64,000 nt of DNA from assembly GCF_000956505.1 (NCBI RefSeq), contig NZ_JYIX01000039.1, forward strand, positions 62,001-126,000, read 5' to 3'. The notes below the pieces were generated by a model, which was not told where the DNA came from, ran no database searches, and was given only the letters and a program-made list of their open reading frames with translations. Both the position numbers and the translations under genes were made by a program. Every line of letters starts with the position of its first letter. Within the stretch, counting starts at the first letter, position 1. Shown here in pieces: positions 1 through 64,000 of this stretch. Source of the DNA: Microbacterium azadirachtae. Its GTDB lineage: Bacteria; Actinomycetota; Actinomycetes; Actinomycetales; Microbacteriaceae.

Positions 1-429
1 CAGATCGCTTCTGTGATCACCGGCGTCATGCTCCTGCTCCTGGTCACGGAGATGGTCCTCAAGTACACCCCGATCCACCTCGAGCTCTTCGCGGGCGGAT
101 CCGGCGGCTTCCTCTGGTTCGCCCCGGTCGTCGAGGGCCTGCACGGCGGCCTCGAGTCCACGGGCAACGGCCTGAACCTCTCGATGGGGATCCTGGTCGC
201 GCACGGCTGGTTCTACGTCGTCTACCTCTTCGCCTGCTTCCGGGTGTGGAGCCTGATGCGCTGGCCGTTCCTCCGCTTCATCATGCTCGCCCTCGGCGGC
301 GTCGTGCCGTTCCTCTCCTTCATCATGGAGACCCGCGTCGCTCGTGAGGTGAAGGCGTATCTCGCCACGCGGGAAGCCTCCTCCGACCAGACCTCCTCGA
401 CCACTCCCGCCACGGAAGGTGCCCGTTGA
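1..429 (+). CDS. DUF3817 family small membrane protein (5' end outside window)
   Basis: The frame is open to the first base of the window, so the true start lies upstream; a GTG at 13 falls inside the first hydrophobic segment and is probably not the start. About three hydrophobic helices are visible: near the start, around the [10 protein letters not shown] segment, and around [11 protein letters not shown]. They are followed by a short hydrophilic Ser/Thr-rich tail. The arrangement matches DUF3817 integral membrane proteins of actinobacteria, whose function is unknown. The stop codon overlaps the guaA start (TTGA), so the two are translationally coupled. Family call is from recognition of the sequence pattern, not a search. 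Confidence 0.8.
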
Positions 430-2012
430 CCGACAACACTCCCGACACCGAGCAGCGCCCCGCCCTCGTCGTCGACTTCGGTGCGCAGTACGCGCAGCTG
501 ATCGCCCGCCGCGTCCGCGAGGCCGGCGTCTACAGCGAGATCGTGCCGCACACCGCGACCGCCGCCGACATCGCGGCGAAGAACCCGGTCGCCCTGATCC
601 TCTCCGGCGGTCCGTCCTCGGTCTACGAGGAGGGCGCGCCGCAGCTGGACCCGGCCGTGTTCGAGCTCGGGGTGCCGACCCTGGGCATCTGCTACGGCTT
701 CCAGTACATGGCTCGCACGCTCGGCGGCGAGGTCGCGAACACGGGCCTGCGCGAGTACGGCGCCACCGACGCGATGATCCCGGTCAACGACTCCACCCTG
801 CTGGGCGGCCAGCCCGCCGAGCAGAACGTGTGGATGAGCCACGGCGACCAGGTCGCCCGCGCCCCCGAGGGCTTCGAGGTGCTCGCCTCGACCGGCTCGA
901 CGAAGGTCGCCGCGTTCGCGGACGAGGAGCGCAAGCTCTACGGCGTGCAGTGGCACCCCGAGGTCAAGCACTCCGACCACGGTCAGGAGATCATCGAGAA
1001 CTTCCTGCACAAGGGTGCGGGACTCCCGGCCGACTGGAACAGCGGCAACGTCATCGCCGAGCAGGTCGAGCGCATCCGCGCCCAGGTCGGCGACGCCCGC
1101 GTGATCTCCGCGATGTCCGGCGGCGTCGACTCCGCCGTCTCCACGGCGCTCGTGCACAAGGCGATCGGCGATCAGCTCACCGCGGTCTTCGTCGACCACG
1201 GCCTGCTCCGCAAGGGCGAGCGCGAGCAGGTCGAGCGCGACTACGTCGCCTCGACCGGCGTGCGCCTGATCACGGTCGACGCGGAGGACACGTTCCTCGG
1301 ACACCTCGCCGGTGTCACGGATCCGGAGACCAAGCGCAAGATCATCGGCCGCGAGTTCATCCGCGCCTTCGAGCAGGTGCAGCGCGACCTCGTCGAGGAG
1401 GCCAGGGCATCGGGGGAGAAGGTCAAGTTCCTCGTGCAGGGCACGCTGTACCCCGACGTCGTCGAGTCCGGCGGCGGCGCGGGCACCGCGAACATCAAGT
1501 CGCACCACAACGTGGGCGGCCTGCCCGACGACCTCGACTTCGACCTCATCGAGCCGCTGCGCACCCTGTTCAAGGACGAGGTGCGCGCGATCGGCCGCGA
1601 GCTCGGGATCCCCGACGCGATCGTCGGACGCCAGCCGTTCCCCGGGCCAGGGCTCGGGATCCGTATCATCGGCGAGGTCACGCGCGAGCGCCTCGAGATC
1701 CTGCGCGAGGCCGACGCGATCGCCCGCGAGGAGCTGACGCTCGCCGGTCTCGACCAGACGATCTGGCAGTGCCCTGTCGTGCTGCTCGCCGACGTGCGCT
1801 CGGTGGGCGTGCAGGGCGACGGCCGCACCTACGGCCACCCTGTGGTGCTGCGCCCCGTGTCGTCCGAGGACGCGATGACCGCCGACTGGACCCGCCTGCC
1901 GTACGACGTGCTCGCGAAGATCTCGAACCGCATCACGAACGAGGTGCGCGAGGTCAACCGCGTCGTGCTCGACGTGACCTCGAAGCCGCCGGCAACCATC
2001 GAGTGGGAGTGA
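426..2012 (+). CDS. guaA: GMP synthase (glutamine-hydrolysing)
   Basis: Converts XMP to GMP using ATP and glutamine, the last step of guanine nucleotide synthesis. The 528 residues show the full two-domain layout. A class I amidotransferase comes first, with nucleophile C89 in GICYGFQYM and the His/Glu pair in GVQWHPEV near 177-179. The ATP pyrophosphatase domain follows, with P-loop SGGVDS at 231-236, and then the C-terminal dimerisation domain ending IEWE. The start is a TTG at 426 that overlaps the stop of the preceding DUF3817 gene. That choice gives the normal N-terminus with the [15 protein letters not shown] motif about 12 residues in. Confidence 0.97.
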
Positions 2013-2038
2013 CCCCGAAGCCCCCTCTCCGCTGACGG

Positions 2039-2105
2039 CGAGACTCCAACTGGGCGACGAGAATGCGGCTGCGAAGCGCATTCTCGTCGCCCAGTTGCAG
2101 TCTCG
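2039..2105. repeat. 29-bp inverted repeat between convergent genes
   Basis: Arms at 2039-2067 and 2077-2105 are reverse complements at 28 of 29 positions, with a 9-base loop. No T-tract follows on either strand, so it is not a classical intrinsic terminator. It lies between convergent guaA and the AlkD-like gene and could stop or stabilise transcripts from both sides, or be a dispersed palindromic element. Confidence 0.75.
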
Positions 2106-2126
2106 CGGACAGAAGGGCGTTCTGGC

Positions 2127-2801
2127 TCAGCCGAGGTGCTTGAGCGCCTCGCGGCGGCTCAGCGGCGAGAGGCCGGGGTGGGCATCGACGAACGCGCGCA
2201 CCCACTCGGGATCCGTGCGAGCGAAGTCCCGCAGCGCCCAGCCGATCGCCTTGCGGATGAAGAACTCCGGATCCGCGAGGTTCGGCTCGATCGCGTCGGT
2301 GAGCAGTGCACGGTCGGTGGCGTCCTTGCGCTGCAACTGCGCGATGATCGCGACCCGGCGGACCCAGAAGTCCTCGTCGTCGGCCCAGACCCGCAGCTCC
2401 ACGGCCAGCTCAGCGGGATGCGCGTCGAGGAGGTCGGCGAGGCGGTGCGCGACCTCGTCGACGTGGTCCCACCAGGCGCCGGTGCGGACCATCTCCTCGT
2501 GCACGTCCAGCATGTCGAGGCGCCCGCGCAGCGGCCGCAGCGCCATCAGAGCCTGCGCAGCGTAGCGCTCCTCGCGGTGGCCGGCGGTGCGCCACAGCTC
2601 GAGCGCGGCGTCGCGCAGCTCGTCCGCATCCGCGATGCCGCGCGCGGCCTCCCGGGTGAGCCGCCTGGCCTCGGGCACCCGCACGCCGAGGAACGGCATG
2701 GCCGACTTCATGTAGGCCTGCTGACCGGGGGCGAGGGCAGGATCCGCGGCGTCGCGCAGGGCCTCTCGGACGGCGGCGGCGAGGGGCGAGGAGGAGGTCA
2801 C
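2127..2801 (-). CDS. DNA alkylation repair protein, AlkD-like HEAT-repeat glycosylase
   Basis: The 224 residues are predicted to be all-helical, as in AlkD/AlkC, which excise N3- and N7-alkylpurines without base flipping. Family marks are WWDHVDEVA near the middle (the Trp and Asp match the positions used for catalysis in Bacillus AlkD), FWVRRVAIIAQ carrying the conserved Arg, and FFIRKAIGWALRDFARTDP near the C-terminus. The GTG start at 2801 has a TACACT box ending 6 bases upstream and no Shine-Dalgarno sequence, so the mRNA is probably leaderless. Exact substrate range cannot be read from sequence. Confidence 0.9.
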   Translation of the reverse strand: MTSSSPLAAAVREALRDAADPALAPGQQAYMKSAMPFLGVRVPEARRLTREAARGIADADELRDAALELWRTAGHREERYAAQALMALRPLRGRLDMLDVHEEMVRTGAWWDHVDEVAHRLADLLDAHPAELAVELRVWADDEDFWVRRVAIIAQLQRKDATDRALLTDAIEPNLADPEFFIRKAIGWALRDFARTDPEWVRAFVDAHPGLSPLSRREALKHLG

Positions 2802-2807
2802 ATCAGC

Positions 2808-2813
2808 AGTGTA
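2808..2813 (-). promoter_or_regulatory. -10 box (TACACT) of the AlkD-like gene
   Basis: TACACT on the minus strand, 6 bases before the GTG start. This places the transcription start at or next to the start codon. Confidence 0.5.
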
Positions 2814-2841
2814 GAAATCTTTCGAAGAATCTTCGACGGAC

Positions 2842-2868
2842 TGTCGATCCGGTGTCTTCTCGTTCGAC
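2842..2868 (+). promoter_or_regulatory. Predicted ECF42-type promoter of the YCII-sigma pair
   Basis: TGTCGA at 2842-2847 and CGAC at 2865-2868 are separated by 17 bases. This resembles the TGTCGA / CGWC promoters described for ECF42 sigma factors upstream of DGPF-domain genes (recalled, not searched). It lies about 50 bases before the YCII gene, consistent with autoregulation by the sigma factor encoded next. Confidence 0.55.
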
Positions 2869-2918
2869 GTCTTCAGTGAGAGGGTCGAGACACGACCTGA
2901 GACGAGGAGACAGAGACC

Positions 2919-3344
2919 ATGAAGTTCATGCTGATCATGCGCGCGGACGAGCAGGGTGTGCGGGCGTACGAGGACATGCCGTTCGAAGAGGTCATCGCGG
3001 CGATGGGCCGCTACAACGAGTCGATGATCAAGGCGGGCGTGCTGATCGCCGGCGAGGGACTCACCGACGCGGCCGAGGGCTTCGTCGTCGACTTCTCCGC
3101 CGAGGCGCCGCTGGTCACCGACGGCCCCTACGGCGAGACCAAGGAGCTGTTCAACGGCTTCTGGATCATCGAGGTGTCCACGCGCGAAGAGGCTGCGGAG
3201 TGGGCCAAGCGCGCCCCGCTCAGCGCCGGCGCCTACCTCGAGGTGCGTCGCGTCACCGAGATGGAGGACTTCCCGGCCGACAACGAGTGGATCCAGAAGG
3301 AGGCCGGCTGGCGCGAGGAGGCGGCCGCCCGCGCGGCCGAGTGA
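2919..3344 (+). CDS. YCII/DGPF-domain protein
   Basis: A 141-residue alpha-beta protein of the YCII-related superfamily. The family signature DGPYGETKE is near residues 68-76, followed by the strand FNGFWIIEV. A GAGGAG ribosome site lies about 9 bases before the ATG. Such DGPF proteins are typically encoded beside ECF42 sigma factors and are thought to be their regulon members; the chemical activity is not established. The sigma factor gene starts six bases after this stop, so they are one transcription unit. Confidence 0.92.
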   Translation: MKFMLIMRADEQGVRAYEDMPFEEVIAAMGRYNESMIKAGVLIAGEGLTDAAEGFVVDFSAEAPLVTDGPYGETKELFNGFWIIEVSTREEAAEWAKRAPLSAGAYLEVRRVTEMEDFPADNEWIQKEAGWREEAAARAAE

Positions 3345-3349
3345 GGACC

Positions 3350-4624
3350 ATGCCGGGATCCGATTCCTCGGCGACGGCGGGCTCCCCGGTGGAGCGCGCC
3401 GTCGCCGCGGTGTGGCGCATCGAGTCGGCGCGCATCGTCGCGACCCTGACCCGCTACACCGGCGACTTCGGGCTCGCGGAGGACCTCGCCCAGGACGCGC
3501 TCCTGGAGGCGCTCGCGCAGTGGCCGCAGGATGGCGTCCCCGCGAACCCCGCAGCGTGGCTGACGGCGGTCGCCAAGCGCCGCGCGATCGACGGCTGGCG
3601 GCGCAGGGAGCGCTACGACGACCGGCTCGCGGTGATCGCCCACGACCTCGCGCGCGAGCAGGACGACGCCCTCGACGCGCCGCCGTGGGATCCCGACGCG
3701 ATCGACGACGACGTGCTGAGGCTCGTCTTCATCGCCTGTCACCCCGTGCTGTCGCGTGAGGCCCGTGTGGCGCTCACGCTGCGCGTGGTCGGCGGTCTCA
3801 GCACCGAGCAGATCGCGCGCGCCTTCCTCGTGCCGACCGCGACCGTGCAGCAGCGGATCGTGCGCGCCAAGAAGACGCTCGCCGCGGCGAAGGCCCCGTT
3901 CGAGGTGCCGTCGAGGGAGGATCTCCCGGCGCGGCTCGGCGCCGTGCTCGGCGTGCTGTACCTGGTGTTCAACGAGGCGCACGCGGCGACCGCGGGGGAG
4001 GACCTGCTGCGTCCGGATCTGGGCCGCGAGGCGATCCGGCTCGCCAGGGTGCTCGCCGCGCTCCTGCCCGGCGAGCCCGATGTGCACGCGCTGCTGGCGC
4101 TCATGGAGCTCACCGCCGCCCGTTTCCCGGCGCGGGTCGACGCGCAGGGGGATCCGGTGCTTCTTGCGGATCAGGACCGCCGGCTGTGGGATCGCGGCAG
4201 GATCGCGCGCGGACGTGCCGCCCTGGCCCGCGCGGACGCGTTCGGCCGTGGGCGCGGCGCCTATGCGCTGCAGGCCGCGATCGCGGAATGCCATGCGGTG
4301 GTGCCCTCGGTCGAGGAGACCGACTGGGCCACGATCGTGCTGCTGTACGAGGCGCTCGGCCGGATCGCGCCGTCGCCGGTCGTGGAGCTCAACCGCGCCG
4401 CCGCCGTCGCGATGGCCACGGGACCCGCCTCTGCGCTGCGCATCATCGACGCCCTCGCCGAAGGCGGTGCACTGCGCGGCTACCACCTGCTGCCCGCCAC
4501 CCGCGGCGAGCTGCTGCTGCGGCTCGGGCGCGAGGAGGAGGCGCGGTCGGAGTTCGCGGTCGCCGCAGCCCTCGCGGGCAACGACCGCGAGCGCGCGCTG
4601 CTCGAGCAGAAGGCGCGCGGCTGA
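3350..4624 (+). CDS. ECF42-type RNA polymerase sigma factor
   Basis: A 424-residue sigma factor starting at ATG 3350, six bases after the YCII stop. Region 2 holds FGLAEDLAQDALLEAL and the -10 recognition helix around NPAAWLTAVAKRRAIDGWRR. Region 4 holds VVGGLSTEQIARAFLVPTAT. A long C-terminal extension of roughly 200 residues, rich in TPR-like helices (AELLLRLGREEEAR), is typical of ECF42 proteins and known to be needed for their activity. There is no adjacent anti-sigma gene. The reading frame is open further upstream, but that stretch is antisense-like and overlaps the YCII gene. Confidence 0.92.
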   Translation: MPGSDSSATAGSPVERAVAAVWRIESARIVATLTRYTGDFGLAEDLAQDALLEALAQWPQDGVPANPAAWLTAVAKRRAIDGWRRRERYDDRLAVIAHDLAREQDDALDAPPWDPDAIDDDVLRLVFIACHPVLSREARVALTLRVVGGLSTEQIARAFLVPTATVQQRIVRAKKTLAAAKAPFEVPSREDLPARLGAVLGVLYLVFNEAHAATAGEDLLRPDLGREAIRLARVLAALLPGEPDVHALLALMELTAARFPARVDAQGDPVLLADQDRRLWDRGRIARGRAALARADAFGRGRGAYALQAAIAECHAVVPSVEETDWATIVLLYEALGRIAPSPVVELNRAAAVAMATGPASALRIIDALAEGGALRGYHLLPATRGELLLRLGREEEARSEFAVAAALAGNDRERALLEQKARG

Positions 4625-4645
4625 GCGGATCCGCCCTGCAGGAAC

Positions 4646-4681
4646 GACGAAGGCCGCCCTCCGAGGAGAGCGGCCTTCGTC
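4646..4681. terminator. Bidirectional terminator hairpin
   Basis: ACGAAGGCCGC (4647-4657) pairs perfectly with GCGGCCTTCGT (4670-4680) between the convergent sigma-factor and BI-1 genes. Only a short T-rich flank is present. Confidence 0.75.
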
Positions 4682-4696
4682 TGATTCCGAGCGCGA

Positions 4697-5659
4697 CTAG
4701 TTGTTGCCTCGGGCGATCGCGATCATGCGCAGGATCTCGACGTACAGCCAGACGACGGTGACCATGATGCCGAAGCCGCCGAGCCAGCCGTAGACGCGCG
4801 GAGCGCCGTTGCGGACGCCCTGCTGGATCTGGTCGAAGTCCAGGACCAGCGAGTACGCGGCCATGAAGACCACGAGCACGCCGATGATGAGGCCGAGCGG
4901 GATGCCGAGGATCTTGACCTGGCTGAGGAGGCCGAACATCTGGTTCTGCGGCAGCACGCCGAAGAGCATCAGCCCGACGTTGAGCAGCGAGAAGACGAGG
5001 TAGCCGAGCATCGCGATCATCACGATCTTGGTCATCTTCGCCGAGGCGCGCACCTTGCCGCTGGCGAACAGCGCCAGGGTGACCGCGACGACGGCGATGG
5101 TCGCGAGGCTCGCCTGCAGCACGATGCCGGGGAACCGCACTTCGAAGAAGGCGGAGATGCCGCCGACGAACAGGCCCTCGAACGCCGCGTACGCGAAGAT
5201 CAGCGCGGGGCGCACCTTCTTGCGCGAGGTGAAGCTCACGATCATCGCGAGCACGAAGCCGCCGAGTGCGCCGACGAGCCACGGCCACATCTGGATCCTG
5301 CCGAGGGCGGCCGCCTGCACGTACGGGTCGGAGGTGTTGGGCAGCGCAGCACCGCCGAGCGTGAAGAACCAGCCGATCACGGCGAAGACCAGCAGGATGG
5401 CGAACAGGCCCGCGGTCTTCCACACGGTGTCTTCGACCGTCATGCGGTCGGTCTCGATGGCGCCCGCAGGCGGAGCCGCGTACATCCCCTCGAGGTTGGC
5501 GTTCACGGCGGCCTGCTGCGCCGCGGCGAACTGCCCGGCGGGCGGCGGCGGCGCGTACTGCGCGTTCTGGGCACCCGCCTGCGGGCCCCCGGGATAGGTC
5601 GCGACGGCGCGCGGATCCTTGTCCTTGAACGCCGGGTTGTTGAAGGCGAAGTTGCTCAT
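4697..5659 (-). CDS. Bax inhibitor-1/YccA-family membrane protein
   Basis: A 320-residue protein with a hydrophilic, Ala/Pro/Gln-rich N-terminus of about 100 residues followed by seven hydrophobic helices. This is the layout of the actinobacterial branch of the BI-1/YccA (TMBIM) family. Helix seven ends near the C-terminus in WLYVEILRMIAIARGNN. BI-1 homologues act as pH-sensitive calcium leak channels in some bacteria; the role here is unknown. The ATG at 5659 is preferred over GTG 5671 because the GGAG/GAGG ribosome site immediately precedes the GTG and would be too close to it. Confidence 0.9.
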   Translation of the reverse strand: MSNFAFNNPAFKDKDPRAVATYPGGPQAGAQNAQYAPPPPAGQFAAAQQAAVNANLEGMYAAPPAGAIETDRMTVEDTVWKTAGLFAILLVFAVIGWFFTLGGAALPNTSDPYVQAAALGRIQMWPWLVGALGGFVLAMIVSFTSRKKVRPALIFAYAAFEGLFVGGISAFFEVRFPGIVLQASLATIAVVAVTLALFASGKVRASAKMTKIVMIAMLGYLVFSLLNVGLMLFGVLPQNQMFGLLSQVKILGIPLGLIIGVLVVFMAAYSLVLDFDQIQQGVRNGAPRVYGWLGGFGIMVTVVWLYVEILRMIAIARGNN

Positions 5660-5734
5660 GGTCGGCCTCACTCCTCAGAAGTGGTGGTCATCTTCCTTCT
5701 ACGATAGCGGCGGATCCTCTGAGCGGCACTGTCG

Positions 5735-5740
5735 TACGCT
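5735..5740 (+). promoter_or_regulatory. -10 box (TACGCT) of the glycerophosphodiesterase gene
   Basis: TACGCT ends 6 bases before the GTG start at 5747, predicting a leaderless mRNA. Confidence 0.5.
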
Positions 5741-5746
5741 GAGAGC

Positions 5747-6745
5747 GTGACCCGACGGATCCCGATCGACGTCCCCCTGATCATCGGCCATCGCGGCGCT
5801 CCCGGCTATCGTCCGGAGCACACCGCCTCCTCCTATCGCCTCGCGTTCGCGATGGGCGCGGACGCCGTCGAACCCGATGTCGTGGCGACGAGCGACGGCG
5901 TGCTGGTGATCCGGCACGAGAACGAGATCTCCGGGACGACCGATGTCGCCGACCATCCCGAGTTCGCCGATCGGCGCACCACGAAGCGCATCGACGGGGT
6001 GGCGCTCACCGGCTGGTTCACCGAGGACTTCACCTGGGCCGAGCTGGCCACGCTGCGCTGCCGCGAGCGCGTGCCTGCGCTGAGGCCAGGATCCGCAGGG
6101 TTCGACGACACCGAGCCGATCCTGCGCCTGGCCGATCTGCTGACGCTCGTCGCGGAGGCCTCGACCGAGCACGGCAGAGAACTCGGCGTCGTGCTCGAGA
6201 TCAAGCACGCCACGTTCTTCGCCGGGATCGGGCACGACCTCGCGGCGCTGGTCGAGCGCGACCTGCGAGCCGCGGGCTGGGCCTCGGGAGAGCACCCGCT
6301 GTGGGTCGAGTCCTTCGAGCGGAGCGTGCTGGACGATCTCCGCGCGCGCGGAGTGCCGGCCGTCTACGTCTACCTGCTCGAGGCCGAGGGGGCTCCCGCG
6401 GATCTCGTCGCCCGAGAGGGCGCCGCCGCGCCGGACTACGCCCAGACCCTGACCCCGGCGGGGCTGGACGCCCTGAACGGCGGCGTCGACGGCATCAGTG
6501 TGGACAAGCAGATCCTGCTGCGGCATTCGGGCCGCGAGCTGGTCGCGGAGGCGCACGCACGCGGCCTCGTCGTGTTCACGTGGACCTGCCGCCCGGAGAA
6601 CGCCTTCCTCGACCGGAGGTTCCGCCACGGCGCCCAGGCCGCCTTCGGGGACTACCGGGCGGAATGGGCGGCGATCGCCGGCACCGGCGTCGACGGCGTC
6701 TTCGTGGATCATCCCGATCTCGGACAGGTCGTGTTCCGGGACTGA
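5747..6745 (+). CDS. Glycerophosphodiester phosphodiesterase
   Basis: A 332-residue GDPD-family TIM barrel that hydrolyses glycerophosphodiesters to glycerol-3-phosphate and an alcohol. Hallmarks are IIGHRGAPGYRPEHT near residue 10 (catalytic His and Arg), AVEPDVVATSDGVLVIRHE with metal-binding Glu/Asp and the second catalytic His, VLEIKHATFF mid-protein, and the terminal VDGVFVDHPDLG strand. No signal peptide is visible, so it is probably cytoplasmic. It starts with GTG, without a ribosome site, behind a -10 box. It stands alone between the BI-1 gene and an ABC exporter. Confidence 0.93.
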   Translation: MTRRIPIDVPLIIGHRGAPGYRPEHTASSYRLAFAMGADAVEPDVVATSDGVLVIRHENEISGTTDVADHPEFADRRTTKRIDGVALTGWFTEDFTWAELATLRCRERVPALRPGSAGFDDTEPILRLADLLTLVAEASTEHGRELGVVLEIKHATFFAGIGHDLAALVERDLRAAGWASGEHPLWVESFERSVLDDLRARGVPAVYVYLLEAEGAPADLVAREGAAAPDYAQTLTPAGLDALNGGVDGISVDKQILLRHSGRELVAEAHARGLVVFTWTCRPENAFLDRRFRHGAQAAFGDYRAEWAAIAGTGVDGVFVDHPDLGQVVFRD

Positions 6746-6780
6746 GAGCGAGTTCCCGGGCATCATTTCTAGGAGTCTCC

Positions 6781-6786
6781 TATGCT
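6781..6786 (+). promoter_or_regulatory. -10 box (TATGCT) of the ABC exporter operon
   Basis: TATGCT ends 6 bases before the ATG at 6793. No ribosome site lies between, so the transcript is predicted to be leaderless. Confidence 0.55.
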
Positions 6787-6792
6787 GACCGC

Positions 6793-7761
6793 ATGGACGG
6801 AATCGTCGCGGAGGGGATCGGCCGGTCGTTCGGGCGCGTGCACGCGGTGCGCGATGCGACGTTCCGAGCGGAGGCAGGACGGGTCACCGGGCTGGTGGGG
6901 CCCAACGGCGCGGGGAAGACGACCCTGCTGCTCATGCTGGCTTCGCTGCTCGCGCCCGATCGCGGCAGCATCCGCGTCGGCGGTATCGACCCGATCGCGG
7001 ATCCCTCGGGTGCCCGCCGCGTGCTGGGGTGGATGCCCGATGCGCTGGGGGCCTGGCCCTCGCTGACCGTGCACGAGAGCATCCTGACGATGGCCCGACT
7101 GCACGGCCTCGCCCGGGAGGACGCCCCGCGGCGGGTGAACGAGCTGCTGAGCCTGGTGGGTCTCGAGCCGCTCGCGTCGTCGCCGGCGAAGGTGCTCTCC
7201 CGAGGGCAGAAGCAGAAGCTCGGTCTCGCCCGCGCGCTCGTGCACGACCCGCAGGTGCTGCTGCTTGATGAGCCGGCCTCGGGGCTCGACCCCGAAGCCC
7301 GCGTGCAACTGAGGGTGCTGCTGCGTCGCCTCGCCGCGGAGGGCCGCACGGTCCTCATCTCCAGCCACGTGCTGTCCGAACTCGAAGAGGTCGTCGACGA
7401 CACGGTGTTCCTCGTGGCGGGTGCGGTCGTCGACGCACCCGCGGTGCAGTCGCGCGCGTGGCGGATCCGGATCCTCCAGGGGCCGCACTCCGATGCCTCA
7501 GGGGCGGAGAGCCTTGCGGCGGCGGGATCCGATCCCCGTGCGGGCGTCGCGGCCGCGCTCGGTGTGGCGACGGATTCGCTCGGCATCGACCGGGGCGACG
7601 TGCTCGCGGTCTTCGGCGACGATCGCGACGCGGCGGCGGGGCTCGCCCGGTTGATCGGCAGCGGAGTCACGGTGAGCGCGTTCGCGCCGGCGCAGAGCGA
7701 ACTGGAGCAGGCCTTCCTCTCCCTCGGGGACGCGCCGCAGAGCGGGGGGAGCGTCCGATGA
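6793..7761 (+). CDS. ABC transporter ATP-binding protein
   Basis: A 322-residue nucleotide-binding subunit of an ABC-2-type exporter. It has Walker A GPNGAGKTT near residue 37, signature LSRGQKQKL, Walker B VLLLDEPASGLDPEA and the switch His in ISSHVLSELEE. The C-terminal 100 residues form the accessory domain common in exporter ATPases of the antibiotic/lipid-export type. The start chosen is the ATG after a TATGCT box; the frame is open further upstream but overlaps the phosphodiesterase gene. It is coupled to the downstream permease by an ATGA overlap. Substrate unknown. Confidence 0.93.
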   Translation: MDGIVAEGIGRSFGRVHAVRDATFRAEAGRVTGLVGPNGAGKTTLLLMLASLLAPDRGSIRVGGIDPIADPSGARRVLGWMPDALGAWPSLTVHESILTMARLHGLAREDAPRRVNELLSLVGLEPLASSPAKVLSRGQKQKLGLARALVHDPQVLLLDEPASGLDPEARVQLRVLLRRLAAEGRTVLISSHVLSELEEVVDDTVFLVAGAVVDAPAVQSRAWRIRILQGPHSDASGAESLAAAGSDPRAGVAAALGVATDSLGIDRGDVLAVFGDDRDAAAGLARLIGSGVTVSAFAPAQSELEQAFLSLGDAPQSGGSVR

Positions 7762-8783
7762 GCGCCGCGCGGATCTGGACCATCGCCCGTCTCGAGCTCA
7801 CGCAACGGCTGCGCAGCGCCGGCTGGTACGTGCTGCTGGGCGTCTTCGCCCTCGTCATGCTCATCGCGACGGTGCTGTCGTTCCTGTCCTTCTCCTTCCA
7901 GACCCAGACGGGCGCGGGGATCTACTCCGTCATCGTGATGCTGGTGCTGCTGCTCGTCGTGCTGATCTCGCCGACGCTCAGCGGCTCGTCGATCAATGGC
8001 GACCGCGAGGCCGCGACATTGGCGAGTGTGCAGGTGACGCTCGCGTCCACGGGCGACATCATGCTCGGAAAGCTCCTCGCCGCCGTGCTCACAGGGTCCG
8101 CGTTCCTCGCGATCGCGGTGCCGTTCCTGCTGGTCGGGATGCTCGCCGGGCTTGTCACCCCGGGCGCCCTGATCGTGTCGCTGCTCGTGCTGGCGGCGGA
8201 GATCGTGATCGTGGCCGCGATCGGCGTCGGCTGGAGCGGGTTGCTGTCTCGGCCGCTGTTCTCGGTCGCGAGCACCTATCTCGTGGTCGCCGCGCTGACC
8301 GTCGGAACGCTCATCGCCTTCTGGCTGGGCGGAGCGGCGATCCAGACCGAGACCGTCTCGAAGCACCGTCCGTACGATCAGGCCACCGGGCAGCCGATCT
8401 GCGACAGCTGGGTCGAGGACAGCGTGCGGCAGCCGCGGTTCGACTACGTGTGGGGCTTCCTCGCCGCGAACCCGTTCGTGGTGCTCGCCGACGCCACCCC
8501 GACCACGTACGACGACTACGGCAACCCGCTGGACGTGTTCGGGCAGTTCAAGGCCGGCATCAGAGCGGCTCAGCACCCGCCCGAGGTCCAGATCTGGGAC
8601 GAATGCGCGTACCGGGCCGACAACTCGCGCCCGACGCCCAGGGAGACCATCGAATCCAGTGCGCCGAGCTGGTTCGTGGGGCTGTCGATCCAGATCGTGC
8701 TCGCGGGAGGGCTCTTCGCCGGAGCCTGGGCGCGTACGCGAACCCCGGCACGGCGTCTGCCGCCCGGTACCAGGATCGCCTGA
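7758..8783 (+). CDS. ABC-2-type exporter permease
   Basis: A 341-residue integral membrane partner of the preceding ATPase, starting in the ATGA overlap at 7758. Six hydrophobic helices are visible: one near residue 25, four between about 55 and 205, and one near the C-terminus. A large extracellular loop of about 110 residues (roughly 205-310) precedes the last helix. This loop has two Cys (in QPICDSW and IWDECAYR) that could form a disulphide. The loop has no recognised domain. Substrate unknown. Confidence 0.9.
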   Translation: MSAARIWTIARLELTQRLRSAGWYVLLGVFALVMLIATVLSFLSFSFQTQTGAGIYSVIVMLVLLLVVLISPTLSGSSINGDREAATLASVQVTLASTGDIMLGKLLAAVLTGSAFLAIAVPFLLVGMLAGLVTPGALIVSLLVLAAEIVIVAAIGVGWSGLLSRPLFSVASTYLVVAALTVGTLIAFWLGGAAIQTETVSKHRPYDQATGQPICDSWVEDSVRQPRFDYVWGFLAANPFVVLADATPTTYDDYGNPLDVFGQFKAGIRAAQHPPEVQIWDECAYRADNSRPTPRETIESSAPSWFVGLSIQIVLAGGLFAGAWARTRTPARRLPPGTRIA

Positions 8784-8845
8784 ACGGGAGTCCCTTCGAG
8801 GCCCTGCGACCGCGCTGGGCCGGGTTCGATGTCGGCGGGCGGACC

Positions 8846-8851
8846 TAGACT
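8846..8851 (+). promoter_or_regulatory. -10 box (TAGACT) of pcrA
   Basis: TAGACT lies 9 bases before the ATG at 8861, predicting a very short or absent leader. Confidence 0.5.
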
Positions 8852-8860
8852 TGTGAGGTC

Positions 8861-11362
8861 ATGAGCGAAGCCCCTTCCCCCGTCATCCTCCCGCCCGGAT
8901 CCTCCCACCGAGGGCCGGCGGGGCCGGCCTCCGGCGCCTCCGCCGACGACCTGCTCACGGGGCTCAACCCGCAGCAGCTCGACGCGGTCACCTACCGCGG
9001 GCAGGCGCTGCTGATCGTCGCCGGCGCGGGGTCGGGCAAGACCAGCGTGCTCACGCGCCGCATCGCCCTGCTGCTGCGCCAGCGGGAGGCCTGGCCCAGC
9101 CAGATCCTGGCGATCACGTTCACCAACAAGGCCGCGGGGGAGATGCGCGAGCGCGTGGCGCAGCTCGTGGGCGATTCCGCGCGCGGCATGTGGATCTCGA
9201 CGTTCCACTCCGCGTGCGTGCGGATCCTGCGTCGCGAGGCCGAGCAGTTCGGCTTCACGAAGTCGTTCACGATCTACGATTCCGGCGACTCGCGCGCCCT
9301 CATCAAGCGCCTCGTGAAGGACCACGAGGCCGATGCGTTCGGCTTCACCCCCGCGGCGATGCAGTCGCGGATCTCGAAGCTCAAGAACGAGCTGCAGGAC
9401 GCCGAGTCATACGCCCGGCAGGCGAACATGTCGGATCCGGCGGAGCGCGTCTTCGTCGAGGTCTTCGCCGACTACCAGCGCCGGCTGCAGAAGGCCAACG
9501 CCTTCGACTTCGACGATCTCATCGGGCAGACCGTGTACCTCTTCCGCGCGTTCCCGCAGGTCGCCGACGTCTATCGCCGTCGCTTCCGGCACATCCTCGT
9601 GGACGAGTACCAGGACACCAACGCCGCCCAGTACGCCCTGATCCACGAGCTCACCCGTCCGGTGCACGGTGATGCACCCGAGCCGTATGCCTCCAACGGA
9701 ATGATGATCTTCGAGCCCGACCCGCACGAGGCGGCCGGGGCCGAGCCCGGCGCCTCTCTCACGGTCGTCGGCGACTCCGATCAGTCGATATACGCCTTCC
9801 GCGGCGCGGACATCCGCAACATCAGCGAGTTCGAACGCGACTTCCCCGGCGCCAAGGTCGTGCTGCTGGAGCAGAACTACCGCTCCACGCAGAACATCCT
9901 GTCGGCGGCGAACGCCGTGATCAGCAACAACTTCGATCGCAAGGACAAGAAGCTCTGGAGCGACAAGGGCTCCGGCCACGCGATCGTCGGATTCACCGGG
10001 TACTCGCAGCACGACGAGGCGCAGTTCGTGGCCGATGAGGTCGAGTCGCTGCGCCGTGCCGGCATGCCCTACGGCGAGATGGCGGTCTTCTACCGCACCA
10101 ACTCGCAGTCCCGCGCGCTGGAGGAGATCTTCATCCGCTCCGCCGTGCCGTACAAGATCATGGGCGGCACCAAGTTCTACGAACGCGCCGAGATCAAGGA
10201 CGCGCTCGCCTATCTCGTCGCGATCGCGAACCCGGCCGATGAGATGGCGGTGCGGCGGATCCTGAACAAGCCGCGCCGCGGCATCGGCGACGTCACGGAG
10301 ACGTCGATCGCGCGCTTCGCGGAAGAGCACGGACTGAGCTTCCGCGACGCGCTCGCGCACCCGGCCCAGCTCGGCGTCGGCCCCAAGATCCAGGCCGCGA
10401 TCGCGCTGCTGGACGCGGTGCTGCGCGAGGCGACGGAGATCATGCTGCCCGCCTCCGGCGAGGTGGCGCCGCCCACCGCGGTCGCCGAGGGGCTCACCCT
10501 GCTGCTGCAGAAGACCGGCTACATGGACGCACTGCGCGCGAGCCGCGACCCGCAGGACGAGGCGCGGCTGGAGAACCTCGACGAGCTCATCGCGGTGACC
10601 CGCGACTTCGCGCGGAACAACCCGGAGGGCACGATCGCCGACTTCCTCACCGAGGTCGCGCTGGTCTCCGACGCCGACGACCTCGACGACGAGTCCGGGG
10701 TGGTCTCCCTCATGACGATGCACACGGCGAAGGGCCTCGAATTCGACGCCGTGTTCGTGACCGGCGTGGAGGAGGACCTCATCCCGCACCGGATCTCGGC
10801 GAACGAGCCCGGTGGTCCGCAGGAGGAGCGGCGCCTCTTCTACGTGGGGATCACGCGCGCCCGCAAGCGTCTGCACATCTCGCTCGCGATGACCCGTGCG
10901 CAGTTCGGCGAGGTCTCGGTCGCGATGCCGAGCCGGTTCCTGCAGGAGATCCCGGCCGAGCTCATCGACTGGCGTCAGTCCCCGGGGGATGTGAACTCGC
11001 GCGGCGGCATCCAGTCGCGTGCCTTGAACGCCCGTCGGCCCGGCGGATCCGGAGGATACGGATCGGGCGGTTCGGGCGGCGGCTCCGGCGACAGGTTCGC
11101 TCCGCGGGCGCTGCCGAAGCGGGACGGGCTCAAGCCGCTGTCGACCGCGATGGACAAGTTCCCGAACCGGGTCACCGCGAAGGTGCGCGACAACGGCGAC
11201 CTCGAGCTCGCCGCGGGCGATCGCATCAGGCACGACGACTTCGGCGAGGGCAAGGTCGAGGCCATCACCGGCGAGGGGGCGAAGCGGATCGCGCACGTGC
11301 GCTTCGATGCTGCAGGCCAGAAGAAGCTGCTCGTCAAGATCGCGCCGATCGAGAAGCTCTGA
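8861..11362 (+). CDS. pcrA: ATP-dependent DNA helicase PcrA/UvrD
   Basis: An 833-residue superfamily 1A 3'-5' helicase for nucleotide excision and replication repair. Motifs in order: LNPQQLDAV (Q motif), GAGSGKT (I), FTNKAAGEMRER (Ia), ILVDEYQDTN (II), GDSDQSIYAFRGAD (III), EQNYRST (IV), LMTMHTAKGLEFDAVFVTG (V) and YVGITRARKRLH (VI). An insertion of about 40 residues rich in Glu, Pro and Ala separates motifs II and III, as in other actinobacterial PcrA proteins. A Gly/Ser-rich linker near residue 730 leads to the C-terminal Tudor-like domain (DDFGEGKVEAI), which in other bacteria contacts RNA polymerase. Confidence 0.97.
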   Translation: MSEAPSPVILPPGSSHRGPAGPASGASADDLLTGLNPQQLDAVTYRGQALLIVAGAGSGKTSVLTRRIALLLRQREAWPSQILAITFTNKAAGEMRERVAQLVGDSARGMWISTFHSACVRILRREAEQFGFTKSFTIYDSGDSRALIKRLVKDHEADAFGFTPAAMQSRISKLKNELQDAESYARQANMSDPAERVFVEVFADYQRRLQKANAFDFDDLIGQTVYLFRAFPQVADVYRRRFRHILVDEYQDTNAAQYALIHELTRPVHGDAPEPYASNGMMIFEPDPHEAAGAEPGASLTVVGDSDQSIYAFRGADIRNISEFERDFPGAKVVLLEQNYRSTQNILSAANAVISNNFDRKDKKLWSDKGSGHAIVGFTGYSQHDEAQFVADEVESLRRAGMPYGEMAVFYRTNSQSRALEEIFIRSAVPYKIMGGTKFYERAEIKDALAYLVAIANPADEMAVRRILNKPRRGIGDVTETSIARFAEEHGLSFRDALAHPAQLGVGPKIQAAIALLDAVLREATEIMLPASGEVAPPTAVAEGLTLLLQKTGYMDALRASRDPQDEARLENLDELIAVTRDFARNNPEGTIADFLTEVALVSDADDLDDESGVVSLMTMHTAKGLEFDAVFVTGVEEDLIPHRISANEPGGPQEERRLFYVGITRARKRLHISLAMTRAQFGEVSVAMPSRFLQEIPAELIDWRQSPGDVNSRGGIQSRALNARRPGGSGGYGSGGSGGGSGDRFAPRALPKRDGLKPLSTAMDKFPNRVTAKVRDNGDLELAAGDRIRHDDFGEGKVEAITGEGAKRIAHVRFDAAGQKKLLVKIAPIEKL

Positions 11363-11415
11363 CCGCCGCTCGGCGATCGTGGACACGCGGGGGCGTGGCG
11401 GAGGGCGGTCCCGGT

Positions 11416-11421
11416 TAGGCT
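11416..11421 (+). promoter_or_regulatory. -10 box (TAGGCT) of the SseB-like gene
   Basis: TAGGCT ends 6 bases before the ATG at 11428, predicting a leaderless mRNA. Confidence 0.5.
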
Positions 11422-11427
11422 GGGGCA

Positions 11428-12579
11428 ATGGGCCTTTTCTCGCGCCGTAAGAAGCAGGACGACGACGTCACGCCGGAGTCCGCTCCCGCCGCCGCAGAGG
11501 TCGGTTCGGACGCCGAGACGAGCGTGAGCGCGTCCGGCATCGCGCCGGGATCCGAGCCCTCGGGCGAAGCCGCCGCTCCCGTGGTCAACGTCTCCGTGCA
11601 GGCCTTCCGCGGCCTGGGGTCGCCCTCCGGCCCTGCGGTCGCCCCTCCTGCCGAAACCCCGGAGGCCGGGCACGACCTGATCGACCCCGTCGCGGACGAG
11701 ACGCCGATCGCGCCCGCGCAGGCGCAGTCGCCGTCGGGCCGTCCTCCGCTTCCCCTCGCCCCGGTGGATCCGCCCGAGCAGACCGAGTCGATCCCCGGCA
11801 TGCCCGACAACGCGCTGCTGCGCGACGCGCTGGCGCAGCTCGGCGACGACGCGAGTCAGGCCGAGCTGCTGGGCGTGCTGCGGCAGTCGCTGCAGGGCCA
11901 CCTCTTCCTTCGCGTGAGCGGCGATGCCGGAGAGCAGATCAAGGAGGGCAGGCCTCTGGCCATCGCGGTCGTCAACGATGGCGAGAGCTCCTTCATGCTG
12001 GCGTTCAGCTCCGCCGCCGCGGTGCGCGACTCCGTGCAGCAGGGCGATGAAGACCCGGCGGAGACCTCGGCCGTGGTGCAGCCCGTGCAAGCGGTCTACC
12101 AGAACGTCATCGACGGACCGTTCGCGGGCCTCATCATCGACAACGCCTCCGAGCCGCATCGCGTGGTGTTCCCCTCGGAGATCCTGCAGAAGGCGCTCGA
12201 GGAGGCGGATCCGACGTTCGCCGTCAAGACCCTGCTCGCGGCGCCCCGCGAGGCGGACTCCGAGGCGCGCGTCGCCGAGGCGCTCACCACAGCCCGGCTC
12301 TGGGTCGCGGTCAGCGACGTGGACGGCGACGGCCAGTACGGCGTGGCGGAGGCGCACACCGCCGACGGCTCGCGCTACCTGCAGCTGTTCAGCCACCCTC
12401 TCGAGGTCATCGCGCTCGGCCGCGGCGATCAGCCGCTGCCCTTCACGGCTGAGCAGATCGGCGGGGTGCTGGTGCAGCAGCCCGGGATGAGCGGCGTGCT
12501 CGTCGACGCCGCGGGCCCCGCGATCGCCGTGAGCCGCGAGGCTCTCGCGCCCGTGATCGCGCTCGCGCCGGCAGAGTAG
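11428..12579 (+). CDS. SseB-like domain protein
   Basis: A 383-residue soluble protein. After a charged MGLFSRRKKQDDD start and a 110-residue low-complexity Pro/Ala region come two alpha-beta repeats. They resemble the SseB N-terminal domain: a strand pair with VVNDGESSFMLAFSS, then VYQNVIDGPFAGLIIDNASE and VVFPSEILQKALEE. The second unit carries VDGDGQYGVAEAH and YLQLFSHPLEVIALG. SseB-like proteins of actinobacteria are widespread but functionally uncharacterised. No membrane segment. The family call is by pattern and is moderately certain. Confidence 0.7.
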   Translation: MGLFSRRKKQDDDVTPESAPAAAEVGSDAETSVSASGIAPGSEPSGEAAAPVVNVSVQAFRGLGSPSGPAVAPPAETPEAGHDLIDPVADETPIAPAQAQSPSGRPPLPLAPVDPPEQTESIPGMPDNALLRDALAQLGDDASQAELLGVLRQSLQGHLFLRVSGDAGEQIKEGRPLAIAVVNDGESSFMLAFSSAAAVRDSVQQGDEDPAETSAVVQPVQAVYQNVIDGPFAGLIIDNASEPHRVVFPSEILQKALEEADPTFAVKTLLAAPREADSEARVAEALTTARLWVAVSDVDGDGQYGVAEAHTADGSRYLQLFSHPLEVIALGRGDQPLPFTAEQIGGVLVQQPGMSGVLVDAAGPAIAVSREALAPVIALAPAE

Positions 12580-12688
12580 GACGCCTCGCCGCGAGGGTCG
12601 GATCCCGGCGCCGGGGAAGGCGTACGAGCCGCTCCTCGTGGGGCCGGAGGGCCTTGCGGCAACCATGCCGGCATCACGAAACACCGCT

Positions 12689-12721
12689 CCTCAAGGTTCC
12701 CTGAAGGAATCCTGAAGAACG
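12689..12721 (+). promoter_or_regulatory. Three 11-bp direct repeats upstream of the SipW cluster
   Basis: CCTCAAG at 12689, CCTGAAG at 12700 and CCTGAAG at 12711 recur at exactly 11-base spacing, one helical turn, ending about 11 bases before the -35 box. This is the geometry of binding sites for OmpR/PhoB-family response regulators. The regulator is not in the window. Confidence 0.55.
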
Positions 12722-12731
12722 CGCGGGTGCC

Positions 12732-12760
12732 TTGCATACCGGTATTCCGGCTTCCAGGAT
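12732..12760 (+). promoter_or_regulatory. Promoter of the SipW-type secretion cluster
   Basis: TTGCAT at 12732-12737 and CAGGAT at 12755-12760, with a 17-base spacer. The spacer contains the perfect palindrome ATACCGGTAT (12737-12746, overlapping the -35 end). A ribosome site AAGGAA precedes the ATG at 12795. Confidence 0.5.
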
Positions 12761-12794
12761 GGGGTGCATCAGCCCCTGACTGCAAGGAAACATC

Positions 12795-13418
12795 ATGAAC
12801 GCCGAGGCATCGTCCACACGCAACCGTCGCAAGATCCTCGCCGTGCTCGCCGGAGGCCTCGTCCTCGGCGTGGGCGCGGCCATCACGCTCGCCGCGTGGA
12901 ACGACTCCGAGTTCGCGACCGGCACCTTCACCGCCGGCTCCTTCAACCTCGAGGGATCCACGACCTCCGCGACGGCCGGCTTCAGCAACCACAACGTGAC
13001 CAAGGGCGACACGGCCGCCGCTCTGAGCTTCAGCGCGCCGTTCAGCAACCTCACGCCGGGTGATGTCGTCTACGCGCCGTTCTGGGTCCGCCTGGACAGC
13101 ACGACGACCAACAACGCGACTCTCGTGGCGTCGACCGGCACGGGTACGGGCGCCAACGCGAGCAACATCTCCTACTCCGTGTACTCGATCGCGCCCGCCG
13201 CGACGTGCGACGCGACCGCCACCACCGGAACCCTCGTCGCTTCCGGCACCGACCTCACGACCTTCACGGCCGGATCCAGCGTCGCCCTCAGCAAGGGCGC
13301 GACCGCGGGAACGGCGGGCACCGCCACGCAGCTGTGCTTCGTCGCCACCGCGAAGTCATCCCTCGCCCAGGGAGGGGCTGCGACCGGGACCTGGTCGTTC
13401 ACGGCCACCTCGAGCTGA
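12795..13418 (+). CDS. SipW-dependent-type exported protein
   Basis: A 207-residue secreted protein. A basic N-terminus (TRNRRKIL) and the hydrophobic segment AVLAGGLVLGVGAAITLA are followed by AWNDSEFATGTFTAG. This is the conserved junction of alternate, SipW-cleaved signal peptides of the TasA/camelysin type. The mature part is Thr/Ser/Ala-rich and predicted to be beta-sandwich. It has two Cys (CDATATT and LCFVATAKS) that could pair. It is the first gene of a five-gene unit including its probable signal peptidase. A role as surface fibre or matrix subunit is inferred from the TasA family only. Confidence 0.85.
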   Translation: MNAEASSTRNRRKILAVLAGGLVLGVGAAITLAAWNDSEFATGTFTAGSFNLEGSTTSATAGFSNHNVTKGDTAAALSFSAPFSNLTPGDVVYAPFWVRLDSTTTNNATLVASTGTGTGANASNISYSVYSIAPAATCDATATTGTLVASGTDLTTFTAGSSVALSKGATAGTAGTATQLCFVATAKSSLAQGGAATGTWSFTATSS

Positions 13419-13421
13419 CCC

Positions 13422-14084
13422 ATGCCTTCCAGGGAGACCACGACCGTCGTGCCGACGCGTCGCCGCCTCCGCACGCGCCGGCGCGGGCTCGCCCTGAAAC
13501 GGATCAGGGCGGTGCTCGCCGGCGGGCTCGTGCTCGGCGTCGGCGCCACGGTGACGCTCGCGAGCTGGAACGACGGCGAGTACGCCACCGGCACGTTCAC
13601 CGCCGGGAGGTTCGATGTCGTCGGCAGCATCAACGGCACGACCTTCGCGAGCCATGCGACGGCGGGCGCGGCGATCGCGATGACCTTCGCCGCGGCAGCG
13701 GATGCGGCGGCGCTGGCGCCGGGCAAGACGGTCTACGCGCTGTTCAGCGTGAAGACCACCAACCCGTCCGTCGCCGGAACGGTCAAGCTCACCGCGAGCA
13801 CGTACGCCGCGGGCACGCTCGCCGACTACCTCACCTACGGGGTGAAGACGGTCACGGCCGCGCAATGCGCGTCGGCCGCCGACTACGCGGCGGCGGGATC
13901 CGCGGTCGTCATCGCCGACGGGGCCATGCTGAGCACCTCGGCGGCCGGATCCCAGACCGTCGCCGCGAACGGCGGGAGCCAGGTGAACTACTGCTTCGCG
14001 ATCACCATGCCGTCCACGGTCGGCAATGGTGCGCAGGGGCTGGCACTGACCCAGACCTGGCAGTTCGTCGCGACGTCGAGCTGA
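13422..14084 (+). CDS. SipW-dependent-type exported protein, second paralogue
   Basis: A 220-residue paralogue of the preceding protein, starting three bases after its stop. It has the basic stretch RRRLRTRRRGLALKR, a hydrophobic helix (AVLAGGLVLGVGATVTLA) and the junction SWNDGEYATGTFTAG. The mature domain again contains two Cys (AAQCASAAD and VNYCFAITM) and ends LTQTWQFVATSS, closely matching the end of its neighbour (GTWSFTATSS). The shared ends indicate tandem duplication and divergence of a fibre-type subunit pair. Confidence 0.85.
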   Translation: MPSRETTTVVPTRRRLRTRRRGLALKRIRAVLAGGLVLGVGATVTLASWNDGEYATGTFTAGRFDVVGSINGTTFASHATAGAAIAMTFAAAADAAALAPGKTVYALFSVKTTNPSVAGTVKLTASTYAAGTLADYLTYGVKTVTAAQCASAADYAAAGSAVVIADGAMLSTSAAGSQTVAANGGSQVNYCFAITMPSTVGNGAQGLALTQTWQFVATSS

Positions 14085-14115
14085 CATCGCACACCGCACG
14101 AGAAGGAGAAGGACC

Positions 14116-14733
14116 GTGACCCAGGCGACGACCCCGGCACCGCTGACCCGCCGTGCCCAGCGCGAGTCCGAATCGACCGCCCCGGCCCCACGACGTCGGT
14201 CGACGGCGCGCGGTGTGCTGAGCGAGGTGCTGCTGTGGGTCGCGGCGCTCGCCGGCTTGATCTGCATCGTGCTGGTGGTGCTGGCGTTCACAGCGCACAT
14301 CACGCTCATCATGTTCCGCACCGGATCCATGTCACCGACGATCCCCGCGGGATCCGTCGCGATCGTGCAGCAGATCCCGGCCGGCCAGGTGCACGTCGGC
14401 GACGTGGTGACCGTGGATCGTCCCGGCCAGCTGCCCGTCACCCACCGGGTGCGCGCGGTGGAGGACGGCGCGTCGTCGGCCCAGCGCCTCATCACGCTGC
14501 GTGGAGACGCCAACGCGCAGGACGACCCCGCGCCCTATCCGGTGAGCACGGTGCGCATCGTGCGCTTCGCGATCCCCGGCCTCGCGCCCGTCATCGTCGC
14601 GTTCGGGAATCCCTTCGTGCTCGGTGGGCTCACGCTCGGCGCGACGGCTCTCGTGATCTGGGCGTTCTGGCCCCGGACGGGCGGCCGCACCAGGAGGGTC
14701 GACGAGGCGACCGAGGGCGACCCGGGTTCATGA
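14116..14733 (+). CDS. sipW: Signal peptidase I, SipW (ER) type
   Basis: A 205-residue membrane protease with helices near 38-58 and 160-180. The catalytic Ser is S71 in RTGSMSPTIPAGS. The general base position is His (H110 in PVTHRV) rather than Lys, which marks the ER/SipW class. The conserved Asp motif LRGDAN is near 131. It follows two proteins with SipW-type signals and probably processes them and the later exported proteins of the cluster. An AGAAGGAGAAGG ribosome site precedes the GTG start. The stop overlaps the next gene (ATGA). Confidence 0.92.
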   Translation: MTQATTPAPLTRRAQRESESTAPAPRRRSTARGVLSEVLLWVAALAGLICIVLVVLAFTAHITLIMFRTGSMSPTIPAGSVAIVQQIPAGQVHVGDVVTVDRPGQLPVTHRVRAVEDGASSAQRLITLRGDANAQDDPAPYPVSTVRIVRFAIPGLAPVIVAFGNPFVLGGLTLGATALVIWAFWPRTGGRTRRVDEATEGDPGS

Positions 14734-15374
14734 CGAGACGGATCCGCTGCGCGGCGGCCGTCCTGCTGACAGGGCTGCTCGCGGCGCTGACCGCGGCGCC
14801 GGCGGAGGCCGCAGTCGTGACCGAGACCGTGCAGGGGCGGTATGTGCGCATCGTGTCGAGCGCGGACTGGTCCGCCGCGGCGGCGATGACGGACGGCATG
14901 AGCGTGCGCTGGGACCTGACGGTCAGCGCGCACGCCCCGGATCCCGGATCCGTCCGGGTCAGCGTCAGCGCGACCGGCGCCGTGCCGCTCGCGATCGACG
15001 TCCGCACGTGTGCGGAGCCGTGGCGGGGCTCGGACTGCTCGTCGGGGGAGCGCACGTTGCGAGCGGACTGGGCGGTGCCGCGCGGCGGGCAGCCGGTCGA
15101 GATCGAGGCGATGCCCGCGGACGCCGTCGCGCACCTGCGCCTCGACGTGCGGGTCGGCGACGACGCGCAGCGCGGCGCGTCCACGCAGATCAGGGTGCAC
15201 GCCGACGGACTCGGGGACGCCCTGCAGATCGGGCCGGGACCGGAGCATGCCCTTCCCGCGACGGGTGGTGGCATACCGGTGCCCGTGATCGTCGTGGGTG
15301 GCGTGCTCGTCGTCGCCGCCGTGGTGATCCTCGTCGTCGCGGCACGACGCCGGCGTGACGGCGGTGAGCGATGA
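14730..15374 (+). CDS. Cell-wall-anchored protein with LPXTG-like sorting signal
   Basis: A 214-residue protein with a Sec signal peptide (RRIRCAAAVLLTGLLAAL, cleavage likely after AEA). A beta-rich domain with one Cys pair (RTCAEPWRGSDCSSG) follows. The C-terminus has LPATGG, a hydrophobic helix and RRRRDGG, the three parts of a sortase sorting signal. No sortase gene is in the window. Coupled to sipW and the next gene by ATGA overlaps. It may attach the exported fibre proteins to the wall; that is inference from position. Confidence 0.8.
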   Translation: MTRRIRCAAAVLLTGLLAALTAAPAEAAVVTETVQGRYVRIVSSADWSAAAAMTDGMSVRWDLTVSAHAPDPGSVRVSVSATGAVPLAIDVRTCAEPWRGSDCSSGERTLRADWAVPRGGQPVEIEAMPADAVAHLRLDVRVGDDAQRGASTQIRVHADGLGDALQIGPGPEHALPATGGGIPVPVIVVGGVLVVAAVVILVVAARRRRDGGER

Positions 15375-15913
15375 GCCGCCGCGACGGGGCACGGAGGACG
15401 TTCACCGGGATCCTCGCGCTCTTCGGCGTCCTGCTTCTCGGGCTGATGCTGTGGGCTCCGCCTCTGCAGAAGACCGACGCGTCGTACACCGACGCCGAGT
15501 TCGCGGGAGGGAGCGGGGTCAATGCGGTCCGACTGGTGCCGCCGCAGATCACCGGGGTCTCGACGTGCCGCAGCGCGCTGCTCGGCGGCAACATCATGGT
15601 GGTCACGTGGAAGTGGACGGCGCAGACCGCGCCCTACTCCGGATTCACCGCGGCCGCCGATACGGAGTGGCAGATCGCGGGAACGGCCTGGCAGGCGGTG
15701 CCCACCACCGGTCCGGACGCGAACGGAACTTACACGACGACCTTCACCAGCAGCCTGCTGTCGGGCCTGCTGGGCGGGCTGCTCGGCGAGACGTTCAGCT
15801 CAAATGTGCGCACCAAGGCATGGACGGGCTGGGTCTCCCCGACCGTGTCGACGCTCACCTACACCAAGCCGATCCTGAGCACTCCCACCTGCACGTTCGC
15901 GAACGGGAGCTGA
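15371..15913 (+). CDS. Exported protein of the SipW cluster
   Basis: A 180-residue protein with a basic start, one hydrophobic helix (ILALFGVLLLGLMLWA) and the junction DASYTDAEFAGGS. This junction resembles a degenerate SipW-type cleavage region. The mature domain has two Cys (STCRSALLGG and STPTCTFANGS). It is the last gene of the coupled unit. No catalytic motif is recognised; it is probably a further surface subunit or cap, judged from its position. Confidence 0.7.
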   Translation: MSRRDGARRTFTGILALFGVLLLGLMLWAPPLQKTDASYTDAEFAGGSGVNAVRLVPPQITGVSTCRSALLGGNIMVVTWKWTAQTAPYSGFTAAADTEWQIAGTAWQAVPTTGPDANGTYTTTFTSSLLSGLLGGLLGETFSSNVRTKAWTGWVSPTVSTLTYTKPILSTPTCTFANGS

Positions 15914-15929
15914 TCGCGCTCGCGTCCGG

Positions 15930-16607
15930 TCACTCCGCCAGGGCGAGCGCGCGGAACATGTCGCGCTCGCGCAGCGCGTCCCGGCTGCTGGGCGCGGCCG
16001 GCGCAGGTCGGGGAGGCGTCTGGCCCGTCGTGCGGTGATAGAGCTCGTCGATCAGGCGGGTGGCGAGGCCGACCAGCTGGCCGATCTCGCGATCGTCGCG
16101 ATCGATCCACACCGACTTGGGCTCGTCGTGGATGGGCTGGAAGTCGTCGTGCTCCTCCCATACGAACAGGGTGCGCTCGGCGCCGAGCACATGCTGCTGC
16201 CACCACACCTGACGCAGATAGGTGCGGGGGATGGACCGCCACGACTTGTTGGTGGTCTTGATCTCCGCCAGGAGGACTCGTCCGTCGGCCTCCTGCACGA
16301 TGCCGTCAGGGGTCGCCAAGTGCCGCTTCTCGACCTCGGCGCAGAACAGCGCGGACGAGGGCAGGATGCCGTGTGTGGCCGCGACCCAGGCGGCGATCTC
16401 CGGCTCGCGCCGTCGGCCGTGGTCCGTGTAGGCGTTGCCGCCGAAGCGGGGTCCGGCGCCGAGCTTCGCGTCCGCCGCGCGGGCGATGGACCCGGCGCTG
16501 GTGAGTCCTGCGACGTCGGTCGCGGTGATGCCGCGCGCCCTGGCTCGCAGCCACGCCACCCGATCGCGGGAATCCGCGATGATGCGCGCTTCGAGCTCCG
16601 GGGTCAC
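15930..16607 (-). CDS. YqaJ-like PD-(D/E)XK nuclease
   Basis: A 225-residue protein of the YqaJ/lambda-exonuclease type. Family marks are ARGITATDVAGL near residues 24-35, GRRREPEIAAW, then the metal-binding core ATPDGIVQEADG (Asp) and LLAEIKTTNKSW (Glu-x-Lys), and the helix RQVWWQQHVLGAE that follows. YqaJ proteins are usually phage recombination exonucleases, but no phage gene is nearby. The GTG start at 16607 lies 6 bases after a TAGCCT box, suggesting a leaderless gene. It converges with the SipW cluster. Confidence 0.88.
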   Translation of the reverse strand: MTPELEARIIADSRDRVAWLRARARGITATDVAGLTSAGSIARAADAKLGAGPRFGGNAYTDHGRRREPEIAAWVAATHGILPSSALFCAEVEKRHLATPDGIVQEADGRVLLAEIKTTNKSWRSIPRTYLRQVWWQQHVLGAERTLFVWEEHDDFQPIHDEPKSVWIDRDDREIGQLVGLATRLIDELYHRTTGQTPPRPAPAAPSSRDALRERDMFRALALAE

Positions 16608-16613
16608 CTGTCG

Positions 16614-16619
16614 AGGCTA
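16614..16619 (-). promoter_or_regulatory. -10 box (TAGCCT) of the YqaJ-like gene
   Basis: TAGCCT on the minus strand, 6 bases before the GTG start. Confidence 0.5.
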
Positions 16620-16672
16620 CCTCCGCCCGCCGACGCCCACGACCTGGCGCGCCGCGCTCCGCGGGTTGCCGA

Positions 16673-16757
16673 GTGCACGGGTTGTTGTCGGGTGCACGGG
16701 TTGTTGGCGTCGAGTTCCGGTGCGTTCGGCAGGATCCGGTGTTCTCGGCGGAATCCG
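16673..16757 (+). repeat. 85-bp direct repeat, copy 1
   Basis: Aligns without gaps to 17937-18021 at roughly 80% identity; both contain TCGGCAGGATCC. The two copies have the same orientation and flank the AbiEi-like gene. Confidence 0.75.
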
Positions 16758-16906
16758 ATCCGGGGCAGTGACAGGTGTTCTCGGCGGGATCCGATGTCGA
16801 GCCAGACTGCGGCGCGATCGTCCTGCACGGAAGGCCGCGCAGGGGAGCTTCGCACCGGTTCCGTGATCGCTGCTCGGCCGCCCTGCACGAGTGTTCACGA
16901 TAAGGC

Positions 16907-17905
16907 ATGGCACTGATCTCCGAGGCGGTCGTCCCGCACCATGAGCCGATCCTTGAGCATCTCGTGCGCTCGCGTGAGGATCTGATCCTGAACGGCTGGA
17001 CCGACCGGCGGATCGCCGCCGCGGTGCAGGCAGGCGTGCTGTTCCACATCCGTCGCGGCTGGTACATCGACGCGGACGAACGCTCCGGTCTCTGGCCGGA
17101 GGAGCAGCACAGGGCGCACGTGATCGCCGTGGCGCGGGACGGTCGGGGCGGCGCCATCGCGTCGCACACGTCGGCGGCGGTGCTGTGGCGACTTCCGCTG
17201 TATCGCATCCGATGCGCCCGTGTGCATCTCACGACGAGTCGGGCGCGACGGATATCGAGCGCACCGGACGTCATCAGGCACGCGACGTCCATCGACGCCG
17301 AGGACGTGGTCGACATCGACGGGATCCGGTGCACATCGCTTGCTCGGACGGTCTTCGACCTCATCGGCACCCTGCCGCTCGAGGCCGCGGTGGCGCTCGC
17401 CGACGCCGCGGAACGACAGATGGCGCTGCGGCTGAGGGAGTGGGACGTCGAAGCCGTGACCTCCTGGCGACTCGGTCTGTCTCGACGGCTCGGCGAGGCC
17501 GGCGGGATGCGCGGGATCCGGCAGGCGCGATGGGTCTTCGCCTTCGCCGATGGGCGGGCGGAGTTGCCGGGGGAGAGCGTCAGCAGACTGCAGCTGCGAC
17601 GGCTGGGATATGCGCCCCCTGCACTGCAGGTCCCGATCCCTGGTCCGGATGGCCGCATGTACTACGTCGATTTCGGGATGGATGCGGTCGGCTCGTTCGG
17701 TGAGTTCGACGGGAAGGGCAAGTATCTCGATGAAGCGATGCGCTCCGGCCGCTCGATCGAGCAGGTGATCTACGACGAGAAGCGGCGCGAGGACTGGATC
17801 CGTGGCAGGACGCAACAGCGATTCGCCCGGTGGGAGTCCGAGCACATCGGCACGTCGCGGGCGCTCGGGAGGCGACTCGAATCCTTCGGGATCAGCCCGC
17901 CGTGA
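16907..17905 (+). CDS. AbiEi-like winged-helix protein with nuclease-like C-terminus
   Basis: A 332-residue protein. The N-terminal 150 residues match the AbiEi antitoxin layout: a winged helix with AVQAGVLFHIRRGWYI, then SHTSAAVLWRLPL and a segment ending ARTVFDLIGTLPLEAAVALAD. The C-terminus has DFGMDAVGSFGEFDGKGKY, which looks like the Asp, Glu-x-(Asp/Lys) core of Vsr/DUF559 endonuclease folds. AbiEi normally neutralises the nucleotidyltransferase toxin AbiEii, but none is adjacent. The gene is alone, flanked by 85-bp direct repeats. A defence or regulatory role is possible but unproven. Confidence 0.75.
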   Translation: MALISEAVVPHHEPILEHLVRSREDLILNGWTDRRIAAAVQAGVLFHIRRGWYIDADERSGLWPEEQHRAHVIAVARDGRGGAIASHTSAAVLWRLPLYRIRCARVHLTTSRARRISSAPDVIRHATSIDAEDVVDIDGIRCTSLARTVFDLIGTLPLEAAVALADAAERQMALRLREWDVEAVTSWRLGLSRRLGEAGGMRGIRQARWVFAFADGRAELPGESVSRLQLRRLGYAPPALQVPIPGPDGRMYYVDFGMDAVGSFGEFDGKGKYLDEAMRSGRSIEQVIYDEKRREDWIRGRTQQRFARWESEHIGTSRALGRRLESFGISPP

Positions 17906-17936
17906 TGGGATGCGCGGGGAATCGCGGATCCGTTGA

Positions 17937-18021
17937 CTGCACGGGTAATTGCCGGGCGCACCGCTTGTTGACGCGAAGTTCCCGTGCGCTCGGCAGGATC
18001 CCGTGTGCTCGGCGAGATCCT
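17937..18021 (+). repeat. 85-bp direct repeat, copy 2
   Basis: Partner of 16673-16757 in the same orientation, roughly 80% identical without gaps. It lies between the AbiEi-like gene and the rplJ promoter. Confidence 0.75.
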
Positions 18022-18054
18022 GCGGGCCAGGCGCGAAGCCCGAACCGCCCCGAT

Positions 18055-18083
18055 TTGGGGGAGCAGTCGGGATGCCGTAGTCT
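18055..18083 (+). promoter_or_regulatory. rplJ promoter
   Basis: TTGGGG (18055-18060) and TAGTCT (18078-18083) with a 17-base spacer. Transcription from about 18090 would give a leader near 230 bases. Confidence 0.5.
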
Positions 18084-18212
18084 TGTCGTAACCGAAGACC
18101 GCTGGTCATCGTCGTGTGCGCGAGCATGAGGCGATCGAAGCACTGCCGGATCATGGATCCGCATGGCAGAGGCCCGCGCAGGTGTCACGAACGATCTCCA
18201 GGATTCTGGATC

Positions 18213-18246
18213 ACGCTCCGTGCGCTTGCGCCGGAGCGTTTTTGTT
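18213..18246 (+). promoter_or_regulatory. Terminator-like attenuator in the rplJ leader (L10 leader region)
   Basis: ACGCTCCG pairs with CGGAGCGT around a 10-base loop (18213-18240) and is followed by TTTTTGTTT, a good intrinsic terminator placed about 75 bases before rplJ. Ribosomal L10 operons are commonly autoregulated by L10-L12 binding to the leader; an attenuation role here is inferred. Confidence 0.65.
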
Positions 18247-18319
18247 TGCCTGCAGAGCGCGGCGGTCCAGGTCGGTGCTCCACTGCCGTGGAGCATCCCG
18301 TACCCATCAAGGAGTGACC

Positions 18320-18808
18320 ATGGCGCAGAAGGATGCATCGGTCGCCGAGCTCACGAAGAATTTCGAGGACTCGAACGCCGTCCTGCTGACCGAGTACCGC
18401 GGTCTGACGGTTGCCCAGCTCAAGCAGCTGCGCAACAACATCCGTCAGGACGCGAGCTACGCCGTGGTGAAGAACACGCTGACCAAGATCGCCGCGAACA
18501 ACGCGGGGATCACGGCGCTGGACGACGACCTCAAGGGTCCGTCGGCCGTCGCTTTCGTGCACGGTGACTTCGTCGCCACCGCCAAGGCTCTGCGTGACTT
18601 CGCCAAGGCGAACCCGCTTCTCGTGATCAAGGGCGGCATCTTCGAGGGCAACGCCCTGAGTGCCGACGAGGTCAACAAGTACGCCTCGCTGGAGAGCCGT
18701 GAGGTTCTGCTGGCCAAGGCCGCGGGCATGATGAAGGCGACGATGGGCAAGGCTGCGGCCACCATCGATGCTCTTCGCGAGAAGCTGGAGACCGCTGAGG
18801 CTGCCTGA
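18320..18808 (+). CDS. rplJ: 50S ribosomal protein L10
   Basis: A 162-residue ribosomal stalk base protein. It begins [17 protein letters not shown] and carries [20 protein letters not shown] and [15 protein letters not shown], typical of L10. The Ala-rich C-terminal helix ([18 protein letters not shown]) is where L7/L12 dimers attach. The ATG has AAGGAG 7 bases upstream. It is followed 48 bases later by rplL, the usual stalk operon. Confidence 0.97.
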
Positions 18809-18856
18809 GCCTCCCCGGTCTTTTCCCCACAAACCCCATCTATTAGGAGAAACATC

Positions 18857-19240
18857 ATGGCGAAGCTCACCACTGAGGAGCTGCTCGACCAGTTCGCTGG
18901 TCTGACCCTTGTCGAGCTCAGCGAGTTCGTGAAGGCGTTCGAGGAGAAGTTCGACGTCACCGCTGCTGCTCCCGTCGCCGTCGCCGGCGCTGCGGGTGGC
19001 GCTGGTGCCGCGGAGGCCGAGGAGGAGAAGGACTCGTTCGACGTCATCCTCGAGGCTGCCGGCGACAAGAAGATCCAGGTCATCAAGGTCGTCCGCGAGC
19101 TCACCTCGCTCGGCCTCGGCGAGGCCAAGGCTGTCGTCGACGGCGCTCCGAAGGCCGTCCTCGAGGGCGCCAACAAGGAGGCCGCCGAGAAGGCCAAGGC
19201 TTCCCTGGAGGAGGCCGGCGCTACGGTCACCCTCAAGTAA
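18857..19240 (+). CDS. rplL: 50S ribosomal protein L7/L12
   Basis: A 127-residue stalk protein that recruits translation GTPases. The N-terminal dimerisation helix ([20 protein letters not shown]) is followed by an Ala/Gly hinge near residues 35-53. The C-terminal domain contains [20 protein letters not shown] and ends AGATVTLK. The ribosome site AGGAG is 8 bases before the ATG, and a strong terminator follows. Confidence 0.98.
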
Positions 19241-19258
19241 TCTCGCGTTTCGACGCTG

Positions 19259-19288
19259 CGAAGGCCCCGGGTTCTCCCGGGGCCTTCG
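19259..19288 (+). terminator. rplJL terminator
   Basis: CGAAGGCCCCGGG pairs with CCCGGGGCCTTCG around a 4-base loop (TTCT). It lies between rplL and the convergent LacI gene and can serve both. Confidence 0.85.
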
Positions 19289-19307
19289 TGCATTCCGGGC
19301 GGATCCG

Positions 19308-20327
19308 TCAGCGTGCGGCGTCGAGACGGGGGACGGCCGTCGACTGTCGGGCCACGAGCGTCGCCGGGGAGATCACATGCTCGAGCGGCGCCTCGGCGTC
19401 CTGCATCCGTGCCTGCAGCAGGCGGACCGCCTCGACGCCCTGCTCCCGCGGATTCTGCCGGATCGTGGTGAGGCTGAACATCTCGGCGTAGCGGTGGTCG
19501 TCGATCCCGATCACGCTCAGCTCGCTGGGCACGCCGATGCCGAGGCGCTGCGCGGCGATGATCGCCCCTACGGCCGCCTCATCGCAGACCGCCGCGATCG
19601 CCGTGGGCCGCTTCCGCCGGTCCGCGAGCAGTGCCGCCGCGGTCGCGAACGCCTCGGGGATCGTGGACTGCGTGGGAACTGCGCGGATGCGATCCTCCAG
19701 CCCTGCGGCGATCATCGCCTGGCGGTAGCCGTCCAGGCGCTTGCGCTCGCCGAAGCTGAACCGGTCGGCGTCCTCCGCGTCGCCGAGGAACGCGATGTCC
19801 TCATGGCCGAGGTCGATCAGATGCTCCGTGGCGACGCGTGCGGCCACGACGTCGTCGATCGTGACGGTGTCCGCATGCTCGGCGAACGGGCCTACGGAGA
19901 CGAGGGGCAGGCCGGTGCCGGCCAGACGCTCGAGCTCGTGCGCCCCCGGCTGCAGGCAGACGGCGATGATGCCGTCGAAGCGCCGCCCGGCCAGGGCGTG
20001 GTCCAGCATGCGGGCGCGCTCCTCGCTGCCCTCGGCGGCGCCGTACAGCGCGAGGTCGAGGCCGTCGTCGATGAGGGCCTGCTGGAGTCCTGCGAGCAGT
20101 TCGGCGAAGTACCAGCGGTCCGCCATCGGCATGATGACGCCGATCGTGGAGGTGCGCCCCGTCGCGAGGCTGGATGCGCTCGAGTGCGCCGAGTAGGCGA
20201 GCTCCCGCGCGGCGCGTTCGACGCGCTCCCTGGTCTCGGCCGAGACGTAGCCGTTCCCGCTGAGGGCGCGACTGGCCGTCGACTTCGCCACGCCGGCACG
20301 CAGCGCCACATCGATGATCCCGGTCAC
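19308..20327 (-). CDS. LacI-family transcriptional regulator
   Basis: A 339-residue regulator. The N-terminal helix-turn-helix is AGVAKSTASRALSGNGYVS with the hinge helix after ARELAYSAHSSASSLATG. A periplasmic-binding-like effector domain follows, with GVIMPMADRWYFAELLAG and LSVIGIDDHRYAEMFSLTT. The GTG start at 20327 is preferred because AGGAGG lies 7 bases before it; the frame is open 36 bases further upstream. Divergent from the sugar ABC importer, whose promoter carries two LacI-type palindromes, so it is the probable repressor. Effector sugar unknown. Confidence 0.92.
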   Translation of the reverse strand: MTGIIDVALRAGVAKSTASRALSGNGYVSAETRERVERAARELAYSAHSSASSLATGRTSTIGVIMPMADRWYFAELLAGLQQALIDDGLDLALYGAAEGSEERARMLDHALAGRRFDGIIAVCLQPGAHELERLAGTGLPLVSVGPFAEHADTVTIDDVVAARVATEHLIDLGHEDIAFLGDAEDADRFSFGERKRLDGYRQAMIAAGLEDRIRAVPTQSTIPEAFATAAALLADRRKRPTAIAAVCDEAAVGAIIAAQRLGIGVPSELSVIGIDDHRYAEMFSLTTIRQNPREQGVEAVRLLQARMQDAEAPLEHVISPATLVARQSTAVPRLDAAR

Positions 20328-20383
20328 GGCGACCCCTCCTCGAAAAACGGATTCCCTCACCATAGCGATATCTCAGAAACTAT

Positions 20384-20396
20384 GGAACCGGTTTCC
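20384..20396. promoter_or_regulatory. LacI-type operator 1
   Basis: GGAACCGGTTTCC, a nearly perfect palindrome with a central CG as preferred by LacI-family proteins, in the divergent region between the regulator and the importer. Confidence 0.65.
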
Positions 20397-20460
20397 TGAG
20401 AGCGGTCCCATATATTCCGCGGCTCGACGCGCCCGGTTATGCAGTTGTGATCCAAAGCCG

Positions 20461-20490
20461 TTGCGCAATGGGCAGGAGGGTCACTAGTGT
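20461..20490 (+). promoter_or_regulatory. Promoter of the sugar ABC importer
   Basis: TTGCGC (20461-20466) and TAGTGT (20485-20490) with an 18-base spacer. Operator 2 starts 6 bases downstream, so a bound repressor would cover the transcription start. Confidence 0.5.
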
Positions 20491-20495
20491 CGCCT

Positions 20496-20507
20496 GGAAG
20501 CGGTTCC
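20496..20507. promoter_or_regulatory. LacI-type operator 2
   Basis: GGAAGCGGTTCC, a variant of operator 1, placed over the predicted transcription start of the importer operon. Confidence 0.6.
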
Positions 20508-20563
20508 TGAAGGAGCCCCCAGCGCTGGGGAAATCGCCCCCGCGAATTCGAAGGAGAAAACGT

Positions 20564-21895
20564 ATGGGAATGTCTCAGCGACGTCGCCTGATCGCGCCTC
20601 TGGCACTGCTCGCGGTGTCCGGCCTCGCTCTCGCGGGCTGCGCCGAGGGCGGCAGCTCGAGCGGCGGAGACTCGTCCGGCAAGGGGGAGACCGTCAAGAT
20701 CTCCGGCGGCATCACGGGGTCCGAGGCGGATCTGCTGAACAAGTCCTTCGACCAGTTCACCAAGGACACCGGCATCAAGGTCGTCTACACCGGCGACAAG
20801 GGCTTCGAGGGCAACATCGTCACGAAGGTGTCCGGCGGTAGTGCTCCCGACATCGCGATCGTGCCGCAGCCGGGCTTGCTGAAGAGCCTCGTCGGCACCG
20901 GTCAGGTCAAAGAGGCCCCCGCCGATGTCTCGACCAACGTCGACAAGAACTGGTCCAAGGACTGGAAGACGTACGGCACGATCGACGGCAAGTTCTACGC
21001 CGCCCCGATGCTCGCCAACGTCAAGGGCTACGTCTGGTACTCGCCGGCGAAGTTCAAGGAGCTCGGCGTCGAGGTGCCCAAGACCTGGGACGACCTGCTG
21101 ACGCTCACGAAGACGCTCCAGGAGAAGACGAGCGCCGCCCCGTGGTGCGCGGGCTTCGCCTCCGGTGACGCCTCGGGCTGGCCGGGCACCGACTGGATCG
21201 AGGACCTCGTGCTGCGCCAGAGCGGCACCGATGTCTACGACAAGTGGGTCGCGGGCGACGTCAAGTTCACCGACCCGCAGATCAAGCAGGCCTTCGATGC
21301 CGTCGGCACGATCCTGCTCGACCCGAAGTACGTCAACGCGGGCTTCGGCGACGTGAAGAGCATCAACTCGACGGCCTTCGCGGACGTCGCGGCCAAGGTC
21401 GCCGACGGCACCTGCCTGATGACGCACCAGGCCTCGTTCCTCTCGTCGAACTTCCTCGACGTGAAGACCAAGGACGGCAAGGCGCCGACCGTGGCTCCCG
21501 ACGGCGACGTGTACGCCTTCGTGCTCCCCGGCATCAAGGAGGGTGAGAACACCATCGAGGGCGGCGGCGAGTTCGTCGCCGGCTTCAGCGACACCGCAGC
21601 GACCAAGAAGGTCCTCGCGTACATGTCCTCGCCGGAGTTCGCGAACGCCCGCGTCAAGCTCGGCGGCGTGATCTCGGCCAACAAGAACGCGGACGCCTCG
21701 CTCGCGTCCAGCCCGTTCCTGCAGGATGCGATGAAGACACTGCAGGACCCGAAGACGACGCTGCGCTTCGACGCGAGCGACCTGATGCCGGCCACCGTCG
21801 GCTCCGGATCGTTCTGGAAGGGCATGGTCAGCTGGATCGACGGGAAGCCGACGGATCAGGTGCTGAGCGACATCCAGGCCGGTTACAAGAACTAG
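20564..21895 (+). CDS. Sugar ABC transporter substrate-binding lipoprotein
   Basis: A 443-residue extracellular solute-binding protein, family 1. The signal peptide ends in lipobox LALAGC with the acylated Cys at 26, followed by a Gly/Ser linker. The ATG at 20564 has AAGGAG 7 bases upstream; an open frame extends upstream without support. Mid-protein features are GLLKSLVGTGQVKEAPADV and GKFYAAPMLANVKGYVWYS, as in alpha-glucoside-type binding proteins. Binds an unknown oligosaccharide and delivers it to the two permeases that follow. Regulated through the LacI operators. Confidence 0.93.
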   Translation: MGMSQRRRLIAPLALLAVSGLALAGCAEGGSSSGGDSSGKGETVKISGGITGSEADLLNKSFDQFTKDTGIKVVYTGDKGFEGNIVTKVSGGSAPDIAIVPQPGLLKSLVGTGQVKEAPADVSTNVDKNWSKDWKTYGTIDGKFYAAPMLANVKGYVWYSPAKFKELGVEVPKTWDDLLTLTKTLQEKTSAAPWCAGFASGDASGWPGTDWIEDLVLRQSGTDVYDKWVAGDVKFTDPQIKQAFDAVGTILLDPKYVNAGFGDVKSINSTAFADVAAKVADGTCLMTHQASFLSSNFLDVKTKDGKAPTVAPDGDVYAFVLPGIKEGENTIEGGGEFVAGFSDTAATKKVLAYMSSPEFANARVKLGGVISANKNADASLASSPFLQDAMKTLQDPKTTLRFDASDLMPATVGSGSFWKGMVSWIDGKPTDQVLSDIQAGYKN

Positions 21896-21917
21896 TCTGA
21901 GCATCACCCTGCGGGGC

Positions 21918-21956
21918 TGCGGGGCCCGTCCGCGACATCGTCGGACGGCCCCGCAG
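21918..21956 (+). terminator. Intra-operon hairpin after the binding-protein gene
   Basis: CTGCGGGGC and CGTCCG pair with CGGACG and GCCCCGCAG across 21918-21956. Such hairpins between binding protein and permeases stabilise the upstream mRNA or reduce downstream transcription, giving excess binding protein. Confidence 0.65.
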
Positions 21957-22011
21957 TCGTCGCAGGGCAGATCCTGACAGCGTTCAACGTCGAACCCGGA
22001 AGGGGCTTCAC

Positions 22012-23361
22012 ATGTCGCATGCCACAGCGACCGAGACCGAGACCGCGCGATCCGATCGCAAGACCGGTGCCGCGGGTTCGGGACGCACGACCGCGTCCCG
22101 ATCGGTCACGGTCAGCGCCTACATCGTGGGCGCGATCCTCATCGTCGGGGTGTTCATCGCCCTCATCGCCGGCGGCCCGGCGGACAGCCCGAAGCCGACG
22201 TCGCTCGGCTTCTCGCTGAACAGCTTCTTCATCTGGCTCGGCGGACTGAACCCGCTGGTTCAGATTCCTCTCGTGCTGGTCGTCTTCGGCGTCATCGCCG
22301 GGATCCTGCTGGTACTCATCGAGTACGCGCCGCGCGCAGGTCGGGGATACTTCTGGCTGCGCCTGGTGGCCTGCTTCGCCATCCCGGTGCTCGCCTTCAT
22401 GATGCTGCGTCCGTACCAGAACGCCGTGGTCTACGTCATGGTGATCGCCCTGGTCGCCGGCGGACTGCTGTTCTTCGCCGACTACCGAGCGCGTGAGGGA
22501 TCCGGCTACCTCTTCCAGCTCACGCTGTTCATGGCTCCAGCCACCCTGCTGCTCATCGTCGGGCTCATCTATCCCGCCGTGAGCACGATCATCCAGTCGT
22601 TCTTCGACAAGACGGGCAAGGACTTCGTCGCACTGGAGAACTATCAATGGGTGTTCACGAACCCCGAGGGGTTCTGGTCGGTCATCAACACGCTGATCTG
22701 GGCGCTCATCGCGCCGATCGTGTCGACGATCTTCGGTCTCGCCTATGCGGTCTTCATCGACCGCGCCCGCGGCGAGAAGATCCTCAAGGTGTTCGTGTTC
22801 ATGCCCGTCGCGATCTCGTTCGTCGGCGCCGGCATCATCTGGAAGTTCATCTACGACTTCCGGCAGGGCGATCAGATCGGTCTGCTGAACGCGATCGTGA
22901 CGCTGTTCGGCGGCAAGCCGATCTCCTGGCTGGACACCACTCCGCTGGTCAACACGATCTGCCTGCTCATCGTCTTCATCTGGACGCAGACCGGATTCGC
23001 GATGGTGATCCTCTCCGCAGCGATCAAGGCGGTGCCGACGGAGCAGATCGAGGCCGCATCGCTCGACGGGGCGAACGCATGGGATAGGTTCCGCAACGTC
23101 ACCGTCCCGGGGATCCGTTCCTCGCTCATCGTCGTGCTGACGACGATCACGATCGCCTCGCTGAAGGTCTACGACATCGTCGCCGTGATGACGGGTGGTC
23201 GTGCCAACAGCACCGTGCTGGGCTTCGAGATGGTCAACCAGCAGCAGCGCTTCCAGAGTTACGGGCACTCCTCGGCGCTGGCCGTGGTGCTGTTCCTGTT
23301 CGTGCTGCCGCTGATCATCTACAACGCCAGGCAGATGGCCAAGCAGAGGGAGATCCGCTGA
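22012..23361 (+). CDS. Sugar ABC transporter permease (MalF/AglF type)
   Basis: A 449-residue inner-membrane subunit. Hydrophobic helices near residues 40-60, 80-105 and 110-165 form an extra N-terminal region, then six core helices follow. The coupling motif EAASLDGANAWDRF is near residue 345, the site that contacts the ATPase. An AAGGGG ribosome site precedes the ATG. The stop overlaps the next start (TGATG). No ATPase gene is present in this operon, so a shared ATPase of the MsiK/UgpC kind encoded elsewhere is presumed. Confidence 0.93.
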   Translation: MSHATATETETARSDRKTGAAGSGRTTASRSVTVSAYIVGAILIVGVFIALIAGGPADSPKPTSLGFSLNSFFIWLGGLNPLVQIPLVLVVFGVIAGILLVLIEYAPRAGRGYFWLRLVACFAIPVLAFMMLRPYQNAVVYVMVIALVAGGLLFFADYRAREGSGYLFQLTLFMAPATLLLIVGLIYPAVSTIIQSFFDKTGKDFVALENYQWVFTNPEGFWSVINTLIWALIAPIVSTIFGLAYAVFIDRARGEKILKVFVFMPVAISFVGAGIIWKFIYDFRQGDQIGLLNAIVTLFGGKPISWLDTTPLVNTICLLIVFIWTQTGFAMVILSAAIKAVPTEQIEAASLDGANAWDRFRNVTVPGIRSSLIVVLTTITIASLKVYDIVAVMTGGRANSTVLGFEMVNQQQRFQSYGHSSALAVVLFLFVLPLIIYNARQMAKQREIR

Positions 23362-24329
23362 TGAGCGCGACACAGGCCGTCGTCACCGACAACCGCACCA
23401 AGCGCCAGGTCGAGCGCGACACCCGCCGCCATGAGGCCACCGCGCAGAAACGGCTCACCTCGAGAGGAGCGACGATCGCGGCGGTGATCATCGCGATCTT
23501 CTGGACGATCCCCACGCTCGGGCTGTTCATCACGTCCTTCCGCCCCGGCGCGGATTCGAACAGCACCGCCTGGTGGACGGTCTTCGTGAACCCGTCGTTC
23601 ACGCTCAGCAACTACGCCGACGCGCTGACCTCGGGCGGCACCGCATTGACACTCGGTGCCTCGTTCCTCAACTCGCTGGCGATCACGATCCCGGCCACGG
23701 TGATCCCGATCTTCATCGCCTCGCTCGCGGCCTATGGCTTCGCGTGGATGAACTTCAAGGGCAAGAACCTCGTGTTCGTCTTCGTGTTCGCGCTGCAGAT
23801 CGTGCCGATCCAGATGGCACTGGTCCCGCTGCTGTCGTTGTTCTCTCGAGGACTCACGCTGTTCGGTACGCAGATCTTCCCCGGCTTCACCCTGCGCGAC
23901 GTGGACCACAGCTTCGCCACGGTGTGGATCGCGCACGCGATCTTCGCGATGCCGCTGGCGATCTTCATGCTGCACAACTTCATTGCGGAGATCCCCAGCG
24001 AAGTCGTCGAGGCCGCGCGCGTCGACGGCGCGGGCCACGGGCAGATCTTCTTCCGCATCATCCTGCCTCTGGCGATGCCGGCCATCGCGTCCTTCGCGAT
24101 CTTCCAGTTCCTGTGGGTCTGGAACGACCTGCTGGTGGCGACGATCTTCGCGCCCGAGTCGTCCTTGCCGCTGACCCAGACGCTGAACTCCTTGTCCGGC
24201 ACCTGGGGCAATCAGTGGTATCTGCAGTCCGCGGGAACGTTCATCTCGATCATCGTTCCGCTGATCGTGTTCTTCGCCCTGCAGCGGTTCTTCGTGCGCG
24301 GCCTGCTGGCCGGCGCGACGAAGGGCTGA
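23361..24329 (+). CDS. Sugar ABC transporter permease (MalG type)
   Basis: A 322-residue permease, second membrane subunit of the importer. It has a hydrophilic basic N-terminus of about 40 residues, six hydrophobic helices and the coupling motif EAARVDGAGHGQIF near residue 217. The C-terminus reads ALQRFFVRGLLAGATKG, typical of MalG-type proteins. Translationally coupled to the MalF-type gene and followed by a terminator hairpin. Confidence 0.94.
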   Translation: MSATQAVVTDNRTKRQVERDTRRHEATAQKRLTSRGATIAAVIIAIFWTIPTLGLFITSFRPGADSNSTAWWTVFVNPSFTLSNYADALTSGGTALTLGASFLNSLAITIPATVIPIFIASLAAYGFAWMNFKGKNLVFVFVFALQIVPIQMALVPLLSLFSRGLTLFGTQIFPGFTLRDVDHSFATVWIAHAIFAMPLAIFMLHNFIAEIPSEVVEAARVDGAGHGQIFFRIILPLAMPAIASFAIFQFLWVWNDLLVATIFAPESSLPLTQTLNSLSGTWGNQWYLQSAGTFISIIVPLIVFFALQRFFVRGLLAGATKG

Positions 24330-24344
24330 TCCGCTCGGCGCCCC

Positions 24345-24381
24345 GGAGGCCGGGACCCGCACCTCGCGGGCCCCGGCCTCC
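24345..24381 (+). terminator. Terminator of the sugar importer operon
   Basis: GGAGGCCGGG and CCCGC pair with GCGGG and CCCGGCCTCC; no long T-tract. Confidence 0.65.
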
Positions 24382-24438
24382 GTCGTGCCACCGGCCCGGC
24401 TGCCGGGGGAGGCGCCGCGCGCAGGGGAGAATGGCCGG

Positions 24439-25092
24439 ATGACACGTCGGCTCGCTCTCGTCCTCGGGATCGTCGGGGTGGCGATCGCGGTCGCCACGGC
24501 CGTGGTGCTGGCGACCTCTCCCGCGGTGATCGTGTCGCTCGACGACGCGTGGAACCTGGAGATGGTGGAATGGCGCGGGTCGGTGCTCGTCGGCTGGGCG
24601 CTGGTCATGAACGTGCTCGGCGGGGGATGGGTCGCGACCATCCTCACCCCGCTCCTGATCGCGGCCCTCGCCTGGCTCGTGCGGGGCTGGCGCGGCGCCC
24701 TGTTCGCGCTGATCGCCTTCGCGGTGAGCGCGGGGATCGTGCAGCTCGTGAAGAAGGCCCTGGGCCGCGCCCGTCCGCAGGATCTGCTGATCGCCTCCGA
24801 TTTCGGATCCTTCCCATCCGGGCACACGGCGAACGCCGCAGCCCTCGCGGTGGTGCTGTGGTTCCTGTTCCCGACACTGTGGGTCGCGATCGGGGGAGCC
24901 GTGTGGACGGCGGCGATGGGGTTCTCCCGCACCGTGCTCAGCGTGCACTGGTTCAGCGACACGGTCGGCGGCGCCCTGATCGGCGCCGGCGCCGCGTTCC
25001 TCGCGGCCGCCGTGCTGTGGCGCTGGGTGCGGCTGCCTCCGGTGCTCGACGGCGTCGAGGCGCGGGATCCCCGCGCGGATCCGCCTCGCTAG
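24439..25092 (+). CDS. PAP2-family membrane phosphatase
   Basis: A 217-residue membrane protein with five to six hydrophobic helices and all three PAP2 motifs: KKALGRARPQD, FPSGHTAN and SRTVLSVHWFSDTVGG (catalytic His, proton-relay His and Asp). It probably dephosphorylates a lipid phosphate such as phosphatidic acid or an undecaprenyl/phosphatidylglycerol phosphate; substrate not predictable. The ATG at 24439 gives a normal N-terminal helix. Stands alone between the importer and a GNAT gene. Confidence 0.92.
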   Translation: MTRRLALVLGIVGVAIAVATAVVLATSPAVIVSLDDAWNLEMVEWRGSVLVGWALVMNVLGGGWVATILTPLLIAALAWLVRGWRGALFALIAFAVSAGIVQLVKKALGRARPQDLLIASDFGSFPSGHTANAAALAVVLWFLFPTLWVAIGGAVWTAAMGFSRTVLSVHWFSDTVGGALIGAGAAFLAAAVLWRWVRLPPVLDGVEARDPRADPPR

Positions 25093-25108
25093 GCTGAGAG
25101 GATCCGCA

Positions 25109-25140
25109 GGTCCCTGAGCGAGCGTAGCGAGACGAAGGGC
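25109..25140. repeat. Intergenic GTCCCTGAGCGAGCG-type element
   Basis: The stretch contains GAGCGAGCGTAGCGAGAC, a near-palindrome, between a TCCCT and an AGGG. Similar words recur between genes in many actinobacterial genomes (recalled, not searched). Only one copy was noticed in this window. Confidence 0.45.
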
Positions 25141-25158
25141 GCGATCGAAAGGTACCCC

Positions 25159-25767
25159 GTGGCACGCATCCGACCGTTCCGCTCCGAAGACGTCGACGCG
25201 CTCTCCGACGTGTGCGTGAAGACCGCCGACGTCGGCAAGGACGCCACGGGCATGCTCGAGGACGACGCGCTGTGGGGCGACCTGTTCGCGGTGCCCTACG
25301 CGCTGCGCGACCCGGCGCTCTGCTGGGTCGTCGAGGCGGACGACGCGCGGGTGATCGGCTACATCGTCGCCACGGATGACACGAATGCGTTCGCCACCTG
25401 GTTCCGTGACGAGTGGTGGCCCTCGCGCCGCGACCGCTACCGTGCGTCCGGCGCGGCCGTGCCGACGCCGCAGGACCGCTTCATCGCCTATGGCGACCGC
25501 CAGGCGCCGGGTGACGATCCGATCGTGCAGGAGTACCCGGCGCACCTGCACATCGACCTGCTGCCCGAGACGCAGGGCCAGGGACTCGGGCGCCGCCTCA
25601 TCGACACGCTGCTGGCCGAGCTCGGCCGGCGCGGCGTGCCGGCGCTGCACCTCGGGATGAACGCCGACAACCTCTCCGCGGGTGCGTTCTACGAGCGCCT
25701 CGGCTTCACCGAGCTCGCCTCGGGCGAGGGAAGCACCACCTACGGGATCCGGATCCCCGCGGCCTGA
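25159..25767 (+). CDS. GNAT-family N-acetyltransferase
   Basis: A 202-residue acetyltransferase. The N-terminal strand ARIRPFRSEDVDALSDVCVKT is typical of GNAT proteins. The acetyl-CoA pyrophosphate loop is ETQGQGLGRRLIDTLL (Q-x-x-G-x-G) near residue 140. The motif B region is LGMNADNLSAGAFYERLGF. An insertion of about 40 residues (FRDEWWPSRRDRYRASG) before motif A resembles the O-GlcNAcase-like acetyltransferase subgroup. Substrate unknown. Start is GTG with a GAAAGG ribosome site. Confidence 0.9.
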   Translation: MARIRPFRSEDVDALSDVCVKTADVGKDATGMLEDDALWGDLFAVPYALRDPALCWVVEADDARVIGYIVATDDTNAFATWFRDEWWPSRRDRYRASGAAVPTPQDRFIAYGDRQAPGDDPIVQEYPAHLHIDLLPETQGQGLGRRLIDTLLAELGRRGVPALHLGMNADNLSAGAFYERLGFTELASGEGSTTYGIRIPAA

Positions 25768-25801
25768 CGCGCCTCTGGCCGGCAGGGGCTCCGCTCTGAC
25801 A

Positions 25802-25887
25802 TCGCAACTCCGCAGGACGTCTGCAACTCCGCAGGAGGATCCGGGCGGATCCGTCCTGCGGAGTCGCAGACGACCTCGAAAACGGCG
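25802..25887. repeat. 86-bp palindromic repeat, copy A
   Basis: Aligns without gaps to 30707-30792 with about 7 differences. The core is a hairpin whose arms carry CTGCAACTCCGCAGGA and its complement around GGATCCGGGCGGATCC. It ends in CCTCGAAAACGGCG. It lies between convergent GNAT and phosphatase genes. Confidence 0.85.
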
Positions 25888-25911
25888 GCCGGTGCGCGGG
25901 CGGCTCAGACC

Positions 25912-26712
25912 TCAGCCGGCGATGCGCTCGCGCAGACGGTCCAGCTCGGCCGGCGCCAGGCCCCCGTCGAGGAGATAGGACGCGGATCCGCCGCGCTCAT
26001 CGATCCAAGCGAGTGCCGTCTCCATCGCGGACGGCGGGGTCGCGGTGACCAGATCGGTGATCGCGGGAACCAGCGGAACCCCCCAGGTCCGGGCGCGCGC
26101 GAGCATCCGCTCGGCCCATTCGCCGGCGAGATTGCGCTCGCTGGCGGCGTAGTCGGCGACGATCGCGGCGCGCTCCGCTCCGGCGGCGTCGAGCAGCAGC
26201 GCGGTCGCCACGCCGGTGCGGTCCTTGCCCGCCGTGCAGTGCACGAGCACTCCTGGACGGTCCGGATCCTCAGGGGAGACGAGCATGCGCGCCACCTCCG
26301 CGAAGGCGGTCGCCGCGGTCTCCAGCATCGCCGTGTACAGGACAGGGAGCGTCGGGATCCGCGCGAGCATCGCCCGCATCGTCTCCTCGTCGGGCGCACC
26401 CGTGCCGCCGGCGGCGCTCGACGGTCCGGCCGCCGGAGCGCCGGTCATCGCACCCTCGAGGAGGGAGAGCTCGCGCACCCGGAACGAGTGCTGCGAGGGC
26501 AGGCGGTTGGGGGCCTCTGCCCTCTCGCTCTCCGTGCGGAAGTCGACGATCGTGCCGATCGGGCTGGCGGCGAGCGCGTCCAGCCCGGCGTCCGTCGTGG
26601 TGCCGAGCGCGTCAGAGCGGTAGAGCACGCCGTGCCGCGTGAACCCGCCGCCGGTGAGCGGCATCCCTCCCGTGTCTCGCGAGTTGTACGTGCCGTCGAT
26701 GAGGGTGGTCAT
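25912..26712 (-). CDS. Tyrosine-protein phosphatase (IphP/PtpB type)
   Basis: A 266-residue phosphatase with P-loop HCTAGKDRTG at residues 158-167; C159 is the nucleophile and R165 binds phosphate. The N-terminal NSRDTGGMPLTGG and YRSDAL match the atypical tyrosine/dual-specificity phosphatases found in actinobacteria, which also hydrolyse phosphoinositides in some members. It follows the MFS transporter on the minus strand with an ATGA overlap, so the two are co-expressed under the TetR operators. Its target is unknown; a link with sugar uptake is inferred from the operon. Confidence 0.92.
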   Translation of the reverse strand: MTTLIDGTYNSRDTGGMPLTGGGFTRHGVLYRSDALGTTTDAGLDALAASPIGTIVDFRTESERAEAPNRLPSQHSFRVRELSLLEGAMTGAPAAGPSSAAGGTGAPDEETMRAMLARIPTLPVLYTAMLETAATAFAEVARMLVSPEDPDRPGVLVHCTAGKDRTGVATALLLDAAGAERAAIVADYAASERNLAGEWAERMLARARTWGVPLVPAITDLVTATPPSAMETALAWIDERGGSASYLLDGGLAPAELDRLRERIAG

Positions 26713-28064
26713 ACGATCTCCTGTCGGTTGGCCGGCACTGCGGCGGCCTGGATGCGGACGAGTTCGGTGCGCGTGCGCTCATACGCGTCGCGGCGCAGCA
26801 CACCGCGCAGCCCTGGCAGGGTCAGCAGCGATGCGAGCACGACCGCCGTCCCCACGAGATAGAGAGCAGCGTAGTTCTTGTCGCCTCCCGAGATCGGATC
26901 CGCGCCTCCGATCAGCACGATGAGAGGGGCCAGGGCGGGGGCGATGGACTGGGGCAGCGTCTTGGCGACGTTGAAGATGCCGAGGTACTTGCCCTCCTCG
27001 CCGAGCGGCAGCGTGCGCATCGCCAGGGCGAGGTCGACCGCGTAGTACGCGCCGAGCGCGAGTCCGGCGAGCAGGGAGCTGATCCAGAACACCGCGGTGC
27101 TGTCGGTGAACGCCTTGAGCAGCAGAGATACGGCCATGAGCGCGACCGAGGCGACCACGAACGGGGTGTAGTTGCCGCGCCGGGACGCGAAGTAGCCGCA
27201 CGCGAAGGCCGCGATGAAGTTGAGTGCAGCGCCGGCCAGCGTGGCGACCGAGGTGAGCGATGCGGCCGAGGTCTGCTCCAGGTTCAAACGCACCATCAGA
27301 TAGAACAGTCCGAACGTGGATACGACGGAGTATCCGAACTGCATGGTGGCGCGCTGGATCCACACGAGGGTGAAGGCCCGCGTCCGGAACGGATTGAACA
27401 CGAACGCGGCGAAGACCTGCCGGATCGAACGCTGCTCGCCTGCGGTGTGCGAGGCGGGGGGATCGGGAAGCCGGAGGCACACGATCACGATGATGATCAC
27501 GGCGACCAGGGGCATCGCCAGGATGACGACGGGCAGGTGGGCTGCGAACAGGGTCGCCACCAGCATCGCCGGCACCAGGCCGAGGAATCCGAAGGCGCCG
27601 AAGATCCCCGAGGCCTTGGCGCGCTGCTCCTCCGGGATCTGATCGGCCAGCAGTGCCGACAGCGAGGCGAGGGTGGCGTTGTAGGCGACCTGGGAGAGCA
27701 CCCATCCGAGGACCAGGACGGGCATGTTCGGGGCGACCGTGAGGATCGCCGCCGAGAGGAGTCCGCCGAGGGCGCCGGCCAGGAGCCAGGGGCGCCGTCG
27801 GCCGAAGCGGGAGCGGGTGCGGTCGGAGAGGTGGCCGAAGACCGGATTCGCCAGCAGCGCCGCCAGCGCGCCGAGCGCCGTGACGAGGCCCAGCGCTCCC
27901 TCCTTCTGCGCGGCGGGAACGATCTGCAGCACCTTCAGCGACAGGGAGACCACGAGCGGCGTCACAAGGGCGCCGAGCGTGACCAGTTCGATGAGGGCGA
28001 GCAGATAGACGCGGGACATCGGCACGCGCAGCGGTGCGGATGCGTCGGTGACGGGCGTGGTCAT
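26709..28064 (-). CDS. MFS transporter, sugar-type
   Basis: A 451-residue major facilitator with about 12 hydrophobic helices. The loop 2-3 motif HLSDRTRSRFGRRRPW resembles the glycoside-pentoside-hexuronide and sucrose-type transporters. The ATG at 28064 is chosen because GGAAGG lies 6 bases upstream; the open frame extends 51 bases further. Divergent from the GH3 gene across a region with two operator palindromes, so uptake of a glycoside that GH3 cleaves is a reasonable inference. Confidence 0.9.
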   Translation of the reverse strand: MTTPVTDASAPLRVPMSRVYLLALIELVTLGALVTPLVVSLSLKVLQIVPAAQKEGALGLVTALGALAALLANPVFGHLSDRTRSRFGRRRPWLLAGALGGLLSAAILTVAPNMPVLVLGWVLSQVAYNATLASLSALLADQIPEEQRAKASGIFGAFGFLGLVPAMLVATLFAAHLPVVILAMPLVAVIIIVIVCLRLPDPPASHTAGEQRSIRQVFAAFVFNPFRTRAFTLVWIQRATMQFGYSVVSTFGLFYLMVRLNLEQTSAASLTSVATLAGAALNFIAAFACGYFASRRGNYTPFVVASVALMAVSLLLKAFTDSTAVFWISSLLAGLALGAYYAVDLALAMRTLPLGEEGKYLGIFNVAKTLPQSIAPALAPLIVLIGGADPISGGDKNYAALYLVGTAVVLASLLTLPGLRGVLRRDAYERTRTELVRIQAAAVPANRQEIV

Positions 28065-28130
28065 GGTGATCCTTCCTCGGAATCGTGCGGGTCCCTCATT
28101 GGACCAGCGCCTCACGTCCGGACCGTAAAG

Positions 28131-28149
28131 CCTTAGTGACGACTAGGTT
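28131..28149. promoter_or_regulatory. TetR-type operator 1
   Basis: CCTTAGTGACGACTAGGTT, an imperfect palindrome (TAGT-N4-ACTA core) on the MFS side of the divergent region. Same core as operator 2. Confidence 0.65.
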
Positions 28150-28209
28150 AACTCGTTCGGGAGCGTAGCTCGCCGGATCCGAGAGGCGCAATCGCTTCTG
28201 AAAGACTCG

Positions 28210-28225
28210 CCTAGTAGCCACTAGG
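28210..28225. promoter_or_regulatory. TetR-type operator 2
   Basis: CCTAGTAGCCACTAGG, a perfect 6+6 palindrome with a 4-base centre, on the GH3 side of the same region. Confidence 0.7.
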
Positions 28226-28280
28226 TTTGTGGTTCCTGACGTGGGGAGCGGTTCCCCGCGCGAGAGCTGAGGGAGCGGTC

Positions 28281-30032
28281 ATGCACGCAGAGCCCACGAC
28301 GATCGACGACCAGCGAGTGGACGATCTGCTGCGTCTGATGACCCTCGAGGAGAAGGTGGGGAGCCTGCTCGTCGCCCGCGTCGTGTGCGGGGCCGACGGA
28401 ACGCTGTGGGAGGGCGCCGATGGTGAATCCCCGTTCGGCTTCCACCCGACGACCGAGCTGGTGCGCGATCGGCACGTGACCCACCTCACCCTGATGAACC
28501 CTGCACCGGTCGCCGACCTCGCCCGCTGGGGTTCCGCCGTCCGCGCGCTCGCCGCGGACACCCGCCTCGGCATCCCGGTGTCGGTCGCGGCCGACCCCGT
28601 GCACGGTCGCGTCCGCAACGCGCAGGTCGCGATGAGTGGCGGCGGCTTCACGGTGCTGCCGGAGCCGATCGGCCTCGCCGCCACCCGCGATCCGGAGCTC
28701 GTGCGCGAGATCGCCGGGATGATCGGATCCGAGCTGCGCGCCGCGGGGCTGCACATCGCCCTGCATCCCATGGCCGATCTCGCCACGGAGCCGCGCTGGG
28801 CGCGCGTCGCCGGCACGTTCGGCGAGGATCCGCAGCTCGCCGGCGAGCTCGTCGCGGCCTACGTCGTGGGGCTTCAGGATTCCGGCGTCGCCGCCACCGT
28901 CAAGCACTTCCCCGGGGGCGGACCGCAGCGCGGCGGCGAGGACGCGCACTTCGAGCGAGGGGCGCACACGGTGTATCCCGGAGGACGGTTCGAAGACCAC
29001 CTCGCCCCCTTCGCCGCCGCGGTGCACGCCGGCGTCGTCCGCGTGATGCCGGGCTATGCCGCGCCGCTCGGACTCGACTACGCGGAGGTCGGCTTCGCCT
29101 TCGAACGACGGATCATCACGGGGCTCCTGCGCGAGCGCCTCGGCTTCGACGGGGTCGTCGTGACCGACTTCAACATCGTGCACGGCATGCGCCTGCCCCG
29201 GCTCGGCCTGGAGCTGCCGGTGCGCGCCTGGGGCATGCTCGACGCGGATCCGGTCGAGCGCGTCGCACGGCTCTTCGACGCCGGCGTGGACCAGTTGGGC
29301 GGTGAGGACGATCCCGAGCCCGTGCTCGCCGCGATCGAGCGAGGGCTCGTGCCGGTCGAGAGGATCGACGAGTCGGTGCGACGTGTGCTGCGGGAGAAGG
29401 AGCGCCTCGGGCTGCTCTCGGACGCGGCGGACCGGGTCGCGGCCGTCGAAGATGTGGCCGAGCGCATCGCGGTACCCGCCCATCGCGCCCTCGCCCGGAG
29501 GGCTCAGAGCGCGTCCATCGTCGCGCTGCAGGGCGCGGCGATGGAGATCGCCCCGACGACCAGGGTGTACGTCGAGGGCATCGACGCGCGGGTGCTCGAT
29601 GGTCGCGCCCTCGTGGTCGACGCCCCGGAGGAGGCCGATGTCGCGGTCCTGCGGATCGTGGCGCCGTACGAGGCGGCGGAGGGGCTTCTCGAGCAGGGCT
29701 TCCACGGCGGGAGCCTGGAGTTCCCCTCGGCGGAGATTGCGCGCATCGCGGCGATCGCGGCGACGGTGCCGACCGTCGTGGACGTCTTCCTCGAACGCGC
29801 GGCGGTGCTCACCCCGCTCGCCGCGCTGCCGATCGTGCTCCTGGGCACCTTCGGGGTCGACGACGACGTCCTCTGGGATGCGGTCTCCGGGCGCGCCGCC
29901 GTCACGGGGCGCCTGCCCTTCGACCTGCCGCGTTCGATGTCGGCCGTGATCGACTCCAGGGAGGACGTGCCGTTCGACACCGCCGACCCGTTGTTCCGGT
30001 GCGGTGCGGGTCTCGTATGGTCGTCAGTGTGA
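28281..30032 (+). CDS. Glycoside hydrolase family 3 (beta-glucosidase-like)
   Basis: A 583-residue cytoplasmic GH3 enzyme (no signal peptide). The N-terminal barrel has LTLEEKVGSLL-like MTLEEKVGSLLVARVV, substrate residues in AATVKHFPGGG and the nucleophile D296 in GFDGVVVTDFN. A C-terminal alpha-beta sandwich follows; no fibronectin-like domain, so it is shorter than the usual 750-850. The ATG at 28281 has GAGGGAG upstream. Likely releases sugars from a glycoside imported by the divergent MFS protein. Ends in a GTGA overlap with the TetR gene. Confidence 0.88.
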   Translation: MHAEPTTIDDQRVDDLLRLMTLEEKVGSLLVARVVCGADGTLWEGADGESPFGFHPTTELVRDRHVTHLTLMNPAPVADLARWGSAVRALAADTRLGIPVSVAADPVHGRVRNAQVAMSGGGFTVLPEPIGLAATRDPELVREIAGMIGSELRAAGLHIALHPMADLATEPRWARVAGTFGEDPQLAGELVAAYVVGLQDSGVAATVKHFPGGGPQRGGEDAHFERGAHTVYPGGRFEDHLAPFAAAVHAGVVRVMPGYAAPLGLDYAEVGFAFERRIITGLLRERLGFDGVVVTDFNIVHGMRLPRLGLELPVRAWGMLDADPVERVARLFDAGVDQLGGEDDPEPVLAAIERGLVPVERIDESVRRVLREKERLGLLSDAADRVAAVEDVAERIAVPAHRALARRAQSASIVALQGAAMEIAPTTRVYVEGIDARVLDGRALVVDAPEEADVAVLRIVAPYEAAEGLLEQGFHGGSLEFPSAEIARIAAIAATVPTVVDVFLERAAVLTPLAALPIVLLGTFGVDDDVLWDAVSGRAAVTGRLPFDLPRSMSAVIDSREDVPFDTADPLFRCGAGLVWSSV

Positions 30033-30718
30033 CCCGTGCCACCACGCCCGAGACCGACAAGTCCGCCGAGACCGACAAGCGCATCGCCCGCGGGGAGACC
30101 CGCCGTGCCGCGATCCTCGCCGCCGCGACCCGCGAGTTCGGGCGCAAGGGGTACGAGTCGGCGCGCGTGGCGGACATCGCCCGCGCAGCAGGGGTGACCG
30201 ATGCCGGCCTCCTGCACCACTTCGCGACCAAGACCGATCTCTTCATGGCCGTCGTGGAGCGCCGCGAGGAGGCCTACCAGTCGATCAGGGTGCCCGCGCC
30301 GTCGGTGCGCGCGCTCTTCGACGACTTCATCGCCGCGGTCGCCACCGCGGCGGAGGAACCGGATCTGCTGCGCTTCCGGGTCATGCTCACCGGCGCCTCC
30401 CGGATCGCGGGGCATCCGGTCGAGGGGCGCGCGCAGCGCACTCTCGAGACGGCTCTGGACACGCTCGTGCCGTTCGTGGCAGATCGGATCGCCGCCGGCG
30501 AGATCAGGGCGGATCAGGATCCTCAGCAGCTCGTCCTCGAGCTTCTGGCGCTGAACGAGGGGATCCGCGACCAGTGGTCGACGCTGCCGGACAGGATCGA
30601 CTACGCCGCGACGTTCCGCACGGCGGCGGACGCACTCTATGACCGTGCGCGGACGCACCGCCCGGGCGGTGACGCGCCGCCGGCGGAGCCGACGGGGCCA
30701 GTGGAGTCGCAACTCTGA
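30029..30718 (+). CDS. TetR-family transcriptional regulator
   Basis: A 229-residue regulator whose N-terminal helix-turn-helix is GYESARVADIARAAGVTDAG followed by LLHHFATKTDLF. The C-terminal ligand domain is divergent. The GTG start at 30029 overlaps the GH3 stop (GTGA), and a TATGGT box sits 7 bases upstream as a possible second promoter. It most likely binds the two TAGT-N4-ACTA palindromes in the divergent GH3-MFS region. The last codons (Ser-Gln-Leu-stop) lie inside the 86-bp repeat. Confidence 0.92.
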   Translation: MTRATTPETDKSAETDKRIARGETRRAAILAAATREFGRKGYESARVADIARAAGVTDAGLLHHFATKTDLFMAVVERREEAYQSIRVPAPSVRALFDDFIAAVATAAEEPDLLRFRVMLTGASRIAGHPVEGRAQRTLETALDTLVPFVADRIAAGEIRADQDPQQLVLELLALNEGIRDQWSTLPDRIDYAATFRTAADALYDRARTHRPGGDAPPAEPTGPVESQL

Positions 30719-30792
30719 AGGACTCCTGCAACTCCGCAGGAGGATCCGGGCGGATCCGTCCTGCAGAGTTGCAGACGTCCTCGAAAACGGCG
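30707..30792. repeat. 86-bp palindromic repeat, copy B
   Basis: Second copy of 25802-25887, same orientation, about 92% identical. It begins inside the TetR 3' end and lies between that gene and the convergent tRNA-Ser. The two copies bracket the phosphatase-MFS-GH3-TetR module. Confidence 0.85.
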
Positions 30793-30845
30793 GGAGCCCG
30801 CGGACGGCCATGAGGCCGGGAGACCCCGCGGGCCGGGAGACGAGT

Positions 30846-30880
30846 GAAGCGCCACCCCGTGGATCTCGGGGCGGCGCTTC
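30846..30880 (-). terminator. Terminator of tRNA-Ser
   Basis: GAAGCGCC plus ACCCCG pair with CGGGGC plus GGCGCTTC, immediately 3' of the tRNA on the minus strand. Confidence 0.7.
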
Positions 30881-30884
30881 AATC

Positions 30885-30972
30885 TGGCGGTGACGGCGGG
30901 ATTCGAACCCGCGGTTGCTTGCACAACACACGCTTTCCAAGCGTGCTCCTTCGGCCGCTCGGACACGTCACC
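30885..30972 (-). tRNA. tRNA-Ser (GGA)
   Basis: An 88-base tRNA with encoded CCA. The acceptor stem GGTGACG pairs with CGTCACC. The anticodon loop TTGGAAA between CACGC-type stems gives anticodon GGA, and a long variable arm marks serine. The T-loop is GGGTTCGAATCCC. Confidence 0.95.
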
Positions 30973-31132
30973 AGGAATACAACCTGATCATCCTATCCGA
31001 TGCGGCGGGATGGTCCTGACCCGGGCGGCGGATCGACCGCGTCCGACCGGGAGCGCGACGACGCGGGGACCTTCCGGGCAGGCGTCCGGCCCTCGTGCCA
31101 GGATTGAGGACGACCGCGAAGGAGGGGCAGCC

Positions 31133-32515
31133 GTGAGCGACGCAGAGCATCCGTCGAGGCGCCGCTGGGCGCTGCAGATGCAGCAGCCGCTGCCCTCGTC
31201 GACGGTGTTCGACCGGATCGCGTTCCTCGTGGGCACCGTCGCCGCGGTCTGGCTGGCGGCGATCATCTCGATCGAGGGCGTCCGCTCGCCGTGGGCGCTG
31301 CTGCTGTTCATCCCGGTGTGGGCGATCATGGCGTATCTCGTGCTGCCGCGCCTGCACCGGCTGCTGAGCGACCTCTACGTGCCCGACTACTTCTTCGGGC
31401 GCACGCGCACGGGCGACGGCCTGCTGGGGGATCCGGTCAATCTCGGGGTCGACGGCACGGCGGCGCAGCTCGACGACGTCATGACGCGGGCGGGCTGGCA
31501 CCGGGCCGACGAGATCACCGCCGCCTCGACCTGGGGGATCATCGTCTCGACGCTCACCCGGCGCAGCTATGCGACGGCACCGGTGTCGCCGCTCATGCTG
31601 TTCGGCCGCCGGCACGACGTGGCTTACCAGCAGGAGGTCGCCGGCAACCCCAAGCAGCGCCACCACGTGCGCTTCTGGCACTGCCCTCCCGGCTGGCTGC
31701 TGCCCGGCGGCGCGAAGGCGGACTGGCTCGGCGCCGGCACGTACGACACCGACGTGGGCCTCAGCCTGTTCACGCTGCAGGTCACCCACCGGATCGACGA
31801 GAACACGGACGTCGAGCGCGACTTCGTGGTGCAGAGCGCGCGCGAGGCCGATCCCGCGGTGCGCGTGCGGGACCTCCGCGACTTCACCACCGGCTACCAC
31901 TCCCGCAATGGAGGGGGCGACCGGTTCATCACCGACGGGCACCTGCCGATCATCGACGTGACCGGAGTGCGCACCGCCCCGCACGAGGAGACGGAGGGAT
32001 CCGACGACGAGTTCGGTGCGGATCCCGCCGCGGACCGTCCGGGAGAAGGGCACGGCGAATCGCTGCGTGCCACGGCCGAGCGGTCGATGCGGCGCGCGCC
32101 GCTGTCGACCTTCTTCGCCGCATGCGTGGCCGTCCTCGGCGCCCTGAGCGACATCCTCGGCCTGACCCTCGGCGCCGCCGCCGATCCCGGCGTGCAATCG
32201 GTCTTCGTGTCCGCGCCGCCCGAGGTGGTGGCGGTGATGCTCGGGGTGCTCGGCTTCGGGGTGCTCATCGCGGTCGCACAGCTCGTCGTGGTCTGGTTCG
32301 TGCTGCGCCGCGGACGACGGTCCAGGGCGATCCTGATGGTGCTGCTCACGATCGGCGTGCTCTCGACCGCGATCGACTACCTCGACGGCACGGCGACGCT
32401 CGGACTCAACGGGACGCTGCTGTCCGCCTCGCTGCAGTGCCTGGCGCTGCTCGCCCTGTCGAGCGAGTCGGCGGGCGCTTGGGCGCGGCGGAGGTCGCAG
32501 CCGGCGCGCGACTAG
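31133..32515 (+). CDS. LssY_C-domain membrane protein
   Basis: A 460-residue protein. Two hydrophobic helices near residues 28-70 precede a soluble region matching the LssY C-terminal domain: QLDDVMTRAGWHRADEIT, SPLMLFGRRHDVAYQQ, RHHVRFWHCP and DVGLSLFTLQVTHRID. Three more helices follow near residues 335-445. In Legionella LssY this domain is fused to DedA and PAP2 domains; here a separate DedA gene lies 1 kb away and a PAP2 gene about 6 kb away. The GTG start at 31133 has GGAGG 8 bases upstream. Function unknown. Confidence 0.8.
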   Translation: MSDAEHPSRRRWALQMQQPLPSSTVFDRIAFLVGTVAAVWLAAIISIEGVRSPWALLLFIPVWAIMAYLVLPRLHRLLSDLYVPDYFFGRTRTGDGLLGDPVNLGVDGTAAQLDDVMTRAGWHRADEITAASTWGIIVSTLTRRSYATAPVSPLMLFGRRHDVAYQQEVAGNPKQRHHVRFWHCPPGWLLPGGAKADWLGAGTYDTDVGLSLFTLQVTHRIDENTDVERDFVVQSAREADPAVRVRDLRDFTTGYHSRNGGGDRFITDGHLPIIDVTGVRTAPHEETEGSDDEFGADPAADRPGEGHGESLRATAERSMRRAPLSTFFAACVAVLGALSDILGLTLGAAADPGVQSVFVSAPPEVVAVMLGVLGFGVLIAVAQLVVVWFVLRRGRRSRAILMVLLTIGVLSTAIDYLDGTATLGLNGTLLSASLQCLALLALSSESAGAWARRRSQPARD

Positions 32516-32518
32516 GAT
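32513..32518 (+). promoter_or_regulatory. -10 box (TAGGAT) of trhO
   Basis: TAGGAT overlaps the stop codon of the LssY_C gene and ends 6 bases before the GTG start, predicting a leaderless mRNA. Confidence 0.5.
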
Positions 32519-32524
32519 CGCTGG

Positions 32525-33421
32525 GTGCCCACCCCGAAGATCGTGCTGTTCTACGCCTTCGCGCCCCTGCCGGATCCGGAGGCGATCCGCCTCTGGCAGC
32601 GGGACCTCGGCGAGGCGCTGCACCTGCGGGGACGGATCCTGATCTCGCCGCACGGCATCAACGGAACCCTCGGCGGAGACCTGCCGGCCGTGAAGAAGTG
32701 GCTGCGGTCGTTCCGCGCTTACGCGCCGTTCCGCGACGCGGACGTGAAATGGAGCGAGGGAACGGCGGTCGACGCCGACGGATACAGCGCCGATTTCCCC
32801 AAGCTCAGCGTGAAGGTGCGCGACGAGATCGTCTCGTTCGGTGCCCCGGGGGAGCTGCAGGTCGACGAGCGCGGGGTGGTCGGCGGCGGCGCCCGGCTGA
32901 GCCCCGACGCGCTGCACGAGCTCGTCGCCGAACGCGGGGACGACATCGTGTTCTTCGACGGGCGCAACGCCCTGGAAGCCGGCATCGGCCGGTTCCGTGG
33001 AGCGATCGTGCCGGACGTCGAGACGACGCGCGACTTCGTCGGACTGCTCGACTCCGGCGCGTACGACGACCTCAAGGGCAGGCCCGTGGTCACCTACTGC
33101 ACCGGCGGGATCCGCTGCGAGGTGCTGTCGAGTCTCATGGCGGCGCGCGGGTTCGGCGAGGTCTACCAGCTCGAGGGCGGGATCGTCCGCTACGGCGAGC
33201 GGTTCGGCGACGACGGGCTGTGGGATGGATCCCTGTACGTGTTCGACGGGCGCGGATCCGTCGACTTCTCCGATCACGCGGCTGTCGTCGGCGTGTGCGC
33301 GGGCTGCGGCGCAGCCACGAACCGCACCGCGAACTGCCCCGATCCTTCGTGCCGGCATCAGGCGGTGGTCTGCGCGACGTGCGTGGCGGTGCCGTGCGCG
33401 GAACACGCGACCGCGGTCTGA
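32525..33421 (+). CDS. trhO: tRNA uridine-34 hydroxylase, rhodanese-type
   Basis: A 298-residue YceA/TrhO family protein that hydroxylates wobble uridine in tRNA for later 5-alkoxyuridine formation. The N-terminal acylphosphatase-like domain has [14 protein letters not shown]. The rhodanese domain holds the active-site Cys C192 in [12 protein letters not shown] Cys-rich tail ([19 protein letters not shown]) probably binds zinc and is common in the actinobacterial branch. GTG start, no ribosome site. Confidence 0.92.
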
Positions 33422-33515
33422 GGCGCGGGCGCGCAGTGACGTTCCGGGGCGTCCGCCTGCGGTGAACAGTACGGAACATCACTCTCAGGTATGACGACGG
33501 GCGTTCCCGCGCGCC

Positions 33516-33521
33516 GTAGCG
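33516..33521 (+). promoter_or_regulatory. -10 box (TAGCGT) of the DedA gene
   Basis: TAGCGT ends 8 bases before the ATG at 33530 and supports that start over the ATG at 33491. Confidence 0.45.
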
Positions 33522-33529
33522 TGGATGGC

Positions 33530-34240
33530 ATGGACCTGCTGAACGCCTGGCTGCTGCATGCTGCGGGGCAGCTCTGGCTGTTCCCCGTGCTGCTGGTGTT
33601 CTTCTTCATCGACGGCTTCGCGACCATCCTGCCCAGCGAGACGGCGCTCGTCGCGCTGGCCGCGCTGTCGCTGCACAACGGCCAACCGAACCTCGTCGTG
33701 CTCGGGCTTGTCGCCCTGGTCGGCGCGGTCGCGGGGGACAACATGGCGTACCTGCTCGGTCGCACGATCGGCACCGAGCGCTGGGCGTGGATGCGCCGGC
33801 CGCGGGTGCACAAGATGTTCGAATGGGCCCGCTACGAGCTCGACAAGCGCGGCGCAGCGCTGATCTTCACCGCGCGGTACATCCCGTGGGGCCGGGTCGC
33901 CGTGAATTACATGGCGGGCCAGACGGGCTTCCCGCATCGCAAGTTCTTCCTCTACGACCTCTTCGCGTGCATCACGTGGGTCGCCTACGCCCTGGGCATC
34001 GGACTGCTGGCCGGCCAGTGGGTGCACGAGAACCCGCTGCTCGGGGTCGGCATCGCCGTGGTGTTCGCCGTCATCCTCGGGTTCGGCATCGACCATGTGC
34101 TGCGCTGGTGGCATGGACGCCGCGGGGATGCGGAGCCGGCGCGACCAGGTTCTCCCGCCGTCGCGTCGACGGTTGCGGCGGGGCACGAACCGGCCTCCGC
34201 GGCAGGACTCCCGGCGAGCGGGTCGTCCGAAGGATCCTGA
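33530..34240 (+). CDS. DedA-family membrane protein
   Basis: A 236-residue DedA/VTT-domain protein with five to six hydrophobic or re-entrant segments. The family marks are the acidic ETALVALAALS and GAVAGDNMAYLLGRTIG, the Arg-containing FTARYIPWGRVAVNYMAG, and FFLYDLFACITWVAYALG. DedA proteins are linked to lipid-carrier recycling and membrane homeostasis. The C-terminal 45 residues are a Pro/Ala/Gly-rich tail. An in-frame ATG 39 bases upstream lacks a ribosome site and would start before the -10 box. Confidence 0.9.
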   Translation: MDLLNAWLLHAAGQLWLFPVLLVFFFIDGFATILPSETALVALAALSLHNGQPNLVVLGLVALVGAVAGDNMAYLLGRTIGTERWAWMRRPRVHKMFEWARYELDKRGAALIFTARYIPWGRVAVNYMAGQTGFPHRKFFLYDLFACITWVAYALGIGLLAGQWVHENPLLGVGIAVVFAVILGFGIDHVLRWWHGRRGDAEPARPGSPAVASTVAAGHEPASAAGLPASGSSEGS

Positions 34241-34265
34241 GCCGCCCCGGCGGCCGGGTGTCGGC

Positions 34266-35294
34266 TCAGCCCCAGAGCGTCGTGCGCGGTTCCGCGGCGT
34301 CGAGCACCCGCGGGGTGCGACGGGCGAGCGCGAGCAGCGCGAGGCCCTGTTCGCCCTGGAGCTCGATGAGCTCTGCCGCGCCGACGCTCTCGCGCCAGTG
34401 CCGGGCGAACGCTTCGGCGTCGGCGCGACGCCGGGCGAGCACGCGGGGGACCGCGAGGAACGCCGCCCCGCGCAGATCCTCGCGCCGCATCGCGGCGACC
34501 ATGCCGACGAGCGAGGTCCCGCCGCCGACATCGTCGCGGTCGGTCCGCAGCAGGAAGCGCGGGGCGGACGGCGGGGCGAAGAGCTCCTGCACCGCATCCG
34601 CGACGAGGCGCTGATCGGGGCCGGAGAGCTCGATCCTCATCCGGTCGCCCTCGTCGCGGACGACGATCGCCGCCTCGTCCGTCGGGCGGATCCTTCCCGT
34701 CTCGGCCAGGGTGCGCGTGAGCGCCACCGCCGCACCCCTGATGGACGCCGCGGGGTCGCGCCGCCGGCGGCGCTCGCGCACGAGCGGTCCGACCGCGCCG
34801 CTCAGCGAAAGTGCCGCCCCGATCGCGACGGCGATGCCGACGCCCGCGGCCGGCGCGATCGGGACGGCGCTCGCGACGAGGGCGGTGATGCCCGCGCTCC
34901 CCGTCATGCCGAGCAGCACGGCCCACGGGAGTGCCGAGCGGACCGCACGCGTGGCGGGGACGAGCGTGGAGACCGAGGCCCTCTGCACCGTGAGCGCCTC
35001 GCGCTCCTCCGCCACGTAGGCTTCCCCGATCCGCCAGGCGGCGCGGGTCTCGGTGCGCGGAATCACCTCGGTGCGCACCAGATCGCCGAGCGCGCTCACG
35101 GACGCCTCGGGATCCTTGCCGAGCACGCGGTTCAGCGCCTCGCGCGCGCCGTGGGACAGTGCGTTGCCGAGACCGCGGACGATCTGCGCGTCGTCGTCCG
35201 CGCTGAGTCCGAGCAGGTGGCCGTGCCGCCGGGCGAGCCGGCGGTGCTCGGTGGCGTCGTCCAGGGCCACGTCGGCCGGGATCAGGCAGCTCAC
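34266..35294 (-). CDS. C-terminal part of the interrupted helicase
   Basis: 342 residues from a GTG that lies ten codons after the in-frame TGA. The sequence continues the helicase C-terminus, then holds two adjacent hydrophobic helices (about residues 120-175), a charged RERRRRRDP stretch and a mixed alpha-beta end. If the TGA is not read through, this piece could only be made by re-initiation, for which no ribosome site is evident. It is best treated as part of the broken gene. Confidence 0.5.
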   Translation of the reverse strand: MSCLIPADVALDDATEHRRLARRHGHLLGLSADDDAQIVRGLGNALSHGAREALNRVLGKDPEASVSALGDLVRTEVIPRTETRAAWRIGEAYVAEEREALTVQRASVSTLVPATRAVRSALPWAVLLGMTGSAGITALVASAVPIAPAAGVGIAVAIGAALSLSGAVGPLVRERRRRRDPAASIRGAAVALTRTLAETGRIRPTDEAAIVVRDEGDRMRIELSGPDQRLVADAVQELFAPPSAPRFLLRTDRDDVGGGTSLVGMVAAMRREDLRGAAFLAVPRVLARRRADAEAFARHWRESVGAAELIELQGEQGLALLALARRTPRVLDAAEPRTTLWG

Positions 35295-35321
35295 CGACCA
35301 GTTGTGCGCGACCTTCTCCGG

Positions 35322-37253
35322 TCAGGCCGGATCCAGCCTCAGGGTGCGGCCGCGCAGCTGCGGTGCGCCCGTCGAGGTGGTCACGGTGGTGAGGTCGATC
35401 AGGGTGTTCACGGCGGGACAGTCCCAGCCCTCGCCGAGCAGCCCGCGGGTGCCGACGAGGAGACGCACGGATCCCGCCGACATCAGGGCCGAGACCGCGG
35501 CGACGATGCGCCCTGCGCCGACACCGGGGGCGTCGAGGTCGCGCCACGGTCCGACGCCGTCCGGACGCACCTGGACGGCCGATCCCACGCGGGCGGTGAG
35601 TGCGACCGCGAGCTCTTCTGCGCGGGCAGCCGGCACGCGGATGCGGTCCGCGGTCAGCAGCACGGGGTTCAGGGCCGCAGTGAGCGGATCGTTCACGACG
35701 AAGTCGTAGGCGCGGAGCGCACCCGCCGCGGTCTCGCCGACGAGGCCGCGGCTGTTGCCGTGCTCCACGAAGTCGGTCACGATGACGGCTTTGACCTTCG
35801 CGCCGTCCGCTCCGCTCAGCTCGAGGCGGAGGATGTCCACCGCGGCGCGGTCCTTGGCCTCCGAGAAGGCGAGGGTGGTCTCCACCGGATCCCTGCCGCG
35901 GCGGAGTCCGCGATCGGTGAGCAGCAGGCCGAAGTCTGCGAGAGCCTTCTTGACGTAGCGCCACTGCTGCTTCGCGCGCGGATCCGGCAGCAGCCGGGTG
36001 AGCGCGAAGCGGGCCAGCACGGTGAGCAGGTCGTCGGTCGTGCAGCGCTCGAACAGCACGGGCGGCAGGATCGCGCACAGCGGATGCTGCGGGGCGAGGG
36101 CGCGCAGCACCACGCCGCAGGAGCGCGTGAGGGGGAGGTCGTCGGCGAGCGCACGCTCGAGCGCCGCGGGGGAGGGCGGCGGCACGACGACGGTCGCGTC
36201 GAGGGGCCCGGCGGCCGGGGCGCGCTCGGACACCAGGGGATCAGCGACCGGGAGTTCCGGCGGATCCGGATCCGCGGGCTGCAGACGCTCCTCGAGGTAG
36301 CGCATGCCATCGGGGGTGGACAGCACCTGAGCGAGCAGGGCGTCCAGGTGCTCGCCGTGCCGGCGGATGAAGGCGGCCTCGGCCGGCACCGGCTCGGTGA
36401 ACCACACGTGGTCGCGGTAGGGCGCGAGATGGCCCTCCTTCACCACGGCCGGGGTCGGCACCTCGAAGTCGACCTCGCCGAGCAGCTGCGTGTAGTTGTC
36501 GAACTCGGTGCCGTCCGCGACATCCGGCAGGGTGGCCGTGAGCCCGATCACGAGGCCGCGCCCGCCGCGCTCGCGGATCGCGCCGACGAGGTAGGCGACG
36601 ACGAGCGCCCAGTGATCCAGCAGATGATGGCACTCGTCGAGGACGATGGTGTCGACGCCGGCGTCCACGATCCGCTCCAGGAGCGAGACCGCGTTCGGAT
36701 GCAGCACGCGCGCGATCGCCTGTGGTCGCTCCCGCGTGAACCGGCGCCGGATCCGCTTCACCCGCCCGCGCAGGCCCGTGCGGTACTGCGCCGGGTTGTC
36801 GACCGCGAGCTCCGCGAGCCACGTCTCCGCCGCGGCCTGCGTGCGGCCGCTGTCGACGAGTTCGTCCGCCCACCTCGCGCGGGCGAGCGCCTCGAACGGA
36901 GACCCGTCGCCCGTGACACTGAGCGCCTGGTAGGTGAGCGCGGTGAGGTCGCCGATGCGCAGCGGATCCGTCGACACCGCCGCGGCATCGGGCGCGAGCG
37001 CGGACGCGGTGTGCGCCCACTGCTCGCGGATGGTCGTGTTCGGGGCGAGCACGAGCGTGCGTCCGCCCTCGCGAGCGGCGAGCAGCAGCCCGAGCAGCGT
37101 CTTGCCGGAGCCGGGCGGCGCGACGATGTGCAGCTCGGATTGGGATCCGGAGGCCAACTGCGCCAGCACCTGCGCCTGGTACGTACGCAGGGTGCCGGTG
37201 AAGCGCCAGTCGCCGAGGGGCGCATCCCTGAGGGGCGCGGTCGACTCCGCCAT
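35322..37253 (-). CDS. DEAD/DEAH-box helicase, N-terminal part
   Basis: 643 residues holding both RecA-like helicase domains. There is a Q-like TGTLRTYQAQVLAQL, Walker A in VAPPGSGKTLLG near residue 50, LAPNTTIREQW (Ia), Walker B VLDECHHLLD, GLTATLPD (III) and the second-domain motifs LLVGTRGLLGEGWDCP and QLRGRTLRLDP. It resembles the type III restriction/UvrB-like helicases of actinobacteria. The insertion between helicase lobes (about residues 310-430) is unassigned. It ends at the in-frame TGA. Confidence 0.8.
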   Translation of the reverse strand: MAESTAPLRDAPLGDWRFTGTLRTYQAQVLAQLASGSQSELHIVAPPGSGKTLLGLLLAAREGGRTLVLAPNTTIREQWAHTASALAPDAAAVSTDPLRIGDLTALTYQALSVTGDGSPFEALARARWADELVDSGRTQAAAETWLAELAVDNPAQYRTGLRGRVKRIRRRFTRERPQAIARVLHPNAVSLLERIVDAGVDTIVLDECHHLLDHWALVVAYLVGAIRERGGRGLVIGLTATLPDVADGTEFDNYTQLLGEVDFEVPTPAVVKEGHLAPYRDHVWFTEPVPAEAAFIRRHGEHLDALLAQVLSTPDGMRYLEERLQPADPDPPELPVADPLVSERAPAAGPLDATVVVPPPSPAALERALADDLPLTRSCGVVLRALAPQHPLCAILPPVLFERCTTDDLLTVLARFALTRLLPDPRAKQQWRYVKKALADFGLLLTDRGLRRGRDPVETTLAFSEAKDRAAVDILRLELSGADGAKVKAVIVTDFVEHGNSRGLVGETAAGALRAYDFVVNDPLTAALNPVLLTADRIRVPAARAEELAVALTARVGSAVQVRPDGVGPWRDLDAPGVGAGRIVAAVSALMSAGSVRLLVGTRGLLGEGWDCPAVNTLIDLTTVTTSTGAPQLRGRTLRLDPA

Positions 37254-37398
37254 GCGTCCCCCTCCGTGCCGGCGTCGTCCCCGCCGTGCGGCGCCGCCGG
37301 ATCGGCACCGGATTCCGAGCGTAGCCGCCGCGGGGCGGTGCCAGGCGCCGGACGATCCCGGCGTCGAACCCGCGCGTTCCCGGCGGCGCGTCCTGGGA

Positions 37399-39714
37399 TC
37401 AGGATGTCGAGGTCGCGAGCAACCGGGAGCCGAGCAGCGAGCGCGGGGTCAGCGCCGCGGCGATCCTGTCGCGACGGGAGACGTGCGCGCGCAGTCGCGC
37501 CCGGATGGCGTCGAGCGGCGGGCGCAGATCGGAGCCCTCCGGCGGGGAGCCCGATGCCAGCCGCGCATAGCTGGCGTGCTCGATCGCGCGCACGAGCGCG
37601 TCCATGGCAGCGGGATCCACCTCGCGCTCCCGCACCAGGCGCGCGCCGCGTGCGCGCGGCGACTCCGCGGACGAGGCCGGCAGGCCCAGATCCTGCAGCG
37701 TCGCGCGCAGTTCGGTCCACGCAGCCACGGCATCCCCATGGCCCGCGGCGGCGCGGCGGCGCATCGTCTGCAGACGCCGGATCAGGGCGGGGATCAGCAG
37801 CACCGCGAGCACGCCCAGGATCGTCCAGACCACCGGCATCGCCTGCAACGCGGTCGGCGTCGACGCGCCGGCAGCACCCGCATTCGGAACATCGAGGTTC
37901 TTCGGATCCTTGGCGGCGCCGGTCGACGTGGGAGCGGGCGTCGCGCCGGCGGAGGGCGCCGTGCTGCCGCCGGCGCCGGAGCTGTCCTCGGTGAACGCGG
38001 TCGGGACGCCGCGCGTCGCGGTCGGCTCGAACGGCACCCAGCCGATGCCGGCGAAGTACACCTCGGGCCAGGAGTGCAGCTGGTCCGTGGAGACCTCGTA
38101 CACGACCTTGCCGTCGTCGGAGCGGCGGTCGGTGGCCGTGCCGGGCAGGTAGCCGACGACGATCCGCGTCGGCATGCCCAGCGAACGCGCCATGAGGGCG
38201 AACGCCCCGGCGAAGTGCACGCAGTACCCCTCGCGCACGGTGAGAAACCTCGCGACCGCGTCGACGTTGGTGCCGTCGAAGCCGTCGTCGACCGGCGTCT
38301 GCAGCGAATAGCGGAACCCGGCGCGGAACCAGGTCTGCAGTGCGATCAGCTTGTCGTAGTCGGTGGTGGCGCCGCCGACGACCTCGCGTGCGCTGTCGGT
38401 GATGATCGCGGGCATCTCGGCAGGCAGGGCGCGCAGGTCGGCGGGGACGTCGGCCCCGGACGAGGTGGATGCGCGGATCTGATCGAGCGTGGGCTGGAGC
38501 GCAGCCGTGTCGATCGAGTAGTTCTGGTCGGCCGCGTCGGCGTTCGCCGCGATCACGGTGCGGTTGTCGGCGGCGGCGTTCCAGCTGCCGTTCTCTCCGC
38601 GCACGGCCGTGGCCTGGTAGGGCACGGGCAGCCAGGACCCGGAGATCCCGGCCGTGCGGATCGTGGCCTTGGTCTTGTGCACCGCGACGCCCTCCGGAGC
38701 CGCGACGTCCCCGAATCCTTGCGACAGCGGCACCGTGCTGGGCCGGTCCGGCTGCCAGGTGGATCCGTCGAACCGGGTGAGGGTCGCGATGCGCAGGTAT
38801 GGCGGAGTGCCGTCCTGGGTGATCAGCGTGAGCGCGGTCACGGGGGCGGGGCGGCGCAGATCCTGCCCCAGGTTGAGGGTCGCGCTCAGTGTGGTGCTGC
38901 CCCCGCCGACGTTGAGCCCCGAGGCGGACAAGGGCAGTAGCGGCGACACGATCAGCGCCGCGAGCACGGCGAGGAAGCCCAGGACGACGGCGGGCAGGCG
39001 TCGCGTGCGCAGCGGTGCATCGGGAGTCTCTCGGCGGACCGCTGCCGTCTCATCGTGCGCCGTCGCCCGGCGCTCGGATCCGGGTGGCGCGAACCGCACG
39101 TGCAGGAAGAACAGGATCGCGAGGGCGAGCCCGATGAACCACACCGGATTCGCGCCCTGGTGCACGACGACCCCCGGCGCCGCACCGAGCGCGGTGACCA
39201 GCACGGCGGCGATGAGCGGCGCGCGCAGCGTCACGAGCACGAGATCGAGCACGACGGCGATGAGGCCCGCTACGGTCGCGACGCTCACGGCGATCGCGGG
39301 GGAGGATGCGAGGGGGGCGACGCCGCCGCGGATCTCGTCGAGCGCGGCGGTGAAGAACGCGTCGATCGCGCGCCACACTTCGGGCGTCGGCAGCAACCAC
39401 CCGCGACCGGCCTGCTGCGCCGTGAACACCGTGAGGGCGATGGCGCCCGCGCCGAGTTGCACGACGGGCACGGCCGGGATCGCGAGCCACACCGGAGTCC
39501 GGCGGGTGAGGAAGCGCACGAGGGCGCCCGCGGCGACCACCGTTCCCGTGGTCGCCATGGCGCCCGCGCCCCACGCGCCGGGCTGGACGACGGCACTGAG
39601 GGGCCACACTGCCACGACCAGCCCCAGCGCGGTCAGCAGTGCCGCCGCCACGGGCCCGCCGTCCATGCGGCGCTGCCGCGGGGGACCCCCGTACGCGCTG
39701 ATGTCAGCGGACAT
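37399..39714 (-). CDS. Transglutaminase-like membrane protein (TgpA family)
   Basis: A 771-residue protein. Six to seven hydrophobic helices in the first 250 residues lead to an extracytoplasmic transglutaminase-like domain with the Cys in VREGYCVHFAGAFALMARSLG, then LHSWPEVYFAGIGWVPFEPT (His, Asp). A Ser/Thr/Ala linker, one more helix and a cytoplasmic DUF4129-like C-terminus follow. The ATG at 39714 overlaps the DUF58 gene by 11 bases. Together with MoxR and DUF58 it forms the conserved MoxR-DUF58-transglutaminase operon, whose biochemical role is not settled. Confidence 0.9.
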   Translation of the reverse strand: MSADISAYGGPPRQRRMDGGPVAAALLTALGLVVAVWPLSAVVQPGAWGAGAMATTGTVVAAGALVRFLTRRTPVWLAIPAVPVVQLGAGAIALTVFTAQQAGRGWLLPTPEVWRAIDAFFTAALDEIRGGVAPLASSPAIAVSVATVAGLIAVVLDLVLVTLRAPLIAAVLVTALGAAPGVVVHQGANPVWFIGLALAILFFLHVRFAPPGSERRATAHDETAAVRRETPDAPLRTRRLPAVVLGFLAVLAALIVSPLLPLSASGLNVGGGSTTLSATLNLGQDLRRPAPVTALTLITQDGTPPYLRIATLTRFDGSTWQPDRPSTVPLSQGFGDVAAPEGVAVHKTKATIRTAGISGSWLPVPYQATAVRGENGSWNAAADNRTVIAANADAADQNYSIDTAALQPTLDQIRASTSSGADVPADLRALPAEMPAIITDSAREVVGGATTDYDKLIALQTWFRAGFRYSLQTPVDDGFDGTNVDAVARFLTVREGYCVHFAGAFALMARSLGMPTRIVVGYLPGTATDRRSDDGKVVYEVSTDQLHSWPEVYFAGIGWVPFEPTATRGVPTAFTEDSSGAGGSTAPSAGATPAPTSTGAAKDPKNLDVPNAGAAGASTPTALQAMPVVWTILGVLAVLLIPALIRRLQTMRRRAAAGHGDAVAAWTELRATLQDLGLPASSAESPRARGARLVREREVDPAAMDALVRAIEHASYARLASGSPPEGSDLRPPLDAIRARLRAHVSRRDRIAAALTPRSLLGSRLLATSTS

Positions 39715-41005
39715 GCGCCGCCTCCTGCGCACCGTGTGCGGAGCCGGCGTCCGCCGTCGCGGATCCGGGCTCGCCCGCGCCGGTGTCGGCCCAGGCGTCG
39801 GCCGGATCGTCGCCGAGGGCGGCCGCACGCCAGCCCTGCGTCTCGGCGGCGGACAGCGCGTCCGGCCCGGGGGCGGTGGTGATCAGGATCGGGGTTCCGG
39901 CCCCGCCGTGCGGGAGCGTGCCGGCGTCGGCCGCGTCGATCGCGCCCGTGATCACGACGAGCGGACCGACGGTGTGCCCCTCGCTCGCGGCCGGGAGCCC
40001 ATGGTCGCGCTCGCCGGAGCGCGGCGCCGTGCCGGCGAGGCTCACCAGCAGGCCGTCGCGCTCGTCCTCCGCGCCGCGCAGCCGGCCGATCAGCACGCCG
40101 GTCGCGTCGACCACGTCGACCGCGAAGCCGTTGTCCACGAGATGCACGGCGATCGAGGCGCAGGCCATGACAGCGCGGTCGAAGGCCTCGAAATCCGTGT
40201 CCCCGCCCGCCGTGACCCAGCGTGCACCGGCGCGGTCGAGCACCACCAGGGCGTCGGGGCTCGACTCCTGCTCCTCCTGGCGCACCATCAGATCTCCGCG
40301 GTGCGCCGTCGCGCGCCAGTGGATGCGCCGCATCGAGTCCCCGGGGACGTACCGGCGGGGGGAGAGGTTGTCCGCGCCCTGACCGAGCCGGTGCGACGAG
40401 GTCTGCGCCGTGCCTCCGGCGCGCCCCGTGCGGTCGGTCAGCCGCGGAAGCGGCACGACCTGCGGCACGATCGTGATCGGCGTCACATCGCCGAGCTCAT
40501 CGGTGCGGACGAACAGTCCGAACGGATCCGCGGTGCTGAGCCGCAGCGGGCCGAGCGAGGCGAGTCCCCGGCGCACCCCCGAGATCGGGTAGCTCATCGT
40601 CATGGTGGCCCCGCCGGGGATCCGCTCGACGTCATCGGGCGGGAAGGGGCCGGTGGCGGAGCCGTGCACGGCGGCGGGCAGCCCATCGCGCCAGCGCCCT
40701 GTCGGCTCCCTCATGACCGTGCGGAGATCCACGCGCACCCGCACCGAGGTGTCGTCGCCGACCGTGAGCAGGTCTGCGGCGACCGTCCGGCCGACCTGCG
40801 CGCGGCGGCGCGGGACGAACACGAACAGCGCTGCCAGGACCAGCAGCGCGAACAGCAGCGCGGCCACGTACAGCAGCACAGGCGTGGCGAGCACGTTGGC
40901 GCCGATCACGAGGAGTATCCCGGTCAGGAGCGCGCTCACGCCGCGCCCGGTCATCCTCCGGCCGGGCGGATCCGCTGCGCGGTGCGCGCGCTCTCGCCGG
41001 TTCAC
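39704..41005 (-). CDS. DUF58 domain protein
   Basis: A 433-residue protein with two N-terminal hydrophobic helices (LLTGILLVIGANVLA and LLYVAALLFALLVLAALFV), a middle beta region and the DUF58 hallmark RRYVPGDSMRRIHWRATAHR. A vWA-like end follows. The start is uncertain. GTG 41005 overlaps the MoxR stop (GTGA) and is preferred. ATG 40954 has a GGAGG directly abutting it, which is too close to act as its ribosome site. Works in an operon with MoxR and the transglutaminase-like protein. Confidence 0.85.
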   Translation of the reverse strand: MNRRERAHRAADPPGRRMTGRGVSALLTGILLVIGANVLATPVLLYVAALLFALLVLAALFVFVPRRRAQVGRTVAADLLTVGDDTSVRVRVDLRTVMREPTGRWRDGLPAAVHGSATGPFPPDDVERIPGGATMTMSYPISGVRRGLASLGPLRLSTADPFGLFVRTDELGDVTPITIVPQVVPLPRLTDRTGRAGGTAQTSSHRLGQGADNLSPRRYVPGDSMRRIHWRATAHRGDLMVRQEEQESSPDALVVLDRAGARWVTAGGDTDFEAFDRAVMACASIAVHLVDNGFAVDVVDATGVLIGRLRGAEDERDGLLVSLAGTAPRSGERDHGLPAASEGHTVGPLVVITGAIDAADAGTLPHGGAGTPILITTAPGPDALSAAETQGWRAAALGDDPADAWADTGAGEPGSATADAGSAHGAQEAAHVR

Positions 41006-42030
41006 CGCGGAAGGCCCACCGGCACCGGGATCCGCCTCACGATGCCCTCGAGTGCGGCCTCGATCGGGCGGGCGCCGGCCCGGTGCAGCCCGCGAGCGGG
41101 GATCAGTCGGTGCGCGAACACGGCGGGGAGCAGCGAGATGAGGTCGTCCGGGACGACGTAGTCCCGCTCGTCGAGCGCGGCCTGCACCTTCGCCGCGCGC
41201 ACGAGCTGCAGCGTCGCCCGGGGGCTCGCCCCGAGATGCAGGTTCGGATCGCTCCGGGTGGCCTGCGACAGCGCCACGGCGTACTCCTCGAGCGCCGGCG
41301 CGACGTGCACCGCCCGCGCCCAGGTGATGAGCGCGCGCACGTCGGTCGCGGTCAGCACGGGGCGGATGCCGTCGAGCGGGTTGGCCGTGTCGCGCTGGCG
41401 CAGCATGAGCGTCTCGGCCGCCGCATCCGGGTAGCCCATCGAGATCCGCATCATGAACCGGTCGCGCTGCGCCTCCGGCAGGGCGTAGGTGCCCTCCATC
41501 TCGAGGGGGTTCTGGGTGGCGACCACGAGGAACGGGTCCGGGAGGGGCCGGGAGTTCCCGTCCACCGTGACCTGGTGCTCCTCCATCGCCTCCAGCAGTG
41601 CGGACTGGGTCTTGGGTGAAGAGCGGTTGATCTCGTCGGCGATGACGATGTGCGCGAACACGGCGCCCGGCTTGAACTCGAACTCCTGCGCGACCGGGTT
41701 GTAGACGCTCACGCCGGTGACGTCGCCGGGCAGCAGATCCGGGGTGAACTGGATGCGGCGCACGGTCGCATCGATGCTCGCCGCGAGAGCGCGCGCGAGC
41801 ATGGTCTTCCCGACGCCCGGCACGTCCTCCACGAGCAGGTGCCCCTCCGCGAGCAGGCAGATCAGCGCGCTGCGGACGGCATCGGCCTTGCCGTCGATCA
41901 CCTCGGTGATGGAGGACAGGATCCCGGCGGTCTGGCGGGCGAAGCCGGCCGCATCGATCCCGGCGGCGTCGCGGGAGGTCGCGTCCAGGGCGGTGCTCGT
42001 GGTGACGTCGGCGGTGTTCGTGGCGTGCAT
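41002..42030 (-). CDS. MoxR-type AAA+ ATPase
   Basis: A 342-residue chaperone-like ATPase. Walker A is EDVPGVGKTMLAR near residue 70, Walker B is VIADEINRSSPKTQSALLEAMEE and sensor 1 is VVATQNPLEMEGTYALPEAQ. MoxR ATPases are paired with vWA/DUF58 proteins and help mature or remodel them. First gene of the operon on the minus strand; its stop overlaps the DUF58 start. Confidence 0.95.
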   Translation of the reverse strand: MHATNTADVTTSTALDATSRDAAGIDAAGFARQTAGILSSITEVIDGKADAVRSALICLLAEGHLLVEDVPGVGKTMLARALAASIDATVRRIQFTPDLLPGDVTGVSVYNPVAQEFEFKPGAVFAHIVIADEINRSSPKTQSALLEAMEEHQVTVDGNSRPLPDPFLVVATQNPLEMEGTYALPEAQRDRFMMRISMGYPDAAAETLMLRQRDTANPLDGIRPVLTATDVRALITWARAVHVAPALEEYAVALSQATRSDPNLHLGASPRATLQLVRAAKVQAALDERDYVVPDDLISLLPAVFAHRLIPARGLHRAGARPIEAALEGIVRRIPVPVGLPR

Positions 42031-42133
42031 GCGTCCCTCTCACCGGGCGCCGCGGTGCGCCCGCGTCTTGATCGTAACCCGGGGCGGGGACGGGGCGGGC
42101 GGGGATCCGGTCTCGGCCGCCCGCGAGCTCGGG

Positions 42134-42139
42134 TAGACT
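42134..42139 (+). promoter_or_regulatory. -10 box (TAGACT) of the SRP RNA gene
   Basis: TAGACT ends 7 bases before the first paired base of the RNA; no good -35 was found. Confidence 0.5.
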
Positions 42140-42146
42140 GGACGAC

Positions 42147-42240
42147 GGCTCTCCGCGTGGCGGCACCCAGGCCAATTCCCCCAGGGCGGAAACGCAGCAA
42201 GGGTAACCAGGCTCTGCCGGGTGCGCGGAGGGTCTTTTCT
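42147..42240 (+). ncRNA. ffs: Signal recognition particle RNA, small bacterial (4.5S) type
   Basis: The apical domain shows the conserved GGCGGAAACGCAGCAAGGGTAACC-type asymmetric and symmetric loops (about 42186-42209, seen as AGGCCAATT, GGCGGAAACGCAGCAAGG, GTAACCAGG). It is closed by the stem CTCCGCG/CGCGGAG. A T-rich TCTTTTCTTTT tail ends it. This is the small, Alu-less form used in actinobacteria. Confidence 0.93.
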
Positions 42241-42407
42241 TTTGCCCTGATCCGGTTCCGGTGCGCCTCAACGTGCGTATTGCCTGTGCCGCTGGCATGC
42301 GCGAAATCCGTCCTGCACAGCAGGCGGATCCGGGAAGTTCTGCACAGATCGGAAATGTTCCCTGATCTGGGCGTTCGAATGTCCGTGGCCCTGGGTTGAA
42401 TAGGGGT

Positions 42408-44012
42408 ATGACATCGACGACGCGCGAGGCTCTGGAACAGGTCGAGCACCTGCTCCAGCAGGTGTGCGCGTCGGCTGAGGTGGCGGCGCAGTTCGAGGGC
42501 GTCGCGGATCCCGAGACGATCCGCATCCTGCAGTCGCTCGGGCGCGTGCAGCGGCTGCTCGACGCGGGCATCACGGCCGCGGCCGCACATGCGAAGGAGC
42601 GGGAGGCCGGGGCCGCGTCATCGACGATCAGCGCTACCGCCGGGTGCGCCGACCTGACCGAGCTGCTGCGCCGTGCACTGCGGGCGGATGTGGGCACGGC
42701 CCGCAGGTACGTGCGCGCTGCGGACGCGGTCGGGTGCGACTTCCTGCTGTCTGCGGGAGAGCACGCGCCGGCGCGGTTCGAGGCGCTCGGGCAGGCCCTG
42801 CGTGACGGGGAGATCTCCGTGATCGGGTTGCTCGCCGCGATCGGTCCCGTCGAGCGGGCCCGCGCGCGGATCACCGACGATGAGCGTGAAGCTCTCGACG
42901 CTCTGCTCGCGAACACGGCCCGAGGACGGGACCTGCCCGACGAGCGCGGCAACCCCGGCCCCGCGCCGTCCACCGACGAACTCGCCGACTTCGCCCGCGC
43001 CCTGATGCTCCGGATCGACCCGGATGGCGCCGAGCCCGACGACCGGCGAGCAGAGCACAACCGGGGGTTCACGATCGGCCGCCTTCGCGACGGCGTGCGT
43101 CCGGTTCAGGGCGGGCTGCTGCCGGAGGTCGCCGGGGTGCTGGAGCGCCTGTTCGACGCGCTCAACAACCCCGCCGCCGCGGGCTCTCCCGACCTGAGCA
43201 GGCGCGCCGGAAGCGATTCGGATCCTGCTTCAGGATCCGGCACGTCGGTCGGATCCGATGATTCTGGTGGCGGACGCGGCGACGTGCGCTTCTGCGAACC
43301 CGACGACGACCCGCTCGATCCGGCCCTCGAAGCCGGCCCGCCCGCCCCGGTCGACACCCGCACCCGGGCGCAGCGCAACCACGACAACCTCGCCGCCATC
43401 CTGAACGTCGCCGCCGCCCATGCGGACATGCCCACGCTCGGCGGCGCGGCCCCGACACTGGTCGTCTCCGTGTCCGCGGCGGACTACGCCCGCGGCACCG
43501 GAAGAGCGTTCATCGAGGGCACGAACGACGACGTTCCCCTGTCGGTCGCGCACCACACCGCCTGCGCCGGCGGGATCCAGCGCGTGCTGTACGACGAACA
43601 CGGCCAGATCGTCTCTCTCGGCACCTCGGCGCGGATCTTCAACGCCCTGCAACGCCGCGCGATCCTGCATCGCGACCGAGAGTGCGTGATCCCCGGCTGC
43701 CATGTGCCCGCGACCTGGTGCGAGATCCACCACGTCCGAGAGCATGCCGACGGCGGCCCGACCCACACCAGTAACGGCGTCGCCCTCTGCTGGAATCACC
43801 ACCGCACCCTCGACACCTCGGGATGGCGGATCCGCATGAGCCACGGCGCCCCCGAGATCCGCGGACCACACTGGTGGGACCCGCACGACGCCTGGCACCG
43901 CCCACGCAACCGCGGCGGCAGCCCCAGCACCGTCCGCCGGACCCTCGCCGATGCCCTCGGCCCACCCGGGGTGACCCAGCCGCGGGCCGAACACCTCGGC
44001 TCACTGAGGTGA
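42408..44012 (+). CDS. DUF222/13E12-type HNH endonuclease-like protein
   Basis: A 534-residue protein. The N-terminal 300 residues are the helical DUF222 region (RALRADVGTARRYVRAADAVG). A charged low-complexity linker of about 50 residues follows, then the C-terminal HNH motif: CVIPGCHVPATWCEIHHVREH, ALCWNHHRTLD. These proteins are multicopy in actinobacteria (the REP13E12 family) and may derive from selfish elements; target unknown. The ATG at 42408 is chosen over a TTG at 42396 because the normal DUF222 start is short. Confidence 0.88.
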   Translation: MTSTTREALEQVEHLLQQVCASAEVAAQFEGVADPETIRILQSLGRVQRLLDAGITAAAAHAKEREAGAASSTISATAGCADLTELLRRALRADVGTARRYVRAADAVGCDFLLSAGEHAPARFEALGQALRDGEISVIGLLAAIGPVERARARITDDEREALDALLANTARGRDLPDERGNPGPAPSTDELADFARALMLRIDPDGAEPDDRRAEHNRGFTIGRLRDGVRPVQGGLLPEVAGVLERLFDALNNPAAAGSPDLSRRAGSDSDPASGSGTSVGSDDSGGGRGDVRFCEPDDDPLDPALEAGPPAPVDTRTRAQRNHDNLAAILNVAAAHADMPTLGGAAPTLVVSVSAADYARGTGRAFIEGTNDDVPLSVAHHTACAGGIQRVLYDEHGQIVSLGTSARIFNALQRRAILHRDRECVIPGCHVPATWCEIHHVREHADGGPTHTSNGVALCWNHHRTLDTSGWRIRMSHGAPEIRGPHWWDPHDAWHRPRNRGGSPSTVRRTLADALGPPGVTQPRAEHLGSLR

Positions 44013-44087
44013 AGGAGGGGAGATCTCACCGCGTCCGAGTTGCCCGGTAGACAGAACCAGGTTCGAAGGATCGGCTGGCAGACGCGC

Positions 44088-44093
44088 TAGTGT
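44088..44093 (+). promoter_or_regulatory. -10 box (TAGTGT) of the 44.1-kb membrane protein gene
   Basis: TAGTGT ends 6 bases before the ATG at 44100, predicting a leaderless mRNA. Confidence 0.5.
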
Positions 44094-44099
44094 CCGAGC

Positions 44100-44801
44100 A
44101 TGGGACGCGACGAGCGCAGGCCCACCGTGTACTCCGCGGTGCCGAAGAACCTCACGGCCCCGTACGTGATCCCGCCGCTCGAACACGATCGGGACGGCCG
44201 CCCTCGTCCCGCCGGCGCTCCGGCGCCCGAAACGCCTCCGCAGCGACGGTCGTGGACGCCCCTCATCCTCATCGGCATCGCGGCGCTCATCCTGATCCCC
44301 GCCGCGCTCGGGCTCGTCGCAGGGCTGTCGGAGCAGTCCTCGTCCGAGGGGTCCGCGCCCGACGGCGTCCAGCCGGTCGTCGAGACAGGCGCGCCCGCGT
44401 CACCTGCCCCACCCGTCCCGGCGGCCGACCCGGGGTATCCCGCGCTGGATCCCGCACAGCTGGAGGCCCTTCTCCACGACCCGGCCGGTCATGAGGGGGA
44501 GCAGCACACGGCCTACGTCGAGATCCAGGTCGGCACCGAGACCATTCCGCAGAGCCTGCGCGACACCACGGGGCTCATCGGCTTCGTCGGCGTCGCCCAG
44601 CCGGAGGGCACGCTGCAGGACGCCGCGAATCCGGTCGCCCTGACGGCGGATCCGGGGGTGCTCGATGCTGCCGTAAGCGGCGACGTGCTGCGGATCGAGT
44701 TCGTGGTGCCCTCGGCGGCGGGTCGGACCACGGTGTACAACGGCTCAGGGATCCCCGAGCTGCGGGTCGTCACCACCGAGAAGGTCGCGACCCTGCCCTG
44801 A
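44100..44801 (+). CDS. Single-pass membrane protein of unknown function
   Basis: A 233-residue protein not assigned to a family. The Pro/Arg-rich cytoplasmic N-terminus (about 50 residues) leads to one hydrophobic helix (PLILIGIAALILIPAALGLVAG). A Ser/Pro/Ala-rich spacer and a folded C-terminal domain of about 120 residues rich in strands follow, with no Cys. The orientation predicts an exported C-terminal domain. It is leaderless and stands alone between the HNH gene and the phosphoglucomutase operon. Confidence 0.75.
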   Translation: MGRDERRPTVYSAVPKNLTAPYVIPPLEHDRDGRPRPAGAPAPETPPQRRSWTPLILIGIAALILIPAALGLVAGLSEQSSSEGSAPDGVQPVVETGAPASPAPPVPAADPGYPALDPAQLEALLHDPAGHEGEQHTAYVEIQVGTETIPQSLRDTTGLIGFVGVAQPEGTLQDAANPVALTADPGVLDAAVSGDVLRIEFVVPSAAGRTTVYNGSGIPELRVVTTEKVATLP

Positions 44802-44915
44802 GTTTCGACGTCCGCACGCCTTCCCGCGGCACCCCGTGCGCACTACCCTGGACAGGGTGGCACCCAGACGTGCCGATCCGAAAGATCCCGTTCTCAGCCA
44901 CCCGGAGGCTCCGCC

Positions 44916-45653
44916 GTGCCCGACACCCCCGCAGCGCTTCCCGATCTGCATCGCTCGGCCGCCGTGCTGTTCGATCTCGACGGCGTGCTGACGCCTACCG
45001 CCGAGGTGCACATGCACGCCTGGCAGGCGGTGTTCGACGAGGTGTTCCTGCTCTGGGGCATCGCTCCCGCGTACACCGACGAGGACTACTTCGCATACGT
45101 CGACGGCAAGAAGCGCTACGACGGCGTCGCGAGCCTGCTCCGCAGTCGCAACGTCGAGATCCCGTGGGGGTCCGTCGACGACGACCCGGAGGTCGACACC
45201 GTCTGCGGGATCGGCAACCGCAAGAACGTCGCCTTCTCGGAGGCGCTGCGCCGCGACGGCATCTCCCCGTATCCCGGATCCCTCGCCCTGCTTCAGGAGC
45301 TGCGCGCCGCGGAGGTGCCGATGGCGGTCGTGTCCAGCTCCAAGAACGCGGAGGAGGTGCTGGCCACGGCCGGTATCCGCGACTTCTTCACGGTGATCGT
45401 CGACGGCGTCGTCGCCGAGCGTGAGCACCTCGCGTCCAAGCCCGCGCCCGACGTGTTCCGCGTGGGCGCCGAGCGCATCGGCGTCGACCCGGCATCCGCG
45501 GTCGCCGTCGAGGACGCGACCAGCGGCGTCGCCTCGGCCGCCGCGGCCGGCTACGGCACGGTCGTCGGCGTCGACCGCGGAGCCGGATCCGATAGCCTCC
45601 TCGCCCATGGCGCGACCGTCGTCGTGGACGACCTCGACCGCTTCCTGTCCTGA
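44916..45653 (+). CDS. Beta-phosphoglucomutase, HAD family
   Basis: A 245-residue HAD-IA enzyme that interconverts beta-glucose-1-phosphate and glucose-6-phosphate. The nucleophile D20 and acid/base D22 are in VLFDLDGVLTP; motif II is VVSSSKN, motif III Lys is in LASKPAPDVF, and motif IV is AVEDATSGV. The GTG start has GGAGG 7 bases upstream. It precedes the GH65 phosphorylase gene by 26 bases, and that enzyme's product (beta-glucose-1-phosphate) is this one's substrate, which supports the assignment over a generic HAD phosphatase. Confidence 0.9.
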   Translation: MPDTPAALPDLHRSAAVLFDLDGVLTPTAEVHMHAWQAVFDEVFLLWGIAPAYTDEDYFAYVDGKKRYDGVASLLRSRNVEIPWGSVDDDPEVDTVCGIGNRKNVAFSEALRRDGISPYPGSLALLQELRAAEVPMAVVSSSKNAEEVLATAGIRDFFTVIVDGVVAEREHLASKPAPDVFRVGAERIGVDPASAVAVEDATSGVASAAAAGYGTVVGVDRGAGSDSLLAHGATVVVDDLDRFLS

Positions 45654-45679
45654 ACCGATCCCCTCACGGAGAGCACTGC

Positions 45680-48184
45680 ATGATCGATCGCGACCTCTTC
45701 CCCGTCGACCCGTGGCGTCTGGTCGAGACGTCCTATCCGCACGTGAACCCTGGCGTCTCGGAGACGCTCATGGGTCTCGGCAACGGATATCTCGGCCTGC
45801 GCGGCAATCACATCGAGGGCCGCAACGCGCTCGAGCACGGCACCTTCATCAACGGGCTGCATGAGACCTGGAAGATCCGCCATGCCGAACAGGCGTTCGG
45901 CTTCGCCGAGGTCGGCCAGACGATCGTGAACGCCCCGGACGCCAAGGTCATGCGGGTGTACGTCGACGACGAGCCGCTGAGCTTCGACGAGGCGGACGTG
46001 CGCGAGTACCGCCGCGAGCTCGACTTCCGCACGGGCGTCCTCAGCCGAGAGGTGCTGTGGGAGACGCCCTCGGGAAAGCAGGTGCGCATCCGCGACGAGC
46101 GCATCGTGTCCTTCGTCGAGCGCCACCTCGCGGTGCTGCGCCTCGAGGTCACGGTCGAGAACTCCGACGCGCCCGTGACGATCTCATGCCAGCTGCTGAA
46201 CCGGCAGGACGGCGAGGACGTGTACGGCGGCGTGCCGTCGATGGCGGCGGGATCCCCGGGGGAGAAGGCCGGCTTCGATCCGCGCAAGGCGGAGCGGATC
46301 GGCGACCGCGTGCTGCAGCCCGCCGAGTACTGGCAGGACGGCGGGCGTTCCGCCCTCGCCTATCGCGTCGCGGACTCCGGCATGACCCTCGCCGTGGTCG
46401 CCGACCACCTGGTCGAGACCGAGAACGAGTACACCGCACGGCAGCTCGTCGAGCCCGACATCGCGAAGAACGTGTTCCGGGTGCAGGCGAAGGCCGGCGT
46501 CCCCACGCGCGTGACGAAGCTCGTGAGCTACCACACGTCCCGCGGCGTGCCGGCGCGCGAGCTCATCGACCGCTGCCGGCGCACGCTCGACCGTGCCGCG
46601 GTGGAGGGCGTCGAGGCGCAGTTCGCCAAGCAGGCCGAGTGGCTGACCGCGTTCTGGGAGCGCAGCGATGTGCGCATCGCCGGACACGACGACCTGCAGC
46701 AGGCGACCCGCTGGTGCCTGTTCCAGATCGCGCAGGCCTCCGCGCGCGCCGACGGCGCCGGCGTCTCGGCCAAGGGCGTGAGCGGATCCGGCTACGGCGG
46801 GCACTACTTCTGGGACACCGAGGTGTACGTGCTGCCGTTCCTCACCTACACGTCGCCGCAGTTCGCGCGCAACGCGCTGCGCTGCCGCGTGCACATGCTG
46901 CCCGCCGCGCGCCGTCGCGCCGGCCAGCTGAACGAGGGCGGGGCGCTCTTCCCCTGGCGCACGATCAACGGCGAGGAGGCCAGCGCGTACTACGCCGCGG
47001 GCACCGCGCAGTACCACATCAACGCCGACGTCAGCTATGCGCTCGGGAAGTACGTGCGCGCGACGGGCGACGACGACTTCCTCTACCGTCAGGGCGTGGA
47101 CATCGCCGTGGAGACGGCGCGGATGTGGGCGACGCTGGGCTTCTGGCGCTCCGCCGCGGGCGTGGACACGTTCCACATCCACGGTGTCACCGGCCCGGAC
47201 GAGTACACCACCGTCGTCAACGACAACCTCTTCACGAACGTCATGGCCCGGTACAACCTGCGCTTCGCGGCGCGCGTGGTGCGGGAGATGGCCGCGGATG
47301 CGCCGGAGGCGTACGACGCGGCGGTGGAGCGGCTCGGCATCGAGCCCGCCGAGGTCGAGCGGTGGGAGCGCGCGGCCGACGCGATGCACATCCCGTTCAG
47401 CCCCGCGCTGGGGATCCACCCGCAGGATTCGCTGTTCCTCGAGCGTGAGGTGTGGGATCTGCCGGCCACCCCGCCCGAGCAGCGCCCCCTGCTGCTGCAC
47501 TTCCACCCGCTCGTGATCTACCGCTTCCAGGTGCTGAAGCAGGCGGACGTGGTGCTCGCGCTGTTCCTGCAGGGCAACCACTTCAGCGAGGCCGAGAAAC
47601 TCGCCGACTTCGAGTACTACGACCCGCTCACCACGGGCGACTCGACCCTGTCGGCGGTCGTGCAGTCGATCCTCGCCGCGGAGGTCGGGTACCAGGACCT
47701 CGCGCACGAGTACTTCGAGCACGCGATCTACGTCGACCTGGGCGACCTGCACCGCAACGCCTCGGACGGCGTGCACGTGGCGTCCGCGGGTGGCGTGTGG
47801 ACGGCGCTCGTGTGCGGATTCGGCGGCATGCGCGACCACGACGGCGAGCTCAGCTTCGATCCCCGTCTGCCGACCGACTGGCCGGAGCTGTCGTATCCGC
47901 TGCAGTGGCACGGCTCCCAGCTGCAGATCACGCTGACCGCGGACCAGCTGCTGGTCGAGGTGCGCTCGGGCGATCCGGTCTCCTTCTCGGTGCGCGGAGC
48001 CGCGCACACGGCGTCGATCGACGCTCCGGCCGCCGTGCATCTCGCGGACCAGGGTCCTGTCCTGCGCGGGCGCCCGGAGTTCGGTTCGCAGGCGCGCCGC
48101 GAGGACGGCACGATCCTGTCGCCCACTGTTCCGACGACCTCGGCCATCCCGATCGTCGGCTACGTCGGAGAATCGGGGGAGTAG
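45680..48184 (+). CDS. GH65 disaccharide phosphorylase
   Basis: An 834-residue inverting phosphorylase of the GH65 family (maltose, trehalose, kojibiose or nigerose phosphorylase), splitting a disaccharide with phosphate to beta-glucose-1-phosphate and glucose. The N-terminal beta-sandwich (ETLMGLGNGYLGLRGN) leads to the (alpha/alpha)6 barrel. This holds GYGGHYFWDTEVYVLPFL and the catalytic acid E508 in GVTGPDEYTTVVNDN, and then the C-terminal sheet domains. The disaccharide is not predictable from sequence alone. In an operon with beta-phosphoglucomutase. Confidence 0.93.
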   Translation: MIDRDLFPVDPWRLVETSYPHVNPGVSETLMGLGNGYLGLRGNHIEGRNALEHGTFINGLHETWKIRHAEQAFGFAEVGQTIVNAPDAKVMRVYVDDEPLSFDEADVREYRRELDFRTGVLSREVLWETPSGKQVRIRDERIVSFVERHLAVLRLEVTVENSDAPVTISCQLLNRQDGEDVYGGVPSMAAGSPGEKAGFDPRKAERIGDRVLQPAEYWQDGGRSALAYRVADSGMTLAVVADHLVETENEYTARQLVEPDIAKNVFRVQAKAGVPTRVTKLVSYHTSRGVPARELIDRCRRTLDRAAVEGVEAQFAKQAEWLTAFWERSDVRIAGHDDLQQATRWCLFQIAQASARADGAGVSAKGVSGSGYGGHYFWDTEVYVLPFLTYTSPQFARNALRCRVHMLPAARRRAGQLNEGGALFPWRTINGEEASAYYAAGTAQYHINADVSYALGKYVRATGDDDFLYRQGVDIAVETARMWATLGFWRSAAGVDTFHIHGVTGPDEYTTVVNDNLFTNVMARYNLRFAARVVREMAADAPEAYDAAVERLGIEPAEVERWERAADAMHIPFSPALGIHPQDSLFLEREVWDLPATPPEQRPLLLHFHPLVIYRFQVLKQADVVLALFLQGNHFSEAEKLADFEYYDPLTTGDSTLSAVVQSILAAEVGYQDLAHEYFEHAIYVDLGDLHRNASDGVHVASAGGVWTALVCGFGGMRDHDGELSFDPRLPTDWPELSYPLQWHGSQLQITLTADQLLVEVRSGDPVSFSVRGAAHTASIDAPAAVHLADQGPVLRGRPEFGSQARREDGTILSPTVPTTSAIPIVGYVGESGE

Positions 48185-48231
48185 TCCCGACCGTGGCGCC
48201 GGTCCCCGAGACTCTCGAGGGGATCGGCGCC

Positions 48232-48262
48232 CGCCGCGGGCCGGTGCTTCGCGGCCCGCGGC
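48232..48262. terminator. Terminator between GH65 and DUF1918 genes
   Basis: GCCGCGGGCC pairs perfectly with GGCCCGCGGC around an 11-base loop between convergent genes. Confidence 0.75.
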
Positions 48263-48442
48263 CTATTCGCCGTGCCTGATCTCGCAGTCACTGCCCGGTG
48301 AGAGCACCGCCTCGTGCCCGTCGTCGTAGCGCACGACGAGGAGCTCGCCGCGCACCTCGAGGACCACGCCGGATCGCTCCGCGCCGCCCACCACCCGGCC
48401 GTGGATGCGGATCCGGTCGCCTGCTGCCACCTGCGTCATCAT
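48263..48442 (-). CDS. DUF1918-domain small protein
   Basis: A 59-residue protein found by reading the minus strand. It has VAAGDRIRIHGRVVGGAERSG and LVVRYDDGHEAVLSPGSDCEI, the beta-barrel pattern of DUF1918 proteins of actinobacteria (function unknown). Two adjacent ATGs (48442 and 48439) follow AGGAGGAGG; either could be used. It is convergent with the GH65 gene, with a hairpin directly after the stop. Confidence 0.85.
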   Translation of the reverse strand: MMTQVAAGDRIRIHGRVVGGAERSGVVLEVRGELLVVRYDDGHEAVLSPGSDCEIRHGE

Positions 48443-48594
48443 CCACCTCCTCCTTCAGGGTACGTCCGTTCGAGGGGCTGCGGCAGGGGTTCGCCGGGGC
48501 TTCTCCCGCACCGTCCGGCGGGGCGTCGGCGCCGACGCCGCAGACGTCCAGGCATCGGCGCCGGATGGCCCGCGCCGATGTCCGACGCACACCG

Positions 48595-48600
48595 TAGTCT
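48595..48600 (+). promoter_or_regulatory. -10 box (TAGTCT) of dnaX
   Basis: TAGTCT ends 6 bases before the GTG start, predicting a leaderless dnaX mRNA. Confidence 0.55.
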
Positions 48601-48606
48601 TGTCGG

Positions 48607-51042
48607 GTGAGCACAGCCCTGTACCGCCGTTACCGGCCCGAGAATTTCGGGGAGATGATCGGGCAGTCGCAGGTGACCGATCCGCTCATGACCGCGCTGC
48701 GCGGCGACAGGGTGGGCCACGCCTATCTGTTCTCCGGCCCGCGAGGCTGCGGGAAGACCACATCCGCACGGATCCTGGCGCGCTGTCTGAACTGCGCCGA
48801 AGGCCCCACCGACACCCCGTGCGGCGTGTGCCCGAGCTGTGTCGAGCTGTCGCGCAACGGCGGCGGATCCCTCGACGTCGTCGAGATCGACGCGGCCAGC
48901 CACAACGGCGTCGACGACGCCAGGGATCTGCGCGAGCGCGCGACGTTCGCGCCCAGCCGAGACCGGTTCAAGATCTTCATCCTCGACGAGGCGCACATGG
49001 TGACGCCGCAGGGCTTCAACGCGCTGCTGAAGCTCGTCGAGGAGCCGCCGCCGCACATCAAGTTCATCTTCGCGACGACCGAGCCCGAAAAGGTGCTCGG
49101 CACGATCCGCTCCCGCACGCACCACTACCCGTTCCGGCTGGTGCCGCCCGCGGCCATGCTCGAGTACGTCGAGAAGCTGTGCACGGAGGAAGGCGTGACC
49201 GTCGCCCAGGGCGTGCTGCCGCTCGTCGTGCGCGCCGGCGGCGGATCCCCGCGCGACACGCTTTCGCTGCTCGACCAGCTCATCGCGGGCTCCGAGAACG
49301 GCGACGTCAGCTACGAGCGCGCGGTCGCGCTGCTCGGCTACACGCACTCCGCGCTGCTCGACGAGATCGTCGACGCGCTCGCCGCGGGCGACGCAGCCGC
49401 CGCCTTCCCCGCGATCGACCGAGTGGTGCAGACCGGACAGGATCCGCGCCGCTTCGTCGACGACCTGCTGGAGCGGCTGCGCGACCTCATCGTGATCGCC
49501 GCGGTCGGTGATGCGGCCTCTGCGGTGCTGCGCGGGGTTCCGGAGGACGAACTGACCCGCATGCGCGGCCAGGCCATGGCGTTCGGCGGTCCGCGTCTGT
49601 CGCGCGCGGCCGACCTGGTCAGCTCGGCGCTCGACGACATGTCGGGAGCGACGTCGCCGCGTCTGCATCTCGAGCTGCTCGTCGCCCGCGTGCTCACGGC
49701 TCTCGCCGGGGGCGGGGAGACGGCGCCCGTGGCGAACCCCGCTGCGGCTGCTGCGCCTGTCGCCGCTGCCCCTGCTGCTGCTGCTGCTGCCTCGGCGCCG
49801 ACTGCTGCCCCGGCTCCGGCCGCGGCGGTCGCCCCGGCCTCGCCGGCGGCGAAGCCCGCTGCCCCGGTGCCGCCCGCATCCCCGGCGGACGCTGCGGGCC
49901 CGGCCTCCGCTGCTGAGCCCGAGCCGGCACCCGTGGCCCAGCCCGAGCCTGCCCCCGCGCCCCAGCCCGAGCCGGCCTCGGCGGCTGAGTCGACGCCCGA
50001 GCCTGCCCCGGCGGCCGCGTCGGCCTCCGCAGCCGGTCCCGTCGATTTCGACCGGGTCCGGGCCTCCTGGACCGCGGTGCTCGGACGACTCGAGAAGATC
50101 AGCCGCGGGTCCTGGCTCGTGGTCACCGCGGTGCAGCCGCTCGCCTACGACGCCGAGACCGAGGTACTCACACTCGGGTTCCCCGGACCGAACGACGTCG
50201 CGCGGTTCAAGGGTACGAAGCCCGGTGACGGCCCGTCCGACCACCTGCGCACCGCGATCGAGGGCGAGCTCGCCGTCAAGGTCAAATACCTGCCGGCCCC
50301 GCTGCCCGCGGCGGCTCCCGAACGGAAGTTAGCAGAGAGCGGGAAGGCCCCGCGCCCCTCCGACCAGACCTCGGCCGAGCCCGCGGAGCGCGGACCCGAC
50401 TCGGCATCGCCCGCGACGCCCCCGCCGTCGTCGAGCACGGCTCGGGCGCCGCAGCGCCCGGCTCCGACGGCCGCCGCCCCCGTCACCGAGTGGGCGGTCG
50501 CCGCGATTCCGCAAGGGGAGTCGGAGCCCGCCCCGCCGGCGGAAGCGGCCGCTTCCGCGCCCGCTGCGACTGAACCTCCCGCGCCTGACGCCGAACCCGC
50601 CGCGTCCGCATCGCAGGTGGCGCAGTTCCCGGTCGACGAGGAACCCGCCGACATCGAGGCGATGCCGGCGTCCGGCTGGTACGAGCCCGGGCACGACGGG
50701 GACGTCCTCGACGACGAACCTCCGTTCCCCGATGACGCCGACGATCCGGGCCCGGATGCCGGTCCCGGTCGCTACAGCGCTGCCCCCGAGCCCGCTTTGG
50801 CTCCGGTCGGACAGGCCCTGGCCGAGGTCGGCGGAGCGGATCCGAGTCCTGCACCCGCAGCCGCCGCGGCACGGCCGGATCCGGCGCCGCGCGCCGCGCC
50901 TCCCGCGCCTGCGGTCATCGACCGTGCTCCGCGCTCCGGCGCTCCCGGTGTGCAGCGCTACGGCGAGGCGGTGGTGCGCCAGGTGCTCGGCGCGAGGTTC
51001 CTCCGCGAGGAGCCGTACGAGCCGCAGACCCGGTTCCAGTGA
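48607..51042 (+). CDS. dnaX: DNA polymerase III subunit gamma/tau
   Basis: An 811-residue clamp-loader ATPase. It starts LYRRYRPENFGEMIGQ, has Walker A GPRGCGKTTSAR, a four-Cys zinc site (CLNC, CGVCPSC), the DEAH box LDEAHM and sensor-1 FATTEPEKVL. Domain III is followed by a very long Ala/Pro/Glu low-complexity region (about residues 375-475) and a further acidic tail. No slippery A-tract for a gamma frameshift was seen. The GTG start without ribosome site follows a TAGTCT box. recR follows 56 bases later, the common dnaX-recR pairing. Confidence 0.96.
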   Translation: MSTALYRRYRPENFGEMIGQSQVTDPLMTALRGDRVGHAYLFSGPRGCGKTTSARILARCLNCAEGPTDTPCGVCPSCVELSRNGGGSLDVVEIDAASHNGVDDARDLRERATFAPSRDRFKIFILDEAHMVTPQGFNALLKLVEEPPPHIKFIFATTEPEKVLGTIRSRTHHYPFRLVPPAAMLEYVEKLCTEEGVTVAQGVLPLVVRAGGGSPRDTLSLLDQLIAGSENGDVSYERAVALLGYTHSALLDEIVDALAAGDAAAAFPAIDRVVQTGQDPRRFVDDLLERLRDLIVIAAVGDAASAVLRGVPEDELTRMRGQAMAFGGPRLSRAADLVSSALDDMSGATSPRLHLELLVARVLTALAGGGETAPVANPAAAAAPVAAAPAAAAAASAPTAAPAPAAAVAPASPAAKPAAPVPPASPADAAGPASAAEPEPAPVAQPEPAPAPQPEPASAAESTPEPAPAAASASAAGPVDFDRVRASWTAVLGRLEKISRGSWLVVTAVQPLAYDAETEVLTLGFPGPNDVARFKGTKPGDGPSDHLRTAIEGELAVKVKYLPAPLPAAAPERKLAESGKAPRPSDQTSAEPAERGPDSASPATPPPSSSTARAPQRPAPTAAAPVTEWAVAAIPQGESEPAPPAEAAASAPAATEPPAPDAEPAASASQVAQFPVDEEPADIEAMPASGWYEPGHDGDVLDDEPPFPDDADDPGPDAGPGRYSAAPEPALAPVGQALAEVGGADPSPAPAAAAARPDPAPRAAPPAPAVIDRAPRSGAPGVQRYGEAVVRQVLGARFLREEPYEPQTRFQ

Positions 51043-51098
51043 GGAACCGCGACAGCGGCGACCAGGAGAAGTGAACGAGCGATCATGAGGATCATGAG

Positions 51099-51692
51099 AT
51101 GTACGACGGCATCGTCCAGGAACTGATCGACGAGTTCGGTCGCCTGCCGGGTATCGGCCCGAAATCCGCGCAGCGCATCACGTTCCACATCCTGCAGACG
51201 CCCTCCTTCGATGTGAAGCGGCTCTCCGAGCTGCTCTCCGAGGTGCGCGAGCGGGTGCGGTTCTGCGAGATCTGCGGCAACGTCGCGGAGCAGGAGCGCT
51301 GTGCGATCTGCCGCGACCCGCGCCGCAACCCCGAGTTCATCTGCGTGGTCGAGGATGCCAAGGACGTCGCGGCGATCGAGCGCACGCGTGAATTCCGAGG
51401 GCTCTACCACGTGCTGGGCGGCGCGATCAGCCCGATCGCCGGCGTCGGGCCGGATGACCTGCGCATCGCCCAGCTGATGACGCGGCTCGCCGACGGCACC
51501 GTGCAGGAGGTCATCCTCGCGACGAACCCGAACCTCGAGGGCGAGGCGACGGCGAGCTATCTCAGCAGGCTGCTCACCACCATGCAGATCACCGTCTCGC
51601 GTCTCGCGTCCGGTCTGCCGGTGGGCGGCGACCTGGAGTACGCGGACGAGGTCACGCTCGGACGCGCCTTCGAGGGGCGGCGCGTGCTGTGA
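51099..51692 (+). CDS. recR: Recombination protein RecR
   Basis: A 197-residue RecFOR-pathway protein. The helix-hairpin-helix [13 protein letters not shown] is near residue 15. The zinc finger C-x2-C, C-x2-C appears as [18 protein letters not shown]. The Toprim domain has [12 protein letters not shown] and a later [16 protein letters not shown]. No strong ribosome site (GAGGATC only). Ends in a GTGA overlap with the transporter gene. Confidence 0.96.
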
Positions 51693-52699
51693 GCGGTACG
51701 GGCTTCAGCCGTCGCGGCTGGCTGCTCTTCGGCGCGATGTGCCTGCTCTGGGGTGTGCCCTACCTGCTCATCAGCGTGGTCGTGGAGTCGTTCTCCCCGG
51801 CGGCGATGGTCGCGGGACGAACCCTCATCGCCGCGCTCCTGCTGCTCCCGTTCGCGATCCGCAGCGGCGCGATCAAAGCTGCGTGGAAGTACTGGCCCTG
51901 GGTGCTCGCATTCGGCCTCGTCGAGATGGCCGGTCCGTTCTTCCTCCTCGGCCACGCCGAGCAGTCCCTGCCCTCCGGGCTGACGGGTCTGCTCGTCGCC
52001 ACGGTTCCCCTGTTCGCGGCGCTCATCGCATTGGGGGGCGGAGACCGCGGCGTGCTGAGCCCGGCGCGACTGATCGGTCTGCTGGTCGGGTTCGTCGGCG
52101 TCGGCGTCGTGGTCGCGGGCCCCGGTCTCGCGGGTGGCAAGGTCGACTTCCTCGCGGCGGGGGAGGTGCTGCTGGTCGCCGTGCTCTATGCGACCGCGCC
52201 GTTCATCGTCGCCCGCAAGCTCGGCCACGTGCCGTCGATCGGCACGATCACGCTCGCGCTGCTCTTCATCGGGATCCTCTACCTGCCGATCGCGCTGCTC
52301 ACCCAGCACACGGTGCCGACCTTGCCATCGATCGCCGCGCTGATCGCCCTCGGCGTCATCTGCACGGCGATCGCGTTCCTGGCCTTCTTCGCCCTCATCA
52401 AGGAGGTCGGCCCGGTCCGCGCGCCGCTGTTCACCTACGTCAACCCGGTGATCGCGATCGTCCTGGGGGCGATCGTGCTCGCCGAGCCGTTCACCCCTGG
52501 CCTCATCATCGGCTTCCCGCTGGTGCTCATCGGGTGCTGGTTCGCCGGTACCGGCGGTCGGCTGCGACCCAGGGTCGCCGTCGACGAGACCGCAGTGGAG
52601 CTGACGGCCGAGCCGGTGCCGCCGGTGGAGTCGCCCCCGCGGGACCCGGCCGTCCGCTCGGAGGTCAGGACGCCCGACGGATCCCCTTCCACAGAGTGA
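51689..52699 (+). CDS. EamA/DMT-family transporter
   Basis: A 336-residue protein with ten hydrophobic helices arranged as two EamA repeats; the first ends near residue 140 (GVGVVVAGP). The second repeat holds [20 protein letters not shown] and [20 protein letters not shown]. The C-terminal 40 residues are polar. The GTG start overlaps the recR stop. Its 3' end overlaps the convergent DUF2871 gene by 35 bases. Substrate not predictable. Confidence 0.9.
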
Positions 52700-53138
52700 T
52701 CAGCAGCAGCACGAAGGCCGCTCCGATCAGGATGTGACCGGCACCGGCGATCCCGGAGATCGCCTTCGACGCCTCGACCTTCAGCACGTCGAGAGTCCCG
52801 TGCCAGGCCATCATCGCGCCCGTCACGAGCACGCCGGCGTTGTAGATCCAGAAGAACCAGGAGAACAGGCGACTCGCGGACAGCGTGAACGTCTTCTCGA
52901 GGGCGAGCACGATGAGCGTCACGAGCGCGCCGAGCGCGAGCAGGTGGGTGTGCACCAGTGCGAGCTGCCCGCTCACGCCGTTCGGAAAGCCCTGCGCCTT
53001 CGTGAACTCCCGGTAGAACAGCCCCGCAAGGAGGCCCAGCGCGATCCAGACGACGGCGGCGACGAAGAGCTGGGTCAGAGCGCGTCGCTGTGCGGGCGTG
53101 GAGGAAGACGGTGCGGTGATGTCGGCAGAAGAGGTCAT
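52665..53138 (-). CDS. DUF2871 membrane protein
   Basis: A 157-residue protein with four hydrophobic helices: FVAAVVWIALGLLAGLFY, HTHLLALGALVTLIVLAL, SWFFWIYNAGVLVTGAMM and [17 protein letters not shown]. Conserved His residues sit in LVHTHLLALG and MAWHGTLD, and GHILIGA, as in the DUF2871 family. These resemble haem or metal ligands of small cytochrome-like membrane proteins, but that is inference. It starts at ATG 53138, divergent from the histidine kinase. A long upstream open frame is antisense to the kinase gene and not coding. Confidence 0.85.
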   Translation of the reverse strand: MTSSADITAPSSSTPAQRRALTQLFVAAVVWIALGLLAGLFYREFTKAQGFPNGVSGQLALVHTHLLALGALVTLIVLALEKTFTLSASRLFSWFFWIYNAGVLVTGAMMAWHGTLDVLKVEASKAISGIAGAGHILIGAAFVLLLITLWKGIRRAS

Positions 53139-53234
53139 GATGCCAGCCTGCGCGCATCCCTTCCCGGGCGCATCCATCGAACGAACGAGGCTCCGCGCTG
53201 GGCAGAAGGCCCGTCCACGCGGGAGAATCGGAGC

Positions 53235-54503
53235 ATGAGCAGCGCATCCGGATCCGCCCGTCAGCGGATGCTGCGCGGTGCGCGGTTCGCCCTGCACCTC
53301 ATCACGGTGGTGCTGGTCGTCGTCACCACGGCGCGTGCGGGCATCGAGGGCGAGCTGCTCCCGGTTCTGCTCGTCGCCGCCGTGTACCTCGCCTGGTACG
53401 GCGCCGGTGCCGGGTTCGCGCACAAGCGCGCCGCGGTCTGGTGGATGCTGGGGCTGCTCGCGATCTGGATCGGCATGCTCGCCCTGTCCGCGGAATTCGT
53501 CTGGCTCGCGTTCCCGCTGCTGCTGCTCGCCGGGCACGTGCTGCGCCTGCCGTGGTCCTTCGCGTTCATGATCGTGGTGCTCGCGGCCTCGATCGTCGCA
53601 CCGATGCTGCACCCGGGCGCGGTGCAGCCGGGGACGCTGCTCGCACACCTGATCGGACCCCTCGTCGGCGGTGGCTTCGCCTTCGCGGTGTCGCTGGGCT
53701 ACGACGCGATGCTGCGCGACGCGGCCGAGAGGGAGCGCCTCATCGACTCGATGCTGCGTGCCCAGCACGAAGCGGAGCGCCTGCACGACGAGCTCGCCGC
53801 GAGCCAGCGCGAGGCCGGAGCGACGCGGGAGCGCACCCGGCTCGCCCGGGACCTGCACGACACGATCGCCCAGGAGCTCAGCACGATCGTCATGCTCGCC
53901 CGCCTGGAGCCGTCGGCCGGCGCGGACGGCGTCGCGGCGGATCCGGCGGCGCCTGTCGTCGGGGTGCGCCAGGATCGCACCGCGCAGATCGAGCAGCTCG
54001 CGCAGCACTCGCTCACCGAGCTGCGCCGCATCGTCGCGGCCCTCGCTCCCGCCGACCTCGACGAGTCCGCCCTCGCGGCGGCCCTGGCCCGCATGCTCGA
54101 CGCCCTGCGCGACGAGTCCGGCATCAGCGGCGCCCTGCAGGTGGATCCGGACCTCCCCGCCCTGTCGACGCCGGTGGAGGTCGCCCTGCTGAGGGTCGCC
54201 CAATCCGCGCTCGCCAATGTGCGCCAGCACGCGAAGGCGCAGACCGTCCAGGTCGCGTTGACGTCCGGCGGCGGATCCGTGCGCCTGCGGCTCGAGGACG
54301 ACGGCGTCGGGTTCGACCAGGCCGTGCGCCCCTCCGACGCGTCCTACGGCCTCGCCGCGATGCGCTCGCGACTGCGGGAGGGCGGCGGAGAACTCACGAT
54401 CCGATCCGCGCCGGGCGCCGGGACCACGATCGAGGCGATGCTGCCGCTCGGGGCGGGCACCGGTCTTGCCGCGGGCAGCGGCGCGGACGGGGGAGCGGTA
54501 TGA
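53235..54503 (+). CDS. Sensor histidine kinase (NarL/DesK-type)
   Basis: A 422-residue kinase. Five to six hydrophobic helices in residues 15-155 form the sensor. The HisKA_3 phosphoacceptor is H208 in ARDLHDTIAQE. An ATP-binding domain has RVAQSALANVRQHAKA (N box) and LEDDGVGFD and GLAAMRSRL (G boxes). No extracellular domain, so it probably senses a membrane signal. A GAGAAT box lies 6 bases before the ATG. The response regulator follows with ATGA overlap. Confidence 0.93.
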   Translation: MSSASGSARQRMLRGARFALHLITVVLVVVTTARAGIEGELLPVLLVAAVYLAWYGAGAGFAHKRAAVWWMLGLLAIWIGMLALSAEFVWLAFPLLLLAGHVLRLPWSFAFMIVVLAASIVAPMLHPGAVQPGTLLAHLIGPLVGGGFAFAVSLGYDAMLRDAAERERLIDSMLRAQHEAERLHDELAASQREAGATRERTRLARDLHDTIAQELSTIVMLARLEPSAGADGVAADPAAPVVGVRQDRTAQIEQLAQHSLTELRRIVAALAPADLDESALAAALARMLDALRDESGISGALQVDPDLPALSTPVEVALLRVAQSALANVRQHAKAQTVQVALTSGGGSVRLRLEDDGVGFDQAVRPSDASYGLAAMRSRLREGGGELTIRSAPGAGTTIEAMLPLGAGTGLAAGSGADGGAV

Positions 54504-55117
54504 GCGTTCGGCTGATCATCGTCGACGACCACCCGATCGTGCGTGCAGGGATCCGCGCGGTCGTCGAGGCGCGGGGCTTCGATGTCCTCGCCGAGGTCGG
54601 CACCGGAGAGGAGGCCGTCGAGGCTGCCCGCCAGCTGCATCCCGACGTGGTGCTCTGCGACCTGCGTCTCGGCGAGGGCATGGACGGCGTCGCCACGACC
54701 GCGGCGCTGCGAGCGCTCCCTGCGCCGCCCGCGGTGCTGATCCTCACCACCTTCGACCACGATGCCCAGATCGTCCGCGCCGTGGAGGCGGGCGCCGCCG
54801 GATACCTGCTCAAGGAGGTCGGCGTCGAGGTCATCTCCCGCGCGATCGTGGATGCGGCGGCCGGATCCGCCGTTCCCACCCCGGGCGGGGACGAACGCCT
54901 CGTGGCCGCCCTGCGCGCGCCACGGGTCGATCTCACCGCGCGTGAGCAGGAGGTGCTGGCACTCGTGGCGGAGGGGCTCAGCAACCGCGAGATCGCGGTG
55001 CGCCTGTTCGTCACGGAGGCCACGGTCAAGACGCATATCGTGCACCTGCTCGACAAGCTCGGAGCGGAGAGTCGCACCGGCGCCGTCTCCGAGGCCCGCC
55101 GCCGCGGCCTGCTCTGA
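54500..55117 (+). CDS. NarL/LuxR-type response regulator
   Basis: A 205-residue regulator, partner of the overlapping kinase gene. The receiver has D9/D10 and the phosphoacceptor D54 in VVLCDLRLGEG, with the Lys of YLLKEVGVE. The C-terminal LuxR helix-turn-helix includes LTAREQEVLALVAEGLSN, then EIAVRLFVTEATVKTHI. The target genes are not identifiable here. It precedes a 505-bp repeat-rich gap. Confidence 0.95.
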   Translation: MSVRLIIVDDHPIVRAGIRAVVEARGFDVLAEVGTGEEAVEAARQLHPDVVLCDLRLGEGMDGVATTAALRALPAPPAVLILTTFDHDAQIVRAVEAGAAGYLLKEVGVEVISRAIVDAAAGSAVPTPGGDERLVAALRAPRVDLTAREQEVLALVAEGLSNREIAVRLFVTEATVKTHIVHLLDKLGAESRTGAVSEARRRGLL

Positions 55118-55160
55118 CCGCGCGAGCCGGCCCTTTCGCTCCCACCCCGGGATCCACGCG

Positions 55161-55253
55161 CGTTTTGGGGCGCACTGTTCCGTTTTGGGGCGCGCCACCC
55201 CCAGTGAACGCGTCGTCGGGCGCCCCAAACGGCAGGACTGCGCCCCAAACCGG
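55161..55253. repeat. TTTTGGGGCGC palindrome, module A
   Basis: Two direct GTTTTGGGGCGC words about 20 bases apart are mirrored by two GCGCCCCAAAC-type words, so the module folds into one long imperfect hairpin. Confidence 0.75.
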
Positions 55254-55284
55254 GCCCAACCTCAGCACCGTGGATCCGCGCCCC

Positions 55285-55360
55285 TTCCGGATCCGACCTC
55301 CCCACGCCGGATCCGACCTCCCCGCACCGGATCCGCTTCCCACGCCGGATCCGACCTTCG
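55285..55360 (+). repeat. Tandem CCGGATCCGACCTCCCC array
   Basis: Four CCGGATCCG units begin at 55287, 55307, 55327 and 55345 (period 20, 20, 18). The second and first are nearly identical. Confidence 0.8.
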
Positions 55361-55385
55361 CCGCGGGCCTGCCCCGCTCCACTCC

Positions 55386-55476
55386 CGGTTTGGGGCGTGC
55401 CGTGTCGGTTTGGGGCGCACCATCCCCGGCCACGGTGTCGTGGCGCGCCCCGAAAGGCCGAAACTCGCCCCAAAAC
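55386..55476. repeat. TTTGGGGCGC palindrome, module B
   Basis: A related copy of module A: two GGTTTGGGGCG words, then inverted CGCGCCCCGAAA and CTCGCCCCAAAA words, with the same spacing plan. Confidence 0.75.
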
Positions 55477-55567
55477 GGCCCGGTCGCGCCATACCCGGCG
55501 AGCACGGCGAACGGCGTCAGCACCTGCCGCCGCCGTCACATACCGGATCCGGCATGGAGTGCGCTCG

Positions 55568-55573
55568 TAGAAT
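55568..55573 (+). promoter_or_regulatory. -10 box (TAGAAT) of lysC
   Basis: TAGAAT about 50 bases before the GTG start; no convincing -35. Confidence 0.4.
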
Positions 55574-55622
55574 GTGCGGTGGTGCGCCGCCTCCGGCGCC
55601 CGGCATCCCCCAGGAGTGATCC

Positions 55623-56909
55623 GTGGCCCTCATCGTGCAGAAGTACGGCGGCTCGTCCGTCGCCGACGCAGAGAGCATCAAGCGCGTCGCGAAGCGCATC
55701 GTCGACACGCGCCGCGCCGGGCACGACGTCGTCGTGGCCGTGAGCGCGATGGGCGACACCACGGACGAGCTGCTCGACCTCGCGGCCCAGGTCGCGCCGA
55801 TCCCCGCGCCGCGCGAGCTCGACATGCTGCTCTCCAGCGGAGAGCGCATCTCGATGGCGCTGCTCGCGATGGCGATCCACTCGATGGGCTTCGACGCGCG
55901 CTCCTTCACCGGTCCGCAGGCGGGGATGCGCACCGACAGCCGGCACGGATCCGCGCGCATCGTCGAGGTCACCCCGACGCGCTTGCGCGAGGCGCTCGAC
56001 GAGGGCGCGATCGTCATCGTCGCCGGCTTCCAGGGCATCAACGACGACACGCAGGACATCACGACCCTCGGCCGCGGCGGATCCGACACCACCGCGGTGG
56101 CCCTCGCCGCCGCCCTCGACGCCGACGTCTGCGAGATCTACAGTGACGTCGACGGCATCTACACGGCGGATCCGCGCGTCGTCCCGCTCGCGCACAAGCT
56201 CTCGCATGTGTCGAGCGAGGAGATGCTCGAACTCGCCGCGAACGGTGCCAAGGTGCTGTACATCCGCGCCGTCGAGTATGCGCGCCGGCACGGCGTCCTG
56301 ATCCACGCCCGGTCGAGCTTCACGTCGACCGAGGGCACCTACGTTCTGGGCGAGGGCATGAAGAACCCCCGCGAATCCGAGGGAGCAGTCATGGAAGAGC
56401 CGATCGTCGCCGGTGTCGCCACCGACCTCAGCCAGGCCAAGGTCACCGTCGCGGGCGTTCCCGACGTGCCGGGGAAGGCCGCGGAGATCTTCAAGATCGT
56501 CGCCAAGTCCGGCGCGAACGTCGACATGATCGTGCAGAACGTCTCGGCCGCGTCCACGGGGCGCACCGACATCTCCTTCACGCTGCCGAAGTCCGACGCC
56601 TCCGCCGCGCTCAAGGCGCTCGCCGCAGAGCAGGCCGATGTGGGCTTCGAGAGCCTCCTGCACGACGACCAGATCGGGAAGCTCTCGGTCGTGGGCGCGG
56701 GCATGCGCACGCACTCCGGCGTCTCCGCGATCCTCTTCGAGGCGCTGTCGACCTCGGGCGTGAACCTGGAGATGATCTCGACCTCCGAGATCCGGATCTC
56801 CGTCGTCGTGCGCGGCGACGAGCTCGCCGAGGCCGCGCGCGTCGTGCACGCCGCGTACGGCCTGGACGGCGAGGTCGAGGCCGTCGTCGCCGCCGGCACC
56901 GGTCGCTGA
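55623..56909 (+). CDS. lysC: Aspartate kinase (alpha subunit, with internal beta start)
   Basis: A 428-residue kinase phosphorylating aspartate, first step to lysine, threonine and methionine. The N-terminal kinase domain starts [20 protein letters not shown] and has [19 protein letters not shown] and [13 protein letters not shown]. Two ACT domains follow ([17 protein letters not shown] and [19 protein letters not shown]), the site of lysine/threonine feedback. An internal ATG at 56391 gives a 172-residue beta subunit. asd follows 170 bases later. Confidence 0.97.
56391..56909 (+). other. Predicted beta subunit of aspartate kinase (internal start)
   Basis: ATG at codon 257 is preceded by GAGGGA, 7 bases upstream, in the same frame as lysC. 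The product would be 172 residues covering both ACT domains. Corynebacterium lysC is known to yield alpha and beta subunits this way, with a beta of the same size. Confidence 0.7.
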
Positions 56910-56956
56910 CCCGTCCCGCACGATCGCCTCTGCGCCGGGCTCCCCTCCGAACCCGG

Positions 56957-58144
<1,188 letters not shown>

Positions 58145-58212
58145 CCTCCGTCCCGGCGAATTCCGGTCGCCGGATGGCCGCCACGGCGAATATCGGCGGC
58201 CTCGCGGCGAAC

Positions 58213-58218
58213 TAGACT
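58213..58218 (+). promoter_or_regulatory. -10 box (TAGACT) of mqo
   Basis: TAGACT ends 6 bases before the GTG start of mqo, predicting a leaderless mRNA. Confidence 0.55.
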
Positions 58219-58224
58219 GATCGG

Positions 58225-59685
58225 GTGACTGAATCCGTCGACGTCGTCCTCATCGGCGGTGGCATCATGAGCGCCACCCTCGGAACCCTGCTCCGCGAAC
58301 TCCAGCCCGACTGGAAGGTCGTGGCCTTCGAGCGACTCGGAGACGTCGCGGAGGAGAGCTCCAACGCGTGGAACAACGCGGGCACGGGGCACGCCGCCCT
58401 GTGCGAGCTGAACTACATGCCCGAGGGCAAGGACGGCGTGCTCGATCCGGCGAAGGCGATCGGCATCAATGAGCAGTTCCAGCTCAGCCGGCAGCTGTGG
58501 TCCACGCTCGTCGACCGCGGGGTTCTCGACGCCCCCACGACGTTCATCAACTCCACCCCGCACATGACGTTCGTGCGCGGGCAGAAGGACGTGGACTACC
58601 TGCGCCACCGCTACGAGGTGCTCAAGAAGCAGCCGCTGTTCGCGGGGATCGAGTTCAGCGAGGACTCCCGCGTCATCAACACCTGGGCGCCGCTGCTCAT
58701 GGAGCAGCGCCGCAAGGGCGAGCCCTTCGCCGCGACCCGGGTGCCGAGCGGCACGGACGTGGACTTCGGATCCCTCACCCATCAGCTGTTCGACCACCTC
58801 ACCGAGGACGACCGCTTCAGCCTGCGGCGTAACCACGAGGTGCGCAAGCTCTCGCAGCGCAAGGACGGCACCTGGGACGTCCGCTACCGCAACGTGATCG
58901 GGCGTACTCCCGGAGAGATCAACGCGCGCTTCGTGTTCGTCGGCGCGGGTGGCTGGGCGCTCAAGCTGCTGCAGGGATCCGGCATCTCCGAGATCAAGGG
59001 CTACGGCTGCTTCCCGATCGGCGGGCAGTGGCTGAAGACCTCGAACCCGGCCATCGTCGCCAAGCACCAGGCCAAGGTCTATTCGCAGGCTCCCGTCGGC
59101 GCCCCGCCGATGTCGGTGCCGCACCTGGACACCCGTGTCGTGGACGGCGAGACCAGCCTGTTGTTCGGCCCGTTCGCCACTTTCAGCCCGAAGTTCCTCA
59201 AGCAGGGCGGGATGCTCGACATCGTGACCCAGGTGCGCCCGCACAACCTGGGCAGCATGCTGAAGGTCGCGTTCACGAACTTCGACCTGATCAAGTACCT
59301 GGTCAGCGAGCTGCTGAAGACGCACCACAAGAAGGTCTCGACGCTGCGCGAGTTCATGCCCACCGCGGCGGACGGCGACTGGGAGCTGCTGCAGGCCGGT
59401 CAGCGCGCGCAGGTCATGAAGGGCGGCAAGCTGCAGTTCGGCACCGAGGTGGTCGCGGCCGCCGACGGTACGATCGCGGGCCTGCTGGGCGCCTCTCCCG
59501 GTGCATCCACGGCTGTGCCCGTCATGCTCGACGTGCTGCAGCGCTGCTTCCCTGAGCAGTACGGAGAGTGGGAGCCGAAGCTGCAGAAGCTGATCCCGAC
59601 TCTCGGCGAGAAGCTCAACGACTCCGCCGCCGATGCGCGCGCGTCGATGGGCGCCACGGCGAAGACGCTCGATCTGACGGCCTGA
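58225..59685 (+). CDS. mqo: Malate:quinone oxidoreductase
   Basis: A 486-residue FAD-dependent peripheral membrane enzyme of the TCA cycle that passes electrons from malate to quinone. The FAD site is VLIGGGIMSATLGTLL at the N-terminus, followed by SSNAWNNAGTGHAALCELNY and INEQFQLSRQLWSTLV. The middle has FVGAGGWALKLLQGSGI and FPIGGQWLKT. The GTG start has a TAGACT box 6 bases upstream, so the mRNA is probably leaderless. tdk follows 9 bases after the stop. Confidence 0.96.
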   Translation: MTESVDVVLIGGGIMSATLGTLLRELQPDWKVVAFERLGDVAEESSNAWNNAGTGHAALCELNYMPEGKDGVLDPAKAIGINEQFQLSRQLWSTLVDRGVLDAPTTFINSTPHMTFVRGQKDVDYLRHRYEVLKKQPLFAGIEFSEDSRVINTWAPLLMEQRRKGEPFAATRVPSGTDVDFGSLTHQLFDHLTEDDRFSLRRNHEVRKLSQRKDGTWDVRYRNVIGRTPGEINARFVFVGAGGWALKLLQGSGISEIKGYGCFPIGGQWLKTSNPAIVAKHQAKVYSQAPVGAPPMSVPHLDTRVVDGETSLLFGPFATFSPKFLKQGGMLDIVTQVRPHNLGSMLKVAFTNFDLIKYLVSELLKTHHKKVSTLREFMPTAADGDWELLQAGQRAQVMKGGKLQFGTEVVAAADGTIAGLLGASPGASTAVPVMLDVLQRCFPEQYGEWEPKLQKLIPTLGEKLNDSAADARASMGATAKTLDLTA

Positions 59686-59694
59686 TCCCGCGCC

Positions 59695-60315
59695 GTGGCC
59701 AAGCTGTACTTCCGCTACGGGGCGATGAACTCCGGCAAATCCACGGCGCTGCTGCAGGCCGCCTACAACTATGAGGAGCGCGGCCAGCAGGTGCTGCTCG
59801 CGAAGCCCGCGATCGACACCAAGGGCGCCTCGCAGATCGAGAGCCGCCTCGGCATGACCCGCGAGGTCGACTTCCTCATCGCCGCGGGGGAGGGTGCGCG
59901 GGAGCTGTTCCGCAGCGAGCGGGCCCGCGCGCAGCAGGGCGGATCCGACGTCGCCTGCCTCCTCGTGGACGAGGCGCAGTTCCTGGAGCCGGACCAGGTC
60001 GACGACCTGTTCCGGATCGCGGTGGAGGACGACATCCCCGTGCTCGCCTACGGGATCCGCAACGACTTCCTCACGCATGCCTTCCCGGGATCGGGTCGGC
60101 TGCTCGCGATCGCGCACACGCTCGAGGAGCTCAAGACGATCTGCCGCTGCGGGCGCAAGGCGGTCTTCAATGGCCGTCGGATCGGCGACCGCTTCGTGTT
60201 CGACGGCGACCAGGTCGCGATCGATGGCGCCCTGAGGCAGGCCCAGGGGCCGGTCGCCTACGAGTCCCTCTGCGGCCACTGCTACCTCGAGGAGTCCCAC
60301 GGCCGCCTGGGCTGA
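59695..60315 (+). CDS. tdk: Thymidine kinase
   Basis: A 206-residue type II thymidine kinase of nucleotide salvage. The P-loop is GAMNSGKSTALLQ near residue 8; the Walker B region is CLLVDEAQFLEPDQVD. Zinc-binding Cys are in ICRCGRKAVF and LCGHCYLEE. The lasso loop has VAIDGALRQAQGPVAYESLC. GTG start, 9 bases after mqo. A perfect hairpin follows the stop. Confidence 0.95.
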   Translation: MAKLYFRYGAMNSGKSTALLQAAYNYEERGQQVLLAKPAIDTKGASQIESRLGMTREVDFLIAAGEGARELFRSERARAQQGGSDVACLLVDEAQFLEPDQVDDLFRIAVEDDIPVLAYGIRNDFLTHAFPGSGRLLAIAHTLEELKTICRCGRKAVFNGRRIGDRFVFDGDQVAIDGALRQAQGPVAYESLCGHCYLEESHGRLG

Positions 60316-60327
60316 CCCCTATCTTCC

Positions 60328-60377
60328 GAGTCGTCCCCCTCAGCGCACCCCATGGCGTGCGCTGAGGGGGACGACTC
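60328..60377 (+). terminator. Long perfect hairpin after tdk
   Basis: 20-base arms (60328-60347 and 60358-60377) are exact complements around a 10-base loop. Only TG-rich bases follow, so it ends transcription weakly or acts as a palindromic element. Confidence 0.75.
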
Positions 60378-60393
60378 TGTTGTGGAGGGGGTG

Positions 60394-60423
60394 TTGCGTG
60401 GTCTGACCACAGCGAGGTATCGT
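60394..60423 (+). promoter_or_regulatory. Promoter of the lldR-lldD operon
   Basis: TTGCGT (60394-60399) and TATCGT (60418-60423) with an 18-base spacer. It lies between and across the two operators, giving a leader of only about 15-20 bases. Confidence 0.55.
60398..60410. promoter_or_regulatory. LldR/FadR-type operator 1
   Basis: GTGGTCTGACCAC, a perfect palindrome lying between -35 and -10; the same word recurs 26 bases later. Confidence 0.75.
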
Positions 60424-60436
60424 GTGGTCTGACCAC
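60424..60436. promoter_or_regulatory. LldR/FadR-type operator 2
   Basis: GTGGTCTGACCAC, identical to operator 1, directly after the -10 box and abutting the AGGAGG ribosome site. Confidence 0.75.
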
Positions 60437-60446
60437 AGGAGGACGG

Positions 60447-61172
60447 ATGGTTGAACGTGCGGATGCGCCGGCGCGCACCTGGCGCACGGTGCTGCAGCAT
60501 GTCGAGCAGCGCCTGCTCGACGGCGAGCTCGGCCCGGGGGACCGGCTGCCGAGCGAGCGCGACCTCGCGGCAGAACTGGGCGTGGGGCGCTCCAGCGTGC
60601 GTGAGGCGATCCGCGTGCTCGAGGTGATGGGGCTCATCCGCACCTCGACCGGATCCGGCCCGCAGGCGGGCGCGATCGTCATCGCGGCGCCGGGAGGGGG
60701 CCTGTCCGCGCTCCTGCGACTGCAGGTCGCCGCGCAGGGCTTCCCGATCGCGGATGTCGTCGGCACCCGGCTCATCCTCGAGCAGGCCGTCGTCACGGCG
60801 CTCGCCGCGGGAGACGGCGACACCGCCGAGGTGCACCGTCTCCTTGACGCGATGGACGCCGATCTCAGCGCCGCCGACTTCCTGGCGCTCGACGCGCAGC
60901 TGCACCTCGCGCTCGCCGAGGCCAGCGGCAACGCCGTCGTCGCCGCGATGATGACGGGGCTGCGGGACAGCATCGAATCCTACGTGCGGACCGGATCCGC
61001 GGGGATCGAGGACTGGGCCGGCATGGCCGCGCGGCTCCGCGCCGAGCACCGCGACATCGTCCGCGCGATCGACGAGGGCCGCGCCGAGGTGGCGGCAGCC
61101 CTCGTCCACGACCACATCACCGGCTATTACGCCGCGACCGGCCTGGCCGGTGCCGGCGGCACGACTCCCTGA
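60447..61172 (+). CDS. lldR: GntR/FadR-family regulator, LldR-like
   Basis: A 241-residue regulator. The N-terminal winged helix has [21 protein letters not shown], here read as [17 protein letters not shown]; the FCD ligand domain has [19 protein letters not shown] with metal-binding His/Asp. The gene sits just upstream of L-lactate dehydrogenase and its promoter carries two TGGTC-type palindromes like those bound by LldR in Corynebacterium. Lactate as effector is inferred from that context. AGGAGG precedes the ATG. Confidence 0.85.
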
Positions 61173-61188
61173 TCGGAAGGACCCACCC

Positions 61189-62451
61189 ATGGTGCAGCGA
61201 CAGCTCCCCAACCCCGCCGAGATCTTCGACCTGATGAAGTTCAAGGCCCCTGAGCTCGACGGCACGAAGCGCCGCCTCGAAGGCGCACTGACGATCTCGG
61301 ATCTGCGCACGATCGCGAAGCGTCGCACGCCCAAGGCTGCCTTCGACTACACCGATGGTGCGGCCGAGGGCGAGCTGTCGCTGGCGCGCGCCCGCCAGGC
61401 GTTCGAGGACGTCGAGTTCCACCCCGGGATCCTCGCGCCGGCGCCCGAGCTCGACACCTCCACCACGATCCTGGGCGGACAGAGTGCGCTGCCGTTCGGG
61501 ATCGCGCCGACCGGATTCACGCGTCTCATGCAGACGGAGGGCGAGTTCGCCGGCGCCGGCGCCGCAGCCGCCGCGGGGATCCCCTTCACGCTGTCCACGC
61601 TCGGGACGACCTCGATCGAGGACGTGAAGAAGACCAACCCCGCAGGGCGCAACTGGTTCCAGCTGTACGTCATGCGCGACCGGGAGATCTCCTACGGCCT
61701 CACCCGTCGCGCGGCCGAGGCCGGCTTCGACACGCTCATGTTCACGGTCGACACCCCGGTCGCCGGCGCCCGCCTGCGCGACAAGCGCAACGGCTTCTCG
61801 ATCCCGCCGCAGCTCACGCTCGGCACGATCATCAACGCGATTCCGCGGCCGTGGTGGTGGATCGACTTCCTGACCACCCCGAAGCTCGAGTTCGCATCGC
61901 TGTCGACGACGGGCGGCACGGTCGGGGAGCTGCTCGACGCGGCGATGGATCCCACGATCAGCTACGACGACCTCGAGGTGATCCGGGGCATCTGGCCGGG
62001 CAAGCTCCTCGTCAAGGGCGTGCAGACCGTCGAAGACGCGCTGCGGCTGAAGGACACGCACGGCGTGGACGGCGTGGTGCTCTCCAACCACGGCGGTCGC
62101 CAGCTCGATCGCGCGCCCATTCCGTTCCACCTGCTGCCGCAGGTGCGCAAGGCCGTCGGCGACGACTTCACCGTCATGGTCGACACCGGCATCATGAACG
62201 GGGCCGACATCGTGGCCGCCGTCGCGCTCGGCGCCGACTTCACCCTCATCGGCCGCGCCTACCTCTACGGCCTCATGGCCGGCGGGCGTCGCGGCGTCGA
62301 CCGCACGATCGCGATCCTGCGCAGCGAGATCGAGCGCACCATGCGCCTGCTCGGCGTCTCCTCGCTCGCCGAGCTGGAGCCCCGCCACGTCACGCAGCTC
62401 ACCCGCATGGTGCCCGTGGCGCCGGGAGCGGCGGCGATCGCAGCGCGATGA
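61189..62451 (+). CDS. lldD: L-lactate dehydrogenase, FMN-dependent
   Basis: A 420-residue alpha-hydroxy-acid dehydrogenase that oxidises L-lactate to pyruvate, feeding the quinone pool. Features are [19 protein letters not shown] near the start, [22 protein letters not shown] and the catalytic His in [11 protein letters not shown], then [22 protein letters not shown] possible other substrate (glycolate, mandelate) cannot be excluded, but the regulator supports lactate. The ATG at 61189 with GGAAGG upstream is preferred over in-frame starts inside lldR. Confidence 0.9.
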
Positions 62452-62453
62452 CT

Positions 62454-62498
62454 CCTGGCGCCTCGGGCGCGCTCCTGTCGCCGTCCTGAGGCGCCAGG
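62454..62498 (+). terminator. Hairpin after lldD
   Basis: CCTGGCGCCTC pairs with GAGGCGCCAGG around a 23-base loop after the lldD stop. Confidence 0.6.
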
Positions 62499-62552
62499 GG
62501 CGTCCGAGGCGTCGGAGGTCAGACGGAGCGCGTCAGTGTGCTTGCGGCGGAC

Positions 62553-63338
62553 TCAGAGCGCGTGCGGGGTCGCCGGAGCGGCCGCCAGCGCGGGCAGCAG
62601 GGCGTCCAAGTGGTCCGCGGTGTCCTCCCAGCCGTCCACGGCGACGCAGGGCACGCCGAGGGCCTTGACGGGGTAGTCGTTGCCGCCCTCGTCGAGGCGG
62701 TCGCCGTAGAAGAGCATCTCCTCGAAGGGGATGCCCGTGCGCTCGGCGAGCTCGGTCATGCCGTAGGCCTTGTCGATGCCGGCGCGCGTGATGTCGATCG
62801 AGGTGGATCCGCCGGAGCGGACCTCCAGATCGGGCACACGCGGTGCGACCGCGTCACGGAGAGCGGCGCGGCGGGATCCGTCGGGGTCCCAGGCCTTCTT
62901 CGCATCGTGGGGCGCCTTCTGGCCGAGGGCGGAGAACGTGATCTGCGAGCCGCGGTCCTCGAGGATCGGCCCCCAGGTCTCGCTCTCCCAGAGTCCGAGG
63001 CGGCGTGCCTCCTCTTCGAGGGCGCTGAGGGCGGCGGTCTTCTGCCGATCGCTGAGGTCGCGGGCGTAGACGAGGGAGAAGCCGGATCCGTCGTGGCGGA
63101 GGTAGCGCGTGCCGCAGGTCGGCAGCAGGTGGATGCGCTGGAGGAGCTCCGCATCGGCGTCGCCGAGCCGGGCGATGACCTGCGTGCGGAACTGCTCTTC
63201 ATTGCCGCCGGAGATGATGGCGACCTCGACGCGGCGGGCGAGGGCGAGGAGGAGCTCGGCGATGCGGGGATCGATCGCGGCCTTGGAGGGGGCGAGGGTG
63301 TCGTCGAGGTCGAAGGCGACCAGGCGGGGCGTCGTCAT
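62553..63338 (-). CDS. HAD-IIB hydrolase, phosphomannomutase-like
   Basis: A 261-residue phosphatase/mutase fold. Motif I is VAFDLDDTLAPSK with nucleophile Asp. The C2 cap region includes GSQITFSALGQKAP, and motif IV is MLFYGDRLDEGGNDYP. The segment ISGGNEEQFRTQV and the SGGSTSIDITRAG region resemble eukaryotic-type phosphomannomutases and Cof phosphatases. The precise reaction is not determined. The ATG at 63338 has a TACGCT box 9 bases upstream. Convergent with lldD. Confidence 0.85.
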   Translation of the reverse strand: MTTPRLVAFDLDDTLAPSKAAIDPRIAELLLALARRVEVAIISGGNEEQFRTQVIARLGDADAELLQRIHLLPTCGTRYLRHDGSGFSLVYARDLSDRQKTAALSALEEEARRLGLWESETWGPILEDRGSQITFSALGQKAPHDAKKAWDPDGSRRAALRDAVAPRVPDLEVRSGGSTSIDITRAGIDKAYGMTELAERTGIPFEEMLFYGDRLDEGGNDYPVKALGVPCVAVDGWEDTADHLDALLPALAAAPATPHAL

Positions 63339-63347
63339 AGCGATTCC

Positions 63348-63353
63348 AGCGTA
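63348..63353 (-). promoter_or_regulatory. -10 box (TACGCT) of the HAD gene
   Basis: TACGCT on the minus strand, 9 bases before the ATG at 63338. Confidence 0.45.
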
Positions 63354-63404
63354 GAGGATCGGGGTGTGAAGGGTCCTGGAGACGTATCGGCAGTACCGCG
63401 GCAA

Positions 63405-63442
63405 CGAGAAAGGGACCGACCTAGTGGTCGGTCCCTTTCTCG
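63405..63442. terminator. Hairpin next to a tRNA 3'-end-like remnant
   Basis: A perfect 16-bp stem (63405-63420 and 63427-63442) is followed by TGGTCGGGGTG at 63446-63456. This is the same order as the real tRNA-Pro terminator and 3' end 134 bases away, suggesting a duplicated remnant. Confidence 0.7.
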
Positions 63443-63537
63443 TGCTGGTCGGGGTGCATCCCCAGCCGCTCCTCCACACGTCGCATTCGCGACGCGCGGA
63501 GCCTCTGCGCTGGGGGCCCCGCCCGACATCACGAAAC

Positions 63538-63579
63538 AACGCCAGAGGGACCGACCCTGCGGGCCGGTCCCTCTGGCGT

Positions 63580-63580
<1 letters not shown>
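63538..63580 (-). terminator. Terminator of tRNA-Pro
   Basis: A 16-bp stem with TTGTTT after it on the minus strand, directly 3' of the tRNA. Confidence 0.8.
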
Positions 63581-63656
<76 letters not shown>

Positions 63657-63740
63657 TGGCAACCGTTCAAGTCTATACGGAGACGAGCCGAGGGGCGAAT
63701 CGAGGCGGAACCCGCGCGTGGCGCGGAGGCGGCGAGACCG

Positions 63741-64000
63741 TCAGGTCCGGGGCAGCAGCGTCAGCAGGGTCGCTTCGGGGCGGCACGCGAAGCGGACCGG
63801 CGCGTAGATCGAGTGGCCGCAGCCGGCGCTCACGTTCAGTGGCACGGTGCGGCCGGCGTGAGACCAGGTGCTGAGGCCCTTCGCCTGCTTCAGGGGGATG
63901 TCGCAGTTGGCGACGATCGCGCCGAAGCCCGGGATGCACACCTGGCCGCCGTGCGTGTGGCCGCCCAGGATCGCGTCCGCGCCCAGATCGGTGAACGAGT
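63741..64000 (-). CDS. Metallophosphoesterase, C-terminal part (5' end outside window)
   Basis: 86 codons are visible on the minus strand and run off the window edge. The metal-binding motif [16 protein letters not shown] is typical of the calcineurin-like YkuE/YaeI branch of metallophosphoesterases, followed by [17 protein letters not shown] and a terminal LLTLLPRT strand. The upstream half with the other metal ligands is missing from the window. Stop at 63741, just after tRNA-Pro. Confidence 0.85.

Follow-up and report, generated by a model that had tools for sequence, protein, structure and literature searches.

Dispersed four-word palindromic elements at gene ends in Microbacterium azadirachtae and a candidate partner gene bracketed by their words

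The stretch of Microbacterium azadirachtae DNA analyzed here (the window, 64,000 nucleotides of a 4.24 Mb genome in 40 contigs) carries two palindromic modules, A and B, between a response regulator gene and a gene whose product we take to be aspartate kinase, lysC (Table 1). Each module consists of four copies of an approximately 11-bp word, TTTTGGGGCGC, two direct and two inverted, and the start-to-start spacing of the words is 20-37-20 in both, bearing out the original prediction that two real palindromes of shared plan lie in this gap. The first word of module A starts 46 bp past the response regulator stop codon, and lysC starts 148 bp downstream of module B. The count of TTTGGGGCGC is weak by itself, with nine occurrences in the window at up to one mismatch, eight of them inside the modules, against a chance expectation of 4.2 (nine was reached in 2 of 100 shuffles); the case is carried by the geometry and by further copies elsewhere. 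Between the modules lie four CCGGATCCG units at 20/20/18 spacing, an array that is present as described. This 9-mer occurs 38 times in the whole window against 4.1 expected, and the units are a local low-complexity run of a common motif, outside the element; a G020 match to the region, low-complexity and apparently coding, was discarded.

Table 1. Features of the lysC locus, the window paralog and the candidate partner gene. Positions are those of the window, except for the candidate partner gene, which is given by locus record
Feature	Position	Strand	Remarks
Response regulator gene	54500-55117	+	name from the original prediction, made from sequence alone
Module A, four-word element	55161-55256	.	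words 55163-55173 and 55183-55193 direct, 55220-55230 and 55240-55250 inverted
Four CCGGATCCG units	55287-55353	+	between modules A and B; starts 55287, 55307, 55327, 55345
Module B, four-word element	55386-55477	.	words 55388-55398, 55408-55418, 55445-55455, 55465-55475
lysC (aspartate kinase)	55623-56909	+	name from the original prediction
Second four-word element, left of paralog	16673-16744	.	word GYGCACGGG, 19-25-19; two intact and two decayed words
Paralog of candidate partner	16904-17905	+	46% identity; AbiEi-like N-terminus, PD-(D/E)XK-like C-terminus
Second four-word element, right of paralog	17937-18008	.	19-25-19, 4/36 mismatches
Candidate partner gene (318 residues)	L018:2309-3265	-	neighbors pgm and a GNAT acetyltransferase gene

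At the lysC locus of the sister species G318 a single element is present, which aligns to both A and B and has a loop matching that of module A, and the CCGGATCCG array is missing. The proposed composite of A, array and B therefore does not hold together as one structure, and modules A and B are best read, from this comparison, as a local duplication. The intergenic stretch is short and element-free in G272, G063, L103, L105, L107, L108 and L109, leaving the locus empty in all seven other readable relatives (L106 is cut short). The modules have no match in phage or plasmid sequences and the proteins have no phage or viral-contig relatives; a phage or plasmid origin was rejected. A separate palindrome, CATACCGGATCCGGCATG, lies just upstream of lysC at 55539-55556, is found exact or near-exact in close relatives lacking modules A and B, and seems to belong to the lysC promoter region.

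Four-word elements form a dispersed, rigidly spaced family in the home genome. A genome-wide BLAST search, proposed as a check on the prediction, returned 95 element matches on both strands, so that the block is not unique but has further copies. A sequence-only model built from 58 copies gave 126 matches, equivalent to 63 elements each matched on both strands; the best 150 first-look candidates were scored, and the genome thus holds at least 63 elements, which group in 41 clusters. The element is 88 bp long with fixed internal spacing; 61 elements were read with a scan that presumes this spacing, and a word list compiled free of it places one copy off by one base. The first word is missing in 4 of the 61 (L026, both elements of L034, and L042). 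Elements of the same locus differ at 6.1 of 26 loop positions (30 pairs) against 12.8 of 26 for elements of different loci (1800 pairs), as after local duplication, and only five neighboring cluster pairs lie within 3 kb of each other. Two elements lie in frame inside a NAD-kinase-like gene in the home genome and one in G318. In G063 (L245) this spot of the gene is occupied by a repeat of other sequence, GAGACGAAACGC ... GTCCCTGAGCCTGTCGAAGGG, which may represent a further family of this kind.

Model matches were found in at least 87 of 366 Microbacterium genomes, the home genome included (strict filters, best 11 candidates per genome). An exact direct word pair is present in 72 of the 366, with 294 lacking this strict pattern, and a reversed control gave 8 matches in 5 genomes. 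Word spacing is near-constant within each genome among the matches listed: 19 in many, 20 in the home genome, G064, G118, G190, G325, G327 and G328, and both 19 and 20 in G063. Successive gaps in relatives read 20-20-...-19-20 or 19-19-19, with up to eight direct words running, and the center, from GGGGCG to CGCCCC, spans 28 bases in the home lineage versus 9 in the others read, a difference of 19 bp. One word is thereby used in three Microbacterium geometries (20 bp with a 28-base center, 20 with 9, and 19 with 9). Among 398 Microbacteriaceae genomes the two-word pattern occurs in six, comprising the home genome, two of eight other Microbacterium and three of 389 from other genera; these last three were set aside, their spacing or sequence looking like other repeats. 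No description of the family was found in the open-licence literature.

The elements favor the 3' ends of genes. With genes called by a codon-usage script, 39 clusters of the home genome (61 of the 63 elements) fall between convergent genes in 19 cases, tandem genes in 12 and divergent genes in four, with three inside an ORF and one undecided; the convergent share, 19 of 39, compares with 8 of 55 gene junctions in the window (p 0.0004). In relatives, where loci were chosen from the listed matches with dense ones preferred, the 42 clusters reduce to 41 distinct ones (L260 is the same as L269), of which 13 are convergent, 25 tandem, two divergent and one in an ORF. Convergent and divergent placements thus stand at 32:6 overall, and between tandem genes the element is closer to the stop codon in 9 of 12 home cases and 21 of 25 in relatives. 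No shared function was apparent among 30 neighboring proteins, and no clear bias toward a chromosome region was seen by eye on four complete chromosomes.

The element locus that recurs most often between the home genome and distant species contains pgm, a gene for a 318-residue protein and a GNAT gene. Homologs of the protein are encoded at the pgm/GNAT locus of the home genome, G318, G272, G063, G143, G325, G328, G327, G012, G043 and G238, and in 11 of these 11 species the gene has words on either side. This count comes from stretches chosen for the elements in them when the gene had yet to be recognized, in some cases for a close spacing of two clusters, so that element-free copies of the gene would go unseen. 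The 11 Microbacterium cases share one pgm/GNAT neighborhood and are non-independent; the surrounding gene order and orientation vary among them. The gene is bracketed in all eight genomes with element lists (the home genome, G318, G272, G063, G143, G325, G327 and G328), and among the matches listed the top-scoring element of the genome adjoins it in G272, G238 and G012. At the tadA/UPRT locus (L023 in the home genome; L054, L083 and L096 in three species) elements recur and the bracketed gene is absent from the fetched stretch.

The N-terminus of the candidate partner protein is matched by 10 PADLOC AbiEi models at E up to 0.1, the best at 1e-16 over residues 31-150. In the C-terminus D239, E252, D254 and K258 are invariant in 12 of 12 sequences; this D...ExD...K pattern, together with a weak homolog annotated as DUF559 (E 0.004, itself unbracketed), suggests a PD-(D/E)XK nuclease. 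Searches of Pfam and NCBIfam gave no credible match for the protein, and the best hit of a PDB profile search, phage Mtd at E of about 0.8, was dismissed as not credible. No AbiEii nucleotidyltransferase toxin lies next to the gene in the home genome, its neighbors being pgm and the GNAT gene. The Y1 transposase domain (PF01797, Y1_Tnp) has no match in the home genome, with 5 of 14 control genomes positive, and a RAYT partner was rejected because the domain is missing from that genome.

The window itself contains a paralog of this gene, beside which no GTTYGGGGCG array was found and which stands between two elements built on a second word, GYGCACGGG, derived from the left one (Table 1). The 19-25-19 arrangement of this word was also found at L017:3922 in the home genome, at the same locus in G318 (L217:2268/2287), and at L225:1495 in G272. 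At spacing 25 GYGCACGGG gave six matches with 3, 4, 4, 5, 6 and 9 mismatches of 36, and 1.48 Mb contained none for any of six scrambled words. The matches of GYGCACGGG at other spacings number 16 and are weaker, with 7-9 mismatches of 36. A single-sequence structure model of the paralog (mean pLDDT 44.5) was too poor to use. Furthermore, Tsukamurella tyrosinosolvens, a member of another order, has four homologs, two of which (L283 and L284) are bracketed by words of their own, CGCTGCCG and GTGGGGGA, in a lattice with a period of about 19 bp; the other two (L285 and L286) show no bracketing and are kept in every count. Within 100 kb around both bracketed genes, CGCTGCCG forms a perfect array of four words apart from the gene (L288:4857-4916) as well as a weak array, GTGGGGGA forms one six-word array (L288:4429-4612), and scrambled controls (20 trials each) gave 0-2 and 0-1 clusters, respectively. 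The numbers of arrays are thus small, and the better argument lies in the perfect geometry. Both good arrays lie downstream of rpoC. The L288 record (NZ_LR134465.1), labelled plasmid 23, is probably chromosomal, since it carries rpoB, rpoC and ribosomal protein genes.

Bracketing was scored where the two 350-bp flanks of a gene each contained the same 9-mer in a pair at a distance of 19 or 20 bp. Fourteen of 16 family genes are positive, compared with 1 of 251 control genes (0 of 106 in Tsukamurella, 0 of 92 in G272 and 1 of 53 other genes of the window). Nine genes, all of the family, reach a score of 2. The window paralog has a score of 1, owed to a 9-mer other than GYGCACGGG, and one control gene likewise reaches 1. 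These results bear on the possibility that the elements are bound by an unrelated protein of the host, of a nucleoid-associated or terminator-like kind, and that the 318-residue gene merely sits in an old, conserved element locus. Selection on the words (see below) and placement at 3' ends require no enzyme, and the tadA/UPRT locus recurs in three other species with no such gene in the fetched stretch. A chance locus, however, would not be expected to have a paralog and two distant Tsukamurella homologs each bracketed by different words, and we regard the host-protein explanation as unlikely.

Could the elements instead be hairpins of an RNA? Compared with 200 shuffles, both strands of module A and the plus strand of module B fold better than all (z-scores -3.6, -3.5 and -3.2), as is expected of palindromes. 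Strong folding and 3'-end placement would suit a structured RNA family whose hairpins in 3' untranslated regions stabilize or terminate transcripts from both sides, one of the suggestions of the original prediction. No Rfam family matched positions 54900-55700 at E up to 1. The compensatory changes by which the prediction proposed to check each fold are missing in the home species: across 34 of the 58 elements, with the window represented twice and every other locus once, the covariation excess of spacer, loop and word all falls inside the permutation range. The two halves of the element mirror each other in consensus only, and a maintained stem in the home species is not supported by these comparisons. 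Among short-center relatives, a position beside the inner word co-varies in a first set of 49 pairs, from which some neighboring duplicates were omitted by eye (p 0.004 for 21 pairs, 0.006 for 28), but this signal is gone in an independent second set of 38 of 42 elements (p 1.0 for 14 pairs, 0.37 for 24); a T/C position within the inner word leans toward pairing in both sets (p 0.03, 0.04, 0.07 and 0.10). The relatives' signal is thus weak and partly repeated. In these relatives the elements may have a hairpin role, but pairing is not what fixes the word sequence, which is kept beyond the needs of pairing, and an array at L263 (G325) consists of five words, all direct. Taken with the eight consecutive direct words at L265 (G328), this array shows the unit to be a single word set on a lattice of 19 or 20 bp, as for a protein covering about two turns of double-stranded DNA per site. 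We therefore consider an RNA family improbable. Of the three functions originally suggested, a predicted protein-binding array is the best supported, given the rigid spacing, the retention of the words, the symmetry that lacks covariation and the tandem lattices of the same word in relatives.

Comparison of elements between species indicates that the words are under selection. Over 46 pairs of home and G318 elements, which reuse three elements (L013:2261, L019:1984 and L198:2263), words differ at 105 of 1840 positions (5.7%), spacers at 284 of 1012 (28.1%) and loops at 301 of 1196 (25.2%). Without three pairs of doubtful orthology (L009:2283, L028:2032 and L028:2192), the figures are 88 of 1720 (5.1%), 253 of 946 (26.7%) and 254 of 1118 (22.7%). 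Words, spacers and loops differ by 9.8%, 31.2% and 27.4% in 16 pairs with G272, and by 12.5%, 44.7% and 48.1% in six pairs with G063. Word conservation is about five times that of the bases between words, a contrast possibly inflated by the recognition of elements through their words (elements were accepted with up to 14 mismatches of 44 and averaged 2.3 of 40). As word and spacer bases alternate within one element, these differences point to selection on the words rather than to a low local mutation rate. In 16 trios the ratio of word changes to other changes is 0.22 on the home branch, 0.16 on that of G318 and 0.40 on that of G272, which is the longest, and constraint on the words looks weaker in G272. 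This genome (loci L221-L234) has about a third of the home matches, among the matches listed, and the frame of its bracketed gene is open.

Most of the loci compared are inherited by descent. When counterparts were sought among stretches fetched around elements, from the matches listed, an element-bearing syntenic stretch was found in G318 for 32 of 35 home loci, and a home counterpart exists for 14 of 14 loci fetched from G272 and 6 of 8 from G063; the alignment ends before the element at home L022 (G318) and home L036 (G063). Empty sites at lysC and L016 differ from filled ones by more than the element, and no clean target-site duplication was seen. The suggestion of a non-autonomous mobile element is therefore upheld in part: the elements are dispersed, vary in presence between species and have copies inside genes, but most of the compared loci descend from a common ancestor and no target duplication was seen. 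That they are neutral MITE or REP remnants with no present role, as the dispersal of copies, the seven empty lysC loci and the in-frame copies in the NAD-kinase-like gene might suggest, is very improbable, because in neutral copies the words would decay at the rate of the spacers, which is not the case here, and nearly all home loci have an element-bearing counterpart in G318.

The four-word elements share features with several known repeats. MITE and ERIC-type repeats have a similar size range, a palindromic plan and an intergenic dispersal; four-word elements differ from them in having selected words, a rigid lattice and no target duplication that could be seen. Mycobacterial MIRU minisatellites occupy some 40 loci, are partly tandem, and lie between genes or in frame, resembling the four-word elements in number of loci, partial tandem arrangement and placement. 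To our knowledge, MIRUs have no four-word dyad plan and no partner gene. A closer parallel is the REP/RAYT system. By the account of one survey, REPs are dispersed palindromic repeats, found mostly after genes, between convergent or same-strand ORFs and in some cases within genes, and RAYT genes are flanked by REPs or other inverted repeats (PMC3733652). Four-word elements are likewise dispersed and palindromic, lie after genes and between convergent ORFs, and are in some cases intragenic. They are longer, however, at about 88 bp compared with 20-40 bp for REPs, and column counts of 61 elements reveal no terminal GTAG/CGTC tag. Head-to-tail lattices, described in that survey as absent, rare or negligible for REPs (Di Nocera et al. 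2013, PMC3733652), do occur in the four-word family, in relatives. The enzyme would also differ: unlike a RAYT, the candidate is AbiEi-like and PD-(D/E)XK-like, in a genome without a Y1 transposase. AbiEi proteins are described as binding two 23-bp inverted repeats as monomers, with four repeats in a row for Rv2827c (PMC7319586). Site recognition of this type would suit a four-word element, and the candidate protein resembles AbiEi in its N-terminus. It departs from AbiE systems in that no AbiEii toxin is adjacent, its C-terminus is nuclease-like and its sites are scattered over the chromosome.

Most simply, these observations would be explained by a repeat and an enzyme paired as REP and RAYT are, the enzyme being a different one. 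On balance we think it probable that the elements and the gene form such a repeat-plus-enzyme system, with the protein of the bracketed gene as the best candidate reader of the words. Each word would be read as double-stranded DNA by a sequence-specific protein, presumably this AbiEi-like, PD-(D/E)XK-like product. Together with its bracketing elements the gene would make up an autonomous unit, of which the scattered elements would be passive copies, a relation like that of RAYT to REP with a different enzyme and a different site. The protein may have moved the elements, whose copies would settle and persist just past stop codons. That each copy is under selection where it stands speaks against a purely selfish repeat, and the positions of the elements suggest a function at gene ends, where a bound array would most likely form a boundary or roadblock as a transcription unit ends. 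The chances seem even that this is one case of an undescribed actinobacterial repeat system, in which each lineage of AbiEi-like/PD-(D/E)XK-like genes is flanked by arrays of a word specific to it, repeated on a 19-20-bp lattice, and seeds the chromosome with dozens of such arrays at gene ends. The further word families, namely the second Microbacterium word with its own paralog and the two Tsukamurella words with their own homologs, are consistent with such a system.

If this reading is correct, bacteria have a second, unrelated solution to the task of REP and RAYT, in which a gene with AbiEi-like and nuclease-like parts maintains and disperses its own site as arrays at gene ends. A role would be assigned to a group of proteins with no credible Pfam or NCBIfam match, and a class of Microbacterium repeats would be explained. 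The function of these repeats would, moreover, be open to experiment, as the word, a candidate protein and naturally element-free relatives are all at hand. Two kinds of locus in relatives may be recorded here. Near the bracketed gene of G325 an IS256-type (Mutator) transposase gene lies between two elements (L263:2900-4168). In G328 an array of 35 words with up to one mismatch, mostly 20 bp apart (L265:1423-2235), sits in a gene cluster resembling one for aromatic degradation, and its likely counterparts by gene sizes in G325 (L264) and G327 (L267) also carry arrays.
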